From: Limnobacter sp. CACIAM 66H1
GTDB lineage: Bacteria > Pseudomonadota > Gammaproteobacteria > Burkholderiales > Burkholderiaceae_B
Direction: 5' to 3'
Length of the DNA: 55,993 bases
Assembly (NCBI RefSeq): GCF_001601825.1
Contig: NZ_LUJK01000016.1
Location: forward strand, 1 to 55,993
Shown here: positions 1 to 55,993 of the stretch, piece after piece
How the letters are laid out: the number at the start of each line of letters is the position of its first letter
How positions within the stretch are numbered: the first letter of the stretch is position 1
Notes under the pieces: model-generated
The model's input: the letters and a program-made list of their open reading frames with translations, nothing else
Told to the model about the DNA's origin: nothing
Databases searched by the model: none
Program-made: the position numbers and the translations under genes

Positions 1-632
1 GTAGACAAGGCACGCATGGCAGCAAACCCGCCAATACCCAGTGGTGAAACGGTTGACTCAGCGCCACCAGCAATCATCACGTCCGCATCACCGTACTCAA
101 TGATACGAGCCGCTTCACCGATTGAATGCGTACCTGTTGTGCAAGCGGTCACCATGGCAATATTCGGGCCTTTCAGGCCGTACATGATAGACATGTGACC
201 AGAAATCATGTTGATAATGCTGCCAGGCACGAAGAACGGGGAAATGCGTCGATATCCCTTGTTGATCAAATCGGTGTGCGTATCTTCAATCATTGGCAAA
301 CCACCAATGCCTGAGCCAATGCTCACACCAATTCGTTCAGAATTTTGTTCGGTTACTTCAAGACCGGAATCTTTGAAAGCCTGAATTCCCGCCGCCAGGC
401 CGTAATGGATAAAGGTATCCATGCGGGCTGCTTCTTTCCCGGGAATGTAATCGGCCACGTCGAAGCCTTTCACTTCGCCAGCAATTTTTGCTGCCAAGGC
501 CTCGGTATCGAACCTGGTAATCGTCGAAATGCCGGATTTGCCTTGAGTCAGGCTTGTCCAAGCCTCGCTAACAGAATTACCCACAGGGCTAATGATGCCC
601 AAACCGGTAATAACAACACGTCTACGGCTCAC
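1..632 (-). CDS. fabF: 3-oxoacyl-ACP synthase II (FabF), 3' end beyond window
   Basis: Condenses acyl-ACP with malonyl-ACP in the elongation cycle of type II fatty acid synthesis in the cytoplasm. About 210 residues are visible, roughly half of the usual ~412. The protein opens with [17 protein letters not shown] and carries the nucleophile motif [11 protein letters not shown] (Cys at about residue 164), typical of KAS I/II. The two catalytic histidines lie beyond the left edge. I chose GTG at 632 because a strong Shine-Dalgarno (GGGAGGG, complement of 636-643) precedes it and no upstream ATG fits the family N-terminus. It follows acpP by about 84 bp, the standard acpP-fabF order. Confidence 0.95.
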
Positions 633-675
633 AAGCCCTCCCTGTATCCTGTGTTTGCATGAACAGGCAGAGGCC

Positions 676-694
676 GAGGAAGACAGGCTTCCTC
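676..694 (-). repeat. Stem-loop between acpP and fabF
   Basis: A perfect 7-bp inverted repeat (676-682 against 688-694, 5-nt loop) lies in the acpP-fabF spacer. No T-run follows it on the minus strand, so it is not a classical terminator. A processing or stability element that lets acpP accumulate above fabF is an inference. The rest of the spacer shows nothing recognisable. Confidence 0.5.
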
Positions 695-716
695 CGCACC
701 TCTTCAAATTCAGCTA

Positions 717-956
717 TTAAGACTTAGAGTTTGTCTTAACGTAATCAATCGCTTGTTGAACTGTGGTGATCTTTTCAGCTTCTTCGTCAGGAATTTCTGT
801 TTCAAATTCTTCTTCCAAAGCCATGACCAATTCCACTGTGTCCAAGGAATCAGCGCCCAGATCATCTACGAAAGAAGATTCGTTTTTGATTTCCTCTTCC
901 TTTACGCCGAGCTGCTCGGCCACAATCTTTTTAACGCGCTGTTCAATGTTTTCCAT
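717..956 (-). CDS. acpP: Acyl carrier protein
   Basis: Small acidic carrier that holds growing acyl chains on a 4'-phosphopantetheine arm. It has 79 residues, the usual size, with the DSL motif at 36-38 (Ser37 receives the prosthetic group) in the context [19 protein letters not shown]. It is strongly acidic, as the family is. The Shine-Dalgarno GGAGG sits 7 nt before ATG and is embedded in a short inverted repeat (958-970). It lies between fabG and fabF in the classical order and is flanked on both sides by short stem-loops that may adjust its dosage. Confidence 0.98.
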
Positions 957-957
957 T

Positions 958-970
958 ACGGAGCCTCCGT
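958..970 (-). promoter_or_regulatory. Inverted repeat covering the acpP ribosome-binding site
   Basis: The 13-nt sequence ACGGAGGCTCCGT (minus strand) contains the acpP Shine-Dalgarno GGAGG. Its arms can pair as a 4-bp stem with a 5-nt loop, partly hiding the site. The symmetry is visible in the sequence; an effect on translation is inference. Confidence 0.35.
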
Positions 971-1006
971 GGGTTTTTAATAAAATCGAGTGAGAATAGC
1001 AAAGCG

Positions 1007-1022
1007 ATATGACAGATCATAT
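1007..1022 (-). repeat. Stem-loop between fabG and acpP
   Basis: A perfect 6-bp inverted repeat (1007-1012 against 1017-1022) with a 4-nt loop lies just after fabG. It could be a processing or 3'-protection hairpin. No T-run directly follows it. An A/T-rich stretch between it and acpP could hold an acpP promoter, but I see no convincing -35/-10 pair. Confidence 0.4.
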
Positions 1023-1038
1023 TCTATATGCCCTGCTA

Positions 1039-1791
1039 TTAGCCCATCCACATTCCACCATTCACGTGTAATGTGGTTCCAGTCACATACCCCGCCTGAT
1101 CGCTGGCCAGATATAGCACTGCCGCAGCAATGTCACCTACCTGCCCCAAACGGCCCAACGGGATTTGTTGCTTCAACTGATCTACCTGAGTTTCATTCAG
1201 TGCATCAGTCATGTCAGTTTGGATGAACCCGGGCGCCACACAGTTTACCGTGATATTGCGACTACCGAGTTCACGTGCCAGCGCTTTTGTCATTCCAGCC
1301 ACACCGGCTTTTGCGGCGGCATAATTGGCCTGGCCGGCGTTGCCACTGGTGCCTACCACCGAAGTGATATTAATCATGCGGCCAGTGCGTGCTTTCATCA
1401 TGGGTTTCATGGCCAGCTTGGACAACTTGAAAACGGCGGACAGATTCGTGGCAATAACCGCATCCCAATCTTCGTCCTTCATTCGCATGGAAAGCTGATC
1501 ACGAGTAATTCCAGCGTTGTTCACCAATATTGCCAACGGCCCAAGTTCTTCGGAAATTCTGGTGAACAACGGCTCAAGGCTTTCCGAGTCAGTCACATTC
1601 AGCAACGCCCCGAAACCCTTCACACCGGCTGCCCTAAGACCTTCGGTGATGTCTGCTGCCCCCGCTTCGGAGGTCGCAGTGCCCACTACAGCCGCCCCAG
1701 CTTTGCCCAAAGTAATTGCGATCTCACGGCCTATGCCGCGACTGGCACCAGTTACCAAGGCCACTTTTCCAGTCAAATCAAACATGGTCAT
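1039..1791 (-). CDS. fabG: 3-oxoacyl-ACP reductase (FabG)
   Basis: NADPH-dependent reduction of 3-oxoacyl-ACP, the second step of each elongation round. The 250-residue short-chain dehydrogenase has the Rossmann motif TGASRGIG near the N-terminus, NNAGITRD, the catalytic Ser in INITSVVG, and YAAAKAG (the Tyr-x3-Lys pair). The frame stays open 54 nt further upstream, but that part overlaps the end of fabD. ATG at 1791 has GAGG 9 nt upstream and gives the family start MTMFDLTGKVALVTG; a second ATG two codons on (1785) is also possible. It follows fabD after 13 nt. Confidence 0.97.
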   Translation of the reverse strand: MTMFDLTGKVALVTGASRGIGREIAITLGKAGAAVVGTATSEAGAADITEGLRAAGVKGFGALLNVTDSESLEPLFTRISEELGPLAILVNNAGITRDQLSMRMKDEDWDAVIATNLSAVFKLSKLAMKPMMKARTGRMINITSVVGTSGNAGQANYAAAKAGVAGMTKALARELGSRNITVNCVAPGFIQTDMTDALNETQVDQLKQQIPLGRLGQVGDIAAAVLYLASDQAGYVTGTTLHVNGGMWMG

Positions 1792-1804
1792 CCGGCTTAT
1801 CCTC

Positions 1805-2749
1805 TTATTCCACAGCAAGCACTGCTTGAATGCTGTCGGGGTCAAATATATTGACTACAGGCACATCACTAATCCGCTTCACCAAACCTGCCAAAACCTT
1901 GCCGGGTCCGCATTCAACAAACAGGGTTGCACCCGCCGCGGTCATGGCTTCAATGGTTTCAACCCATCGCACCGGCCCATAGGCCTGACGCACCAGCGCG
2001 TCACGAATTCTAGCGGGATCGGATTCTACAGCCACATCAATGTTGTTGTACACAGGCACTGCCGGAGAATTGAAGTTTGTGTTGGCCAAAGCTGTCGCCA
2101 ATTTAACAGAGGCGGGCTTCATCAGGCTTGAATGGAAAGGCGCAGACACAGGCAACTCGAGGGCGCGCTTGGCACCCAGTGCCTTGGCAGCCTCGCAAGC
2201 CGCCTTTACGCCTTGTGCACTGCCTGCGATAACCACTTGGCTGGGCGCATTGAAATTCACGGCCTCGGCCACTTCCCCATTCACACAGGCCTGCTGACAG
2301 GCTTGGATTACTTGCTCATCGGTCAGACCCAAAATGGCGGCCATACCGCCTTGCCCGACAGGAACCGCCTCTTGCATGGCTTGGGCACGAATGCGAACCA
2401 GCCCCAACCCCTCGGAAAAGCTGAACACGCCCGCAGCCACCAAAGCAGCATATTCACCCAAAGAGTGGCCTGCCACCAAATCGGGTGCACTACCACCCGC
2501 GGCTAGCCAAGCGCGCAACACAAGCACATCAGCCATTAACATGGCCGGCTGCGTGTTGGTCGTCAAATTGAGAGATTCTGCGGGACCTTGTTCAATTAAA
2601 GCTGCAAGATCTTGCCCCAATGCCTGTTGGGCCTCGAGCGCTGTCGTGGTGTACAAACTGGCAGTTGCGCTGTTGCTTTTGAATGCGTTCAACATGCCGA
2701 CAGCTTGGGAACCCTGCCCAGGAAACAGGAAGGCAATTTTCTTTGTCAT
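1805..2749 (-). CDS. fabD: Malonyl-CoA:ACP transacylase (FabD)
   Basis: Transfers malonyl from CoA to ACP to supply the elongation cycle. The protein has 314 residues with FPGQGSQ at the N-terminus, the nucleophile elbow GHSLGEY, an Arg-containing VRIRAQAMQEA segment, and the late histidine region SAPFHSSLM, all typical of FabD. An in-frame ATG at 2764 would add five residues. I prefer 2749 because MTKKIAFLFPGQGSQ is the family N-terminus; neither start has a clear Shine-Dalgarno. It lies between fabH and fabG. Confidence 0.96.
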   Translation of the reverse strand: MTKKIAFLFPGQGSQAVGMLNAFKSNSATASLYTTTALEAQQALGQDLAALIEQGPAESLNLTTNTQPAMLMADVLVLRAWLAAGGSAPDLVAGHSLGEYAALVAAGVFSFSEGLGLVRIRAQAMQEAVPVGQGGMAAILGLTDEQVIQACQQACVNGEVAEAVNFNAPSQVVIAGSAQGVKAACEAAKALGAKRALELPVSAPFHSSLMKPASVKLATALANTNFNSPAVPVYNNIDVAVESDPARIRDALVRQAYGPVRWVETIEAMTAAGATLFVECGPGKVLAGLVKRISDVPVVNIFDPDSIQAVLAVE

Positions 2750-2786
2750 TTTCGAGGAATTCATCTAATTTGCAATTTGCGCTATT

Positions 2787-3764
2787 TTACATGCGAACGA
2801 GCACGCTGCCCCATGTAAAACCGCCCCCGACACCCTGTAACAGCACGTTATCGCCTTTTTTAATCTGTTTTTGCTCAATTGCATGGTTCAAAGCCAAGGG
2901 AACCGAGGCGGCAGACGTGTTTCCGTGCATGCCGACAGTGATGACAACCCTTTCTTCAGGAAGCTTCAATTTTTTCGCAACGAAATGCAAAATTCTCACG
3001 TTGGCTTGGTGCGGAACCAGGAAATCGAGGTCCTCGAGCCTGAAGTCAAGGCTTTCAAATAACTCAAGCGCATTGCTGCCCAACACTGACACCGCTTGGC
3101 GGAACACGGCTTGACCATCCATGCGTAGAAACGGATCTCCCACAATTTTCCCGCCTTCAATGCGGCCAGTGGTGTTCAAAATACAGCCAAGGGTGCCGTC
3201 GGAGTGCAACTTACAGCCTAATATTCCCGGCTCAGAACTGGCTTGAATGAATACCGCGCCAGCACCATCGCCAAACAACACGCAAGTGGTGCGATCATTC
3301 CAGTCCATCAGGCGGCTAAACACCTCCGAACCGATGACCAGTGCATTACCCACCTGACCGGAACGGATCATGGAATCTGCAACAGTCAACGCATAGACGA
3401 AGCCACTGCACACGGCCTGAATGTCGAAGGCCATGGCTTTTTTGGCGCCAATTTCGGCTTGAACCGCACAGGCTGTGGATGGGAAAACCTGATCGGGGGT
3501 TGAGGTGGCCAACACGATCAAGTCCACTTGATCTGGAAGAACGCCTGCAGCTTTCAGAGCCTGCAAGGCAGCCTTGCTGGCCATTTGACAGTTTGTTTCA
3601 TCGGCTTCGCAAAGATATCTTTGCTTGATCCCGGTGCGCGTTTCAATCCATTCGGCACTGGTTTCCACGCCTTTCTTGGCCAGAAACTCAGTCAACTCCT
3701 GATTTGAAACCGCACGCCTTGGCAGGCTTGCGCCGGTGCCAAGGATTGCACTGTATTGAGACAT
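2787..3764 (-). CDS. fabH: 3-oxoacyl-ACP synthase III (FabH)
   Basis: Starts fatty acid synthesis by condensing acetyl-CoA with malonyl-ACP. It has 325 residues. The catalytic triad is visible: Cys119 in QAVCSGF, His in VPHQAN and Asn in MHGNTS, with the usual C-terminal GVGGGFTWG. The ATG shares its A with the TAA stop of plsX (TAATG), which suggests translational coupling. The spacer to fabD is short, about 22 to 37 nt depending on which fabD start is used. Confidence 0.98.
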   Translation of the reverse strand: MSQYSAILGTGASLPRRAVSNQELTEFLAKKGVETSAEWIETRTGIKQRYLCEADETNCQMASKAALQALKAAGVLPDQVDLIVLATSTPDQVFPSTACAVQAEIGAKKAMAFDIQAVCSGFVYALTVADSMIRSGQVGNALVIGSEVFSRLMDWNDRTTCVLFGDGAGAVFIQASSEPGILGCKLHSDGTLGCILNTTGRIEGGKIVGDPFLRMDGQAVFRQAVSVLGSNALELFESLDFRLEDLDFLVPHQANVRILHFVAKKLKLPEERVVITVGMHGNTSAASVPLALNHAIEQKQIKKGDNVLLQGVGGGFTWGSVLVRM

Positions 3765-4846
3765 TAAATCACTTGGTCTGGTTTTGCCTCGACTAGTGCA
3801 GTTGCTGCCTCTTGATTACCATTGGTCGCTGGGGCGGCCAATGGCACATAGTGCGACATGGTGAGCCTGATGCTATCCAGCAAATTGCCGTTGGCTGCAT
3901 CGTAAGCTCGCTTGATCGCATAGAAGAAGGCATAGGCATCTGCCGAGCCATGGCTTTTGATCACAATCCCTTTCAGCCCAAGCAATGCAGCTCCGTTGTA
4001 GCGGCGGTGGTCCACCCTTTTTTTGAATCGAAGCAACACTGGCGCCGCAAATACTGCAGCAACTTTGGGCCACAGGCCTCTCTTGAACTCTGTCTTGATT
4101 ATATCGCCCAGCATTTGTGCCAGGCCCTCAGAGGTTTTGAGGGCTACATTGCCCACAAAACCGTCACACACCACTACGTCGGTGGTGCCTTTGTAAATAT
4201 CATTACCTTCCACGTTGCCATAGAAGTTCAACTCACTGGCGCGCAGCAATTCCGAGGCCTTTTTAACCACATCATTGCCCTTGATCACTTCCTCACCAAT
4301 ATTCAGCAAACCTACTGTGGGCCTTTCAATTCCCTCAGTGCCTTTCACGAAGGCTGATCCCATGACAGCGAACTGAAACAAATGGGCCGGTTCGCAGTCT
4401 ACGTTGGCTCCCAGATCGAGCATTAGCGTGCCCTTGCCTTTCATGTTGGGCAAGGCCGAGGCAATTGCGGGTCGATCAATGCTATCAAGGGTTTTGAGTA
4501 CAAAACGGGAAATAGCCATCAGCGCACCTGTATTGCCAGCACTGACGAACGCGGATGCCAACCCGTCTTTTACCAGGTTGGCGCATACTCGAATAGATGA
4601 GTCTTTCTTGTTGCGCAAGGCCTGTGCGGGAGGCTCGTCCATCTCAACCACCTCACTGGCGTGACGGATCGTGATCTGGGGATGCTCCAGCGCTTTTTTC
4701 TTGGCCAGGGCCGCCTCTATTTCAGCCTGCTTTCCGACGAGCACAAGCTGAACGTCGGGGTGCTGTTTGAGAAAGCGCAAACAGGCCGGGACGGTGACCG
4801 ACAAACCGTGGTCTCCACCCATGCAATCAATTGCTATGCGAACCAT
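3764..4846 (-). CDS. plsX: Phosphate acyltransferase PlsX
   Basis: Makes acyl-phosphate from acyl-ACP, the donor for PlsY in phospholipid synthesis, and so couples the fab genes to membrane lipid formation. It has 360 residues and begins [14 protein letters not shown], the PlsX signature. Further conserved segments are SAGNTGALM and [14 protein letters not shown]. It sits between rpmF and fabH in the widespread rpmF-plsX-fabH order and overlaps fabH by one base. The last ~30 residues (alanine-rich, ending in KPDQVI) are variable in the family. Confidence 0.97.
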
Positions 4847-4911
4847 CCGTTCTTAGACCTTTTGGTTTTCATGGCAACATGACTGCAGTTGCCTTGTTGA
4901 TTTGTAATTAA

Positions 4912-5094
4912 TTACTCGTCAGCTTTGGTTTTTACCACTTTCTTGCCACGATACATGCCGTTGGGGCTGATGTGGTGGCGCAGGTGTGTTTCACCAGATG
5001 ATGAGTCAGCGGACAAGGTGGGCGCTGTCAGGTTCTGGTGTGAGCGGTGCATTCCACGCTTTGAGGGTGATTTTTTGTTCTGTTGAACGGCCAT
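4912..5094 (-). CDS. rpmF: 50S ribosomal protein L32
   Basis: Small basic protein of the large ribosomal subunit, 60 residues. The N-terminus [19 protein letters not shown] is the L32 signature, and the C-terminal part [17 protein letters not shown] is the usual one for the proteobacterial form. It has no zinc-binding cysteines, so it is the Cys-less form. It follows yceD after 24 nt and precedes plsX after 65 nt. Confidence 0.98.
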
Positions 5095-5118
5095 TTTAAA
5101 GCTCCATGTATAAAAGTG

Positions 5119-5709
5119 TTACTTCTTGCCACCCTTGAGCAAATCGCCCAGGTTAGCAAAGGGACGCTGTACTTCCTGTGTTTGACCATCAGCAGTGTCA
5201 TCCTGATAGTCGTCAGTATCTTGCATGTCGGCCCCCTCTTCTCGCCAGCTTCGCCCCGCTAATTCAGCGCAGGCATCATGCTTGGGAAACATAGGGCATG
5301 CCAACAAAATCTCGTCTTCCAGCCAATCTCGCAAGTTTATCGCACCCGGACATGCAACAACGTCAGTGTCCTCATCGAGCGTGTCCTCATCATAGCTGTC
5401 CGCCTGCGTCTCTGACGTCATCAAAATCAAATGACGATCAAAGTCAATGACGTTCTGCACACCTGAACCACACACTACACAAGAAAGCTCTGCGGTAAAA
5501 CGGCCTTTGAACCGAATTACGCTCTCAGACTTGGCGTTGATTCGCCCGGAAACCTCCCAATAAGCGACGTGACTGGACAGAATGTTTTCATCGCTTGCCA
5601 GCCTTGGGAAATCAAACTTCACATCTTCGCTGCAGATGCTTTCGCCCAAGCGAGAAAACGACCAAGCGTCGAATTCTTCAAACTGTTTTAATGGGCCTTT
5701 TTGGCGCAT
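5119..5709 (-). CDS. yceD: YceD family protein (DUF177), 23S rRNA accumulation factor
   Basis: The YceD/DUF177 family is linked to 23S rRNA accumulation, and its gene lies immediately before rpmF in most Gram-negative bacteria, as here. It has 196 residues. The conserved CVVCGSG pair is present mid-protein, followed by an acidic segment and a late CPMFPKHDAC segment. It ends in a variable tail (FANLGDLLKGGKK). It is the first gene of the operon and starts about 20 nt after the predicted transcription start at the strong sigma70 promoter 5737-5765. Confidence 0.92.
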   Translation of the reverse strand: MRQKGPLKQFEEFDAWSFSRLGESICSEDVKFDFPRLASDENILSSHVAYWEVSGRINAKSESVIRFKGRFTAELSCVVCGSGVQNVIDFDRHLILMTSETQADSYDEDTLDEDTDVVACPGAINLRDWLEDEILLACPMFPKHDACAELAGRSWREEGADMQDTDDYQDDTADGQTQEVQRPFANLGDLLKGGKK

Positions 5710-5736
5710 GCCGATAAGAAAAGCAGGAAACGCGCG

Positions 5737-5765
5737 ATAATACTCTGCCTAACGTAATCTGTCAA
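5737..5765 (-). promoter_or_regulatory. Sigma70 promoter of the yceD-rpmF-plsX-fab operon
   Basis: On the minus strand a perfect -35 TTGACA (complement of 5760-5765) is followed after 17 nt by -10 TATTAT (complement of 5737-5742). Transcription should start near 5730, leaving a leader of about 20 nt before yceD. Such a close match fits constitutive expression of ribosome and lipid genes. Confidence 0.8.
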
Positions 5766-5783
5766 AGCCAGCGCGCTATCCAA

Positions 5784-6365
5784 ATGACCCGTTCACTGTA
5801 TCTAGCTTCCAGTTCCAAGTATCGCCGTGAGCTGCTGACTCGCCTGCAAATCAGTTTCAGATGCGAATCGCCTCAAATTGATGAATCCCCGGAACCCAAT
5901 GAATCTCCCTTGGAAACCTGCACGCGTCTCGCTCGGGAAAAAGCCATGGCAGTGGCCGCCGAGCACCCGACTGCAATTGTCATAGGATCAGACCAGGTGG
6001 CAGACGTGGATGGCGTGGCCATTAGCAAGCCCGGCACCCATGATAGAGCCCGTGCACAATTGCGAAGCATGAGCGGGAAGACAATTGTGTTTCATACCGC
6101 CGTCTGCATTTACTGTCATGAAACCTCTCAAGCTGTGGAGTTTACAGTGCCCACTTCAGTGGAATTTCGGGAATTGAATTCCGCTGAAATTGAACGTTAC
6201 CTCATTGCGGAAGAGCCTTATGATTGCGCAGGTTCAGCAAAAAGTGAAGGCTTGGGCATATCGCTACTCAAGCGAATTGAGTCAAGTGACCCGACTGCCC
6301 TGATAGGGCTGCCTTTGATCGAGGTGGCCAACGCACTTCGGCAATTCGAAATCACTCTTCCTTGA
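5784..6365 (+). CDS. Maf/YceF-type nucleoside triphosphate pyrophosphatase
   Basis: Maf proteins hydrolyse non-canonical or modified nucleoside triphosphates to monophosphates; the YceF branch prefers 7-methyl-GTP. It has 193 residues. The N-terminal substrate loop LASSSKYRRELL and the catalytic segment VIGSDQVADVDG are present, with EEPYDCAGSAKSEGLG late. It is divergent from yceD across 74 bp, and the next gene starts one base after its stop. Assignment to the YceF rather than the Maf subgroup is inferred from overall resemblance. Confidence 0.9.
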   Translation: MTRSLYLASSSKYRRELLTRLQISFRCESPQIDESPEPNESPLETCTRLAREKAMAVAAEHPTAIVIGSDQVADVDGVAISKPGTHDRARAQLRSMSGKTIVFHTAVCIYCHETSQAVEFTVPTSVEFRELNSAEIERYLIAEEPYDCAGSAKSEGLGISLLKRIESSDPTALIGLPLIEVANALRQFEITLP

Positions 6366-6366
6366 C

Positions 6367-7062
6367 ATGCTTTATTTAGTTCCGAGCCCGCTAAGCCAGA
6401 AAACTCCAAAACTGCCTTTACTGGAGGCCGACCTGCCCTTGGTGCGGCAATGCAACACCTGGCTGGTAGAGAACGCAAAACCGGCTAGGGCTGCCCTAGG
6501 GCATTTCAATATGCCCACGGCCATTCGGGATCTGCAAATATTTGAAATCGCGCAACTAAATCCCCAGCAACGCCAAGATATCGTGCAACGCTGCAAGGCA
6601 GGGGAACCAATTGCGGTGATGAGTGACGCAGGCTGCCCCGGCGTGGCAGACCCAGGCGCCGAGATTGTAGGTCTCGCGCACCGACTGGGATGCCCGGTTC
6701 ACCCTTTGGTAGGTCCAAGCTCTATTTTATTGGCGCTCATGGGAAGTGGCTTGAATGGACAAAACTTCCGCTTTTACGGATACCCGCCCTTGGACCCGGG
6801 GCAGCGTGATGCATGGATAAAACAGACGGAGCGAGAGTCCAGGACGCAACGCTGCACTCAAATCGTTATCGAAACACCATTCAGAAATGACAAACTGATT
6901 GAGGCACTTCTGAAACAGCTTTCTGACTCAACCTTGCTTTGCATAGGCTGGGACTTGACAGGCGACGAGCAGCAAATACAAACCAAAACTGTTGAACAAT
7001 GGAAAAAACGGATGCCTACGCCAGGCAAGTCACCCTGTCTGTTTTTGTGGTTGTCAGCCTGA
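6367..7062 (+). CDS. SAM-dependent methyltransferase, RsmI/tetrapyrrole methylase family
   Basis: The fold is that of RsmI, which 2'-O-methylates C1402 of 16S rRNA, but this is a shorter, diverged relative of 231 residues that probably acts on another substrate. Visible motifs are LYLVPSPL at the start, VMSDAGCPGVADPG (SAM site) and PLVGPSSILLALMGSGLNG, with YGYPP and ETPFRND after. It is co-directional with the maf gene with a one-base gap, so they are probably co-transcribed. The next gene downstream is convergent. Confidence 0.85.
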   Translation: MLYLVPSPLSQKTPKLPLLEADLPLVRQCNTWLVENAKPARAALGHFNMPTAIRDLQIFEIAQLNPQQRQDIVQRCKAGEPIAVMSDAGCPGVADPGAEIVGLAHRLGCPVHPLVGPSSILLALMGSGLNGQNFRFYGYPPLDPGQRDAWIKQTERESRTQRCTQIVIETPFRNDKLIEALLKQLSDSTLLCIGWDLTGDEQQIQTKTVEQWKKRMPTPGKSPCLFLWLSA

Positions 7063-7076
7063 TTTGTTCAACTCTT

Positions 7077-8033
7077 TTACTGAAAACCAAGGGTTTGCTT
7101 AAGCCCGAGCTCTGGAAACACACTGCGAACACCCTGACCAAACACAACACCCACCCGCTGAGCAAAACGCTCCGCAAATGAATCTTGCTCGGTGTAGTCC
7201 AGAATATCTTCGGCCTTCAGCACATCACGCGCAACGGTATCAATCGACCCTAATTCGTCTGCCAAGCCTAACTCAACACTCTTTGCGCCAGTCCAGACCA
7301 AACCACTGAACAATTCGGGGTTCTGTTGCAGCTTTTCACCTCGACCTTCTTTAACTACCTCGATAAACTGTTTGTGAATTTCCTCTGCCATTTGCTTGGC
7401 GAATTCAGTCTGGTAGGGATCTGCTTCACTGAAAGGATCCAGAAAACCCTTGTTTTCGCCAGATGTGATCAAACGGCGTTCGACGCCCAGTTTCTCCATC
7501 GTTCCTGTGAAGCCGAAACCATTCATCACCACCCCAATGGAGCCCACCAAACTGGCTTTATCCACAAAAATTTTGTCAGCTGCCGCCGCGACGTAATATC
7601 CACCCGAGGCACAGACCTCTTCTACTACTGCATAAAAGGGTTTGTCGGGATACTTGGCGCGAAGACGCTTGATCTCGTCGTTGATCAGGCCAGCCTGAAC
7701 GGGGCTACCGCCGGGGCTATTGATTCGGAGAATGACACCGACAGAGCCTTCACTTTCAAACGCCGCTCTGAGGCTGGAGTTTATTCTGTCAGCGCTGGCC
7801 AGGCTATCACTGGAAATGACACCATCTAGATCCACCAGTGCAGTGTGTCGGCTGACTTCAAGGCTGGGCGTGGCGGTAAACCCCAGCACTGAGGCAATTA
7901 AAATACCCACATACACCAAACCGATCAACTTGAAAAAGATGCCCCAACGTCTCTTTCTTCGTTGCTCAACCAACGCTTCGGAGGCCAGCTTTTCCAGAAG
8001 CTTTCGCTCCCATTGATTGTTTTCATCACTCAT
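7077..8033 (-). CDS. sppA: Signal peptide peptidase SppA-type S49 protease
   Basis: Membrane-anchored serine protease that degrades cleaved signal peptides. It has 318 residues: a cytoplasmic basic N-terminus, one transmembrane segment at about 31-52, then a single S49 domain. The nucleophile is the Ser of EEVCASGGYYVAAA, and the catalytic lysine should lie in or near FVDKASLVGSIGVV. The single-domain length matches the short form of SppA. The frame opens six bases earlier at a TTG, but ATG at 8033 has GAGG about 7 nt upstream. It is the last gene of the rluC-HAD-Rieske-sppA operon. Confidence 0.93.
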   Translation of the reverse strand: MSDENNQWERKLLEKLASEALVEQRRKRRWGIFFKLIGLVYVGILIASVLGFTATPSLEVSRHTALVDLDGVISSDSLASADRINSSLRAAFESEGSVGVILRINSPGGSPVQAGLINDEIKRLRAKYPDKPFYAVVEEVCASGGYYVAAAADKIFVDKASLVGSIGVVMNGFGFTGTMEKLGVERRLITSGENKGFLDPFSEADPYQTEFAKQMAEEIHKQFIEVVKEGRGEKLQQNPELFSGLVWTGAKSVELGLADELGSIDTVARDVLKAEDILDYTEQDSFAERFAQRVGVVFGQGVRSVFPELGLKQTLGFQ

Positions 8034-8035
8034 AT

Positions 8036-8413
8036 TCAATCCTCAATACCATCGGCCGGCACCGTAATCAGCTCAGTAGGGGTCCAGTACACGACACCGT
8101 TTTTCTCTTCTACATTCAATCGCACCAACGGGTTACCGTCACATGGGCCACCCAAGCAACTGCCGTCGGTGGCGTCGTAACTGGCACCGTGAGTGGCACA
8201 CACCACAATTCGACCAGAATCGTCGAGAAATTCGCCATAATTCCAGTCAAGTTCAACGGGTACATGGGAACAACGATTCAAAAAACACCTCACTGCATCA
8301 TCAACACGTACCACGAATGCAGTGGTTTCCTCGTTGTTATACAAAACCCTGAAGCGGTAGCTTGTGCCGCCCTCTTCTAGTTCACTGGATTGACATACCT
8401 GAATTTGCTGCAT
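8036..8413 (-). CDS. Rieske [2Fe-2S] domain protein
   Basis: Small soluble Rieske protein of 125 residues. It has the two cluster-binding boxes, RCSHV (Cys-x-His) and CATHGA (Cys-x2-His), about 20 residues apart, followed by GGPCDGNPL. It has no membrane segment, so it resembles dioxygenase-type or NirD-like ferredoxins rather than bc1 Rieske subunits. Its partner is unknown. It lies between the HAD phosphatase gene and sppA with spacings of 9 and 2 nt, a neighbourhood seen in other Burkholderiales as far as I recall. Confidence 0.9.
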   Translation of the reverse strand: MQQIQVCQSSELEEGGTSYRFRVLYNNEETTAFVVRVDDAVRCFLNRCSHVPVELDWNYGEFLDDSGRIVVCATHGASYDATDGSCLGGPCDGNPLVRLNVEEKNGVVYWTPTELITVPADGIED

Positions 8414-8422
8414 ATTGATTGA

Positions 8423-9082
8423 TTAGCGGGCTGAGATTGTTTGAATGAGCCAAGGGGCCAACTCATTGATTGAACGAAAAGACTCCAGATGAGGCACTTG
8501 ATTCAGTAATTTGGGTGGGTGAGCGCCTGTCTGAACCGACAAGGCGTGCACGCCAGCGGCTTGAGCCATATTCAGATCGTGCGTCGTATCACCGATCATG
8601 ACCACATGTGCTGGGTCTGTATTGAACTCCTCCATCAACTCCAAAATCATTTGAGGATGGGGTTTGCTGTGACATTCGTCTGCGCAACGTGAACTCATGA
8701 AATAACGAGCTGTATCAGAGTTCGCCATGGCGCGGTTCAGGCCTTGCCTGCTTTTACCCGTGGCCACTGTGCAAATAACCCCCATTTCATTCAGTTGTTT
8801 AAGAAGGGGAACGGCACCGGTAAACAATTCCAACTCGTGATCTTTGCTGAGGTAGTGCTTGCGGTAGCTTTCAACCAGCAGGCCAATTTGGGCCTCGCTT
8901 GCTCCGGGGGCTGCATGGCGTAACGCATCACTCAAGCCCAAACCGATGACATAAGAGGCAATCTCCTCGCCGGGATCAGGCAAGCCGGCATCTAGACAGG
9001 CTCTCTGAATGGAGCGCGTAATCGCACCGGTTGAGTCGAGTATGGTGCCATCCCAATCAAACACCACCATTTTGTAGGTCAT
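8423..9082 (-). CDS. HAD-family hydrolase, phosphoglycolate phosphatase-like
   Basis: Predicted cytoplasmic phosphatase of 219 residues. Motif I is VVFDWDGTILDS (Asp nucleophile and acid/base Asp), motif II includes TVATGKS, and motif IV is VVMIGDTTHDLNMAQAAG. A helical cap lies between motifs I and II, as in Gph and similar enzymes. The start overlaps the rluC stop by 4 nt (ATGA), so translation is probably coupled. The substrate cannot be told from sequence alone. Confidence 0.9.
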   Translation of the reverse strand: MTYKMVVFDWDGTILDSTGAITRSIQRACLDAGLPDPGEEIASYVIGLGLSDALRHAAPGASEAQIGLLVESYRKHYLSKDHELELFTGAVPLLKQLNEMGVICTVATGKSRQGLNRAMANSDTARYFMSSRCADECHSKPHPQMILELMEEFNTDPAHVVMIGDTTHDLNMAQAAGVHALSVQTGAHPPKLLNQVPHLESFRSINELAPWLIQTISAR

Positions 9083-10086
9083 CTGCTTTGTACTGCCTGT
9101 AACGATTTTAAAAAACTGTTCAATTCGGGGGCCAAAGGAGCCTCTAGTACTATAGTTTCATTTGAAGCCGGATGAACCAGCTGCAAGCGTGCTGCGTGCA
9201 AAAACATGCGTTTCAGGCCATGTCTGGCCAATTGTTTGTTCATTTCAAAATTTCCGTAGCGATCATCGCCAGCAATTGGAAACTTGTTGGCACTGGTGTG
9301 CACCCTGATCTGGTGAGTCCGTCCAGTCAAAATTTGCGCCTGAATTAAAGTAAAAAGTGAGTAATTCGATTTATACTCCTGAATTATCTTGAACTTTGTT
9401 AAAGCCTTATCCCCATTCTCATCGACAAAAACCCTTGCTTCCTTCTCACCCGCCTGAGTTTTCAGTAAAGGTAGATCAACTTGTCGAAGTGTCGTTGGCC
9501 AACGTCCGAGTACCAAGGTTTGGTAGTACTTCTTCCAAGATCGAGCTCTCAGTTGTTCCTGTAAGATTCTGAGAGCGCTACGCTTTTTAGAAATAATCAA
9601 GATTCCCGACGTTTCACGGTCAATGCGGTGAACAAGCTCCAAATCTTGATGGGTTTCAGACCTAAGTGCCCGAATACATTCAATTAATCCAAAGCTTGAG
9701 CCCGAACCACCGTGAACTGCCATGCCAGAAGGCTTGTTGACCACCAGCAAATGTTCATCTTCAAACAACACGGGTATTTCAGCGGCGGTTCTTAACAGCT
9801 GTGCTTTATTTACAGTGTTACTTGATGAAAGAGATTCAAGTGTCTGTTTTTCCAGTACTTGAATTGGAGGAATACGTACCACATCACCCACACACAGCTT
9901 GGTTTTAGCCTCTGCACGCTTTCTGTTGATTCGCACCTCTCCCGACCGGATAATTCGAAAAACATGGCTTTTGGGTACGCCTTTGCAGACGCTGCACAAA
10001 AAGTTGTCCAGTCGCTGGTTTTGATGTTTTTCGTCAATTTCGAGCAAAACAGCCCTGTCTGGATTGGGTTTTTCCTGTGTTTTCAA
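9079..10086 (-). CDS. rluC: 23S rRNA pseudouridine synthase RluC-type
   Basis: Converts uridines of 23S rRNA (955, 2504 and 2580 in E. coli) to pseudouridine. It has 335 residues: an N-terminal S4 RNA-binding domain (QRLDNFLCSVCKGVP to about 90) and a catalytic domain with HRIDRETSG, where the Asp is the nucleophile, plus LTGRTHQIRVH. The frame's first start is TTG at 10086; no ATG precedes the S4 domain. Another TTG at 10047, preceded by AGGG, is a possible alternative. It is transcribed away from rne and leads the operon with the HAD, Rieske and sppA genes. Placement next to rne is common in proteobacteria. Confidence 0.93.
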   Translation of the reverse strand: MKTQEKPNPDRAVLLEIDEKHQNQRLDNFLCSVCKGVPKSHVFRIIRSGEVRINRKRAEAKTKLCVGDVVRIPPIQVLEKQTLESLSSSNTVNKAQLLRTAAEIPVLFEDEHLLVVNKPSGMAVHGGSGSSFGLIECIRALRSETHQDLELVHRIDRETSGILIISKKRSALRILQEQLRARSWKKYYQTLVLGRWPTTLRQVDLPLLKTQAGEKEARVFVDENGDKALTKFKIIQEYKSNYSLFTLIQAQILTGRTHQIRVHTSANKFPIAGDDRYGNFEMNKQLARHGLKRMFLHAARLQLVHPASNETIVLEAPLAPELNSFLKSLQAVQSR

Positions 10087-10094
10087 TTCTTTGT

Positions 10095-10124
10095 TTTACC
10101 AATTGGGCGGGTTCAGCATATAAT
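10095..10124 (+). promoter_or_regulatory. Sigma70 promoter for rne
   Basis: A perfect -10 TATAAT (10119-10124) is preceded by TTTACC (10095-10100) at 18 nt, or TTACCA one base later at 17 nt. Transcription would start near 10131 and give a leader of about 375 nt before rne. The rluC promoter on the other strand must lie in the same short region but is not clear. Confidence 0.65.
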
Positions 10125-10130
10125 CGGATT

Positions 10131-10506
10131 ATCGCTTGGGAAGCGTCCGAAATCACTTCTGGATACGCCCCATGGCGATTTTATTTAGTGGGTGTGCCGC
10201 CTACCCTGGATGGTGGCAATGATGGCTGAAAAAGAGGCGCGCGGCTGAATGCCCGCCTTAAGCTGGAAACAAAGAATTTTACGCACCAGCGCGCACAAGA
10301 AGCGCTGGGTACTAACAAAAACGACGCAGGCCCACCTTACGCAGGTGAAATTTGAACCAATATTTATTATTAAATATCAATGCCTTAGTTTAATCGCCGC
10401 TCTTGGTTATATCCGAGTGGCGCATTGTTGTATTCGTTTTTGAATCTCTTTGTTCCTTCCGCTTTTTCAGCATCTCTTTTCGCACTGCGGTGCCATTGGA
10501 GTGTGC
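10131..10506 (+). promoter_or_regulatory. Long structured 5' leader of rne
   Basis: This 376-nt gene-free stretch between the promoter and the rne ATG holds four simple stem-loops: 10133-10145 (5 bp, loop GGG), 10286-10308 (7 bp with a 9-nt loop), 10333-10347 (5 bp, 5-nt loop) and an all-A/U one at 10360-10377 (7 bp, loop TTAT). In E. coli, RNase E autoregulates by binding and cutting a structured rne leader of similar length. The sequence here is not recognisably the same, so the parallel is inference. No ORF in this stretch looks real. Confidence 0.5.
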
Positions 10507-13470
10507 ATGAAGCGCATGTTATTTAACGCAACTCATTCAGAAGAGTTGCGGGTCGCGATTGTCGACGGCCAGAAACTTATCGACATTGACATCGAAACTG
10601 CGGGCCGTGAACAACGGAAAAGCAATATTTACAAGGGTGTAATTACCCGAGTAGAACCTAGTCTTGAAGCCTGTTTCGTCAACTACGGCGAGGACCGACA
10701 CGGTTTTCTGCCTTTCAAGGAAATTTCCCGACAATATTTCAAGGAAGGCGTTGAAGCCGGGAAAGCCCGTATTCAAGACGTCGTCAAAGAAGGCCAGGAG
10801 CTATTTGTTCAGGTTGAAAAAGAGGAACGTGGCAACAAGGGCGCGGCCCTGACCACTTTCATTTCACTGGCTGGCCGTTATTTGGTACTGATGCCCAACA
10901 ACCCCCGCGGAGGAGGCGTTTCCCGTCGTATTGAAGGTGAAGAACGGCAGGAACTGCGTGAAGCGCTCGACAAGCTTGAATACCCCAAAGGAATGAGCAT
11001 TATTGCTCGTACAGCCGGTATCGGCCGCTCGGTAGAAGAATTGCAGTGGGACTTAAATTACCTGTTGCAACTCTGGACTGCCATCGACGGGGCCGGGAAA
11101 TCTGCCAACGGCGCATTCCTGATTTACCAGGAAAGCAGCCTTGTTATTCGCGCCATTCGCGATTATTTCAGCCCTGATATCGGCGAAGTGCTCATCGACA
11201 CCGATGAAATTTACGACCAAGCCAAACAATTCATGCAGCATGTGATGCCTGACATGATGAATTTGGTGAAGCGCTATCGCGATGATATCCCCTTGTTCAG
11301 TCGTTTCCAGATTGAACACCAAATTGAAACCGCCTACAGCCGCATGGTTCCCCTGCCTTCGGGCGGAGCCATCGTCATCGATCACACGGAAGCCTTGGTA
11401 TCGATTGACGTGAACTCGGCCCGCTCTACCCGCGGCACCGACATTGAAGACACTGCCCTTCGTACCAACCTGGAAGCAGCGGAAGAAGTAGCCCGTCAGT
11501 TGCGCTTGCGCGACTTGGGTGGCCTGATCGTGATCGATTTCATCGACATGGAAAAAGCCAGCAACCAGAAAGAAGTGGAAAACCGGGTTAAAGACAGTCT
11601 GCATTTTGACCGTGCACGTGTGCAAATGGGCAAGATCAGCCGTTTCGGCCTGATGGAACTAAGCCGTCAACGCATTCGCCCTGCCCTGAATGAAGGCTCG
11701 CACACCACTTGCCCACGCTGCAACGGCACGGGTGTGATTCGCGACACAGAAAGCACAGCGCTGCATGTACTGCGCATTCTGCAAGAAGAAGCCATGAAAG
11801 AAGGCACCGCCAGCGTGCACGTGCAGGTTCCGGTCGATGTGGCTACGTTTCTTCTGAACGAAAAGCGTTCAGAAATTTACAAACTGGAAGCGCGCTTGAA
11901 GGTCAATGTGCTGTTGATTCCAAACAAACACTTGGAAACACCACACTATGAAATTACCCGCTTGCGCCATGACGATGAACGCCTGGAGGATCCGCGTCAG
12001 AGTTTTGAACTGGCTACATCCAAAGACGAACAAAGCTACTACGACAAGAAAACCGAAGGCGAAGCGGTAAAACGTCAAGAAGCGGTGATCAAAGGCGTCA
12101 TTCCAACCCAGCCTGCCCCACCCCACCAGGAACGCAAGCCAAAGGCTGAACTGGCTGTTGTGGCTGCAGCACCCGCTGGCCCTTCCTTGATTCAGCGAAT
12201 AATCAGCTGGTTCAAGCGAGGCACCACAGCAGAAATACCGGCAGTGGTGATTGAACAAAAGTCCAATGATCGCACTGGCCGGGGACAGAACCGTTCCCAG
12301 GGAGATCGCAACGATCAACGCAATGGGCGCGGTGGAAGAAATCGCCGACGTGGTGGGCGCGGTCGTGACGATGAGGCCACAAACACATCCTCTGGTGACG
12401 AGGTCAAGGCCTCCGATGCCCAACAAACAAGTGCCGGGCAACCGAATCGTGGTGGCAGAGGCAAACCACGCGATGAACGCGCTGCCGGCGCCGAGGTTCT
12501 GGAAGTGAAACCTTTGGCGGCCGTCGAGGCTGTGGCTGGCGATTCGGCCGAGTCATCTGCCGAACAAAGCGAACGCACTGGCGGTCGCCGCCGCCGCCGT
12601 CGCGGTCGTGGAGGCCGCGGTGCGGGCGAAGGTGAAACCAGCACATCTGTGGATCAGGCTGCGATGCAATCCGAAGACGCATTCCAGGCCGCAGACTCAG
12701 CAGAAGACGAAGAGCTGGCCAACAAGATTGCTGAAACCATGTCGTACGGCAGTGATGAAGAAACGGGTGGAGATGAGCCACGTCGCCGTCGTCGTCGCCG
12801 TGGTCGTGGTGGCAATCGTGACGGTGCTGCACGTGATAACGCTGAAACCGGACAGAATTCAGAAACTTTGCTGGACAAGCCCGATGAAGTTGCGGATGCA
12901 ATAGGTGACCAGCCAATTGCAGCTACTGGCATGCATGTTTCGGAAATGGGCTTACCTGCTGAACCTACTCAAATGGGTTCCACCGAGAACAACCCTGATG
13001 AGTCCAACGTAGCTATCGCAGATGTACAGGCGGTGCAATCAGTGATCGCGGCGGTAAGCCAAGTTCAGGACGCTGATCCAGTCGTGGTTGAATCGGAAGC
13101 CGTCTCAACACCGGTCACGGAATCTGATGTCATTGCCGCCCCAGTCCAGGCATCAGAAACCCTGACTGAAGCTGGGGCAGACACCACAGCCCAGCCAACG
13201 CCCGTTGTTGATAACGAGGTGGTGAGCAAAGCAGCCCCACCCCAGCCAACAGCACAGTTGAATAAGGCTGAACTGGAACAAATGCTGAGCAGCGCTGGCA
13301 TGCTGTGGGTTGAAACTGATCACGAAAAATGGTCAGTGGTTCAATCCAACCTGGCGGCAGCACCCAAACCTGTTCGTGTTCCTCGTGAACGCAAACCAGT
13401 TGTTCAAATTGCAAGCGAGAACCTGGTACTGGTTGAAACCAAGCCTGAGTTTAGAAGCGGTTCCAACTAA
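10507..13470 (+). CDS. rne: Ribonuclease E
   Basis: Essential endoribonuclease for mRNA decay and tRNA/rRNA processing; its C-terminal half scaffolds the degradosome. It has 987 residues. The N-terminal catalytic half contains an S1 domain (about 35-125), metal-binding Asp301 in [12 protein letters not shown] and Asp344 in IVIDFIDM, and the zinc link Cys402-Pro-Arg-Cys405. From about residue 530 the chain is low-complexity, with arginine-rich blocks ([20 protein letters not shown]) and acidic, Ala/Val-rich segments, as in other betaproteobacterial RNase E. ATG at 10507 has GGAG 6 nt upstream; the frame opens 57 nt earlier but those residues do not match the family. Confidence 0.97.
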
Positions 13471-13479
13471 GATGAAGTG

Positions 13480-13510
13480 ATGCGGCTGTGACCATCAGTC
13501 ACTGCCGCAT
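13480..13510 (+). repeat. Stem-loop just after the rne stop
   Basis: Two stacked stems separated by one T/T mismatch, ATGCGGC/GCCGCAT outside and GTGAC/GTCAC inside with a 5-nt loop, begin 10 nt after the rne stop codon. No T-run follows. It may protect the 3' end or serve as a processing site upstream of the terminator at 13598. Confidence 0.5.
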
Positions 13511-13597
13511 GGGTGTACAGGTGCAGCACGAAAGTCTCTAGATGCGGTGAAGTGTGAGTGGTTCGCTAAGCAGTCAACCGCCACTCGACAACATTCA

Positions 13598-13640
13598 AAC
13601 AAAAAGCCCGATGAGAGCAGTATTCATCGGGCTTTTTGTT
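13598..13640 (+). terminator. Rho-independent terminator of rne
   Basis: A 17-bp perfect stem (13598-13614 against 13624-13640, 9-nt loop) has a GCCCGATGA core flanked by A- and T-runs, so it should also work on the other strand. It ends rne transcription about 130 nt after the stop. The bases between 13511 and 13597 show nothing recognisable. Confidence 0.92.
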
Positions 13641-13650
13641 TAATCGATAA

Positions 13651-13679
13651 AAAAACCCACTCGTTATTGAGTGGGTTTT
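13651..13679 (-). terminator. Rho-independent terminator of the formate dehydrogenase operon
   Basis: An 11-bp stem (13652-13662 against 13669-13679, 6-nt loop) is followed on the minus strand by a run of seven T. It lies about 37 nt past the end of the cytochrome b gene. Its plus-strand T-run is shorter, but it may back up the rne terminator. Confidence 0.9.
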
Positions 13680-13716
13680 GTGTTGCTCTAAAGGCATCTC
13701 AAGATGAGAGTAACTT

Positions 13717-14793
13717 TTATTGCGCCATGACCTGAGAACCCATGGCGGTTGCGCCTTCCTTGGAACGCACCGGCGAAATCTTGCCGGACTTGATGTCATC
13801 GTACCAAGCATCGTGGTGAGCCTTTGCCCATGTTTCATCCACATAGCCATCACGCATCGCTTCCAGAGCACCTTCCATGCCAATAGAGCCAATGTAAATG
13901 TGGCCCATGGACATGATGATGAACAACAGTGCGGCACTGGCATGAATCACGTGTGATTGTTGCATCAGCAGGCGTTCCTGGTCGAAGTTGGGGAAGTTCA
14001 GGATCAGCCCCGTGGTGGACACGACGATACCAAGTACCGTCACACCGCCCCAGAACCAGATCTTTTCACCCATGTTGAAGCGACCTGCAGGCGCGTGGCC
14101 GAACAAACCGCCACCCTTCTTCAGCCACTCAATGTCATTCTTCTCAGGCATGTTGTCCTTCACATACATGATGAAGAACACAATCACGCTGACTGCGAAC
14201 AATGGACCCACGAAGTTGTGAATCACAATGCTGATGGAAGCGAGCCAAGAGTTAAGCGTAAGCCCCATCCAAGGCGCCAACACATACTTGCCAAACATCA
14301 ACAGCAAGCCGGTCAAGGCGAGTGCCACGAAGCTGAATGCCATGGTCCAGTGGGCCACACGCTCAGCCGATGTAAAACGCTCGATCAACCTGCCAGTGCG
14401 TGGCTCTGGCAACTTGACAGGGCCTTTCACCAAGTGAGCACCCACAATCAACAGGAAAATTACCGCAACAGCCCAGCCGCCGTAGTAAGAAATCCAGTCA
14501 TTGCGGATTTGACGCCATGTTTCACCGCTTTTATTGATCAACACACCAGTTTCACGACCTTTGATCACGGTAGTGAACGATTCACCAGACGCAACGTCTT
14601 CCCACACTGGCGAGTTGTTGAGGGGCTGCGTTTGTTGCTTTTGAACCTGCGCTTGTGAGCGTTCAGAAGCATCTTGCGCCATGGCCCCCATTGACCAAAG
14701 TGAGCACACGGCAAATACCATGGCCATGAACAAAGCCACGAAGGCCTTGTTCAGACCCGGATTTGCAGCGGCCCGAATGGTTGAATGTGTCAT
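13717..14793 (-). CDS. Formate dehydrogenase cytochrome b subunit (gamma)
   Basis: Membrane subunit that anchors formate dehydrogenase and passes electrons through b haems to quinone. It has 358 residues: an N-terminal hydrophobic segment ending in GAMAQ (probable signal peptide), a hydrophilic stretch, then at least four transmembrane segments with candidate haem histidines in RVAHWTMAF, IVIHNFVGP, QSHVIHASAAL and MGHIYIGSIG. The extended N-terminus before the b-type core is typical of the FdoI/FdnI-related form in Betaproteobacteria. It is the last gene of the operon, 12 nt after the lipoprotein gene and just before the terminator at 13651. Confidence 0.92.
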   Translation of the reverse strand: MTHSTIRAAANPGLNKAFVALFMAMVFAVCSLWSMGAMAQDASERSQAQVQKQQTQPLNNSPVWEDVASGESFTTVIKGRETGVLINKSGETWRQIRNDWISYYGGWAVAVIFLLIVGAHLVKGPVKLPEPRTGRLIERFTSAERVAHWTMAFSFVALALTGLLLMFGKYVLAPWMGLTLNSWLASISIVIHNFVGPLFAVSVIVFFIMYVKDNMPEKNDIEWLKKGGGLFGHAPAGRFNMGEKIWFWGGVTVLGIVVSTTGLILNFPNFDQERLLMQQSHVIHASAALLFIIMSMGHIYIGSIGMEGALEAMRDGYVDETWAKAHHDAWYDDIKSGKISPVRSKEGATAMGSQVMAQ

Positions 14794-14805
14794 GATTGAC
14801 TCTCC

Positions 14806-15069
14806 TTATTGGGCCTTTGCCGAGTCGCCAGTACGAACATACTCGTTCTGGGCTTTGGCTCGGACGTTCAGGGTTTCTTGCCAGCTTTCCTTGTCGCCTG
14901 CCTTGAAACCGCCGGCAGTATACTGACCGCCGCCTGTTTCAAATGCTGGTGTATCAGCCTTGCCTGCATACCCCTTGCCGTTGTTGGCGTCTTCCAAGGG
15001 TGAACAGCCAGTGACCAAGATAAGGCCCGCGAAGGCCCCGGAAAGAATCAACTTGCCGCGAAGCGCCAT
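14806..15069 (-). CDS. Small lipoprotein encoded in the formate dehydrogenase operon
   Basis: Function unknown. The 87 residues begin with a lipoprotein signal, MALRGKLILSGAFAGLILVTGC, cleaved at Cys22 and followed by Ser, which favours the outer membrane by the +2 rule. The mature part is small, hydrophilic and glycine-rich, ending in a charged helix-like stretch (SWQETLNVRAKAQNEYVR). ATG at 15069 lies one base after the fdhB stop, with GGAGG about 10 nt upstream inside fdhB, so translation is coupled. Its place between the iron-sulfur and cytochrome b genes suggests a link to enzyme assembly or anchoring on the periplasmic side. Confidence 0.8.
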   Translation of the reverse strand: MALRGKLILSGAFAGLILVTGCSPLEDANNGKGYAGKADTPAFETGGGQYTAGGFKAGDKESWQETLNVRAKAQNEYVRTGDSAKAQ

Positions 15070-15070
15070 A

Positions 15071-15673
15071 TTACGCGCCCTCCTTGGCGGGTTGACCATA
15101 AGCTGAACTCCAGCCCCATACCTCTGCACCCTTGCCTCGAACAACTACGCGATTGCGGAAGATGTCGGAAACCACGTCGCCGTCACCTGCCAACAATGCC
15201 TTGGTTGAACACATTTCGGCGCACAGCGGCAATTTGCCTTCAGCCAAACGGTTACGGCCATATTTCTCGAACTCGGCCTGAGATGCGTCTTCTTCCGGAC
15301 CACCCGCACAGAATGTGCACTTGTCCATTTTGCCGCGTTGACCGAACGCACCTTCCTGAGGGAATTGTGGCGCACCGAAAGGACATGCGTAGAAACAGTA
15401 TCCGCAGCCGATACACAGATCCTTGTCGTGCAATACAACACCTTCGTCGGTCTTGTAGAAGCAGTTCACGGGGCAAACGGCCTGGCAAGGCGCGTCTGAA
15501 CAGTGCATACAGGCCACGGAGATTGAGCGCTCGCCCGGTTCGCCGTCGTTGATGGTTACCACGCGGCGGCGGTTAATGCCCCACTCTACCTCGTGCTCGT
15601 TTTTACATGCGGTGACGCAGCCATTGCACTCAATGCAACGCTCGGCATCACACAGAAACTTCATACGTGCCAT
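15071..15673 (-). CDS. Formate dehydrogenase iron-sulfur subunit (beta)
   Basis: Electron-transfer subunit that relays electrons from the catalytic subunit to the cytochrome b subunit. The 200 residues carry four [4Fe-4S] sites: CIECNGCVTACKNEHE, CMHCSDAPCQAVCPVNCF, CIGCGYCFYACPFG and a split set CTFC...CAEMCSTKAL. It has no C-terminal membrane helix, unlike E. coli FdnH, so membrane attachment must come from its partners. It follows fdhA after 25 nt with a GGAG Shine-Dalgarno. Confidence 0.95.
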   Translation of the reverse strand: MARMKFLCDAERCIECNGCVTACKNEHEVEWGINRRRVVTINDGEPGERSISVACMHCSDAPCQAVCPVNCFYKTDEGVVLHDKDLCIGCGYCFYACPFGAPQFPQEGAFGQRGKMDKCTFCAGGPEEDASQAEFEKYGRNRLAEGKLPLCAEMCSTKALLAGDGDVVSDIFRNRVVVRGKGAEVWGWSSAYGQPAKEGA

Positions 15674-15698
15674 TTTCTTATCTCCTTTGCATTAGTGC

Positions 15699-18638
15699 TC
15701 AAACCAGCTTTTCAATCTGGCAAACAGTGGTCTTCGTTTCCTGCATCATGGTTACGCTGTCGTAGCCGTATGTGGTTGCAGTGTTCGCTGCTTCACCACG
15801 AACCACAGGCGCCGCACCTTCTGGGTAGTACTGCAGAAGGTCTTTTCCTTCCCAGTGTCCAGAGAAGTGGAATGGCAAGAACACCGTGTCTTCGCCCACA
15901 CGACGTGTGACTAAGGCTTGCACCTGAATCTTCGCGCCAGTCGGGGTCATCACACGGACCTGATCACCATGCTTGATGCCACGATCGTTCGCTGCCTTGG
16001 GGTTGATTTCAACAAACATGTTTTGCTGAAGTTCAGCCAGCCATGGGTTGGAACGAGTCTCCTCACCACCACCTTCGTATTCCACCAGTCGACCTGAAGT
16101 CATGATCAATGGGAAGGACTTGCCAATGTCGGCGTTCTTCTCTTGAATTGACTTGTACAACGTTGGCAAGCGCCAGAAACTGGCCTTGTCATCGTGAGTT
16201 GGGTACTTGGCCACCAAATCTGGCTTGGTTGAGTAAATTGGTTCACGGTGCTTTGGCACTGGATCAGGGAAGTTCCACACCACGGCGCGCGCCTTGGCGT
16301 TACCGAATGGGTGGCAACCGTGCTTCATGGCTACGCGCTGGATACCGCCAGAAAGATCGGTTTTCCAGTTCTTGCCTTCGGCTTCGGCCTTCTCGGCTTC
16401 GGTCAGGTCATCCCACCAGCCCAACTGTTTGAGCATGTCTGCGGTGAATTCAGGGTGACCAGTAGTAATCTCGGCACCCACTGGGTGTGAGCCAGCTTCA
16501 GCCAACAAATTGACACCGTCTTTCTCAACACCAAAGTTGGCGCGGAAGTTACCTCCACCGTCCATCACTGATTTCTCGGTCGAGTACAGATTGGGCGATC
16601 CTGGGTGCTTGATATCGGCTGTACCGTAACATGGCCATGGCAAACCGAAGTAGTCCCCGTCACAAGGACCGCCTTCCGCCTTTAATGTACGCACGTTGAA
16701 AGTGTGCATGTTTTTCATGTGCAACTTCAAGCGCTCTGGGCTTTGTCCGGTGTAACCGATAGTCCATGTGCCTTTGTTGATTTCTTTCAAGACGGATTCC
16801 ATTTCGGGTTCCATCATGCCACCCTTGCCTTTCACCAGAGTGTGTGAACGGCTGAACTCATCCGCAAAGCCCAGCTTTTCGGCCAACTGATACATGATCA
16901 TGTGGTCTGTGCGGCTATCGAACATGGGTTCGATCACCTTTTCACGCCACTGCAGCGAACGGTTGGAAGCCGTACAGGAACCAGAACACTCGAACTGTGT
17001 TGCAGCAGGCAGCAGGTATACCTCGCGGTTTGGATTCAAACCAGCCGGATCACCTGGCATGGCCGCCATGGAGGCAGTTGCTGACGGATAAGGATCGATC
17101 ACCACGAGCAAGTCAAGCTTGTCCATGGCTTTCTTCATGTCCAAACCACGGGTTTGTGAGTTTGGTGCGTGGCCCCAGAAGAACAAACCACGCAGGTTAC
17201 CGGCCTTTTGATCAATCAGCTCTGGATTTTCAAGTACACCATCAACCCAGCGAGACACCGTCATACCCGCTTTAGTTGACATACCCTCGGCGTAACGGCT
17301 CTTGATCCATTCGTAATCCACTCCCCAAACACGGCACCAGTGTTTCCACGAACCTTCCGCAACACCGTAGTAACCAGGCAATGAGTCTGGGTTTGGACCT
17401 ACGTCGGTAGCACCCTGAACGTTGTCGTGTCCGCGGAAAATATTTGCACCGCCGCCAGATACACCAATGTTGCCCAATGCCAATTGCACGATACAAGAGG
17501 CGCGAACCATGGCATTACCGATAGAGTGCTGAGTTTGCCCCATACACCACACCAACGTGCTTGGACGATTTTTGGCCATCATCTCAGCCACTTTGTACAT
17601 TTGCGCTTCGCCAACACCGCAGGCTTCTTCAACCTTGTCAGGAGTCCAGTTGGCCATTACATCGGCCTTGATCTGGTCCATGCCATACACGCGGTCATTG
17701 ATGTACTTTTTGTCTTCCCAACCATTCTTGAAGATGTGGTGCAACAAACCAAACAGGAAAGGAATGTCTGAACCGGAACGAATGCGAACATATTCGTCAG
17801 CGCGCGCAGCGGTTCGAGTGAAACGCGGATCAACCACGATCATTTTTGCGCCAGTTTCCTTGGCATGCAGCATATGCAATACAGACACAGGGTGAGCTTC
17901 AGCAGCGTTTGAACCGATGTACAACGCACACTTCGTGTTTTGCATGTCGTTGTAGGAGTTGGTCATTGCGCCGTAACCCCAAGTGTTTGCGACGCCAGCC
18001 ACTGTGGTGGAGTGGCAAATGCGAGCTTGGTGATCGGTGTTGTTGGTGCCCCACATGGACACCCATTTGCGCAGCAAATAAGCCTGTTCGTTGTTGTGCT
18101 TGGAAGAACCGATGAAAAACACGGAATCTGGACCGTTTTCTTCACGCAGCGCCAACATTTTCTTGGTGATACCGTCCAGGGCCTCGTCCCAAGTGATCTT
18201 CTGGTATTTGCCGTTGACCAGCTTCATGGGGTATTTCAGGCGATATTCACCGTGACCGTGTTCGCGCAAGGCCGCACCCTTGGCGCAGTGTGCGCCTAGG
18301 TTGATCGGACTTTCAAATACAGGGTTCTGCCGAACCCAAACACCGTTTTGAACAACCGCGTCGGTGGCACAACCCACAGAGCAGTGCGTACAAATTGTTC
18401 GCTTAATCTCGATAGGGCCTCCAGCAGTGCCGCCCTCAGCGGCAGCTTCAGCCTTGCGCACCATGCCAAATGGCAAACTGCCCGCTACCGCACCTGCACC
18501 CACACCGATACCGGAGCGCTTCAGGAATGCACGGCGATCCATGGTGGCGCCCAAGCGTGACCCAATTTTATTGAGCAAACTGTGGTTGTGATTGGGAATC
18601 ACTTTGGCCACTGTCTTTTCGTCTCTTCTCTTTAACAT
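15699..18638 (-). CDS. fdhA: Formate dehydrogenase catalytic subunit (alpha), Cys type
   Basis: Molybdenum or tungsten bis-MGD enzyme oxidising formate to CO2. It has 979 residues. The Tat signal DRRAFLKRSGIG at 34-45 follows an unusually long n-region, and the protein is exported folded to the periplasm. A [4Fe-4S] site is formed by Cys83, Cys86, Cys90 and Cys118. The metal ligand position in QARICHSTTVAG (residue 208) is Cys, where many homologues have selenocysteine; no in-frame TGA is needed. The C-terminal MopB domain includes LIMTSGRLVEYEGGGEETRSN. A GGAG lies 6 nt before ATG. It is downstream of the small Tat-target gene and upstream of fdhB. Confidence 0.97.
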   Translation of the reverse strand: MLKRRDEKTVAKVIPNHNHSLLNKIGSRLGATMDRRAFLKRSGIGVGAGAVAGSLPFGMVRKAEAAAEGGTAGGPIEIKRTICTHCSVGCATDAVVQNGVWVRQNPVFESPINLGAHCAKGAALREHGHGEYRLKYPMKLVNGKYQKITWDEALDGITKKMLALREENGPDSVFFIGSSKHNNEQAYLLRKWVSMWGTNNTDHQARICHSTTVAGVANTWGYGAMTNSYNDMQNTKCALYIGSNAAEAHPVSVLHMLHAKETGAKMIVVDPRFTRTAARADEYVRIRSGSDIPFLFGLLHHIFKNGWEDKKYINDRVYGMDQIKADVMANWTPDKVEEACGVGEAQMYKVAEMMAKNRPSTLVWCMGQTQHSIGNAMVRASCIVQLALGNIGVSGGGANIFRGHDNVQGATDVGPNPDSLPGYYGVAEGSWKHWCRVWGVDYEWIKSRYAEGMSTKAGMTVSRWVDGVLENPELIDQKAGNLRGLFFWGHAPNSQTRGLDMKKAMDKLDLLVVIDPYPSATASMAAMPGDPAGLNPNREVYLLPAATQFECSGSCTASNRSLQWREKVIEPMFDSRTDHMIMYQLAEKLGFADEFSRSHTLVKGKGGMMEPEMESVLKEINKGTWTIGYTGQSPERLKLHMKNMHTFNVRTLKAEGGPCDGDYFGLPWPCYGTADIKHPGSPNLYSTEKSVMDGGGNFRANFGVEKDGVNLLAEAGSHPVGAEITTGHPEFTADMLKQLGWWDDLTEAEKAEAEGKNWKTDLSGGIQRVAMKHGCHPFGNAKARAVVWNFPDPVPKHREPIYSTKPDLVAKYPTHDDKASFWRLPTLYKSIQEKNADIGKSFPLIMTSGRLVEYEGGGEETRSNPWLAELQQNMFVEINPKAANDRGIKHGDQVRVMTPTGAKIQVQALVTRRVGEDTVFLPFHFSGHWEGKDLLQYYPEGAAPVVRGEAANTATTYGYDSVTMMQETKTTVCQIEKLV

Positions 18639-18653
18639 CCTGGTCTCCTTGAT

Positions 18654-18872
18654 TTACACCAGCAAGGTTCTGTAATAGGTTTTCACATGCTCAGAGAGCT
18701 GATAACCCTTCGATTTTTTCTCAGTGCCTGCGGCAGCGGCCTGTTCAGCCACTTCAGGTTGTTTGCTGACTACCAATGCAGCACCAGCGGCAGCGACACC
18801 CGCGCCAGCACCCACCAGAAACTGGCGTCTTGCTAGTTTGGGTTTGTCTTGATTTATCATTTTCTTGGTCAT
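18654..18872 (-). CDS. Small Tat-target protein of formate dehydrogenase operons
   Basis: A 72-residue protein with a twin-arginine signal (ARRQFLVGAGAG followed by an alanine-rich h-region) and a short mature part, with the conserved-looking end SEHVKTYYRT. It matches the small 'formate dehydrogenase region TAT target' family found just upstream of fdhA; its function is unknown. I start it at ATG 18872 because GGAGGTG lies 7 nt upstream; the frame opens 18 nt earlier at TTG. It is 14 nt after the TorD-like gene and 15 nt before fdhA. Confidence 0.88.
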   Translation of the reverse strand: MTKKMINQDKPKLARRQFLVGAGAGVAAAGAALVVSKQPEVAEQAAAAGTEKKSKGYQLSEHVKTYYRTLLV

Positions 18873-18886
18873 CTCATCACCTCCAA

Positions 18887-19513
18887 TCAAACGGCACTTT
18901 CAAAATCGAAAGACTGTGTTTCAACATCAAAGAACACGCGGGCCAAACGACCCACAGTTTTGTAAAAATCGGTATTATTTGCGGCCTCTATGTCGTCGAC
19001 CATTCGACCATACCAACTCGCCATGTGGGTCTGAAAAAAGGCACGCTGCTCAGCGAACGACACGGGCGGGTCGTCCGCCAAAATCAGGTAGCGCATCACC
19101 TCACAAAGAAAAGCAATGTGATCCTCTGTCTCCACCAATGCTTCGTCCCGTGTTAGCCCAAACTTGGCCAAATCGTCGCGCAAAACAATCAAGGGTTTCT
19201 CGTTTAAAAAACCTGCCATGTAATACGAGCCGTACAACATGACTTCTGGGCGTCCGACACCAATAAAGTTGTCGACAAACTCCTGATTGATTCTCTTGCT
19301 GTCAAATTGCCCAACCACGCGGAGCAACTCCGAAAACTCAAAACCCAGAGGGGTAGTAATATCGAGCGATTCGCGGTCGATTTCTCGAAAACGAGCCAAA
19401 AACTCATCGCTCACGTTTCCGGAAAACAACTGAGACAACAAGCCGTAAAAGTCGGCACGAGCCCAGTCCTCACCGGCGATCAAGTTGTCGTCCTGTTGAG
19501 TCTGGGTGTTCAT
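18887..19513 (-). CDS. TorD/DmsD-like molecular chaperone
   Basis: Predicted all-helical cytoplasmic chaperone that binds Tat signals of molybdoenzymes and proofreads cofactor loading; FdhA is the obvious client. The 208 residues contain EFVDNFIGVGRPEVMLYGSYY and the family motif region VETEDHIAFLCEVMRYLI. Its start overlaps the polyferredoxin stop by 4 nt (ATGA), and the small Tat-target gene follows after 14 nt. Confidence 0.9.
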   Translation of the reverse strand: MNTQTQQDDNLIAGEDWARADFYGLLSQLFSGNVSDEFLARFREIDRESLDITTPLGFEFSELLRVVGQFDSKRINQEFVDNFIGVGRPEVMLYGSYYMAGFLNEKPLIVLRDDLAKFGLTRDEALVETEDHIAFLCEVMRYLILADDPPVSFAEQRAFFQTHMASWYGRMVDDIEAANNTDFYKTVGRLARVFFDVETQSFDFESAV

Positions 19514-21627
19514 TTTTTCACCTCAAAAATAGTCATCTCGTCTTTAGCGCTGTACATGTCGGTTACCCTACAATCCGCGCACATTTTCAATCGGTTTGCA
19601 TTGCGCTCGAACATGCTGTGCTGGCTGAGCTTGGCGAACATGTTGTCGATCATGTGCTTGGTACCGAAGGCCTTTCCACAGCTGATGCAATGAAATGGCT
19701 GGGATTCGTTCAACACACGTTTTTCACGTGCAGCGGGGCCCAACAGCAATTGAGGCATCAACTGCATGGCATTTTCAGGGCATGTTTCAACGCACAAACC
19801 ACATTGCACGCAGTTGCGCTCAATGAAGCGCAGCTGCGGCATCTCTGGGTTGTCAATCAAAGCAGACGAAGGACACGCACTGGTGCAACTCATGCACAAA
19901 GTGCATTTGTCCTTATTCACCAACACCGCTCCAAAAGGGGCAGCCGCAGGCAAAGTAATTGGCTCGGAGAAGCTAAAGCCAGCATTTTTTTGCGCGTGTT
20001 CAACCAGATGATCCACCGCGAATTCCATGCGGGTGCGTTTGTTGGAAGACAGTTCGAAGCTGGCTGGCTCTACAGCAGAGGCACCAAGGTCCGTAAGCTC
20101 GAATAACTTGGCAGTTTGATCTATTGTCAGCAAGCGAACACGACGACCCAAGCCAATGGCCTCGAGCAAGGTATTGACCCAGCCCATTTGCGCATCTAGA
20201 GGTTCGCCGTAGTGCCCTGCTTCAGTGGCCGATTGCAACACCGTGATTCTGTCCGCACCAAAGGCCAGAGCAGACAACCACAAATCGGGCCCGACACTGG
20301 CGCTGTGGTTCAATTCAATTGGCAACAAACTGAAATCAGAGGGCGCTGATTTGCTTGAGTTGACGACACCCATTTTCTTGGCGGACTCAAGCCAATTGTG
20401 CTCAAGGTCTGGACCGTGAAACACCAGTTCCAGTTTTTTTCCGTGGTTGGCACGAAACGCTTTGATTGCTGTTTTAATGGCCCGACCCTGCGCCGTTACC
20501 GGATTTAAAGCAAACTGAATCGCCCCAGTTGGGCATACAGTAGTACATGCACCGCAACCCAGACAAAGGTGCGGGTTTACTTCAATTTTTTCACCTGCAG
20601 ACTTGATTGCCTTTGTACTGCACGCGTCGATGCAATTATGACAACCCTCTTTGTTAGAGCGGCTGTGTGCGCAAATGCTCGATTTGTACTCAAAAAACTT
20701 GGGTTTTTCAAACTCACCCACGGTTTGAACCGCATCAAGCATTGCTTCCAGCAAAAGCTGATCGCTATCACCCACATGCCAGTAACCAAGGGGTGCCTGA
20801 CGGTCGGCGAAAAGACCTGGCATAGTGCAGTCAATCACCATGTCATATTCACGCGCCGTAGTCGCCGTCATGTCAGAAAATGAAATTGCCTTGAACTCAC
20901 CACAGGCCTTAATACAGGCACCACTTTGGTCGCAGCTGCTCAAATCGATCGAGAAGGAATCTCTGGAAATCGATTTGGTGGGACAAACATCAACGCATGC
21001 ACCACATCGCGTGCACAACTCCATGTCCACTGGATTGGTCTTGCGGGTACTCAGAGTAAAGGCACCCAAATAACCTTCAATCGATTCCACAGACAATGCC
21101 AGAACGTTTAAATCACGCTTTGCAGGCAACACCATGCCTGCTGCATCTGCAATCAGAAGGTCGACCGTGAGGTTGTTAGCCAAAGTTTGAGCATGATGAA
21201 GCTGCTTGTCACTTTGAGCCACCATGGCCACCCGTCCTTGGGACTTGAACAAGACAGCTGGAACTGGTTCGACTTGAAATTCGGTTTCATACGCCGCCAA
21301 TGCAGCGACCGTCGCCGCAACCTCTGGCTGATTTTGGGCAGCCGGTTGCCCACGCAGCAAGCCGCGTAAATTAACGAATTCAATGATTTTCGTGCTTGAG
21401 GACGATTCAGCGACAGATTCAAATACCGCCTGCTCTTGGGTACAACCCACAAAGCAACGAGCCCCAGCGGTGTGGTTTTGGGTATCCAGCACGGTGGTAA
21501 TCCCGTCGCGACAGGCGCGCTGAGCAGACAAAAAGCGCACGCCGTCAACGCTCACGTTCTTCAACGCTTTGTCGATCGTCTCGCCGCTTCCCTGGCAACC
21601 ACACACAAACACATCCGAGTTGGTCAT
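19510..21627 (-). CDS. Polyferredoxin-like 4Fe-4S protein of the formate dehydrogenase operon
   Basis: A 705-residue cytoplasmic protein with many clusters and no signal peptide. Typical [4Fe-4S] sets are at 205-215, 355-365, 575-585 and 606-616. Altered sets are at 232-242 (CDQSGACIKAC) and 319-336. A C-terminal CISC (647-650) and CADC (683-686) pair could bind zinc or iron. N-terminal cysteines (CGCQG at 9-13, CFVGC at 58-62) and a cluster-free segment (about 398-500) recall HdrA/MvhD-type proteins, which is an inference. It is known as an accessory protein of such formate dehydrogenase loci; it may pass electrons or help build clusters. It is the first gene behind the sigma54 promoter at 21662. 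Confidence 0.85.
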   Translation of the reverse strand: MTNSDVFVCGCQGSGETIDKALKNVSVDGVRFLSAQRACRDGITTVLDTQNHTAGARCFVGCTQEQAVFESVAESSSSTKIIEFVNLRGLLRGQPAAQNQPEVAATVAALAAYETEFQVEPVPAVLFKSQGRVAMVAQSDKQLHHAQTLANNLTVDLLIADAAGMVLPAKRDLNVLALSVESIEGYLGAFTLSTRKTNPVDMELCTRCGACVDVCPTKSISRDSFSIDLSSCDQSGACIKACGEFKAISFSDMTATTAREYDMVIDCTMPGLFADRQAPLGYWHVGDSDQLLLEAMLDAVQTVGEFEKPKFFEYKSSICAHSRSNKEGCHNCIDACSTKAIKSAGEKIEVNPHLCLGCGACTTVCPTGAIQFALNPVTAQGRAIKTAIKAFRANHGKKLELVFHGPDLEHNWLESAKKMGVVNSSKSAPSDFSLLPIELNHSASVGPDLWLSALAFGADRITVLQSATEAGHYGEPLDAQMGWVNTLLEAIGLGRRVRLLTIDQTAKLFELTDLGASAVEPASFELSSNKRTRMEFAVDHLVEHAQKNAGFSFSEPITLPAAAPFGAVLVNKDKCTLCMSCTSACPSSALIDNPEMPQLRFIERNCVQCGLCVETCPENAMQLMPQLLLGPAAREKRVLNESQPFHCISCGKAFGTKHMIDNMFAKLSQHSMFERNANRLKMCADCRVTDMYSAKDEMTIFEVKK

Positions 21628-21661
21628 CTGATACTTTTATTTTGTTTATTTAGCAATTAAT

Positions 21662-21677
21662 TGCAAAACTTGTGCCA
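21662..21677 (-). promoter_or_regulatory. Sigma54 (RpoN) promoter of the formate dehydrogenase operon
   Basis: The minus strand reads TGGCACAAGTTTTGCA, an exact match to the sigma54 consensus TGGCAC-N5-TTGCA, with GG and GC 10 nt apart. Transcription would start near 21651, about 24 nt before the polyferredoxin ATG. A 12-bp palindrome, GCAATTAATTGC (21653-21664), overlaps the -12 element. The site implies need for an enhancer-binding activator. Confidence 0.82.
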
Positions 21678-21729
21678 GATTACCCTTGTAATTTTTCTTA
21701 TTTAAAATCATTGGGCTAGAAATACCTTC

Positions 21730-21739
21730 TTGTATACAA
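21730..21739. promoter_or_regulatory. Palindrome TTGTATACAA upstream of the sigma54 promoter
   Basis: A perfect 10-bp palindrome about 60 bp upstream of the -24 element. It could be a protein-binding site, but it is short and could occur by chance in A/T-rich DNA. Confidence 0.3.
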
Positions 21740-21754
21740 AGAGGACAGGTGGTG

Positions 21755-21796
21755 CATTTTGTCTGTATCGACTTGGACAAGCGATACGTCAAAATG
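21755..21796. promoter_or_regulatory. 42-nt inverted repeat, candidate activator site
   Basis: Outer arms CATTTTG/CAAAATG (7 bp) and inner arms GTATCG/CGATAC (6 bp) are separated by short unequal bulges, and the centre CTTGGACAAG is itself symmetric. The centre lies about 125 bp upstream of the predicted sigma54 start, the usual distance for an enhancer-binding protein. It also lies in the spacer just after DUF3306, so an RNA hairpin role cannot be excluded. Confidence 0.5.
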
Positions 21797-21809
21797 TACC
21801 AAATGAAGA

Positions 21810-22472
21810 TCATTTTTTTGAAGAACTTTCAAACGAGCGTTCTGCCGGTAGTTCTTTAGAATCAACAACTTGCGACCCATTAGGGATTACCCTCGGATCC
21901 ACTGGTGTTTCTGAAGATATCTCATTGGAGAGCATTTCACCGTCAGCCTTGTCTAATACAGGAGATGGGTTTTCAACTACCTCAGTTACCGTATCTGTCA
22001 ACACACTAAAGCCTTCCCTGATGTCATCTATCTTTGGTACCTCGAGATCCGGTCGACTCAGCAGCTGCTTAGAAAGAGCCATCTTGGCAATGTCTTCCTG
22101 ACTCAATGGCGTGAACTTGTTGTAATCATCAATGTAGATATCCAGTCCATCCATGACATTGAACTCAGGGCGTGAGAACAACGCCTTAAAAGCCTTGTTT
22201 TTTAACTCGGCCGAGACTTTGTCTACCATGAAGGCTTTGATATCGCCCCCCTTCTCCACAGCCTGCAAATCAGCTTCGGTGGGTAAAGGCAGTTCGGGGT
22301 TTACAGCCTCCGCAGCTGGGCTGCCATCAACCTCAGTCGTTGCGGACAATTGCATCGCAATTGGCTGTTCGGTCAATTGCTCGGGCAGATCACGCAAAGT
22401 TTCAGCTTGCTTTTCCTGCTCCTTGGCTTCCAGCTTTCGTTTGGACCATCTACTCAAAAAATTGTCGCTCAT
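21810..22472 (-). CDS. DUF3306 protein
   Basis: Family of unknown function that occurs with formate dehydrogenase genes in Betaproteobacteria. It has 220 residues and starts with the family signature FLSRWSKRKLEAKE. The middle holds FKALFSRPEFNVMDGLDIYIDDYN and LSKQLLSRPDLE. The rest is rich in Glu, Pro, Ser and Val and looks disordered. It has no signal peptide or membrane segment. It follows DUF3305 after 4 nt and is separated from the polyferredoxin gene by 182 bp that hold the sigma54 promoter. Confidence 0.85.
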   Translation of the reverse strand: MSDNFLSRWSKRKLEAKEQEKQAETLRDLPEQLTEQPIAMQLSATTEVDGSPAAEAVNPELPLPTEADLQAVEKGGDIKAFMVDKVSAELKNKAFKALFSRPEFNVMDGLDIYIDDYNKFTPLSQEDIAKMALSKQLLSRPDLEVPKIDDIREGFSVLTDTVTEVVENPSPVLDKADGEMLSNEISSETPVDPRVIPNGSQVVDSKELPAERSFESSSKK

Positions 22473-22476
22473 TGCT

Positions 22477-22926
22477 TTACCTACGCTCCCCTGGCTTTAC
22501 AAAGGACTGCGGGCGCCTGCGTTGCTTGGTTTCAGGCTGATATTTCGCCTGAACCAGCTCCGCTAGCCAGCTGGCTACAGGAGCTGGCAACGGCAAAGTT
22601 TGTACTTCCTCATTCGAATCCATCCAGCGTGCAGCCTCGTCATAGCTCAAAGTGGCTTCAAATACAGAGGGCATTCGTGTTTTGTCGTCCTCTGGATAGC
22701 GTACGCAAAAAAATATGTAAGGAATCTCGGTGTCCAGATTCAAAAAATAACCCTGTAACTGATCTTGATACACCTCTGCTTTCACAGTTTGCACCAACTC
22801 ATCAGGGCCCTGTGACATAGATATATCAGCAGGACCCATCTCGAGCACTTGCCAGCGGAACGGCTGCCATGGCGATTTCTGCATCACCTTTCCGATTTTC
22901 ACGTTAATGGCCAGCTCACCCAGCAC
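22477..22926 (-). CDS. DUF3305 protein
   Basis: Partner of DUF3306, of unknown function and linked to formate dehydrogenase loci. The recognisable domain begins INVKIGKVMQKSPWQPFRW and runs through GYFLNLDTEIPYIFFCVRYPED to the C-terminal VASWLAELVQAKYQPE. The start is uncertain: GTG 22926 (149 residues, used here) keeps the whole domain; ATG 22884 cuts into it; an upstream GTG at 22986 falls inside a perfect hairpin and is unlikely. It is divergent from moaA. Confidence 0.8.
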   Translation of the reverse strand: MLGELAINVKIGKVMQKSPWQPFRWQVLEMGPADISMSQGPDELVQTVKAEVYQDQLQGYFLNLDTEIPYIFFCVRYPEDDKTRMPSVFEATLSYDEAARWMDSNEEVQTLPLPAPVASWLAELVQAKYQPETKQRRRPQSFVKPGERR

Positions 22927-22966
22927 CAAAAATTTTGCGCTCAAAAAACACCTCTGCGAGTTGCCG

Positions 22967-22986
22967 GTGCCCGTCAGTACGGGCAC
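22967..22986 (-). repeat. Perfect 8-bp hairpin in the DUF3305 leader
   Basis: GTGCCCGT and ACGGGCAC flank a 4-nt loop. The element lies in the DUF3305-moaA divergent region, just ahead of the likely DUF3305 start. There is no adjacent T-run. Possible mRNA 5' stabiliser or operator. Confidence 0.45.
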
Positions 22987-23039
22987 AATTCATGGTTATC
23001 AGATTAGAAGATACACCACAAGTATCACAATAGGAGTTT

Positions 23040-23051
23040 GCCCCATGGGGC
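23040..23051. promoter_or_regulatory. GCCCCATGGGGC palindrome before moaA
   Basis: A perfect 12-bp palindrome 13 nt before the moaA ATG, next to its Shine-Dalgarno-like GAGGG. It could be an operator shared by the divergent genes, or chance. The region is too short for a molybdenum-cofactor riboswitch. Confidence 0.35.
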
Positions 23052-23064
23052 GAGGGATTGAACG

Positions 23065-24183
23065 ATGACAGACCGAGTTATTCAACTGGTCCAGGACAAT
23101 TCGCGCGTAATTCCCCTGAATTTCAGCGCGCCGCAAAACAGTGAAGTACCCGCAAAAGATCATTTCAATCGCAGGCTTCACGACTTGCGTATTTCTGTCA
23201 CGGATCGCTGCAACTTTCGTTGCGTGTACTGCATGCCCAAGTCGATTTTCGACAAAAACTACCAGTTCTTGCCGCACAAAGACTTGCTCAGCTTTGAAGA
23301 AATCGAACAGGTTGCCCGTGAATTCGTAGCACTGGGGGTTGAAAAAATTCGCCTTACAGGCGGAGAGCCCCTGCTCAGGAAAAACATCGAGATTCTCATT
23401 GAACAATTGGCACGCCTGCGCACACCGGGCGGAAAACCAGTCGAAATTACACTCACTACAAATGGCACGCTGCTTCGCAAAAAATCGAAAATTCTGAAAG
23501 AGGCAGGTTTAAATCGCGTCACAGTAAGTTTGGATGCAATCGACGACGCCGTTTTCAAAGCCATGAACGATGTAGATTTTTCGGTCAACGAAGTACTTGA
23601 CGGCATTGAGGCTGCCCATGAGGCTGGCCTGGGCCCGATCAAAGTCAACATGGTTGTGAAAGGTGGCATGAATGACGGGCAAGTGCTACCCATGGCCAGA
23701 CATTTTAAAGGCACACCCCATATCCTTCGGTTTATTGAGTATATGGACGTTGGCAGCAGCAATGGCTGGAAAATGGACGAAGTAGTGCCATCGGCGCGCA
23801 TCATCAACATGATTTCCCAACAGGTGTCGCAATTGCAAATGCTGGATGCCAACTACACCGGTGAAGTGGCCGAACGCTGGAAATACAGCGATGGCACAGG
23901 TGAAATCGGTGTAATTTCATCGGTAACACAAGCATTCTGCAAAGACTGCACCCGCATCCGTTTGTCCACTGAAGGCAAGCTTTATACCTGTCTGTTTGCA
24001 AGCAAGGGGCACGACTTAAAGCCCTTGATTCGTTCGAACACCCAGCCCGAATCGATTAAACAGCAACTGAGTCACGCAATCAGAAATTTGTGGTCAGTTC
24101 GGGCCGACCGATACAGCGAAATTCGGACTGAAAACACCACACAGCCCAAAGATAGAATTGAAATGTCGTATATCGGCGGCTGA
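23065..24183 (+). CDS. moaA: GTP 3',8-cyclase MoaA
   Basis: Radical SAM enzyme that starts molybdopterin synthesis from GTP. It has 372 residues. The N-terminal [4Fe-4S] motif is Cys49-x3-Cys53-x2-Cys56 (CNFRCVYC), followed by the SAM-binding segment [11 protein letters not shown]. The C-terminal cluster uses [18 protein letters not shown]. The family end GG is present (YIGG). It leads the moaA-fdhD-mobA-moeA operon and is divergent from the formate dehydrogenase accessory genes. Confidence 0.97.
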
Positions 24184-24190
24184 GGAATCA

Positions 24191-25072
24191 GTGATACAAG
24201 TTATGGCAGCACACATACATACTACTCATGCAAGCATACCGAGCACCGTTGAAATTACGGCTATCAATGAACGTGGCGAGCAAATACCCGTTCAAATTTC
24301 TGGTGAACACCCTCTCACACTCTACTTCGACAAAAAAGAATTACTCACCATCATGACCTTGGGTGCTCAACCTGAGGCCTTAGCGCTGGGTTGGTTGCGC
24401 AACCAACGGCTGGTGTCCGACCCCGCGGAAATCGCAGCAATTCACGTGGACTGGGAAACAGAGAGCGTTGCTGTCACCTCAACAGTATTAAAAAATACAG
24501 GTCAAACCATTTGGGAAACCACCGAAAAAGCGCAGAAGTTAGAGAAGAAGACAACCACATCGGGTTGCGGACAAGGAACCGTGTTTGGCGACTTGATGGA
24601 AGACCTTGACAAGGTGCAGCTCAGCAACGCCTACAGCCTCTCACAAGACGTTTTGTATGGCGTGATGGACCATGTACGCAAACACGAATCAATTTACAAA
24701 CATGCTGGCGCCGTGCACGGTTGCGCGCTATGTTCCAACAGTGGCGAAAACCGCGGCGAAATTCTGCTTTTTGTCGAAGACGTGGGGCGACACAACGCAG
24801 TCGATGCGATTGCAGGTCAAATGTGGCTGCATGGAATGACTGGCGAGGACAAAATTTTTTACACCACCGGCAGATTAACCTCCGAGATGGTAATCAAGTG
24901 CGCACAAATGGGTATTCCCGTACTTGTCTCTCGCTCGGGCCTCACACAAATGGGCTATGAAATAGCTCAAAAATTAAATATAACCATGCTGGGCCGCTGC
25001 CAAGGCAAACACTATTTGCTTTACACGGGCACACATCGATTCAACACCTTAACTGATACACAATTGGCATGA
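24191..25072 (+). CDS. fdhD: Formate dehydrogenase sulfurtransferase FdhD
   Basis: Transfers sulfur from IscS to the bis-MGD cofactor, which is required for FDH activity. It has 293 residues. A reactive-Cys loop is seen as TSGCGQGT (Cys126); most homologues have a CxxC loop here, so only one Cys of the pair is at the usual place, while a second pair lies in GCALCSN. The C-terminal VEDVGRHNAVDAIAG is conserved. I chose GTG 24191, with GAGGA upstream; ATG 24203 is an alternative. The open frame upstream overlaps moaA. It overlaps mobA by 4 nt. Confidence 0.94.
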   Translation: MIQVMAAHIHTTHASIPSTVEITAINERGEQIPVQISGEHPLTLYFDKKELLTIMTLGAQPEALALGWLRNQRLVSDPAEIAAIHVDWETESVAVTSTVLKNTGQTIWETTEKAQKLEKKTTTSGCGQGTVFGDLMEDLDKVQLSNAYSLSQDVLYGVMDHVRKHESIYKHAGAVHGCALCSNSGENRGEILLFVEDVGRHNAVDAIAGQMWLHGMTGEDKIFYTTGRLTSEMVIKCAQMGIPVLVSRSGLTQMGYEIAQKLNITMLGRCQGKHYLLYTGTHRFNTLTDTQLA

Positions 25073-25662
25073 GCATTTCACTGGATGACATCACTGGCGT
25101 AATTCTCGCCGGTGGCATGGGTCGCCGCATGGGCGGCGTTGACAAAGGTCTTCGTAATTTCAAGAATGCCCCGCTTGCATTGCATGCCATGATGCGATTA
25201 AGCGGACAGGTAGGCAGCATGACAATCAATGCAAACCGGAACATTGGTGTCTATGAGGGGTTTGGTATACCAGTCATTTGCGATCAGCAACCTGATTTTG
25301 CTGGCCCACTTGCAGGTATGCAAACCGCACTTAGCTATGCCACGGTGCCCTTCCTGGTCACCGTGCCTTGCGATGTGCCCATGTTCCCTTTGAATCTGGT
25401 TGAGAAACTGAGTGCACCATTTGAGAAAAACGTGGGATTGATGCTGACAGTGGCTTCAACAAAGGGCCGCCACCATCCCGTGTTTTGCATGATGCGCACC
25501 GAACTGTTGCCCAACATGGAGGAATTTTTGCGCAAGGGTGGTCGAAAAATTGATGCCTGGTACGCCAACATTCCACATGAAGCGGTTGAATTTGACGATG
25601 AGGCAGCCTTTCACAATGTCAACACCCTCGAAGAACTCAAAGAACTCGAACAAAAATCCTGA
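25069..25662 (+). CDS. mobA: Molybdenum cofactor guanylyltransferase MobA
   Basis: Adds GMP to molybdopterin to form the MGD cofactor used by FdhA. It has 197 residues. The N-terminal nucleotidyltransferase motif VILAGGMGRRMGGVDKGL is intact, as are DFAGPLAGMQ and VTVPCDVPMFP (metal-binding Asp). The start overlaps the fdhD stop (ATGA), and moeA follows after 15 nt. Confidence 0.96.
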   Translation: MSISLDDITGVILAGGMGRRMGGVDKGLRNFKNAPLALHAMMRLSGQVGSMTINANRNIGVYEGFGIPVICDQQPDFAGPLAGMQTALSYATVPFLVTVPCDVPMFPLNLVEKLSAPFEKNVGLMLTVASTKGRHHPVFCMMRTELLPNMEEFLRKGGRKIDAWYANIPHEAVEFDDEAAFHNVNTLEELKELEQKS

Positions 25663-25677
25663 GTAGCAAGGCAAAGC

Positions 25678-26922
25678 ATGGAAACTGATTTTCAAACTGT
25701 TGAAGAAGCAAGAATCAAAATTCTGTCGCTTCTCAAGCCGATCACAGGCACCCGAACCGTCGCCATTCGCGAAGCGCTGGACCAAGTGTTGGCTGCCGAT
25801 TTGTTGTCCCCCATCAATGTGCCCGCACACGACAACTCTGCGATGGATGGCTACGCCTTCAACGGCAACTGCATACAAAACGCCGAGATTACCGAACTGA
25901 AAATGATTGGTACCGCTTACGCGGGTAAGGCGTTCAATGGCAGTTGCGCCCCTGGTGAATGTGTACGCATTATGACTGGTGCGGTGATGCCCCAGAACTG
26001 CGACACCGTGCTGGTGCAGGAAAATGCCACTGTCAGTGGTGACCACATCAGCTTTCCACCAGGTGCAGTCAAAGCGGGCGACAACCGCAGGCTTGCCGGT
26101 GAAGACCTGACGATTGGCAAACCCGCCCTGCCCGCAGGCAAAGTGCTTCGGCCCGCCGACCTGGGTTTGCTGGCCTCGCTGGGTATTGCCGAAATTTCGG
26201 TGCGTAGAAAATTGCGGGTTGCTTTTTTCTCCACTGGCGACGAATTGCGATCCCTTGGCCAGCCACTGGATGAAGGCTGCGTGTATGACAGCAACCGCTA
26301 CACACTGTACGGCATGCTGACCCGACTGCGATTCATTGAATTGCTGGATATGGGTGTGGTACACGACTCCCCGGAAGCCCTTGAACAAGCCATGTTGCAG
26401 GCCATGGAACAAGCCGATGTAATCGTGACTTCGGGCGGTGTTTCTGTGGGTGAAGCGGACTACACCAAGCACGTCATGGAAAAACTGGGCAGCGTGAATT
26501 TCTGGAAAATTGCCATGCGCCCAGGTCGCCCAATGGCTTTTGGTCAAATTCACAACAAAGCCAATGGCGACTCCGCCTACTTGTTCGGCTTGCCTGGCAA
26601 CCCGGTCGCAGTCATGGTGACTTTTTATGCATTTGTACGCGACGCCCTCTTCAAGCTGGCCAATGCCAACCCCTTGCCAATTCCCATGCTGACCGCGAAG
26701 CTCGTCCAAAACGTTCGCAAGCGCCCAGGACGGACTGAGTATCAGCGCGCTCGTCTGGTCATGGAAGATGGTGTTCTGGTTGCCCACCTCACGGGTTCAC
26801 AAGGATCCGGAATTTTGCGCAGCATGTCGGAGTCAGATGGTTTGCTGGTACTTGAACACGAACAAGGCGACCTGAAAGCCGGTGATACCGTGCTGGCACT
26901 GCCCTTTGAAGGCTTGATCTGA
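25678..26922 (+). CDS. moeA: Molybdopterin molybdenumtransferase MoeA
   Basis: Inserts molybdenum into adenylylated molybdopterin. It has 414 residues with the family motifs NVPAHDNSAMDGYAF, RIMTGAVMP, TSGGVSVGEADYTK, MRPGRPMAFGQ and GLPGNPVAVMVTF. It is the last gene of the cofactor operon and is followed by an inverted repeat at 26924. Confidence 0.97.
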   Translation: METDFQTVEEARIKILSLLKPITGTRTVAIREALDQVLAADLLSPINVPAHDNSAMDGYAFNGNCIQNAEITELKMIGTAYAGKAFNGSCAPGECVRIMTGAVMPQNCDTVLVQENATVSGDHISFPPGAVKAGDNRRLAGEDLTIGKPALPAGKVLRPADLGLLASLGIAEISVRRKLRVAFFSTGDELRSLGQPLDEGCVYDSNRYTLYGMLTRLRFIELLDMGVVHDSPEALEQAMLQAMEQADVIVTSGGVSVGEADYTKHVMEKLGSVNFWKIAMRPGRPMAFGQIHNKANGDSAYLFGLPGNPVAVMVTFYAFVRDALFKLANANPLPIPMLTAKLVQNVRKRPGRTEYQRARLVMEDGVLVAHLTGSQGSGILRSMSESDGLLVLEHEQGDLKAGDTVLALPFEGLI

Positions 26923-26923
26923 C

Positions 26924-26971
26924 GAAAATCACACACCCCACTCAGGGGAGTGAACCAAGTGAGTGATTTTC
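26924..26971 (+). repeat. Inverted repeat after moeA, possible weak terminator
   Basis: Outer arms GAAAATCA/TGATTTTC (8 bp, 26924-26931 and 26964-26971) enclose a smaller stem CACTC/GAGTG (26939-26943 and 26948-26952). A second GAGTG at 26961 allows an alternative pairing. There is only a 4-T run within the right arm, so termination would be weak. The rest of the 100-bp spacer to the ABC exporter shows no clear promoter. Confidence 0.45.
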
Positions 26972-27022
26972 AGGGCGAAACTCAAGCGCTACCATGGGCG
27001 CACTTGAATTTCGGCCCCTGAC

Positions 27023-29152
27023 ATGCTCCAAGATCCCCGCCCCATCAGACCAACACAGCACGCCCTGCGCAGCGTACTTGAGAAAATGGGGCTGGAGTTT
27101 TTACCCAGCCAATGGGCATTGCAAGCCAATTTGGCTGAGACAGGAAACGACCCCGAACTGAATCAATTGTTGGCTTATCTATCAGCCTGCAATATTTCTC
27201 GGCAGCTGTTTCAAAATGTGTCCACCAGTGAAATAAAACACCTTGGTCCACACACGCTGGCCATGTTGCACAACGGCCAGTGTGACTTGCTTGAAGAACT
27301 GATTGCATCGAATTCCCCACCAGCGTCCTTGAAATGGGCCCTGCAAATTGAAGCCCCCCAAACCACTGTAGGCACCCGCAGCGAACCAGCGCCGTCAAGC
27401 CTGTTTGAGTTTTGGCAACAGCTTCGTGATAGCCAATGGTTGCGAGAAGCACTCGATTTTGAGAATGGAAGCTTCAAGCCGGTGATCTATGCCTCTCTGT
27501 TGATCAACTTGCTGGCCCTGGCAGGCCCGCTGTTCTCGCTACAGGTGTATGACCGCATCATTCCCAACCAAGCCTATGCATCAATGATTGCATTGCTGTT
27601 CGGTGTATTTCTTTGCCTGGGTTTTGAGCATTCTTTAAAGCATGCGCGCCATCGCTTGATGGAAATTGCGGCAACCTCCATCGACACCCGCTGCACCATG
27701 CACCTGTCAAAATCACTCTTGAATGTGCCCATCCACAAAACCGAACCAACCCTGCTTTTGCAGCACCTTCGTTCGTTCGAGCAACTGCGTGAATTGGTTA
27801 CAGGCGTGTTTCTGCTTGCGCTGATTGACCTGCCGTTTCTGCTGCTTTTTCTGGCGGTAATTGCCCTGATTCATCCCCTTTTCCTGTTGATCTCGGGCGG
27901 AGTAATTGGACTCACCTTGCTGTTCATCGCCACATCTCACCGAACAATTTCCCGGCTCGGGCAAACACAAATGCGGCAAAGCCGCGAAACCCAAAGCCAA
28001 TGGCTAGACTCGCTGGCCTGTCTGGACAACATTCAGGCACACGGCGTTCAACAAGCACACAGCAAACTGTTGAACAAACTTCAGCTTAAATCGCGGCTAA
28101 GCGGCAATGCAGTTCGCGATCAAATGTTTTTAATCAATCAACGAATACACCTGTTGCAACAAGGCAGTTGGGTACTGACCATCGCGCTGGGTGTTTATTT
28201 CATTGTTGAAAAACAACTCACCGTGGGTGGCTTGATCGCAGTCTCCATGCTCACCATGCGCTGCTTTGCGCCCATCCAGAAATTACAGGCCCACCTGGTA
28301 CAAACCCATTCGGCCCAGGCCAGCTTCGAAGAACTGGACCGGTTTTTAGCGCAACAAACCCAAACCACTGAGCAACGCGCCGCACTTGAACGCATCGACA
28401 CCATGGCACTTGAATTTGCAAGCGTTTTGAAACCGGGCCGCAACCGTGAAACTGCTCAACCTTTTGACTTCATACTGCGCACCGTGAACCTGCAACTGCA
28501 CGCGGGAAACCGGCTTGGAATCATCGGTACAACAGGCTCTGGAAAAACCTCCCTGCTCAAACTGCTGGCCCAACAACTGAAATGCGATCACGGCCAACTG
28601 GCGGTCAACAAGCTTTCGATTGCACATTTTCACAGCAGTGAATTTCAGTCCAAAGTGGGTTATGCAAGCCAACCCCCGGTGCTGATCAAGGGCAGTTTGC
28701 TCGACAACATTCGCTTCATGCGCCCGCAAATCAGTACTGAGAACTGCTGGAAAATTCTGCAACAACTTGGGCTCAAAGAATGGGTAGATCAACACCCGGA
28801 CGGCATTCACATGGCAATTGACAGCCAGGGCAACAACTTGTCTTCAGGGCAAAAGCAGGCTGTGTCGCTGTGCAGAGCGCTGGCGGGCCAACCCCAATTG
28901 GTACTTCTGGACGAATCCCCTGTGTGCCTTGATCAACACATGGAGAGCCAGCTGATGCAACACCTTCAGCAGCTGCCAGAACACAGCATTTTGGTATTCA
29001 CCACCCACAAGCTTGGGCTATTGGCTTGTGCCAGCAGCCTTGCACTGATGCACAAGGGGCAAATTCACGCGCAGGGCAACAAGCCTGAAGTACTGCACGC
29101 AGCCAATGCACTTGCCACACAACACAAACAAAAAAAGCAGGTTGAACCATGA
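27023..29152 (+). CDS. Type I secretion ABC transporter (permease/ATPase)
   Basis: Inner-membrane exporter that powers one-step secretion. The 709 residues contain an N-terminal domain (about 1-150) without a recognisable C39 protease Cys/His pair, then a six-helix membrane domain from about residue 155 (VIYASLLINLLALAGPLFSLQVYDRI), then the ATPase. Walker A is GTTGSGKTS (about 502-509), the Q-loop is in VGYASQPPVL, the signature is LSSGQ (about 605) and the H-loop is TTHK. Walker B reads LVLLDESPVCLD, where most exporters have LLDEPT or LLDEAT; the catalytic Glu is kept. It overlaps the HlyD gene by 4 nt. Closest in type to the LapB/HlyB group. Confidence 0.92.
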   Translation: MLQDPRPIRPTQHALRSVLEKMGLEFLPSQWALQANLAETGNDPELNQLLAYLSACNISRQLFQNVSTSEIKHLGPHTLAMLHNGQCDLLEELIASNSPPASLKWALQIEAPQTTVGTRSEPAPSSLFEFWQQLRDSQWLREALDFENGSFKPVIYASLLINLLALAGPLFSLQVYDRIIPNQAYASMIALLFGVFLCLGFEHSLKHARHRLMEIAATSIDTRCTMHLSKSLLNVPIHKTEPTLLLQHLRSFEQLRELVTGVFLLALIDLPFLLLFLAVIALIHPLFLLISGGVIGLTLLFIATSHRTISRLGQTQMRQSRETQSQWLDSLACLDNIQAHGVQQAHSKLLNKLQLKSRLSGNAVRDQMFLINQRIHLLQQGSWVLTIALGVYFIVEKQLTVGGLIAVSMLTMRCFAPIQKLQAHLVQTHSAQASFEELDRFLAQQTQTTEQRAALERIDTMALEFASVLKPGRNRETAQPFDFILRTVNLQLHAGNRLGIIGTTGSGKTSLLKLLAQQLKCDHGQLAVNKLSIAHFHSSEFQSKVGYASQPPVLIKGSLLDNIRFMRPQISTENCWKILQQLGLKEWVDQHPDGIHMAIDSQGNNLSSGQKQAVSLCRALAGQPQLVLLDESPVCLDQHMESQLMQHLQQLPEHSILVFTTHKLGLLACASSLALMHKGQIHAQGNKPEVLHAANALATQHKQKKQVEP

Positions 29153-30507
29153 AAATTCAACATCACGCACAGCGAATTGTCGACTGGCTTGTCGGGCGGA
29201 ATGAAGAACATCACATGCCGGCTACTGCAGGGCTGGACCAGTCAAGGCTGTGGCATGAACAACAAGTGCTCACCAAACGCCTGGTACATGGCTGCGCCCT
29301 CACCTTGCTGGCCCTGCTGGCGTGGTCTGCAATTGCAACAGTGCCCCAGGCTGCACATGGCGAGGCACGTGTGGTTCCCTCGCAGCGATTACAGGTCATT
29401 CAAGCCGTAGACGGCGGCGTGATCAACCAGGTGTTTGTCCGCGAAGGTCAGCTGGTGAAGGCTGGTGACAAACTGGTTCAAATTGACATCACGCGTTTTT
29501 CATCAAGCCTCAAGGAAAAGGAAGCGATCGACGCCTCGTTTCAATTTCGAGAAGCCCGGTTAATGGCACAACTTAACAACACAACGCTAAACCTGCCTGC
29601 CCCACTCATTCAGCAGTACCCCGATTTGTACCTGCAAGAATCCAAGTTGCTACAAACCAAACTGCAAGAATGGGCCGCACAAACGCAAATTTATGAACAG
29701 CAGCTTGACCAACGGCAACGCGAACTCGACGAAGCACAAAGCAACGCCACTGCAGCCAAACGGAATCTGGAAATATCGGAACAAGAATTGAGCAGCATGC
29801 GGCCACTGCTAAAAAGCGGCGCTGTATCCCCGGTTGAAGTACTGCGACTTGAACGCGATGTAGCCAAGGCCAAAGGCGACTATGAAGGTGCCAATGCACA
29901 AACCAACCGACTGTACTCTGCCATTCGTGAGGCCCGCCAGAAAATTGAAGAAATTCGATTAAAGCAAATCAACGAAGCACGCATCGAGCTCTCGGAAGTC
30001 AAGGCACGCTTGGCCAGCCTTGAGCAAAACCAGATCGAACTGAACGACAGGGTGAACCAGGCCACCTTAAAAACCCCGGTGGACGGCCTTGTACAACGTA
30101 TTTTGTACAACACCCGGGGTGCCGTTGTGCCTGCGGGAAAAGAGGTGATCGAAATTGTGCCAATTGATGAACAGCTGGTTTTCGAGACACGAATCAACCC
30201 AAAAGACATCGCATTCATTCGACCTGAACAAAGCGCCAACATTCGAGTCACAGCCTATGACTATTCCATTTACGGCGCACTTAAAGGTACTGTAGAAAGT
30301 ATTTCTGCGGACAGTTTGCTCGATGAATTCGGCCGACCTTACTTCAGTGTGAAAGTGACAGTGCCGCGCCTGAAAGTACATGAAAAAATTCGTCTGATGC
30401 CTGGCATGGTCGCCAATGTCAGCATTGAAACTGAAGATCGAACGGTATTGTCCTATCTCACCAAACCTGTCATACGCGGCTCAATTCAGGCATTTACTGA
30501 ACAGTAA
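29149..30507 (+). CDS. HlyD-family type I secretion adaptor
   Basis: Periplasmic membrane-fusion protein linking the ABC exporter to the TolC channel. It has 452 residues: one transmembrane segment at about 46-66 (ALTLLALLAWSAIATV), a split biotinyl/lipoyl domain (QAVDGGVINQVFVREGQLVKAGDKL early, TLKTPVDGLVQRILYN late), a long Gln/Glu-rich coiled coil at about 140-300, and a C-terminal beta-barrel region. Its ATG overlaps the exporter stop (ATGA). It is followed by a 139-nt spacer with two palindromic elements before the candidate cargo gene. Confidence 0.93.
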   Translation: MKIQHHAQRIVDWLVGRNEEHHMPATAGLDQSRLWHEQQVLTKRLVHGCALTLLALLAWSAIATVPQAAHGEARVVPSQRLQVIQAVDGGVINQVFVREGQLVKAGDKLVQIDITRFSSSLKEKEAIDASFQFREARLMAQLNNTTLNLPAPLIQQYPDLYLQESKLLQTKLQEWAAQTQIYEQQLDQRQRELDEAQSNATAAKRNLEISEQELSSMRPLLKSGAVSPVEVLRLERDVAKAKGDYEGANAQTNRLYSAIREARQKIEEIRLKQINEARIELSEVKARLASLEQNQIELNDRVNQATLKTPVDGLVQRILYNTRGAVVPAGKEVIEIVPIDEQLVFETRINPKDIAFIRPEQSANIRVTAYDYSIYGALKGTVESISADSLLDEFGRPYFSVKVTVPRLKVHEKIRLMPGMVANVSIETEDRTVLSYLTKPVIRGSIQAFTEQ

Positions 30508-30536
30508 ATCAACACCAGCCATCCCAATAACTCCAT

Positions 30537-30548
30537 AGAGTTAACTCT
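30537..30548. promoter_or_regulatory. Palindrome AGAGTTAACTCT
   Basis: A perfect 12-bp palindrome 30 nt after the HlyD stop, upstream of the candidate cargo gene. Possible operator; short enough to be chance. Confidence 0.3.
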
Positions 30549-30563
30549 CACTCATCCTGACCC

Positions 30564-30590
30564 AATCACCTGTTTGGCACACAGGTGATT
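30564..30590 (+). repeat. 10-bp hairpin between adaptor and cargo genes
   Basis: Perfect arms AATCACCTGT/ACAGGTGATT with a 7-nt loop lie 57 nt before the cargo ATG. No T-run follows, so it is more likely a processing or mRNA-stability element than a terminator. It could allow more cargo than machinery to be made. Confidence 0.5.
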
Positions 30591-30646
30591 TGGAACCAAA
30601 CTCGCGACTCGATCACTTATCAATGACATCGAACCCGAGGACACCC

Positions 30647-31858
30647 ATGAGCGAGAAGCCCGTTGTAAATGCCCAAGAATGCGACCCCAGTACCCTTGGC
30701 TTGGCCAGAAAACCGCGCCCGGCCTTAAAGCGCAAACCGCAAACTGAGGTGGTTGTTCAACTGGGACCCTTTACAGACGGGCAAATTACGGCACCTGAAA
30801 TGATTCGTCCCCTTGAAGGACCCACGGAATGGCTGATCAAGCCAAAAACCGGTGAGATTGTTCCCTTTGACGCAGGCACGCCACCCGAGAAGGATGTCAT
30901 CCGCAAATACATCACCGTGGGTGCTCAGGACAACGATGTACCCGAGGATCTTCCCAAACTGAGCGAAGGCTATGTTGTGGAGCGGATTAACCAGGACCCG
31001 CTGCCCAGCATGGATGGTGAAGTTGGCGAAAATGGTGTCAACACAGTTCGTGTGGTTGAAAAAGAAGGCCCAGCCAGCGTGGAATGCAAGGACACACCAC
31101 CACCCACGCCCGTCGATGAAAATGAAGAACCCCCACCCGTAGACCCACCTGTGGATGAGGAAGAGGACTGCGAATGCCCTACGCCACCCACCTGCCCGCC
31201 TGTGGACGAACAGGAGGACTGCGAGCCAGAACCCGAATGCAAACCGGAACCTGAATGTACACCTGAGCCTGAGTGCAAAACAGATCCTGATTGCCCGGAG
31301 GTTGACGCGGTTAATGACTGCGCCAGCACGAAGGTGGATTGCCCGGTAATTGTGGACGTTCTGAAAAACGACCTAGGCTGCGGTGATTTGAAAATCACCG
31401 AGGCCAGCGCCGAGAACGGCACGGTTGAAATCAGGGATGGCAAATTGCACTACACACCGAACGAGGGTTTTTGCGGGGAAGATGTCATCAGCTACACCCT
31501 GGGCGATGAAAGCTGCCTGACCGACACCGCCCATGTGTACATGAACGTTGAGCCTGACGACACGCCAGTGAGCGACAACGACTGCCCAACCGGCTACCCC
31601 GACTGCACCGAATACACCGATGGCAACGACTACGCGGGCAATACCAAGATGAACGACCATGAATACTCGTCTGAACACTACACAGTCGATGCGGTAGTTG
31701 AAGCGGTTCAGGAAAAGGTACAAACCTATCTGGATCAAGCCCAGGAACAAGCCAACGAATACATTCAAAGCAAAACTGGCTGGGCTTCTGGTTTTGGCAG
31801 CTGTGGTTTCGACTCTTCAGCCTGCGCACCGGCTGAAGAAGCTGCCGTAGTTTGCTGA
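30647..31858 (+). CDS. Cysteine-rich protein with Ig/cadherin-like domain, candidate type I cargo
   Basis: Not recognised as a named family. The 403 residues have no signal peptide or membrane segment and contain 20 cysteines. Residues 145-225 are Pro/Glu/Asp-rich; cysteines at 192, 198, 204, 210 and 216 form a strict six-residue repeat (C-x-P-E/D-P-E/D). Residues 230-303 form one bacterial Ig/cadherin-like repeat (VLKNDLGCGD ... YTPNEGFCGEDVISYT) as in large adhesins. An amphipathic Ala/Gln/Glu helix (about 347-375) precedes a Cys/Gly/Ser C-terminus ending in Cys. ATG 30647 has GAGGA 5 nt upstream; earlier starts lack one. Its place between HlyD and TolC genes suggests it is the exported substrate; that is inference. 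Confidence 0.75.
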   Translation: MSEKPVVNAQECDPSTLGLARKPRPALKRKPQTEVVVQLGPFTDGQITAPEMIRPLEGPTEWLIKPKTGEIVPFDAGTPPEKDVIRKYITVGAQDNDVPEDLPKLSEGYVVERINQDPLPSMDGEVGENGVNTVRVVEKEGPASVECKDTPPPTPVDENEEPPPVDPPVDEEEDCECPTPPTCPPVDEQEDCEPEPECKPEPECTPEPECKTDPDCPEVDAVNDCASTKVDCPVIVDVLKNDLGCGDLKITEASAENGTVEIRDGKLHYTPNEGFCGEDVISYTLGDESCLTDTAHVYMNVEPDDTPVSDNDCPTGYPDCTEYTDGNDYAGNTKMNDHEYSSEHYTVDAVVEAVQEKVQTYLDQAQEQANEYIQSKTGWASGFGSCGFDSSACAPAEEAAVVC

Positions 31859-31881
31859 TGCAATTTAACGAACGAGCCAAC

Positions 31882-33915
31882 ATGAACACAAGCAACACAC
31901 CAAACCCCACGCTGAAAACCTTGCCTGCGGCCATGCTCCTTGCCTTGCTCACCCTGAGTGCCCCTGCCGCCTGGGCACAGGAAAGCCAGGCTGTAACCGA
32001 GGTGCCAGCCCAATCAGCGACGCAAGCAACTGAAAACAATCCGCCAAATCCCTTGCAACAAAGTGTAATTAAAGGCCTGCAAAACAGTCCGACACTGGAT
32101 GCCGATGTGCATGCACTCGAGGCGCAAATGGAAGAAGCCAACGTGGTGTTCGGCACTTTGCTACCCACTGTCGATGCACGGGGCTCCGCAGGTCGCGAAC
32201 GTACCCGGATCGAGGATGCTGACACACGCACCTACAACGCGAACTCCTATGGCATTGAAGCGCGCCAAAACCTGTACAACGGTTTTGCCTCACAGGCTCG
32301 TTACCTCGCAGCCCACTCTGGAGCCATGCAAAGCTATTACCGATATCTGAACAAAGCCAATCAGGTTGCCTTTGAAGCCTCTAGCGCGCATGTTGATGTA
32401 TCCCGCTTCCAGGCACTGACTCGCCTGTCAGAAGACAACTTGAAATACCATCAGGACCTGATGAACCGGATTGAAGAAAAGGTCAAAAGTGGTGTGACCC
32501 GTCAATCTGACCTTGAACAGGCTCGTAGTCGATATACGCTGGCTTTGGGCAATTTGGCCACAGAAAAAGCAAACACCTTTTCTGCAATGGCCAACTATCA
32601 ACGAATCACCGACACAGTTTGGCCAGTCAATCAAGTCGGGGAATATGTTGTGAATGCGAACTTTGAAATCGAGAACCGAGAACGCCTGGTGTTCGCGCTG
32701 AACAATCACCCGCTACTCAAGGCTTCTAATTCCGCACTTACCGCGGCCAAGCAGGAAGTGACCGCCGCCAGTGAAGGTTTTCATCCTCGACTTGATTTGC
32801 GTGCAAAAACCGACATTTACAGCAACTACCTGTCGACATTCGACGAACGACAAATCTCGTCGATCGATTTGCTGGCCACAATCAACCTGTACCGAGGTGG
32901 TGCAGACACTGCAACCCGTAACGCTGCGATCAAACGTCGACTCCGCAGCCTGGACGACAAGTTGGTGATCTGCAGAGCCATTCGCCAATCGACTCAAACT
33001 GCACTTTTTGACGTGATCAGTTCGCAAAAAAAACTGAATTACTTTCGCGAACAGGCAGCTGCAATTACCAAAGCACGAGCTGCCTATGAACAACAATTTG
33101 CGGTGGGACGACGCAGCCTGCTCGATTTGCTGAGTGCGGAGAATGAGTACTATCAGGCTCAGCGCGCCCTAATCAATATCGAAGCTGATTTGAGCGTTTC
33201 CAAACTGAAGTTGCTCGGCGCCACTGGTCAGCTCACCACATTGTTTGCAGTGGACGCGCTGATTAACGCTGATGAACCCACCAAGCGCAATGTAATGTTC
33301 TACGATGAACAGCGGCTCAGTGGTGCTGAGTCTGAGGGTTGTCCAGCCAGCTTGATCAATCTTGAAGACTTCGATTTGCCCAACATCGGATTCGATGAAG
33401 CCTTGAAGTCAGTGGAAGCCACAAACAACTTGCCTCCAATTCAATTGGCCCAACTCGCCAATGGTGACGTAACCAACCAGCAGGTGGCCGCATTTGGCGA
33501 CCCTGCGGAAGTCTCCAAAAGCCTGATCGACAAAACCAAGGCATGGGCCAAGGCTTGGGAAAGCAAAGACTTGAACAGTTACATCGCCTTTTACGCGCCA
33601 AACTTCAAGCCCGAAGAGGGCAGCTACGAAGCATGGGTCAGCAAACGACGTGATCGAATTTCAAAAGCACAGGGAATCGACATCGAAATTTCTGACTTGC
33701 AAGTGATACCCAGTTTTGACAAACCCGATGAGTACGAAATCAGCTTTGTTCAAGATTACCGTGCAAAGTTTTATCAAGAACGCTCGAAAAAAGTACTGAC
33801 CTGGAAAGAAAACAAAGGCATTTGGCAAATTATCCGGGAACAAAACACGCCTGTGACCACAGCACAAACCCAAGGCAGAAAAAACCTGAATCTCGCTCAT
33901 GCCAAGGTCAATTAA
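31882..33915 (+). CDS. TolC-family outer membrane channel with C-terminal NTF2-like domain
   Basis: Outer-membrane exit duct of the type I system. The 677 residues include a signal peptide (LLALLTLSAPAAWAQ), a TolC-type efflux domain to about 450 (GIEARQNLYNGFASQAR, FAVGRRSLLDLLSAENEYYQAQR), a linker, and at about 543-665 an extra domain (KAWAKAWESKDLNSYIAFY ... KGIWQIIREQ) that resembles the SnoaL/NTF2-like Cds6 fold. Usual TolC proteins end before this. ATG at 31882 suits the signal peptide; ATG 31858 overlapping the previous stop (TGATG) is an alternative. It is convergent with the asparaginase gene, with an 8-nt gap. Confidence 0.9.
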   Translation: MNTSNTPNPTLKTLPAAMLLALLTLSAPAAWAQESQAVTEVPAQSATQATENNPPNPLQQSVIKGLQNSPTLDADVHALEAQMEEANVVFGTLLPTVDARGSAGRERTRIEDADTRTYNANSYGIEARQNLYNGFASQARYLAAHSGAMQSYYRYLNKANQVAFEASSAHVDVSRFQALTRLSEDNLKYHQDLMNRIEEKVKSGVTRQSDLEQARSRYTLALGNLATEKANTFSAMANYQRITDTVWPVNQVGEYVVNANFEIENRERLVFALNNHPLLKASNSALTAAKQEVTAASEGFHPRLDLRAKTDIYSNYLSTFDERQISSIDLLATINLYRGGADTATRNAAIKRRLRSLDDKLVICRAIRQSTQTALFDVISSQKKLNYFREQAAAITKARAAYEQQFAVGRRSLLDLLSAENEYYQAQRALINIEADLSVSKLKLLGATGQLTTLFAVDALINADEPTKRNVMFYDEQRLSGAESEGCPASLINLEDFDLPNIGFDEALKSVEATNNLPPIQLAQLANGDVTNQQVAAFGDPAEVSKSLIDKTKAWAKAWESKDLNSYIAFYAPNFKPEEGSYEAWVSKRRDRISKAQGIDIEISDLQVIPSFDKPDEYEISFVQDYRAKFYQERSKKVLTWKENKGIWQIIREQNTPVTTAQTQGRKNLNLAHAKVN

Positions 33916-33923
33916 ATAGGCAG

Positions 33924-35006
33924 TTATTGCCCAATCAGGCTGTGGGTCAACACTCGCAGCCGTTCGTAAACCACGCATTTGCAGAGGCTTAAACTGCCCG
34001 ATTCTGAATAGACCCCCACCAGCCCCTTTTGCGTCCCATCCGCCCTGAAATCATCGAGCACATTGAACTCTCCCCCCTGCTCTACACCACCTGCTGCCAC
34101 GCGGCTAGCACGCACCACACTGACACCATTTAACAGCAAGCGACGCAACACCGGCACACAGGCCTCTGGAATGTTGCCATGCCCCGGTGCAGCCACCACC
34201 ACCGAGGCAGGTTTGCGATTCAGCAAATCATTCAATTGACGCAAAGGCCCGTTGCCCGGTGTGCAAAACACCACGGGCACCTCCATCGCCTCAAACAATG
34301 GGTGCGCTTGCGTGCCCGCATCAAACAAATTGGAAAACTGACCCAGCATTCCCACATCGGCCGGAGGGTTCAATGCCGTGAGGTTATCGAACCAGTTGAC
34401 ATCGGGCCGCACTGTATACGGACCATCAAACGCATCAAAACCAGCTGTACTTTGTTTCTCAACATGTTGTGCAGGCGTAAACAAACCTTGCATGAACAGG
34501 CCAAATGGCACTTCGCAATTGGACAGGTGCGCTGGCAAGGAGAGCAAAGCAAAATCGAGGGCACCACTCAGATTACTGGGTCCGTCAGCGTCCTCTGCAT
34601 CCGAAGGCAGCATGGCCCCTGTAAATACCAACGGCTTGGTCAAGAGAGAGGCCGGGAGTGTCAAATAAAGGAAGTACAACATGTCTTCCATGGTGTCAGT
34701 GCCATGTGTCACCAAAACGGCATCGACGTCTGGCGACTGAAGCAGGCGAACTAACGTGGTACGCAGTTGTAGCATGTGGGCCAATTCAAGATCTTGACTA
34801 CCGATGCTGTAGGGCTGCTCAAAGTGCCACTTAGCACGGTGAAGCAGGCCAGGTATGCCCATCACGAGGCTTTCGCCGCTGCGCTGGGCCGACTCATAGG
34901 CCCAGGTTTCTGAACCCTCGACTAGCGTACCGGCAATGGTTCCACCCGTGGCCACCAAGGCGACCTGAGGCAGAGAATCAAACGTTTGTGGGCGTATCGT
35001 CATCAT
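33924..35006 (-). CDS. L-asparaginase
   Basis: Hydrolyses asparagine to aspartate and ammonia. It has 360 residues. The first active-site Thr is in VALVATGGTIAGT and the second in LVTHGTDTMEDM; the Lys is in KPLVFTGAMLPSDAEDADG. No signal peptide is apparent, so it is probably cytoplasmic. The gene overlaps the 3' end of rmuC by about 29 nt when started at ATG 35006; ATG 35030 is an alternative. The strong overlap suggests co-transcription. Confidence 0.92.
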   Translation of the reverse strand: MMTIRPQTFDSLPQVALVATGGTIAGTLVEGSETWAYESAQRSGESLVMGIPGLLHRAKWHFEQPYSIGSQDLELAHMLQLRTTLVRLLQSPDVDAVLVTHGTDTMEDMLYFLYLTLPASLLTKPLVFTGAMLPSDAEDADGPSNLSGALDFALLSLPAHLSNCEVPFGLFMQGLFTPAQHVEKQSTAGFDAFDGPYTVRPDVNWFDNLTALNPPADVGMLGQFSNLFDAGTQAHPLFEAMEVPVVFCTPGNGPLRQLNDLLNRKPASVVVAAPGHGNIPEACVPVLRRLLLNGVSVVRASRVAAGGVEQGGEFNVLDDFRADGTQKGLVGVYSESGSLSLCKCVVYERLRVLTHSLIGQ

Positions 35007-36396
35007 CCAGCGGGTCCACCTTGCCGTCATTTAATCCAAGCAAATCGATCGCATCTTTTTCGGGTAATTCATCAACACCCTTCAGTTTTCGCTGCATAAC
35101 ACGTGAACGTGTTTCGGCCTGCTCGATATTTTTGGCAGCGCGCTCAAGCGTGTCACGTGTTTTGGCAAGTATGTCGCCAAACTTGCCGAATTCGGTTTTA
35201 ACAGCGCTGAGCACAGTCCACACCTCGCTTGAACGTTTTTCAAGCGCCAGTGTTTTAAAGCCCAACTGCAAGGCGTTTAATAATGTGGTTAAGGTAATTG
35301 GGCCAGCCACAGTCACCCGGTGCAATCGTTGTAAATCGTCGACCAAACCAGGGCGTTTGACCACTTCGGCATACAAACCCTCGGTGGGTAGAAACAAAAT
35401 ACCGAAATCGGTAGTGTATGGCGGGGCCAGGTATTTTTCGGCGATGGTTTTTGCCTCGGCACGAATGGCCATATCCAGCGCTTTTGATGCAGCCGCTACG
35501 CCATCTGCATCGGCTCGATCAAAACACTCCAGCAAACGCTCGTATTGTTCTTTGGGAAACTTCGAATCGATGGGCAACCAAACCGGTTGCTCTTCTTCTT
35601 TGCCGGGTAAACGCACAGCGAATTCAACAATGTTGTTGCTACCTGGCACCGGCTTGATGTTGCGACCAAATTGCGAGGGTGTCAGCATTTGCTCCAACAA
35701 CGCCTGCAGCTGTACCTCGCCCCATGTTCCCCTGGTTTTCACATTGGTTAGCACACGTTTTAAATCGCCCACACCGGTGGCCAGGGATTGCATTTCGCCC
35801 AAACCTTTGTAGACCTGCTCCAGGCGTTCGCTCACTTGTTTGAACGATTCGCCCAAGCGGGTTTCAAGAGTGGCATGCAGTTTTTCATCCACTGTTTTGC
35901 GCATCAACTCCAGCTTGCTGGCGTTGTCGTCTTGAATGTCTTTCAATTTCTGCTCAACCGACAAGCGAATTTGCGTGAGCTGATCCTGGATCAAAGTGTT
36001 GGTGCGATGAAGTGTTTCAGAGAACTGATTCAGCTTTTCAGACTGAATTTGATTGCCCTGCGTGAACTGCCCGACGATAACCTGCTGCAAACCATGAGCG
36101 GCCTGCTGGCTTTCCGTGCGTGCCTGTGCAAAAGTTTGCGTCAATAATTCAGATTGCTTGCTTTGGCGAGCCTCCATGTCTTGGTTGAGCAAACGAAGTT
36201 GCTTGCCCAATTCTTCGGACACAAAACGCTGCTGTGCCTGCGCATCCATGACTTCATCCAGATTGGCCAACACTTGGCTTTGAAATTGAGCCAGCTCGGC
36301 CGAATTGTCGACAGTCATTTTCCGATACACCAGCACGAGGCCAATCAATACCAGCAACAGCAGGCCCACCACGGCCCATATCAATTGTGTGTCCAT
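34978..36396 (-). CDS. rmuC: DNA recombination protein RmuC
   Basis: RmuC-family protein, linked to limiting inversions at short repeats, with a predicted nuclease-like domain. It has 472 residues: one N-terminal transmembrane segment (about 6-25), a long coiled coil to about 200 rich in Gln/Glu/Leu, then the conserved domain (RGTWGEVQLQALLEQMLTP, LPIDSKFPKEQYERL, FLPTEGLYAEVVKRPGL). A basic C-terminal part ends in an acidic tail. It begins 4 nt after the stop of the haemoglobin gene. Confidence 0.95.
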   Translation of the reverse strand: MDTQLIWAVVGLLLLVLIGLVLVYRKMTVDNSAELAQFQSQVLANLDEVMDAQAQQRFVSEELGKQLRLLNQDMEARQSKQSELLTQTFAQARTESQQAAHGLQQVIVGQFTQGNQIQSEKLNQFSETLHRTNTLIQDQLTQIRLSVEQKLKDIQDDNASKLELMRKTVDEKLHATLETRLGESFKQVSERLEQVYKGLGEMQSLATGVGDLKRVLTNVKTRGTWGEVQLQALLEQMLTPSQFGRNIKPVPGSNNIVEFAVRLPGKEEEQPVWLPIDSKFPKEQYERLLECFDRADADGVAAASKALDMAIRAEAKTIAEKYLAPPYTTDFGILFLPTEGLYAEVVKRPGLVDDLQRLHRVTVAGPITLTTLLNALQLGFKTLALEKRSSEVWTVLSAVKTEFGKFGDILAKTRDTLERAAKNIEQAETRSRVMQRKLKGVDELPEKDAIDLLGLNDGKVDPLDDDDTPTNV

Positions 36397-36400
36397 CAAC

Positions 36401-36892
36401 TTACTCGCCCTTGATCGAAACAGTGTTCAAACCCTTGGCGCTGCCTTCGGGATCGGGCTTGTTGCGCATCCAGTCTGCGGTGCGGAAGAAGGAAAGCATA
36501 AGCCCTTCAATCACTTTCTCGGGCAGTTGCATGGCGCGCAGCGCGTTCACCATGCACAGCAACCACTGGTCGCGATCTTCACTGGAAATTGGAAATGGCA
36601 TGTGACGCATGCGCAAGCGTGGGTGGCCAAATTGTGGTGAATACAGGTCGGGGCCGCCCAGCCAGCCCGACAAAAATAGGTAAAACTTTTCGCGTGAGTG
36701 GTCCAGGTGAACCGGGTGCAGTTTGCGAATGCGCTCAAAACTCGGATTTTGATCCATTTCGTCGTAGAACAGATCAACCAGCTTGCGCACGCCAGCTTGC
36801 TGCTCCTCTGGCGTACTGCCAAAGTAGACAATCGGCGGCTTGGGTTGTGCGTCGCTGCCGGTGGTGTTACTGGTTGAATCGTTGTTGCTCAT
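36401..36892 (-). CDS. Group 2 truncated haemoglobin (GlbO type)
   Basis: Small haem protein that binds oxygen and may act in oxidative or nitrosative stress defence. It has 163 residues. The proximal His region GHPRLRMRHMPFPI and the preceding WLGGPDLYSPQF are hallmarks of group 2, and LVDLFYDEMDQNP is in the B/C region. An N-terminal Ser/Thr/Asn tail of about 25 residues precedes the globin. The open frame reaches 37048, inside the FtsX-like gene, but those residues do not look real. The ATG at 36892 lacks a clear Shine-Dalgarno. Confidence 0.92.
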   Translation of the reverse strand: MSNNDSTSNTTGSDAQPKPPIVYFGSTPEEQQAGVRKLVDLFYDEMDQNPSFERIRKLHPVHLDHSREKFYLFLSGWLGGPDLYSPQFGHPRLRMRHMPFPISSEDRDQWLLCMVNALRAMQLPEKVIEGLMLSFFRTADWMRNKPDPEGSAKGLNTVSIKGE

Positions 36893-36984
36893 GGAGATGC
36901 CGGTGAGAATATGGGTAGATATCCCACATTGTAACCGTGCACTGCCACGTAAATTCGACTGTAATTCGATTAGTCGATGGCTTG

Positions 36985-39486
36985 CTAGGCAGCAGCTTGC
37001 CTTAAGGTTTGCATCACGGGGGCGCGGCAAACCTTGTTGACCGACCATGCACCAAACAACACCGACACCACTGCACCCGCAACCACACCAGCCACAATGT
37101 GCATGGGCGACAGGAAGTACTCAAACTCGAACACAAAATGCGCCACGCCCCAACCCAGGCCTTGGGCGGCAATGGCAGCCACCAAACCTGCCAGCGCACC
37201 CAGCACGGAAAGTTCAAGCCAAGCGGCCCGTTGCAGTTGAGCCGTAGATGCTCCCATGGCCCTGTAAATTGCAGCCTCACGGGTGCGCACACGTGCACCT
37301 GTCATCACACAGGCCACCACCACCAATCCACCGGCGGCCACTGTGAACAAAAATACAAACTGAACAGCCTGGCCCACCTGCCCCAGAATTTTCCGCAACT
37401 GGGTGATGATCAACTCGGTGTCCAGCACAGTGAGGTTGGGATATTCGCGCACCAGGTCACGGGACACAGGAATGGCTTTGTCTTTCTGCAAACTAACGGA
37501 AGTGATCCAGGTTTGCGGGAAAGATTGAAGTACTTCGGTCGGAAACACCATAAAGAAATTCACTTCCATGGAATCCCAACGCAGCTCGCGAATGCTGGTA
37601 ATTTCGGCTGTTAAGGGCGTACCTGCAATGTCGAAGGTGAGCTTGTCGCCCATGCCTATCCCCAAGCGCTCTGCCACACCGTCTTCTACGGACACTTCGG
37701 CTTGGGTGGGAGTTTCATCAAACCAGCTTCCGGCAGCGAGGGTATTGTGCGTGGGCAAGGTGTCTGCAAAGCTCAAATTCAGTTCACGTTCCACTGTGTT
37801 GCGGGCGCGTTCATCCGAAAAGGTATCGGCAGTGATGGTCTCACCGTTGATGGCGCTCAAGCGCCCGCGCACCATGGGGTACAAATTGACCGGACCAAGG
37901 CTTGCGGTATTCAACACTTGTTGAACACCTTCAACCTGATCGGGTTGAATGTTGAACACAAATCGATTGGGTGCATCCTCGGGCACGGCCTCTTGCCAGC
38001 GATCAATCAAATCACCCTGTACCACAGCCAGCATTAACAATGCCGCCAAGCCCAAGGCCAGACTGACACCCTGTAACACCAGCGTGCCTGCTCGTTTGGA
38101 CATGCTTTGAAAAACCGCGATGTTGGTGCCTGTACTTGTCCTGCCCCTCCCGAGGTAGGCCAGGGTTTTCAACAACCCCCAGAACAACAAGGCAAACACC
38201 AAGGACGTACCTACAAAGCCTGCGAACAACAAGAGGGCCAACACGACATTGTTCACAATCAGCAAGCACACCGCAATAGCAGTCAACACACCAAACAATA
38301 CCGACAGTATCAATTGCCCACGGCTGCTTTTCAATGTTTGGTGCCGAATGACGGCGACTGCAGGCGCACGCAAGGCGTACCAGGTGGGCACCGCTGCAAA
38401 ACCCAGCAACAACAACGCTGACAGCAGCATGCCCATGGGCAGGTAATGCAAACCGGCCAGTGGTAAATCGACACCCACCAGCTCAGCCAACAGGGCCAGC
38501 AAGCCCCAATGCGCCGTCCACCCCAGGGCCACACCCAGCACGCCAGCGCCCAGCGTCAACATTCCCATGCCAATAGCCCACATGCGCAGCAAACGTTTGG
38601 GGGTGTAGCCCAGACTTTTCAATACTGCCAATTCGCTGGCCTGTTCTTTGGCAAACAAGTGCGCCACCAGCGCAATGCCCACACAGGCCACCATGGTGCC
38701 GATCAAAGCAGCCATGGCCAGGAAATCATTGGCGCGCTCAAGCGTACCGCTAACTTCAGGACGTCCATTCTCCAGGGTTTCAATTTCTTCAACGGGCGAC
38801 AACACTGGGGTCAATTCGGAAATCAGCTGATTGATCACCGGCTGAGCGCCAGTGAAGTAAATCCGCCAGGTGGCCCGTGACCCCAGGCCCAACAACTTCG
38901 ATTCTTCAAGGTCCGCAGTGTTCATCATGACGCGGGGAGCGAAGTTGACAAAGCCACCGCCACGGTCGGGTTCCACCAAAATAACGCGGGTTACGGGACG
39001 GCTTATTTCGCCCACTTGAATTGAATCACCCAACTGAACATCCAGTGAACCCAGCACACCTTGGTCTACCCACAATTCGCCTTGAGGTGGGCCACTGGCC
39101 ACTTTTTCATCTTGACCCTGTGCGTTGCGAACCGTGAGTAGCCCGCGAAGGGGATACGTGTTGTTCACTGCCTTCAACGAAACCAGTAAGTCGACCCGCT
39201 CCGAAGGTACAACGCTGGGAAACACCACGCTTTCAGCCTGCTTTAAGCTTGCGTACTGTGGTTTGTCAAGAATTGAAAGCCAAGGCGCATTTTCAGTGTT
39301 GCGCTTGGACTCAATCACCAAATCACCGCCTAGCATCTGACTGGCGTCACGCACGAGGGCAGCTTCAATTCGGGCCGAGAATACGCCGACGGACGATATG
39401 GCCGCTACAGCGAGGACTAAAGCCACAAATAAAATTCGGAACGACGCGCGGCGTGACTGCCGCGCCCAATACTGAACAGACTGCAT
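36985..39486 (-). CDS. FtsX-like ABC transporter permease (YbbP type)
   Basis: Large inner-membrane permease of 833 residues with an N-terminal anchor (FRILFVALVLAVAAISSVGVF), a periplasmic domain of about 200 residues, a central group of membrane segments and two FtsX domains (around 240-370 and the C-terminus). E. coli YbbP pairs with the ATPase YbbA; no such ATPase gene is adjacent here. The frame opens 27 nt earlier at GTG, but ATG 39486 gives a normal N-terminus (MQSVQYWARQSRRAS). It is divergent from fadH. Confidence 0.88.
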   Translation of the reverse strand: MQSVQYWARQSRRASFRILFVALVLAVAAISSVGVFSARIEAALVRDASQMLGGDLVIESKRNTENAPWLSILDKPQYASLKQAESVVFPSVVPSERVDLLVSLKAVNNTYPLRGLLTVRNAQGQDEKVASGPPQGELWVDQGVLGSLDVQLGDSIQVGEISRPVTRVILVEPDRGGGFVNFAPRVMMNTADLEESKLLGLGSRATWRIYFTGAQPVINQLISELTPVLSPVEEIETLENGRPEVSGTLERANDFLAMAALIGTMVACVGIALVAHLFAKEQASELAVLKSLGYTPKRLLRMWAIGMGMLTLGAGVLGVALGWTAHWGLLALLAELVGVDLPLAGLHYLPMGMLLSALLLLGFAAVPTWYALRAPAVAVIRHQTLKSSRGQLILSVLFGVLTAIAVCLLIVNNVVLALLLFAGFVGTSLVFALLFWGLLKTLAYLGRGRTSTGTNIAVFQSMSKRAGTLVLQGVSLALGLAALLMLAVVQGDLIDRWQEAVPEDAPNRFVFNIQPDQVEGVQQVLNTASLGPVNLYPMVRGRLSAINGETITADTFSDERARNTVERELNLSFADTLPTHNTLAAGSWFDETPTQAEVSVEDGVAERLGIGMGDKLTFDIAGTPLTAEITSIRELRWDSMEVNFFMVFPTEVLQSFPQTWITSVSLQKDKAIPVSRDLVREYPNLTVLDTELIITQLRKILGQVGQAVQFVFLFTVAAGGLVVVACVMTGARVRTREAAIYRAMGASTAQLQRAAWLELSVLGALAGLVAAIAAQGLGWGVAHFVFEFEYFLSPMHIVAGVVAGAVVSVLFGAWSVNKVCRAPVMQTLRQAAA

Positions 39487-39616
39487 GAAGAAGGCGCTTG
39501 CTGGATAAAACACCAGTTTAGGACAAACCGCGTGGATACAGGTTCCCTTGTTTATTGCAGCGCAGTATTTTCTTCATCAATAAAACACGCAAAAAATTGA
39601 CCGATCGTGCTATTTT

Positions 39617-39636
39617 GAGTGCAGATTTGAACACTC
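39617..39636. promoter_or_regulatory. Inverted repeat upstream of fadH
   Basis: Arms GAGTG and CACTC flank a 10-nt centre in the ~230-bp A/T-rich region between the permease gene and fadH. It has the size of a repressor operator (for example a TetR-type fatty-acid regulator), but the regulator is unknown. A TTGACC at 39597 could be a -35 box; the matching -10 is poor. Nothing else is recognised there. Confidence 0.3.
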
Positions 39637-39704
39637 ACTCCAACAATAAAAATTACTTTTCAGTAACATAAGTAAATACATTACAAAAAACTACCGATTT
39701 TTAA

Positions 39705-41753
<2,049 letters not shown>

Positions 41754-41767
41754 AGGCAAAAGAAAAA

Positions 41768-42262
41768 ATGAGTCAAAAATCGATGCTGCAAAAGGTGTAT
41801 GCGCAAGTGGACAAGCTGCCCACGCCTTTGAAAACCCGTGCATTTACCCTGCTGTTTGGCCGCGCAGTGAAATACTTCAAAACCAGTGGTCTGAAATTTG
41901 AATGGATTGAACCTAACCACTCCATCGTGGTGATCAAAAACCGCCCTTATGTACAAAACCACATTGGTACTGTGCACGCGGTTGCCATGATCATGATTGC
42001 CGAATCAGCCACGGGGGCACTGGTGGGTTTGAATGTGCCGGCCAACGCAATACCCGTGATCAAGCGCATGGAAGTGGATTACCGCAAACGTGCAGTGGGC
42101 GATATGAAAGCCGAAGCCATGCTGACACAAGAGCAAATCGCGATGATGCAAACCGAGGAACGCGGTGAAGTTGATGTAGCGGTGACGATTACCGATGGCG
42201 AAAGCAAAGAACCCATCTTCGTTCGCGCCATTTGGGCATGGACCCCGAAGCGCAAAGGCTAA
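41768..42262 (+). CDS. DUF4442 hotdog-fold protein, possible thioesterase
   Basis: Protein of 164 residues of the DUF4442 branch of the hotdog fold, related to acyl-CoA thioesterases such as PaaI. Visible segments are NHIGTVHAVAMIMIAESATG, corresponding to the active-site helix region, and KRMEVDYRKRAVGDMKAEA. The substrate is not known. It follows fadH after 14 nt and precedes the alcohol dehydrogenase gene, so a role in acyl-CoA turnover is likely. Confidence 0.85.
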   Translation: MSQKSMLQKVYAQVDKLPTPLKTRAFTLLFGRAVKYFKTSGLKFEWIEPNHSIVVIKNRPYVQNHIGTVHAVAMIMIAESATGALVGLNVPANAIPVIKRMEVDYRKRAVGDMKAEAMLTQEQIAMMQTEERGEVDVAVTITDGESKEPIFVRAIWAWTPKRKG

Positions 42263-42291
42263 AATATACAGAACAGCAAGGAGACACCCGC

Positions 42292-43464
42292 ATGGCACCA
42301 TTTGAATTCAGAACTGTGAACCGCATTGTGTGCGAATCCGGAAGCTCGCTTCGAATGGCTGACATGTTGGCTCCCTTGCTGGCTCAGCATGGCCTAAAAA
42401 GCGCAAGGGTATTCATGCTGGTTGACCCCTTCATCGCGGGCACCGCAGCCTTCAAAACCATTGTTGAAAACCTGGCCACAGCAGGCCATGCAGTTCACAG
42501 TTGCAACGATGTAGAACCCGACCCTCCCGAGGCTTTGGTGCACAGAGTCACTTTGCTCGCCATGGAATTCAAGGCCGATGTAGTGGTGGCCATCGGTGGC
42601 GGCTCCACGCTTGATGTGGCCAAGCTGATTGCCGTGTTGGCGCGCGGAAAACAAGAACTGAACACCATGTATGGTGTAGGCAATGTGACCAGCGACAGGT
42701 TGCCTTTGGTGCTGGTGCCCACCACGGCTGGCACAGGCAGTGAGGTGACTCCGATTTCAATTGTCACCACGGGTGTGGACACCAAAATGGGCGTGGTGTC
42801 GCCTGTGTTGTATGGCGACCTGGCCATTCTGGACGCTGACTGGACACTTAGTCTGCCCCAGCATGTCACCGCGGCCACCGGCATTGATGCCATGGTGCAT
42901 GCGATAGAGGCTTACACCAGCAAACGCCTGAAAAACCCCTACGCTGATTTTCTCGCCTGCGAGGCGCTAAGGCTGTTGGCTGCCAACTTGCATACCGTGT
43001 GCAAAGAACCAGGCAACCGCGAGGCGCGCCAGGCGATGATGTTGGGCTCTTGCATGGCTGGCCAGGCTTTTGCCAATGCGCCAGTGGGTGCGGTACATGC
43101 ATTGGCTTATCCAATTGGCGGCATTTTTCATGTGCCGCATGGTTTGAGCAATTCATTGGTGTTGCCGCATGTGTTGCGCTTTAACTTGCCCGCAGCCGAG
43201 CAGCAGTACGCAGAGCTGGCCCAGGTATTGAAGCTGGGTCACCACGGCGACAACACCGAGCAACTGGCCCAGGCCTTTATTGATTACACCGCCACATTGT
43301 CGCCTTCTACAGGTTTGCCGGTTGGCTTGCGCGAAGTGGGTATTGGCGAGAAAGATTTACCCCTGATGGCCAGCGCAGCCATGCTGCAGACCCGCCTGTT
43401 GAGCAACAACCCACGTGATGTGAACGAGGCCCAAGCCTTGGCTATTTATCAGGCGGCCTACTAA
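42292..43464 (+). CDS. Iron-containing alcohol dehydrogenase
   Basis: NAD(P)-dependent group III alcohol dehydrogenase of 390 residues. The dinucleotide-binding GGGSTLDVAK, PTTAGTGSEVTP and metal-binding segments TGIDAMVHAIEAYTS and HALAYPIGGIFHVPHGLSN are all present. Its alcohol or aldehyde substrate is unknown. An AAGGAG box precedes ATG 42292; the frame opens 60 nt earlier but overlaps DUF4442. It belongs to the fadH group. Confidence 0.93.
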   Translation: MAPFEFRTVNRIVCESGSSLRMADMLAPLLAQHGLKSARVFMLVDPFIAGTAAFKTIVENLATAGHAVHSCNDVEPDPPEALVHRVTLLAMEFKADVVVAIGGGSTLDVAKLIAVLARGKQELNTMYGVGNVTSDRLPLVLVPTTAGTGSEVTPISIVTTGVDTKMGVVSPVLYGDLAILDADWTLSLPQHVTAATGIDAMVHAIEAYTSKRLKNPYADFLACEALRLLAANLHTVCKEPGNREARQAMMLGSCMAGQAFANAPVGAVHALAYPIGGIFHVPHGLSNSLVLPHVLRFNLPAAEQQYAELAQVLKLGHHGDNTEQLAQAFIDYTATLSPSTGLPVGLREVGIGEKDLPLMASAAMLQTRLLSNNPRDVNEAQALAIYQAAY

Positions 43465-43483
43465 GAATATTCGATTGATAACC

Positions 43484-43900
43484 ATGACCACTTTGGCCCA
43501 ATACCCACTGCATCAGCTTGTTCAAACCCGTTGGCACGACAACGACATTTACGGCCACGTGAACAATGTGGTGTATTACAGCTACTTCGACAGTGTGGTG
43601 AACCGTTATCTGATTGAAGAAGGCGGACTGGACATTCACAACGGCGAAGTGGTGGGTTTTGTGGTGGAAAGCCAGTGCAAGTACCTGAAACCACTGGCCT
43701 ACCCTGAGCCGGTTACGGCCGGCCTGCGGGTGGGTAAACTGGGCAACAGCTCAGTGCGCTATGAATTGGGTTTGTTCAACGCCAAGGGCGAATTGTGCGC
43801 TGAGGGTTACTTTGTGCACGTGTTTGTGAACAAGACGAACAACACCCCCACCCCAATACCTGAGAGCATTCGCAGCAAATTGGCTGTGTTGCTCGCTTGA
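43484..43900 (+). CDS. Acyl-CoA thioesterase (4HBT/YbgC-like)
   Basis: Hotdog thioesterase of 138 residues with the 4HBT active-site pattern RWHDNDIYGHVNNVVYYSYFD, where the first Asp is catalytic. It follows the alcohol dehydrogenase gene after 19 nt and ends the fadH group. It is convergent with selU. Hydrolysis of acyl-CoA formed or blocked in fatty-acid breakdown is inferred from the neighbours. Confidence 0.9.
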   Translation: MTTLAQYPLHQLVQTRWHDNDIYGHVNNVVYYSYFDSVVNRYLIEEGGLDIHNGEVVGFVVESQCKYLKPLAYPEPVTAGLRVGKLGNSSVRYELGLFNAKGELCAEGYFVHVFVNKTNNTPTPIPESIRSKLAVLLA

Positions 43901-43922
43901 CGATTGAGTACAACTGGTCAGG

Positions 43923-44957
43923 TCAAGTCTTTCTGTCGTATTGAACGCCAATTTTTTTCGCCACTTCCAGCAAGCCTGCTGGCGACAAATCATGCAGTTC
44001 AATCAAAGGCGATTCGTCAATATTGGGGTACTCACGCAAAATTGAGCGGCGATAGGCCGGGTCGTAATGATTACGCATCAGCCGCTCAAACAGTTCGGGC
44101 ATTTTACGCTCGGCAGCCAGTTGCTCCCATTCTTCAAATTCCTTACCGCCCACCAGGCTGCGAATAAAACGCAGACGCTCGAGCAGGCCTTCCGGATCTT
44201 CTTCAAAGTGCTTGTAATCCTGTCTCCATAGCTCGACACGTTGCTGCATGTCGGCATGCACGCGAATGGTTTTTCCTTTGCGCATGGCGTCAAGCATGGA
44301 TGCAGGGATCTGCACATTGCCGATCTTTTTGCTTTCGGCTTCAACCCAGACTGGGCGTGTGGGATCACATTTCGCGAGTTCTTCCAACAGCAAAGTGTCG
44401 AAATACTTTTGCGAGGGTTGAGGAGTACCAGGCACTGCCCCAATGATTGAACCTCTGTGACGGGCGATTGCCTCCAGATCCACCACTTGGCAACCTGCTT
44501 CCCGCAAGGCATACAGCAGCCGGGTTTTGCCGCAGCCGGTTGGGCCGCTCAGCACATGATAATCAAACTTCTTGGGCACAATTTCGAGCTGTTCATTCAC
44601 CCAGCGCCGGTAAGCTTTCCAGCCACCGTTTAATTTGCGAACATCGTAGCCAATCGTTTCAAGCGCATCAAACCACAGTTTGCTGCGTTTTCCACCCCGG
44701 AAACAGTACACCAGTACCTTTGCATCTTTGGGGTATTTGGGCAAATCATCGCTAAGGTGCCGCGCAATATTGGCCAACGAATAACGCACACCGATGCTGT
44801 AGGCTGCCATTTTATCGGTGCGGTGAAGGGTGCCAACCTCGGCGTATTCGTCATTGTTGACCACCGGCATGTTGATCGCGCCCGGAATGTGATCCTCCTC
44901 AAACTCCCGGGGCGAGCGTGCATCAATAATCAGGTCGTAAGAGGAAAAGTCATGCAT
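43923..44957 (-). CDS. selU: tRNA 2-selenouridine synthase (SelU/MnmH)
   Basis: Replaces the sulfur of 2-thiouridine at tRNA wobble position 34 with selenium, through geranylated 2-thiouridine. It has 344 residues: an N-terminal rhodanese domain (IIDARSPREFEEDHIPGAIN) with catalytic Cys in VYCFRGGKRS, then a P-loop domain (LSGPTGCGKTRLLYAL). ATG 44957 starts MHDFSSYDLIIDARS; the frame opens further upstream without family match. It implies that the cell makes selenophosphate, although the formate dehydrogenase here is of Cys type. Confidence 0.94.
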   Translation of the reverse strand: MHDFSSYDLIIDARSPREFEEDHIPGAINMPVVNNDEYAEVGTLHRTDKMAAYSIGVRYSLANIARHLSDDLPKYPKDAKVLVYCFRGGKRSKLWFDALETIGYDVRKLNGGWKAYRRWVNEQLEIVPKKFDYHVLSGPTGCGKTRLLYALREAGCQVVDLEAIARHRGSIIGAVPGTPQPSQKYFDTLLLEELAKCDPTRPVWVEAESKKIGNVQIPASMLDAMRKGKTIRVHADMQQRVELWRQDYKHFEEDPEGLLERLRFIRSLVGGKEFEEWEQLAAERKMPELFERLMRNHYDPAYRRSILREYPNIDESPLIELHDLSPAGLLEVAKKIGVQYDRKT

Positions 44958-45026
44958 GAAAAAGCCAACTTCAAAACAAATGTTCAGCCCGGCAGAATAA
45001 CGCAAAACAAGGCTTCAATTGCAAAC

Positions 45027-45761
45027 CTAGGTCGGCAAGTTTCGCCCAGGAAGTGTTTTAAGTCCGTTGGCAATGGTTTTCAAGTCTTTCCAATCGGTGG
45101 CTTTTCGCTTTTGCAGCATAGGCCAAAGCTTCATCAACAGCTGTGCAGTGGCTAACACATCGGCTGCCGCCTGATGCCGTTGTTCACATTCAATGCCGTA
45201 TCGCTGCATCCACACATCAAGAGGAAGTTGGTGGTTTTCCTTGTGCAATACTGCGGCCAAATGCTCCAGATCGAGCCAATGCCGGTGCGTTGAACGCCCC
45301 AAAACCTTGCGCATGGCCTTATTGATCAGGATTTCGTCAAACCAACTGTGGAAGGCGATCAATGGTGAATTGCCCACATAACGCAGGAATTCCGACAAAG
45401 CCACTTCCGCCTTCACCCCTTTTTGCTGTGCGCCAATGCCAATGCCATGTATCAGAATATTGTTTTTGTCGATGGCTTCAAATTCAATCATATCGACAAT
45501 ATCAGGGGGCTGTTTGATAACCACCTCAAAAGTGTCTGTAAGCGATATGCGTGGGCGGCGCTGAGCATCAAACGCAATGGCAGTGGCTGCAATGGAAATC
45601 AACCTGTCTTTCTTCGGATTCAGACCGGACGATTCCACATCCAACACCACCCAGCGATCTGGGTTGGGGTTTGAAAAATTGAGTGTTTGAACCAGGCGGT
45701 TCTTGATATAACTCGCCCATCCTCGCGTGGGCAGCAATTGTCCCTGCGACGTGGTGCTCAA
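45027..45761 (-). CDS. DnaQ-like 3'-5' exonuclease
   Basis: DEDDh-type exonuclease of 244 residues. ExoI is seen as WVVLDVESSGLNP (Asp and Glu), ExoII around IAFHSWFDEILI (Asp) and ExoIII as CEQRHQAAADVLATAQLL (His and Asp). The start is uncertain. TTG 45761 overlaps the stop of the DUF294 gene and has GGAG 8 nt upstream, while the frame stays open to 45815. The pairing of a DUF294/CBS gene with such an exonuclease recurs in proteobacteria. Confidence 0.87.
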   Translation of the reverse strand: MSTTSQGQLLPTRGWASYIKNRLVQTLNFSNPNPDRWVVLDVESSGLNPKKDRLISIAATAIAFDAQRRPRISLTDTFEVVIKQPPDIVDMIEFEAIDKNNILIHGIGIGAQQKGVKAEVALSEFLRYVGNSPLIAFHSWFDEILINKAMRKVLGRSTHRHWLDLEHLAAVLHKENHQLPLDVWMQRYGIECEQRHQAAADVLATAQLLMKLWPMLQKRKATDWKDLKTIANGLKTLPGRNLPT

Positions 45762-47719
45762 CGCATATGCTCCATCTCGATTCGCTGCTGCAAACGGCGC
45801 CCTACCCTGAAACACTCTTTCAATATACGACGGTCGATGTTGTCGAGCACATCGTAGTTCACCACATTGGGCTGATCCGGCAGATTGGGAACGGCGACAC
45901 CCTCGTCAAGCTGAATTCGCAGCCGCATCATTTGCAGAAATTCAAACGCACTCACCCAGGCATCTCGGCGTTGTTCTTCAACGCTCAATCGCTTGGCCAC
46001 TGCCTCAAACCGACGCCGTGTATTGACTTCATCGATGCCAAACACCAAAGAAAAAAAGCGCGCAGCATCGACAAATACCGCCGTACCCTGCTTTTTCAAA
46101 TCAAGCGTGCGAATATCCTCGATCTCGGTGGTGTCTATGCTGCCGTGCCAGTTCAAGGGTGGGCGAAAACGCATGATGTTTTCAGCCAGCAGGCGCAAGA
46201 AGATGGTGGATTCTTTGGCGCGGGTCACAATGTAATCCCGAAGGGGCTGTGCCAGCTCTTTGTTGCCCGCCAGGGGGCGAAGATCGAAAAATATGTTCAC
46301 ACGGAGCAGATTTTCAGGCGTGGCTACATCGATCCATCGCGCAAATTTGTTCAACCACTCGCCAGCAGTCATACAACATTCAGGGTTGCTGGCCATGATG
46401 TTGCCTTTGCACAAAGGGTAGCCGCACTGGTCCAGAGTTTGGTTTACTTCTTTGCCAAACGCCAGCCAGCGTGGTCTGTCCGCCTCCGGCTGATCACTAA
46501 TAAACAGCAAGCCGTTGTCCTGGTCTGTGGCAATTGTTTGCTCCGAACGGCCTTCCGAGCCGAAACTTAGCCAGCAATAACTGCTGGCGTCAATGCCCAT
46601 TCGGTTACCGACCACCTCCAAAATCCGCTCGGTGAGAACATCGTTCAAGTGGCTGATCAACTCTGTGAGCTGCTTGGCTGCAATCCCCTGCCCCAACAGG
46701 TTTTTTGCAAAACTTCGAATGTCGTTGGCGCAGGCGCGCAACATATCGGCATCTTGCGCTGAACGAATATTGCTACTGATCTGTTTCAGCGACAAACGCT
46801 GCATGGCGAAAATATCTCGCTCGGAAACAATGCCACTTAATTTTCCGTTGCGGGTTACCGGCACGTGGCGAATGCCAAATCTGGACATCAGCAGGGCGGC
46901 ATCCTGCGCAGTGCAACTTTCGTCCAAGGTATGAACCGGAGTGTTCATAACCTCTGAAATCAGCGAACTCAGGGGCTTCTGGGCCATAGCCACGCGCGAC
47001 AACACATCCTGGCGGGTCAAAATTCCCTCCACCGCCATGGCCTCATTCACTACGATCATGGAACCAATCCGGTGCTCATGCATCACTTCCAACACCTGCT
47101 TCAAAGGGGTATTTGGCGCGCAGGAAAAAGGCTCATGACGGCATACATCACGCAGGGGTTTCTCAAGCGTTTGCTCGGCCAGAGTTTGAGAGGAGTAAGC
47201 AACCTGAATCGCCTTTCTGGACAAATCCAGAAACTGCATGGTGCGCCGTGTTAAATAATCGGAAAAGACCGGGCTTTTACGTGCCAGGGCTTGGACGCCG
47301 TCAAAGGTAAACATGAGGCAGAAGGTGTCTTCCCGAGCGCTGTAGGTGGCTGTCACTGCGCGTTTGGCAAGAAATGCGTTGACCGGAAACATTTCGCCCG
47401 CCTCGTATTGAAACCCGGTCGAGGACAGGTCAGCCAACCCCTTACGGCCTACAGCAGAGCCTTTTTCAACGTAGTAAAGAAACTGGGGTGGGCCGTCCTC
47501 GGGCCGTACGATCACCTCGTTGGGTGCAAAATAGGTCTCCGCGCAACCATCCAGCAGGCAATCCAGGTCGCGAAGCGGGATTTCACTGAACGGTGCGTGC
47601 TTGACCAGTCTTTGTTTAATGTAATCCAGCATTTGCCCTGATGGGCTGGTACTGGTTTGTGCAGAATCGGGGGCAGTATTCCCCGAATCGGCCACAGAAG
47701 CGGCATTCGGTCGATTCAC
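45758..47719 (-). CDS. cNMP-binding/CBS/DUF294 nucleotidyltransferase-like protein
   Basis: Probable signalling protein of 653 residues. It has an N-terminal cyclic-nucleotide-binding domain (about 45-165), two CBS domains (about 195-315; PLKQVLEVMHEHRIGSMIVVN and MSRFGIRHVPVT), then a DUF294 nucleotidyltransferase-like domain with SFGSEGRSEQTIATDQDNGL and a C-terminal DUF294_C helical region. It has no transmembrane segment or signal peptide. Its target is unknown; in homologues it is often next to an exonuclease gene, as here. Confidence 0.92.
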   Translation of the reverse strand: MNRPNAASVADSGNTAPDSAQTSTSPSGQMLDYIKQRLVKHAPFSEIPLRDLDCLLDGCAETYFAPNEVIVRPEDGPPQFLYYVEKGSAVGRKGLADLSSTGFQYEAGEMFPVNAFLAKRAVTATYSAREDTFCLMFTFDGVQALARKSPVFSDYLTRRTMQFLDLSRKAIQVAYSSQTLAEQTLEKPLRDVCRHEPFSCAPNTPLKQVLEVMHEHRIGSMIVVNEAMAVEGILTRQDVLSRVAMAQKPLSSLISEVMNTPVHTLDESCTAQDAALLMSRFGIRHVPVTRNGKLSGIVSERDIFAMQRLSLKQISSNIRSAQDADMLRACANDIRSFAKNLLGQGIAAKQLTELISHLNDVLTERILEVVGNRMGIDASSYCWLSFGSEGRSEQTIATDQDNGLLFISDQPEADRPRWLAFGKEVNQTLDQCGYPLCKGNIMASNPECCMTAGEWLNKFARWIDVATPENLLRVNIFFDLRPLAGNKELAQPLRDYIVTRAKESTIFLRLLAENIMRFRPPLNWHGSIDTTEIEDIRTLDLKKQGTAVFVDAARFFSLVFGIDEVNTRRRFEAVAKRLSVEEQRRDAWVSAFEFLQMMRLRIQLDEGVAVPNLPDQPNVVNYDVLDNIDRRILKECFRVGRRLQQRIEMEHMR

Positions 47720-47831
47720 AGTCTCTCCATTTCCTTGGGGTCAATGGCTCTTATAATGGTTTTCCCTATTGTAGCCTTAGCACCTTACAAAAAGCTTGTT
47801 TCTTCCAAACCACGTGACCTGCAAATAGTGC

Positions 47832-47860
47832 TTGCTTTGCGCTTGTGGCAGGAATATATT
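47832..47860 (+). promoter_or_regulatory. Candidate sigma70 promoter for the YkgJ gene
   Basis: TTGCTT (47832-47837) and TATATT (47855-47860) are 17 nt apart, with a predicted start near 47867, about 34 nt before the TTG start. The rest of the 181-bp spacer with the DUF294 gene shows no clear element. Confidence 0.5.
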
Positions 47861-47900
47861 CGCGCAACTCTCCCCATGGCTGTTTTTTTCCGAGGTTAAA

Positions 47901-48344
47901 TTGCAGTCAAACCCCACCACAATTATTGTTGATGGCGCTGGCGTTGAAGCCCTGTGCCAGAGCTGCGGCGTGTGTTGCTCCACGTTCCGAATAAGCTTTT
48001 ACTGGGGGGAAACCACAGCCGCCGAGGGCGGCGTGGTACCGGTTGAAATGACGGAGCAAATGAACCTTTACCGCAGTTGCATGAAAGGCAGCTCACAAAG
48101 CAAACCGCGTTGCATAGCGCTGTCAGGCAATATCGGCGAGTCAGTGACCTGCACCATCTATGAGAACCGGCCCTCACCCTGCCGTGAATACGATGTATTT
48201 GACGCCCAAGGTGAATTGAACCCCCGTTGCAACCAAGCGCGCGCCAAGCACGGAATGCCGCCTTTGAATGTGCGGTTTGTACCTGTGGCTGGCGTACCGG
48301 ATCACATTACCCTGCCCACGCCAGAAATAAAACCTGCCAATTAA
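47901..48344 (+). CDS. YkgJ-family cysteine cluster protein
   Basis: Metal-binding protein of unknown function, 147 residues. The family's cysteine pattern is visible as CQSCGVCCS near the start, CIALSG, CTIYENRPSPCREY and CNQAR. I chose TTG 47901 because GAGG lies 5 nt upstream and no ATG precedes the cysteine cluster without adding unrelated sequence. It is convergent with pxpA, with no gap between the stop codons. Confidence 0.88.
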   Translation: MQSNPTTIIVDGAGVEALCQSCGVCCSTFRISFYWGETTAAEGGVVPVEMTEQMNLYRSCMKGSSQSKPRCIALSGNIGESVTCTIYENRPSPCREYDVFDAQGELNPRCNQARAKHGMPPLNVRFVPVAGVPDHITLPTPEIKPAN

Positions 48345-49079
48345 CTAGCTGGCACCGTTGTATTTTTCCTGATCATGCTCGGTAAGTGCGGCGCGAACCG
48401 CCCTTGCATTCATCAAAGCTTCCGGATTATCCCCATGGACGCACAATGTTTGAGCGGTAATCACTCGGTTTGAGCCATCCAGGCATTGAAGCGCCTGACC
48501 ACGTAAAATCAACTCCGCTTGCGCTTTGACCTGAACAGGGTCGCGAAGCACTGCCCCAGGCTGGTCTCGAGGAGCCAGTGCGCCGTTGCCTAAGTAGGCC
48601 CTATCCGGGAATGCCTCTTCGATCACCTCGATGCCGGCTGCACGTGCCCGAGCCACCAACGGGCAATTGGCCAACGCCAGCAGCTTCAGGTGCGGAAAAG
48701 CATGGGCCAAATTGATGATGATCTCGGCCTCGGCCGCTTGAAAGGCAGCGTCGTTGTACAACTGCCCATGCGGTTTGAAATGTCCTGACGCACATCCTAG
48801 TGCTGCAGCGATATTTTCGAACAAATTCATTTGCCGCTTCAATTCACCCAGCAACTGTTCATTTGATCCCTCAGGCTTTTGACGCCCAAACCCAGCACGG
48901 TCCGGATAACTGGGGTGGGCGCCCACCTGTACACCATGTTCCAGCGCAAGCCTGCAGGCCAAACGAATGCTGTGTTCATCACCAGCATGCCCGCCACAGG
49001 CAATATTGGCCCAATCAACAATCTTGAACAGGGCCTCATCATGCGCACAGCCTTCACCCAAATCTGCATTAATCCACAT
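48345..49079 (-). CDS. pxpA: 5-oxoprolinase subunit A (PxpA, LamB/YcsF)
   Basis: Part of the ATP-dependent 5-oxoprolinase PxpABC, which turns 5-oxoproline into glutamate and removes this damage product. It has 244 residues and starts INADLGEGCAHDEALF. Further motifs are ANIACGGHAGDE and GVQVGAHPSYPDRAGFGR. It is the last gene of pxpB-pxpC-pxpA and overlaps pxpC by 11 nt. Confidence 0.96.
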   Translation of the reverse strand: MWINADLGEGCAHDEALFKIVDWANIACGGHAGDEHSIRLACRLALEHGVQVGAHPSYPDRAGFGRQKPEGSNEQLLGELKRQMNLFENIAAALGCASGHFKPHGQLYNDAAFQAAEAEIIINLAHAFPHLKLLALANCPLVARARAAGIEVIEEAFPDRAYLGNGALAPRDQPGAVLRDPVQVKAQAELILRGQALQCLDGSNRVITAQTLCVHGDNPEALMNARAVRAALTEHDQEKYNGAS

Positions 49080-50043
49080 CGGTGATCACCTTGTTGCTTT
49101 CAATGGCATATTGGTAACGCCTGTCATCAAGCTCATGCTTTGTAAGCAGGCGCTGGGCCTTCTGTTCGTCAACCACAACCCAGCGCAGGCTTTCCCCAGG
49201 CGCCAATTGAGACAACTTCCAAAGATCGCAAGACAACACACAGCCTAGACGCGGGTAACCGCCGGTGACCTGAGCATCACTGAGCAACACCACCAACCCA
49301 CCGTCGGGTGGTAATTGCACCATTCCCGGGTGCACCGCATGTGAACGCAAAGACATCTTTTGTTTCAGGTACAAAGGGGATTCAGAAGCCTCCAGCCGAT
49401 ACCCCATTTTGCTACTTTGAGTGCTCAGCTTGAAGCATTGGCGGGCAAACAGATGCTGGGAATCCTCACTGAGTTCAACAAACTCTGGACCAGGCAAAAA
49501 ATGAAGCCACAAGTGGGCCGAAGGCTCGCAGCGAGCCAAGGGCATGGCAAGGCGCACGCCCGGTCGCAGGCTGGCGGTCCATTGCCGCACAAAATGAAGT
49601 TCATCCCCAACTTGCAACGCCCGACCTTGCAAACCTCCAAAACCGGCGGCAAGACAGGTGCTGCGAGAACCCATCACTTCGCTCACATCGACACCACCTT
49701 GCACACACAGTATGTTCCACATGCCAAGGCAAGGCGGCTTTGTGCGCAACACGTCACCTTCCTGCAATACTAAAACTTCACCACACCACACCTGCTTGTT
49801 GTTCAACAAGGCCTGTGCACCTCGGTTGGCAAGCAATACCCGGCACGGCCTGGTGCACACAAAATCGAATTGCCCCATCAGCTCAAGACAAGCCGAATTG
49901 GCTGCATTTCCCAAAGCAAGGTTGCCTAGGCGAAACGAAAAAGAATCCAGCACGCCCCCGATCGGCACGCCTTCATGCTGATGACCCCAGCGGCCCAGGT
50001 CGCTGACAATCCCCTGCCCTTGGGCTTTGACCACTTTAAGCAT
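49069..50043 (-). CDS. pxpC: 5-oxoprolinase subunit C (PxpC)
   Basis: Biotin-dependent-carboxyltransferase-like subunit of PxpABC. The 324 residues contain the family segments GRWGHQHEGVPIGGVLD near the N-terminus and MVQLPPDGGLVVLLSDAQVTGGYP late. ATG 50043 overlaps the pxpB end by 8 nt; the frame's earlier opening at 50139 lies inside pxpB. Coupled translation of all three subunits is likely. Confidence 0.94.
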   Translation of the reverse strand: MLKVVKAQGQGIVSDLGRWGHQHEGVPIGGVLDSFSFRLGNLALGNAANSACLELMGQFDFVCTRPCRVLLANRGAQALLNNKQVWCGEVLVLQEGDVLRTKPPCLGMWNILCVQGGVDVSEVMGSRSTCLAAGFGGLQGRALQVGDELHFVRQWTASLRPGVRLAMPLARCEPSAHLWLHFLPGPEFVELSEDSQHLFARQCFKLSTQSSKMGYRLEASESPLYLKQKMSLRSHAVHPGMVQLPPDGGLVVLLSDAQVTGGYPRLGCVLSCDLWKLSQLAPGESLRWVVVDEQKAQRLLTKHELDDRRYQYAIESNKVITDVD

Positions 50044-50737
50044 GATCAGCCCGAACAAATTGAACCGTATCACCAGCGTTGAAGATTGACGGTCCTTCCT
50101 GAGGATTGCGTTCAGGATCAAAAAGCAACTGCTCCACATGTCCCATCAAATGCCATCCACCCGGACTTTCCCAGGGATACACTGCGCAGTAATGGGCGGC
50201 AATCGCCAGCGTACCCGCTGGCACTCGCGAACGCGGGGTTTCCCGGCGAGAAAAATGAAGCTGCTTGGGCAAACCAGTCAGATAAGCAAAGCCAGGCAAA
50301 AAACCCAAAAACTGAACGGTGTAGATGGCGCTGCAATGCAAATCAATTACCTCGGCTACACTGAGCCCGGTCTGTTGAGCCAACCACTCGAGATCTTGGC
50401 CAGCAACACCACCATAGTTCACGGTAATTTGGTGATGGCGGCCTGGGTTGTCCGCAGGCCATTTGGTTTTATCGACTTCGGTCAGAAAGTGGGTGAGTTG
50501 GTCAAGCAAAGCCTTGTAACGTCCGTTTGCAATAATGGGGTGTTCAAAGATCACGGTCATTGATTGATCCGCCTGTACACACTGCCAGGCCGGCCAATTC
50601 AATGTTTGAGGGGACTGTATTAATTTGTGTCTGATCATGGCCAGTTCCGTTGCCTGCAAACTTTTCTCGGTAGCGGCAATAGGGGAGGCCCAGTCTATCT
50701 GGATAGCGCGATCGGAAAGAAGGTATGCGCTGGGCAT
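50036..50737 (-). CDS. pxpB: 5-oxoprolinase subunit B (PxpB)
   Basis: Cyclophilin-like subunit of PxpABC (formerly YbgJ/allophanate hydrolase subunit 1). It has 233 residues with HQITVNYGGVAGQDLEWLAQ, VQFLGFLPGFAYLTGLP, RRETPRSRVPAGTLAIA and PWESPGGWHLMG. It is the first gene of the operon, 43 bp after the terminator of the small heat-shock gene. I see no convincing promoter in that gap. Confidence 0.95.
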   Translation of the reverse strand: MPSAYLLSDRAIQIDWASPIAATEKSLQATELAMIRHKLIQSPQTLNWPAWQCVQADQSMTVIFEHPIIANGRYKALLDQLTHFLTEVDKTKWPADNPGRHHQITVNYGGVAGQDLEWLAQQTGLSVAEVIDLHCSAIYTVQFLGFLPGFAYLTGLPKQLHFSRRETPRSRVPAGTLAIAAHYCAVYPWESPGGWHLMGHVEQLLFDPERNPQEGPSIFNAGDTVQFVRADHA

Positions 50738-50780
50738 GGATGCTCAAACAATTGGACCAAGAGGCTTTTAGTTTAAACAC

Positions 50781-50810
50781 AAAAAAAGCAGCCAATGGCT
50801 GCATTTTTTT
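50781..50810 (-). terminator. Rho-independent terminator of the hsp20 gene
   Basis: GCAGCC/GGCTGC (6 bp, 3-nt loop, 50788-50802) flanked by a run of seven A and a run of seven T, so it can act in both directions. It lies 25 nt past the hsp20 stop. Confidence 0.92.
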
Positions 50811-50835
50811 GATGTGTGCAACCACTTCGCACGAA

Positions 50836-51309
50836 TTATGCGGCGGCTTGGCTGTCCTGACTTGCCTCGTTGGCTTCAATGGTTCGAAGACCCGCTTCAC
50901 CAATCGGAATTCTACGCGCTTTCATTTGCTCCGGAATCACCTTGCGCAACTCGACTACCAACAAGCCATTTTTCAGGTTAGCCCCTTCTACTTGAACGTA
51001 GTCGGCCAGGTTGAATTTGCGTTCAAAACTGCGGAACGCAATGCCTTTGTGCAGGTACTGTTTACCCTCTTCGTCACCCTTGCGGCCACGGACGGTCAGC
51101 ACGCCGCGCTCCACTTCCAGCTCGAGCTCTTTTTCCTCGAAACCTGCCACAGCCAAGCTGATTTGATAGCGGTTTTCCTCGAGCGCTTCGATGTTGTAGG
51201 GAGGGTAACCTGCTGAAGTGTCAGCGCGCATAGCTGCATCCAGAATACTGGCCATGCGGTCAAAACCAATGGTGCTGCGGTACAAAGGGGTGAGATCGAT
51301 TGTTGCCAT
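50836..51309 (-). CDS. Small heat-shock protein (Hsp20/IbpA type)
   Basis: ATP-independent holdase chaperone that keeps unfolded proteins soluble. The 157 residues have an N-terminal segment DLTPLYRSTIGFDRM typical of IbpA, an alpha-crystallin domain (YNIEALEENRYQISLAVAGF to ELRKVIPE) and a C-terminal RRIPIG, the I-x-I type anchor. The leader has a sigma32-like promoter and a ROSE-like hairpin hiding the Shine-Dalgarno, so expression should rise with heat at two levels. Confidence 0.95.
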   Translation of the reverse strand: MATIDLTPLYRSTIGFDRMASILDAAMRADTSAGYPPYNIEALEENRYQISLAVAGFEEKELELEVERGVLTVRGRKGDEEGKQYLHKGIAFRSFERKFNLADYVQVEGANLKNGLLVVELRKVIPEQMKARRIPIGEAGLRTIEANEASQDSQAAA

Positions 51310-51383
51310 GATTGATTCTCCTGAGAAGCAAAAAATCAGTTGTTAAATATGTGGAGAAACTCTCTCGGAGACATTTCCCACAT
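51310..51383 (-). promoter_or_regulatory. ROSE-like RNA thermometer in the hsp20 leader
   Basis: The AGGAG Shine-Dalgarno (complement of 51318-51322) faces UUGCU (complement of 51327-51331) across a 4-nt loop. This is the ROSE pairing in which the central G meets a G of the Shine-Dalgarno. Upstream, a longer hairpin has arms ATGTGG/CCACAT (51378-51383 and 51349-51354). Size and layout match ROSE elements of rhizobial and enterobacterial ibpA genes; activity is inferred. Confidence 0.65.
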
Positions 51384-51389
51384 TCCTGA

Positions 51390-51417
51390 TTTATGAACCA
51401 CCCCTGAAGATTTCAAG
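51390..51417 (-). promoter_or_regulatory. Sigma32-like heat-shock promoter of hsp20
   Basis: A perfect -35 CTTGAAA (complement of 51411-51417) is followed after 13 nt by TTCATAAA (complement of 51390-51397), a partial match to CCCCATNT. The start would be near 51383, at the first base of the leader hairpin. Confidence 0.6.
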
Positions 51418-51444
51418 CGCCGTGATTGAAAATTTTTACATGGA

Positions 51445-51876
51445 CTACAACAGATCACCATCCACGTAATACCAACGCCCCTGCTCCTGCACAAAACGGC
51501 TCCGTTCATGCAGACGACTGGCGGGCCCATGGTTGGGTTTGTAGCGAGCTACGAACTCCACTTCGGCTTTGCCATGGCCTGGCCAATGTCCTTTAACACT
51601 CAGCCCCAGCCATTTGCCTTGCGCAATGTCCTGTTGAAGGTTTAGTTGGGGCGGTCGTGTACTGGAATGCCAGGTTAACAACACATAGTCGCCCAGGCCC
51701 AAGGCATATGCACTGTAACGCGAGCGCATCAGTGCTTCTGCGGTCGGTGCGGTTTGCGTCTGGATATGAAACGGTTCGCAGCAGGCTTGGTAGGCACCAT
51801 GGCCACAGGGGCACGGCAATGATTTATTTTTTTGGACCATGTGGGGCAAAAGCGATGAATTCAGCAGATTTTTCAT
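51445..51876 (-). CDS. YchJ-family SEC-C metal-binding protein
   Basis: Protein of unknown function with the YchJ/UPF0225 fold, 143 residues. The SEC-C-like zinc motif LPCPCGHGAYQACCEPFH is near the N-terminus, followed by AEALMRSRYSAYALG, and the C-terminal NTF2-like part has FVARYK and HERSRFVQEQGRWYYVDG. Start choice between ATG 51876 and ATG 51840 is open; neither has a clear Shine-Dalgarno. Transcribed toward hsp20, divergent from the amidase gene. Confidence 0.9.
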   Translation of the reverse strand: MKNLLNSSLLPHMVQKNKSLPCPCGHGAYQACCEPFHIQTQTAPTAEALMRSRYSAYALGLGDYVLLTWHSSTRPPQLNLQQDIAQGKWLGLSVKGHWPGHGKAEVEFVARYKPNHGPASRLHERSRFVQEQGRWYYVDGDLL

Positions 51877-51931
51877 TTTAGACTGAAGCCAGAGACAGCC
51901 AACCTTAGACCAACAACAATGATCACCCACA

Positions 51932-53359
51932 ATGACAATTAAGCCTAGACAAGTACACGCGTTTCACCATACCGACGCTTTGGGTCATCATGATGCCGTG
52001 GCCTTGGCGGGGCAACTACAACGCGGAGAAATCAGTGCCACTGCACTGGTGCAGGCCGCCTTCAAACGACTTGAACTTGTCAACCCGGCGCTACACGCCA
52101 CGGTGTGCTTGCAAGAGGAAGCGGCCCTGGCACAAGCAAGCTTTTACGACAACCTGGGTAACTTCAGGGCATTTCAGGGCATACCGGCATTTTTGAAGGA
52201 CAATCTGGATTTGAATGGCTTGCCCACTCTGCACGGATCTGCGGCCATGCCAGCCACCAACAAAAATCACACCAGCGCCGTCGCACAGCAGATTATCGAC
52301 ACTGGCGTAGTGCTGCTGGGTAAAACAAAGCTGCCCGAGTTCGGGCTGACTGCCACCACCGAGTACAGCAAAGCCGAGCCAGCACACAACCCATGGAACA
52401 TTGGGTACAGCACAGGGGGTTCTTCGGGCGGTTCGGCTGCTTTGGTGGCAGCGGGTGTGGTTCCAATTGCCCATGCAAACGACGGCGGTGGCTCAATTCG
52501 CATTCCCGCTGCATGTTGCGGGCTGGTGGGTTTGAAACCCAGCCGCGGGCGTTTGGCCATGAACGAAATGGCAAAAAACCTGCCCATCAATATTGTGAGC
52601 GACGGGATTGTCTCGCGCAGTGTACGGGACACTGCTGCGTTTTTCGCGCTGGCGGAAGAGCATTACAAAAACCCGACATTGCCACCACTTGGCCATATCA
52701 CAGCCCCTGGCCGCAAGCGCCTGAAAATCGGCATGTTCACACAGAAAATTTCTGGTCATGAAACAGACTCCGCCTGCATAGACGCTGTGCACAAGGCAGC
52801 CGCCTTGTGTGAAGAGTTGGGCCACGAAGTGCAGGAAATCAAGGTGCCCATCAGCGCCCAGTTTGCCGATGATTTCTTGCTGTACTGGGGCATGCTGGCC
52901 GCATCCATTTCACACTTGGGCAAACTTGCAGTTGACCGGCACATGGACACCGGAAAACTCGAACCCCTCACTGACGGTTTGGCCAAACATTTCACGCGCA
53001 ACCTGCTGAAATTTCCATTCGCTTTGCGAAGGCTTTACCAGTTTGAAGCGCAATACGCTACGGCCTTTGCCGATCTGGATGTGTTGCTGAGCCCAACGCT
53101 TGGCCAGCCTGCACCGCCGCTAGGTTACCTGGCACTTGATGTGCCTTTTGAGCAGGCGCGGGAAAGGCTGCTCAACTTTGCATCATTCACAGCAGCTCAA
53201 AACGTGGCGGGGGCCCCAGCCATCAGCCTGCCCATGCACCATACGGCCGAGGGTATCCCCGTCGGGGTACATTTTGCCGCTGCCATGGGGCATGAATTCA
53301 GGTTGATTGAGCTTGCGCTGGAAATTGAGCAAGCCCAACCATTCAAGATGCTGGCATGA
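51932..53359 (+). CDS. Amidase (amidase-signature family)
   Basis: Ser-cisSer-Lys hydrolase of amides, 475 residues. The catalytic Lys is in LLGKTKLPEFG; the glycine/serine-rich signature STGGSSGGSAALVAAG holds the cis-Ser and NDGGGSIRIPAACCGLVGLKP holds the nucleophile Ser. No signal peptide, so cytoplasmic. It lacks the GatB neighbour and is probably not GatA. Its 3' end overlaps the convergent hydrolase gene by 17 nt. Confidence 0.93.
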   Translation: MTIKPRQVHAFHHTDALGHHDAVALAGQLQRGEISATALVQAAFKRLELVNPALHATVCLQEEAALAQASFYDNLGNFRAFQGIPAFLKDNLDLNGLPTLHGSAAMPATNKNHTSAVAQQIIDTGVVLLGKTKLPEFGLTATTEYSKAEPAHNPWNIGYSTGGSSGGSAALVAAGVVPIAHANDGGGSIRIPAACCGLVGLKPSRGRLAMNEMAKNLPINIVSDGIVSRSVRDTAAFFALAEEHYKNPTLPPLGHITAPGRKRLKIGMFTQKISGHETDSACIDAVHKAAALCEELGHEVQEIKVPISAQFADDFLLYWGMLAASISHLGKLAVDRHMDTGKLEPLTDGLAKHFTRNLLKFPFALRRLYQFEAQYATAFADLDVLLSPTLGQPAPPLGYLALDVPFEQARERLLNFASFTAAQNVAGAPAISLPMHHTAEGIPVGVHFAAAMGHEFRLIELALEIEQAQPFKMLA

Positions 53360-54221
53360 ATTCCAGGTGAGCTTTGTAAACTACCGAGGCCCTGTCGACC
53401 ATGGAACAGTGGCCAGTGTTTTCAAGCATTAAATCGACAATCGCGGGTTGCGCCTGTTTCAATACAGCCAGGCCACTGGGGTGAACCAACTGGTCCGAAT
53501 CTCCCCACACCACCATCAAGGGCACGGTGGTGTTTTCCACCATGTCGTTCAAACTGACGTTGGCGTCCGGATTCACGAACTCCATGAATACCCGGTCGAG
53601 CAAAGCCTTGTTCTTGATCGACATGCGGCCAAAGTATTTGCGCATAAAACCAGGCATGGGTGGCGCTTTTCCATTAAAACAGAGATCGACCACCTTCTCA
53701 TATTCTTCAAAATTGGTGGGTGCCAGAATAATTTTGCCTTCGTCTGCAAAAGCACGCCCAATGGCTGTATGTTCGGCACCCTTTACCCCGGCAGGGTTTA
53801 ACAAACAGGCGCTGAGAACCCGGTTCTCAAAATTGGCGGCCAAGGCACCCGCCAAATAGCCGCCCATGGAGTTACCCATGACATGGAAGGTTTTTACTCC
53901 CACCGCATCCAGCCAACGCACCACTCGATCGGCCTGTTCTGCAATATTAAAACGGGCATTGCTCGGTCGGTCAGACTCACCAAACCCGATCAGGTCGGGT
54001 ATCCACACAGTGTAATGGCGCATCAGGCGTGGAGCCAGTGCCAACCAGTTTTCCTTGTTGGCACCAAAGCCGTGAACCAACACCATGTCGGGCCCTTGTC
54101 CGCCCTTGAAATACACGGTGCGTCCGTCTACGGTATTGACGCTGCTTTTGACCAAACCCATTTGTTTGCATTTGGAATCGATCAATCTGCGGCACAGCCA
54201 GTTCATAAACGCATTGCTCAT
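53343..54221 (-). CDS. Alpha/beta hydrolase
   Basis: Hydrolase of unknown substrate, 292 residues. It has the oxyanion segment VLVHGFGANKENW, the nucleophile elbow GNSMGG, the acid Asp in VVWGDSDQLVHPSG and the His in NTGHCSMVD. It resembles lipase/C-C hydrolase-type members. ATG 54221 (MSNAFMNW) has AGGTG 9 nt upstream; an earlier GTG at 54233 is less likely. It is divergent from flhD. Confidence 0.9.
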   Translation of the reverse strand: MSNAFMNWLCRRLIDSKCKQMGLVKSSVNTVDGRTVYFKGGQGPDMVLVHGFGANKENWLALAPRLMRHYTVWIPDLIGFGESDRPSNARFNIAEQADRVVRWLDAVGVKTFHVMGNSMGGYLAGALAANFENRVLSACLLNPAGVKGAEHTAIGRAFADEGKIILAPTNFEEYEKVVDLCFNGKAPPMPGFMRKYFGRMSIKNKALLDRVFMEFVNPDANVSLNDMVENTTVPLMVVWGDSDQLVHPSGLAVLKQAQPAIVDLMLENTGHCSMVDRASVVYKAHLEFMPAS

Positions 54222-54416
54222 TGTTAATTTCACCTGTCTCGTTGTCTGGTTTCTTCTTACATACGCAATGGCTGCTCGCTGATCTCGCTTACAGCAATTG
54301 GATGGCTTAGTTTTTTTCGCGGTTCATCAACAATACATTCACTGGGATCGATGTCTGTGGGAAGCGTCGAAACCTTCTGAAAAAGATTGCTTGATTTGAA
54401 TAGGAGGATGTTCAAA

Positions 54417-54734
54417 ATGAAAGCAAATGAACTACTGGAACAAATTCGCGAAGCCAATTTATCTTACCTGCTTCTGGCCAAACAACTCATCAATGAAGAC
54501 AAAGCCGAGGCCATCATTCGCCTGGGCATCGACGAAAACACGGCAGACCTGCTGGACCAACTGACTACCGCTCAAGTTTTGCGCATCGCAGCAAACAATG
54601 TGCCGATGTGCAGCATTCGGTTCGAAGACCCCGCCGTATGGAAACTCCTTGGTGACCACGGAAAAGAACGCGCGATTTCAGGCATGCATGCAGCCATCTT
54701 GATGGCTGGCCGCAGCGCCCAAATTACCGCTTAA
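54417..54734 (+). CDS. flhD: Flagellar transcriptional regulator FlhD
   Basis: With FlhC it forms the FlhD4C2 activator of class II flagellar genes. It has 105 residues and begins MKANELLEQIREANLSYLLLA, the FlhD signature, with IRLGI and QVLRIA following. AGGAGG at 54402-54407 is 9 nt from ATG 54417 but directly abuts ATG 54408, so 54417 is the start. The ~195-bp spacer before it should hold the master promoter, but I could not identify one. Confidence 0.96.
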   Translation: MKANELLEQIREANLSYLLLAKQLINEDKAEAIIRLGIDENTADLLDQLTTAQVLRIAANNVPMCSIRFEDPAVWKLLGDHGKERAISGMHAAILMAGRSAQITA

Positions 54735-54790
54735 GCGCACTTAGAAAACAACCGTGGCACATGCACCCGCGGGTGCGCTGGAGAACAAAT

Positions 54791-55357
54791 ATGTCCAAGA
54801 TTAAATCCTTGATGGCTGAGGCTGTCCAAATCAAACTCGCTTCTGACCTGATCAAGCTGGATGCCCGCTTGCAGGTCCTCGAAAGTGAAACCCAATTGTC
54901 ACGTGAACGCCTGATCCGCCTGTACAAGGAAATCAAGCAGAAATCGCCGCCCAAAGGCATGTTGCCCTTCTCCACAGACTGGTTCATGACCTGGCAGCCC
55001 AATATCCACTGTTCCCTGTTCATGAATTTTTACTCCACATGCATCAAACACACCGACCTTGAAGACGGTGAATGTTTGGTGAAGGCCTACAAGCTGTATC
55101 GCGAACAAATTACAGCCTTGGGTTTGCCAGAGGTTTTGTCTCTTACCCGCGCATGGCGTCTGGTGAAATTTTTTGACGCCGGCATGTTGACCACCACAGC
55201 TTGCAAAACCTGTCAGGGTCACTTCGTCGTACACACCTATGACTTGGTCAATAACTATGAATGCGGCCTGTGCAACATGCCATCACGCGCCGGAAAAACG
55301 AAACAGGACGCAGCCACCCGCTTCTTCAATGAAGAAAGCTTGATGGAAATTGCTTAA
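54791..55357 (+). CDS. flhC: Flagellar transcriptional regulator FlhC
   Basis: DNA-binding partner of FlhD, 188 residues. The helical N-terminal part (SDLIKLDARLQVLESETQLS, RERLIRLYKEIKQ) is followed by a zinc site of two cysteine pairs, CKTC and CGLC, as in E. coli FlhC. GGAG lies 8 nt before ATG 54791. It follows flhD after 56 nt and ends about 80 nt before a terminator, so flhDC is a simple two-gene operon. Confidence 0.96.
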   Translation: MSKIKSLMAEAVQIKLASDLIKLDARLQVLESETQLSRERLIRLYKEIKQKSPPKGMLPFSTDWFMTWQPNIHCSLFMNFYSTCIKHTDLEDGECLVKAYKLYREQITALGLPEVLSLTRAWRLVKFFDAGMLTTTACKTCQGHFVVHTYDLVNNYECGLCNMPSRAGKTKQDAATRFFNEESLMEIA

Positions 55358-55438
55358 AGAATTGAATTGCAGTGCCGTTGTACCAAGCAGTAACTTGTTT
55401 TTTGTCTCTCTCCCCTGTCCGTAGTACAAGGACACTTC

Positions 55439-55475
55439 AAACACCTGTCAGCCCTGGCTCACAGGTGTTTTTTTT
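55439..55475 (+). terminator. Rho-independent terminator of flhDC
   Basis: AACACCTGT/ACAGGTGTT outer stem with an inner AGCC/GGCT stem and 2-nt loop, followed by a run of eight T. The opposing DUF1854 gene ends 10 nt further on, and the left arm may give weaker termination on its strand. Confidence 0.92.
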
Positions 55476-55484
55476 GACCAATTT

Positions 55485-55952
55485 TCAGGCCATAAAGCGA
55501 GCCAGAATCTGACGGCTTCGTGTATCCAGCGCGAACATGTCTTCGATGATGAACTGCATGCCGTTGGCATGGGTGAGCACCAGCCGGCTTCCTCCCAAAC
55601 GTCGAATGCTCTCATCCGTGGGCAACTCAAACTTGCAAGGCCCTTTGTCAGTTTCCAGGGTCCAGATGCTGGGTGTGGAGTAGGTCGACACTGAGGTAAT
55701 TCGAAGCACAGTGGGCCTGAACTCACGCACTGCCAGGAAATCTTTCACGACCGCCTGTGAGTCAGTATCCAATTGATCCAGACGATCCAGCCAGGCTAAT
55801 TCTTTGCTGTATTCATCCACAATTGAAATGCTTTCATCTGGGGCTGAAAAGGGGAAAGCCAGCACTGGCATCACCTGGTCGGCCACCAATTCACTGCCTT
55901 TGTACAAGGCCAACTTGCCTTGGGTTGATTCACGCAATCGCCAGTCAATCAT
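55485..55952 (-). CDS. DUF1854 protein, cyanophycin-locus type
   Basis: Protein of 155 residues of the DUF1854 family, whose members are encoded next to ABC transporters linked to cyanophycin metabolism. Visible conserved segments are PVLAFPFSAPDESISIVDEY, LAWLDRLDQL, EFRPTVLRITSVSTYSTPS and GMQFIIEDMFALD. No signal peptide or membrane segment. Its start overlaps the end of the upstream gene by 8 nt, so it is co-translated with it. Confidence 0.85.
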   Translation of the reverse strand: MIDWRLRESTQGKLALYKGSELVADQVMPVLAFPFSAPDESISIVDEYSKELAWLDRLDQLDTDSQAVVKDFLAVREFRPTVLRITSVSTYSTPSIWTLETDKGPCKFELPTDESIRRLGGSRLVLTHANGMQFIIEDMFALDTRSRQILARFMA

Positions 55953-55993
55953 ATTGGGCTTGCTCCTGCTTCAGTTTTTCCTGGGCCTGGTGC
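55945..55993 (-). CDS. C-terminal end of a gene, probably the ABC transporter preceding DUF1854
   Basis: Fifteen codons (HQAQEKLKQEQAQYD) and a TGA stop are readable at the right edge, in a frame that overlaps the DUF1854 start by 8 nt. The polar Gln/Lys/Glu tail is compatible with the C-terminus of an ABC transporter, the usual neighbour; the identity is inferred from context only. Confidence 0.45.
   Translation of the reverse strand, partial: HQAQEKLKQEQAQYD

Follow-up and report, generated by a model that had tools for sequence, protein, structure and literature searches.

A Limnobacter type I secretion cassette with a candidate miniature substrate in the place of a giant adhesin

Introduction

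Which protein does a type I secretion system export when the only non-machinery gene in its cassette encodes a small protein without RTX repeats? The question is raised by contig C16 of the 3.2-Mb genome of Limnobacter sp. CACIAM 66H1, the 55,993-nucleotide stretch referred to here as the window, and we found no paper joining Limnobacter with type I secretion. A first-pass annotation had described a self-contained cassette and proposed that its cargo is a disulfide- or metal-cross-linked surface protein. We find the cassette as described and kept genus-wide, and suggest a different reading of the cargo: the locus may encode a dedicated type I system akin to the LapA-like ones that export giant adhesins, with a miniature substrate in the adhesin's place. 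We regard this reading as about evenly poised between right and wrong.

Results

Layout and machinery of the cassette

The open reading frames and family models place an ABC exporter, an HlyD adaptor, a Cys-rich Ig protein and TolC in a row on the plus strand at 27023-33915, in keeping with the first-pass annotation. The features discussed below are as follows.

27023..29152, plus strand: type I ABC exporter (LssB/LapB-like), 709 aa; from the ORF and family models
29149..30507, plus strand: HlyD-family periplasmic adaptor, 452 aa; from the ORF and family models
30592..30619, plus strand: GGAACC-N16-CACTTA element, likely an ECF-type promoter, fits the hrp box; from conservation and pattern match
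30647..31858, plus strand: cargo gene from ATG 30647, 403 aa, 20 Cys; from the ORF and orthologs
30647..31093, plus strand: cargo N-terminal conserved region, residues 1-149, with a predicted beta core at residues 32-91
31094..31300, plus strand: cargo linker, residues 150-218, rich in Pro, Glu and Cys; its length and number of Cys vary
31301..31555, plus strand: cargo Big_9 Ig domain, residues 219-303
31556..31855, plus strand: cargo C-terminal region, residues 304-403, which evolves fast; helix predicted at residues 347-382
31882..33915, plus strand: TolC-family outer membrane channel, from ATG 31882; from family models
33523..33843, plus strand: Cds6_C NTF2-like C-terminal domain of TolC; from a family model

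The ABC protein scores 89.9 bits against ABC_tran (cut-off 25) and 36 against ABC_membrane (cut-off 28), and its best type I model is TIGR03375 (LssB), at 443.6 bits and thus below the cut-off of 693.1; its first ~130 residues gave no family match and have no conserved Cys column among 7 aligned orthologs. The adaptor exceeds the cut-off of TIGR01843 (type_I_hlyD; 344.5 bits against 208.65), and the channel matches OEP (149.7, cut-off 22) and Cds6_C (67.4, cut-off 27), falls just under the cut-off of TIGR01844 (type_I_sec_TolC; 224.8 against 225.15), and begins by eye with a signal peptide. The adjacent genes for an ABC exporter, an HlyD protein and a TolC-family channel constitute a type I secretion system. 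The Cds6_C domain and the conserved element 5' of the cargo gene were absent from the first-pass annotation. A role in anti-phage defence was considered and set aside: PADLOC matches were confined to the ATPase portion of the ABC protein, with none to the cargo or TolC.

Conservation across the genus

A cargo search with a query starting 11 codons 5' of the ATG found a match in all 16 genus genomes. The four-gene order, whose occurrence elsewhere the first-pass annotation had proposed checking, is intact in one piece in 12 of them and cut by contig ends in the other 4, of which G013 and G010 simply run out and G002 and G003 have the genes split over two contigs. Wherever the contig shows it, the cargo gene lies between HlyD and TolC. 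The flanks are kept as well: moeA is present in 13/16 (the sequence from G013 and G010 stops short of it, and the 4.7 kb visible in G002 lack it) and the asparaginase gene in 15/16 (not reached in G010). Outside the genus, 4 of 24 relatives match the cargo, in the Ig part only, and the cargo N-domain was found in the genus only. The closest named cargo is that of Limnobacter sp. P1 (N-domain 99%).

Architecture and evolution of the cargo

As the first-pass annotation stated, the cargo has 403 residues, 20 Cys by count and a single Ig domain, and lacks a signal peptide. GAGGA stands shortly before its start codon. The Ig domain is of the adhesin type (Big_9, 46.2 bits, cut-off 23.6) and scored in the cargos of 14 of the 16 genomes, the exceptions being G002 and G010, both incomplete genomes. 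No signal-peptide-like stretch was seen: within roughly the first 60 residues, the Kyte-Doolittle mean over 17 residues peaks at 0.41. The 13 full-length orthologs share one plan: an N-terminal segment of ~149 residues (about 131 in G014 by the marker used), a linker of 47-156, an Ig domain of ~85 and a C-terminal segment of 93-126. All are strongly acidic, with net charges of -30 to -87, and it is the acidic, proline-rich character of the Pro/Glu-rich linker that persists across species.

Conservation is strongest in the Ig domain and in the N-terminal domain, which is an orphan. Relative to the window, dN/dS is 0.021-0.114 for the N-domain (the best-kept part; 7 of 8 orthologs computable), 0.025-0.254 for the Ig domain (5 of 8), 0.128-0.418 for the C-terminal region (7 of 8) and 0.008-0.435 for the linker (3 of 8, the rest being saturated). 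The cargo gene is under purifying selection and is retained across the genus, and is therefore not a chance reading frame. AlphaFold2 modelled the whole cargo with low confidence (mean pLDDT 53.4, pTM 0.27), the Ig strands scoring better and a helix appearing at residues 347-382. Modelled alone and with modest confidence (mean pLDDT 57.5, pTM 0.38), the N-domain has six strands between residues 32 and 91, with blocks at pLDDT 72-85 and the rest mostly below 50.

Cysteine content varies between species

The first-pass annotation took cysteine cross-linking, by disulfides or metal, to be the essential property of this protein. Several observations fit: the window cargo has 20 Cys and that of G009, the high extreme, 33; five of the eight Cys in the window linker are spaced by six residues; and Cys12 is kept in 13/13 full-length orthologs, five Ig positions are Cys in 10-12/13, and the last residue is Cys in 10/13. 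Because those five Ig positions are so widely kept, a disulfide inside the Ig domain is possible in most species. Yet the totals across the 13 orthologs run 20, 19, 16, 15, 15, 17, 28, 10, 20, 33, 18, 3 and 27, and linkers hold from 0 to 19. At the low end stand G004, with 3 Cys and none in the linker, and G001, with 10 and one in the linker; the linker of the N-terminal fragment from G002 also has none, and even the near relative Limnobacter sp. P1 differs from the window cargo, with 17. Most species have Cys in the linker repeats; G004 has Thr/His there, and part of G011 has Glu-Pro. The His at repeating positions might permit metal binding in G004. As a defining property, then, cross-linking did not survive comparison across the genus, and we consider it highly unlikely that the cysteines are essential; judging from these alignments, Cys richness differs from one species to the next and is unlikely to be the cargo's purpose.

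A conserved promoter-like element upstream of the cargo gene

All 16 genus genomes retain, 5' of the cargo gene, a GGAACC box and, at a constant distance from it, a second box. The form GGAACC-N17-ACTTA occurs in 14/16, with an exact CACTTA in 12/16; in G014 and G004, where GGAACC and the spacing are unchanged, the second box reads CACACA and CACTCA, respectively. A comparison of 10 divergent loci shows GGAACCA unchanged in 10/10 and the second box's six bases in 8-10; a few columns just 5' of the element are likewise 10/10. Since the overlapping reading frame is lost in distant members, this conservation is at the DNA level. PMC8809351 gives the hrp box consensus as GGAACC/T-N15/16-C/T/GCACNNA, which the window element at 30592-30619 fits. 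An ECF-type promoter is thus likely, given the invariant GGAACC and spacing together with the fit of the window copy, and the cargo and tolC genes are probably transcribed from it as their own promoter.

Contig C35 carries two related ECF genes and a sigma-54 activator together, with two loose pattern hits nearby; no HrpL assignment was obtained for these ECF genes. Neither the strict pattern (38 hits against 74 in controls, summed over 16 genomes) nor the loose one (23 against 58 in the own genome) is enriched genome-wide, so that position is the one thing linking the hits to the C35 ECF genes. Control as part of a type III secretion regulon was also considered and found weak. Within 18 stretches of 20 kb that surround hrcV-like genes in 11 genomes, the hrp-box pattern occurred 4 times and the reversed pattern once; two of the 4 hits lie 69 and 49 bp 5' of an hrcV-like gene (G006, G014). 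TIGR01399 (hrcV) scored over its cut-off in 4/16 genomes, and the one match in the own genome was below it.

Is there another cargo?

A distant RTX gene as the true cargo would have undermined the first-pass annotation, and none came to light: PF00353 and TIGR03661 have 0 matches in the own genome. Among the genus genomes, 8/16 have some PF00353 repeats and 1/16 has TIGR03661. The cargo itself has no PF00353 repeats, no GGxGxD occurs in any cargo row, and the C-termini of the 13 full-length orthologs never show [FLI][VAI], the ending enriched in RTX proteins. The second type I system of the genome (L056) has its own downstream genes. The other Big_9 protein (G000:C22) was rejected as a cargo, as by eye it starts like a Sec-exported lipoprotein.

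These results bear on the possibility that the 403-residue protein is not exported at all and serves the exporter as a regulator, plug or chaperone, the true substrate being unlinked and without known motifs. The atypical C-termini would suit such a role, as would the pattern of conservation, in which the N-domain that would face the cell is best kept and the C-terminal region, the expected site of a type I signal, drifts fast. Against it stand the adhesin-type Ig domain, a gene position that is also that of a giant adhesin in the related locus L096 described below, the lack of an RTX or TIGR03661 candidate in the own genome, and the lipoprotein-like Sec signal of the other Big_9 protein. We judge an accessory role to be distinctly improbable; from its context, the protein is likely exported through the cassette.

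Some relatives of the machinery adjoin LapA-like adhesins

Proteins of the LapA/LapBCE type, such as P. fluorescens LapA, are giant adhesins with an N-terminal retention module. Relatives of the window TolC at E<=1e-60 were found in 21 of 300 genomes of the order Burkholderiales, 2 of them within the genus, and in 20 of 21 rows from outside the genus the alignment covers the Cds6_C region, extending through query residues 654-670. We inspected 12 neighbourhoods in 11 genomes. L096 has the order ABC, HlyD, regulator, a 3407-aa adhesin with Big_9, RTX and LapA domains, and TolC; L103 has TolC, ABC, HlyD, regulator and the start of an adhesin; and both adhesins bear TAAG in an N-terminal module. 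Long cut adhesin ORFs lie in L100 and L102 and adhesin-like pieces in L105, L104 starts with a repetitive 660-aa ORF that is possibly an adhesin, and L107 has a long ORF that is mostly masked; no adhesin was seen in the L097, L098, L099, L101 and L106 neighbourhoods. Several neighbourhoods contain, by eye only, LapG-like and LapD-like genes.

The window HlyD is 45% identical to the L096 adaptor and 41% to that of L103, against 30% to the second HlyD of its own genome. These identities, together with the TolC relatives beside adhesins, point the adaptor and channel toward the LapA kind. The ABC protein is less telling and does not appear to single out that kind, being 29% identical to the L103 ABC protein where the genome's second ABC protein reaches 32%.

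The cassette thus resembles LapA/LapBCE systems in its tripartite machine, with an HlyD 41-45% identical and a TolC sharing the same C-terminal domain, and in having the substrate gene follow HlyD, as it does in L096 and L103, with Big_9 as the substrate's first Ig domain. By the features tested, the cargo nevertheless appears to fall outside the LapA kind. Far from a very large repeat-rich protein, it has 403 aa and one Big_9, against 3407 aa in L096, and an apparently different N-domain (hhalign probability against the L096 and L103 retention modules 0.13%, from a shallow profile). RTX repeats and a TIGR03661 end are missing here, no LapG site ([TAP]AAG) occurs in the 18 cargo rows, fragments included, and the LapG protease family PF06035 has 0 matches in the own genome and is present in 3/16 genus genomes.

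Discussion

The reading that we favor, a LapA-like machine with a miniature substrate, suggests how the protein might be displayed. The ABC-HlyD-TolC machine would export the 403-residue protein unfolded and C-terminus first, and folding of its one Ig domain and its C-terminal region would follow outside the cell. By analogy with LapA, the conserved N-terminal beta domain could adopt its fold in the periplasm and keep the cargo lodged in its own TolC. The Pro/Glu-rich linker would thread the channel, and the result would be a short surface stalk that is not subject to LapG release. TolC is ~140 A long, and the shortest linker among the 13 orthologs, at 47 residues, is about enough to span it if extended. 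We propose retention because the N-domain is the best-kept part (dN/dS 0.02-0.11) and the linker has at least 47 residues; tethering is a hypothesis drawn from this architecture, and we likewise infer the direction of export, the sigma factor and an adhesive role. The full version of this idea, in which a lineage-specific N-domain unrelated to the LapA module locks a 400-residue cargo permanently in its own TolC, perhaps on Cds6_C, as a fixed stalk free of LapG/c-di-GMP release and switched by an HrpL-like ECF factor, is one that we advance with considerable doubt. The atypical C-terminus and an N-domain without recognizable kin would both count against a retained substrate.

The same exporter and cargo could instead serve simple release, with the conserved N-domain as the working part of the protein rather than an anchor. 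That no likeness to the LapA retention module was found, and that LapG has no match in the own genome or in 13/16 of the genus, would fit a released protein; less easily accommodated are the linker of at least 47 residues that separates the N-domain from the Ig domain in the 13 orthologs and the location of the machine's relatives beside adhesins with a TAAG-bearing N-terminal module. We see release as somewhat unlikely.

Two other kinds of system bear comparison with a LapA-like machine carrying a small substrate. Microcin and bacteriocin exporters are recognized by a double-glycine leader in the cargo and a catalytic Cys in the N-terminal C39 peptidase of the ABC protein. According to PMC10231218, microcin-type systems also pair a small cargo with a dedicated exporter; the present cassette differs in that none of the cargo rows has a Gly-Gly within its first 60 residues and the N-terminal part of the ABC protein has no conserved Cys. 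BapP of Pseudoalteromonas tunicata, as presented in PMC12153261, is similar in its Big_9 domains, in the adaptor and ABC genes that adjoin the substrate gene, and in an N-terminal domain that is unlike the LapA module and is proposed to be an anchor. However, that source describes BapP as a protein of 1,600 residues that contains 12 sandwich repeats and is predicted to carry a Sec signal, whereas the Limnobacter cargo has one Ig domain and no signal peptide.

If export occurs, the cargo would amount to a type I substrate about one-eighth as long as the L096 adhesin beside a related machine, and would offer a compact model for the parts of a LapA-like substrate that are needed for export and tethering. 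Retention, were it also to occur, would mean that a substrate can be tethered by another kind of N-terminal domain, with no LapG involved. Regulated display is suggested by the conserved promoter-like element, which may also provide a handle on the signal.

Related loci in the Limnobacter genome

Three features lie outside the window in Limnobacter sp. CACIAM 66H1:

6891-15404, contig C23 (locus L056): the genome's second type I system, its genes ordered ECF sigma, anti-sigma (weak match), ABC, HlyD, TolC, 473-aa protein, 277-aa protein
6432-10173, contig C35 (locus L174): a cluster in which two ECF sigma genes are accompanied by the gene for a sigma-54 activator and by two small genes
10458-13157, contig C35 (locus L174): a TRAP-type DctM permease

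Unlike the window's TolC, that of the second system lacks the NTF2-like Cds6_C domain, and the two proteins encoded after it had no matches in Pfam or NCBIfam. Cds6_C also forms the C-terminus of the DctM permease (71.1 bits). The two ECF sigma genes of the neighboring cluster are 39.8% identical to each other, and two matches to the loose form of the hrp-box pattern lie close by. By eye, the 143-aa protein of this cluster looks chaperone-like; a Pfam search with it gave no match.

Variation around the cargo gene

In the window, a perfect inverted repeat with 9-bp arms and a 7-base loop (30565-30589) stands immediately upstream of the promoter-like element; its right arm is altered at locus L057. 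Another Limnobacter genome (G010, loci L033/L068) carries a cargo variant without the Ig domain, a 271-aa open frame, which may be an assembly error because its contig has 2.19-fold coverage according to the contig title. No regulator gene follows HlyD in the Limnobacter cassette, whereas the related Burkholderiales loci L096 (17423-18010) and L103 (17519-18163) have one, labeled LuxR-like by eye, between HlyD and the giant adhesin.
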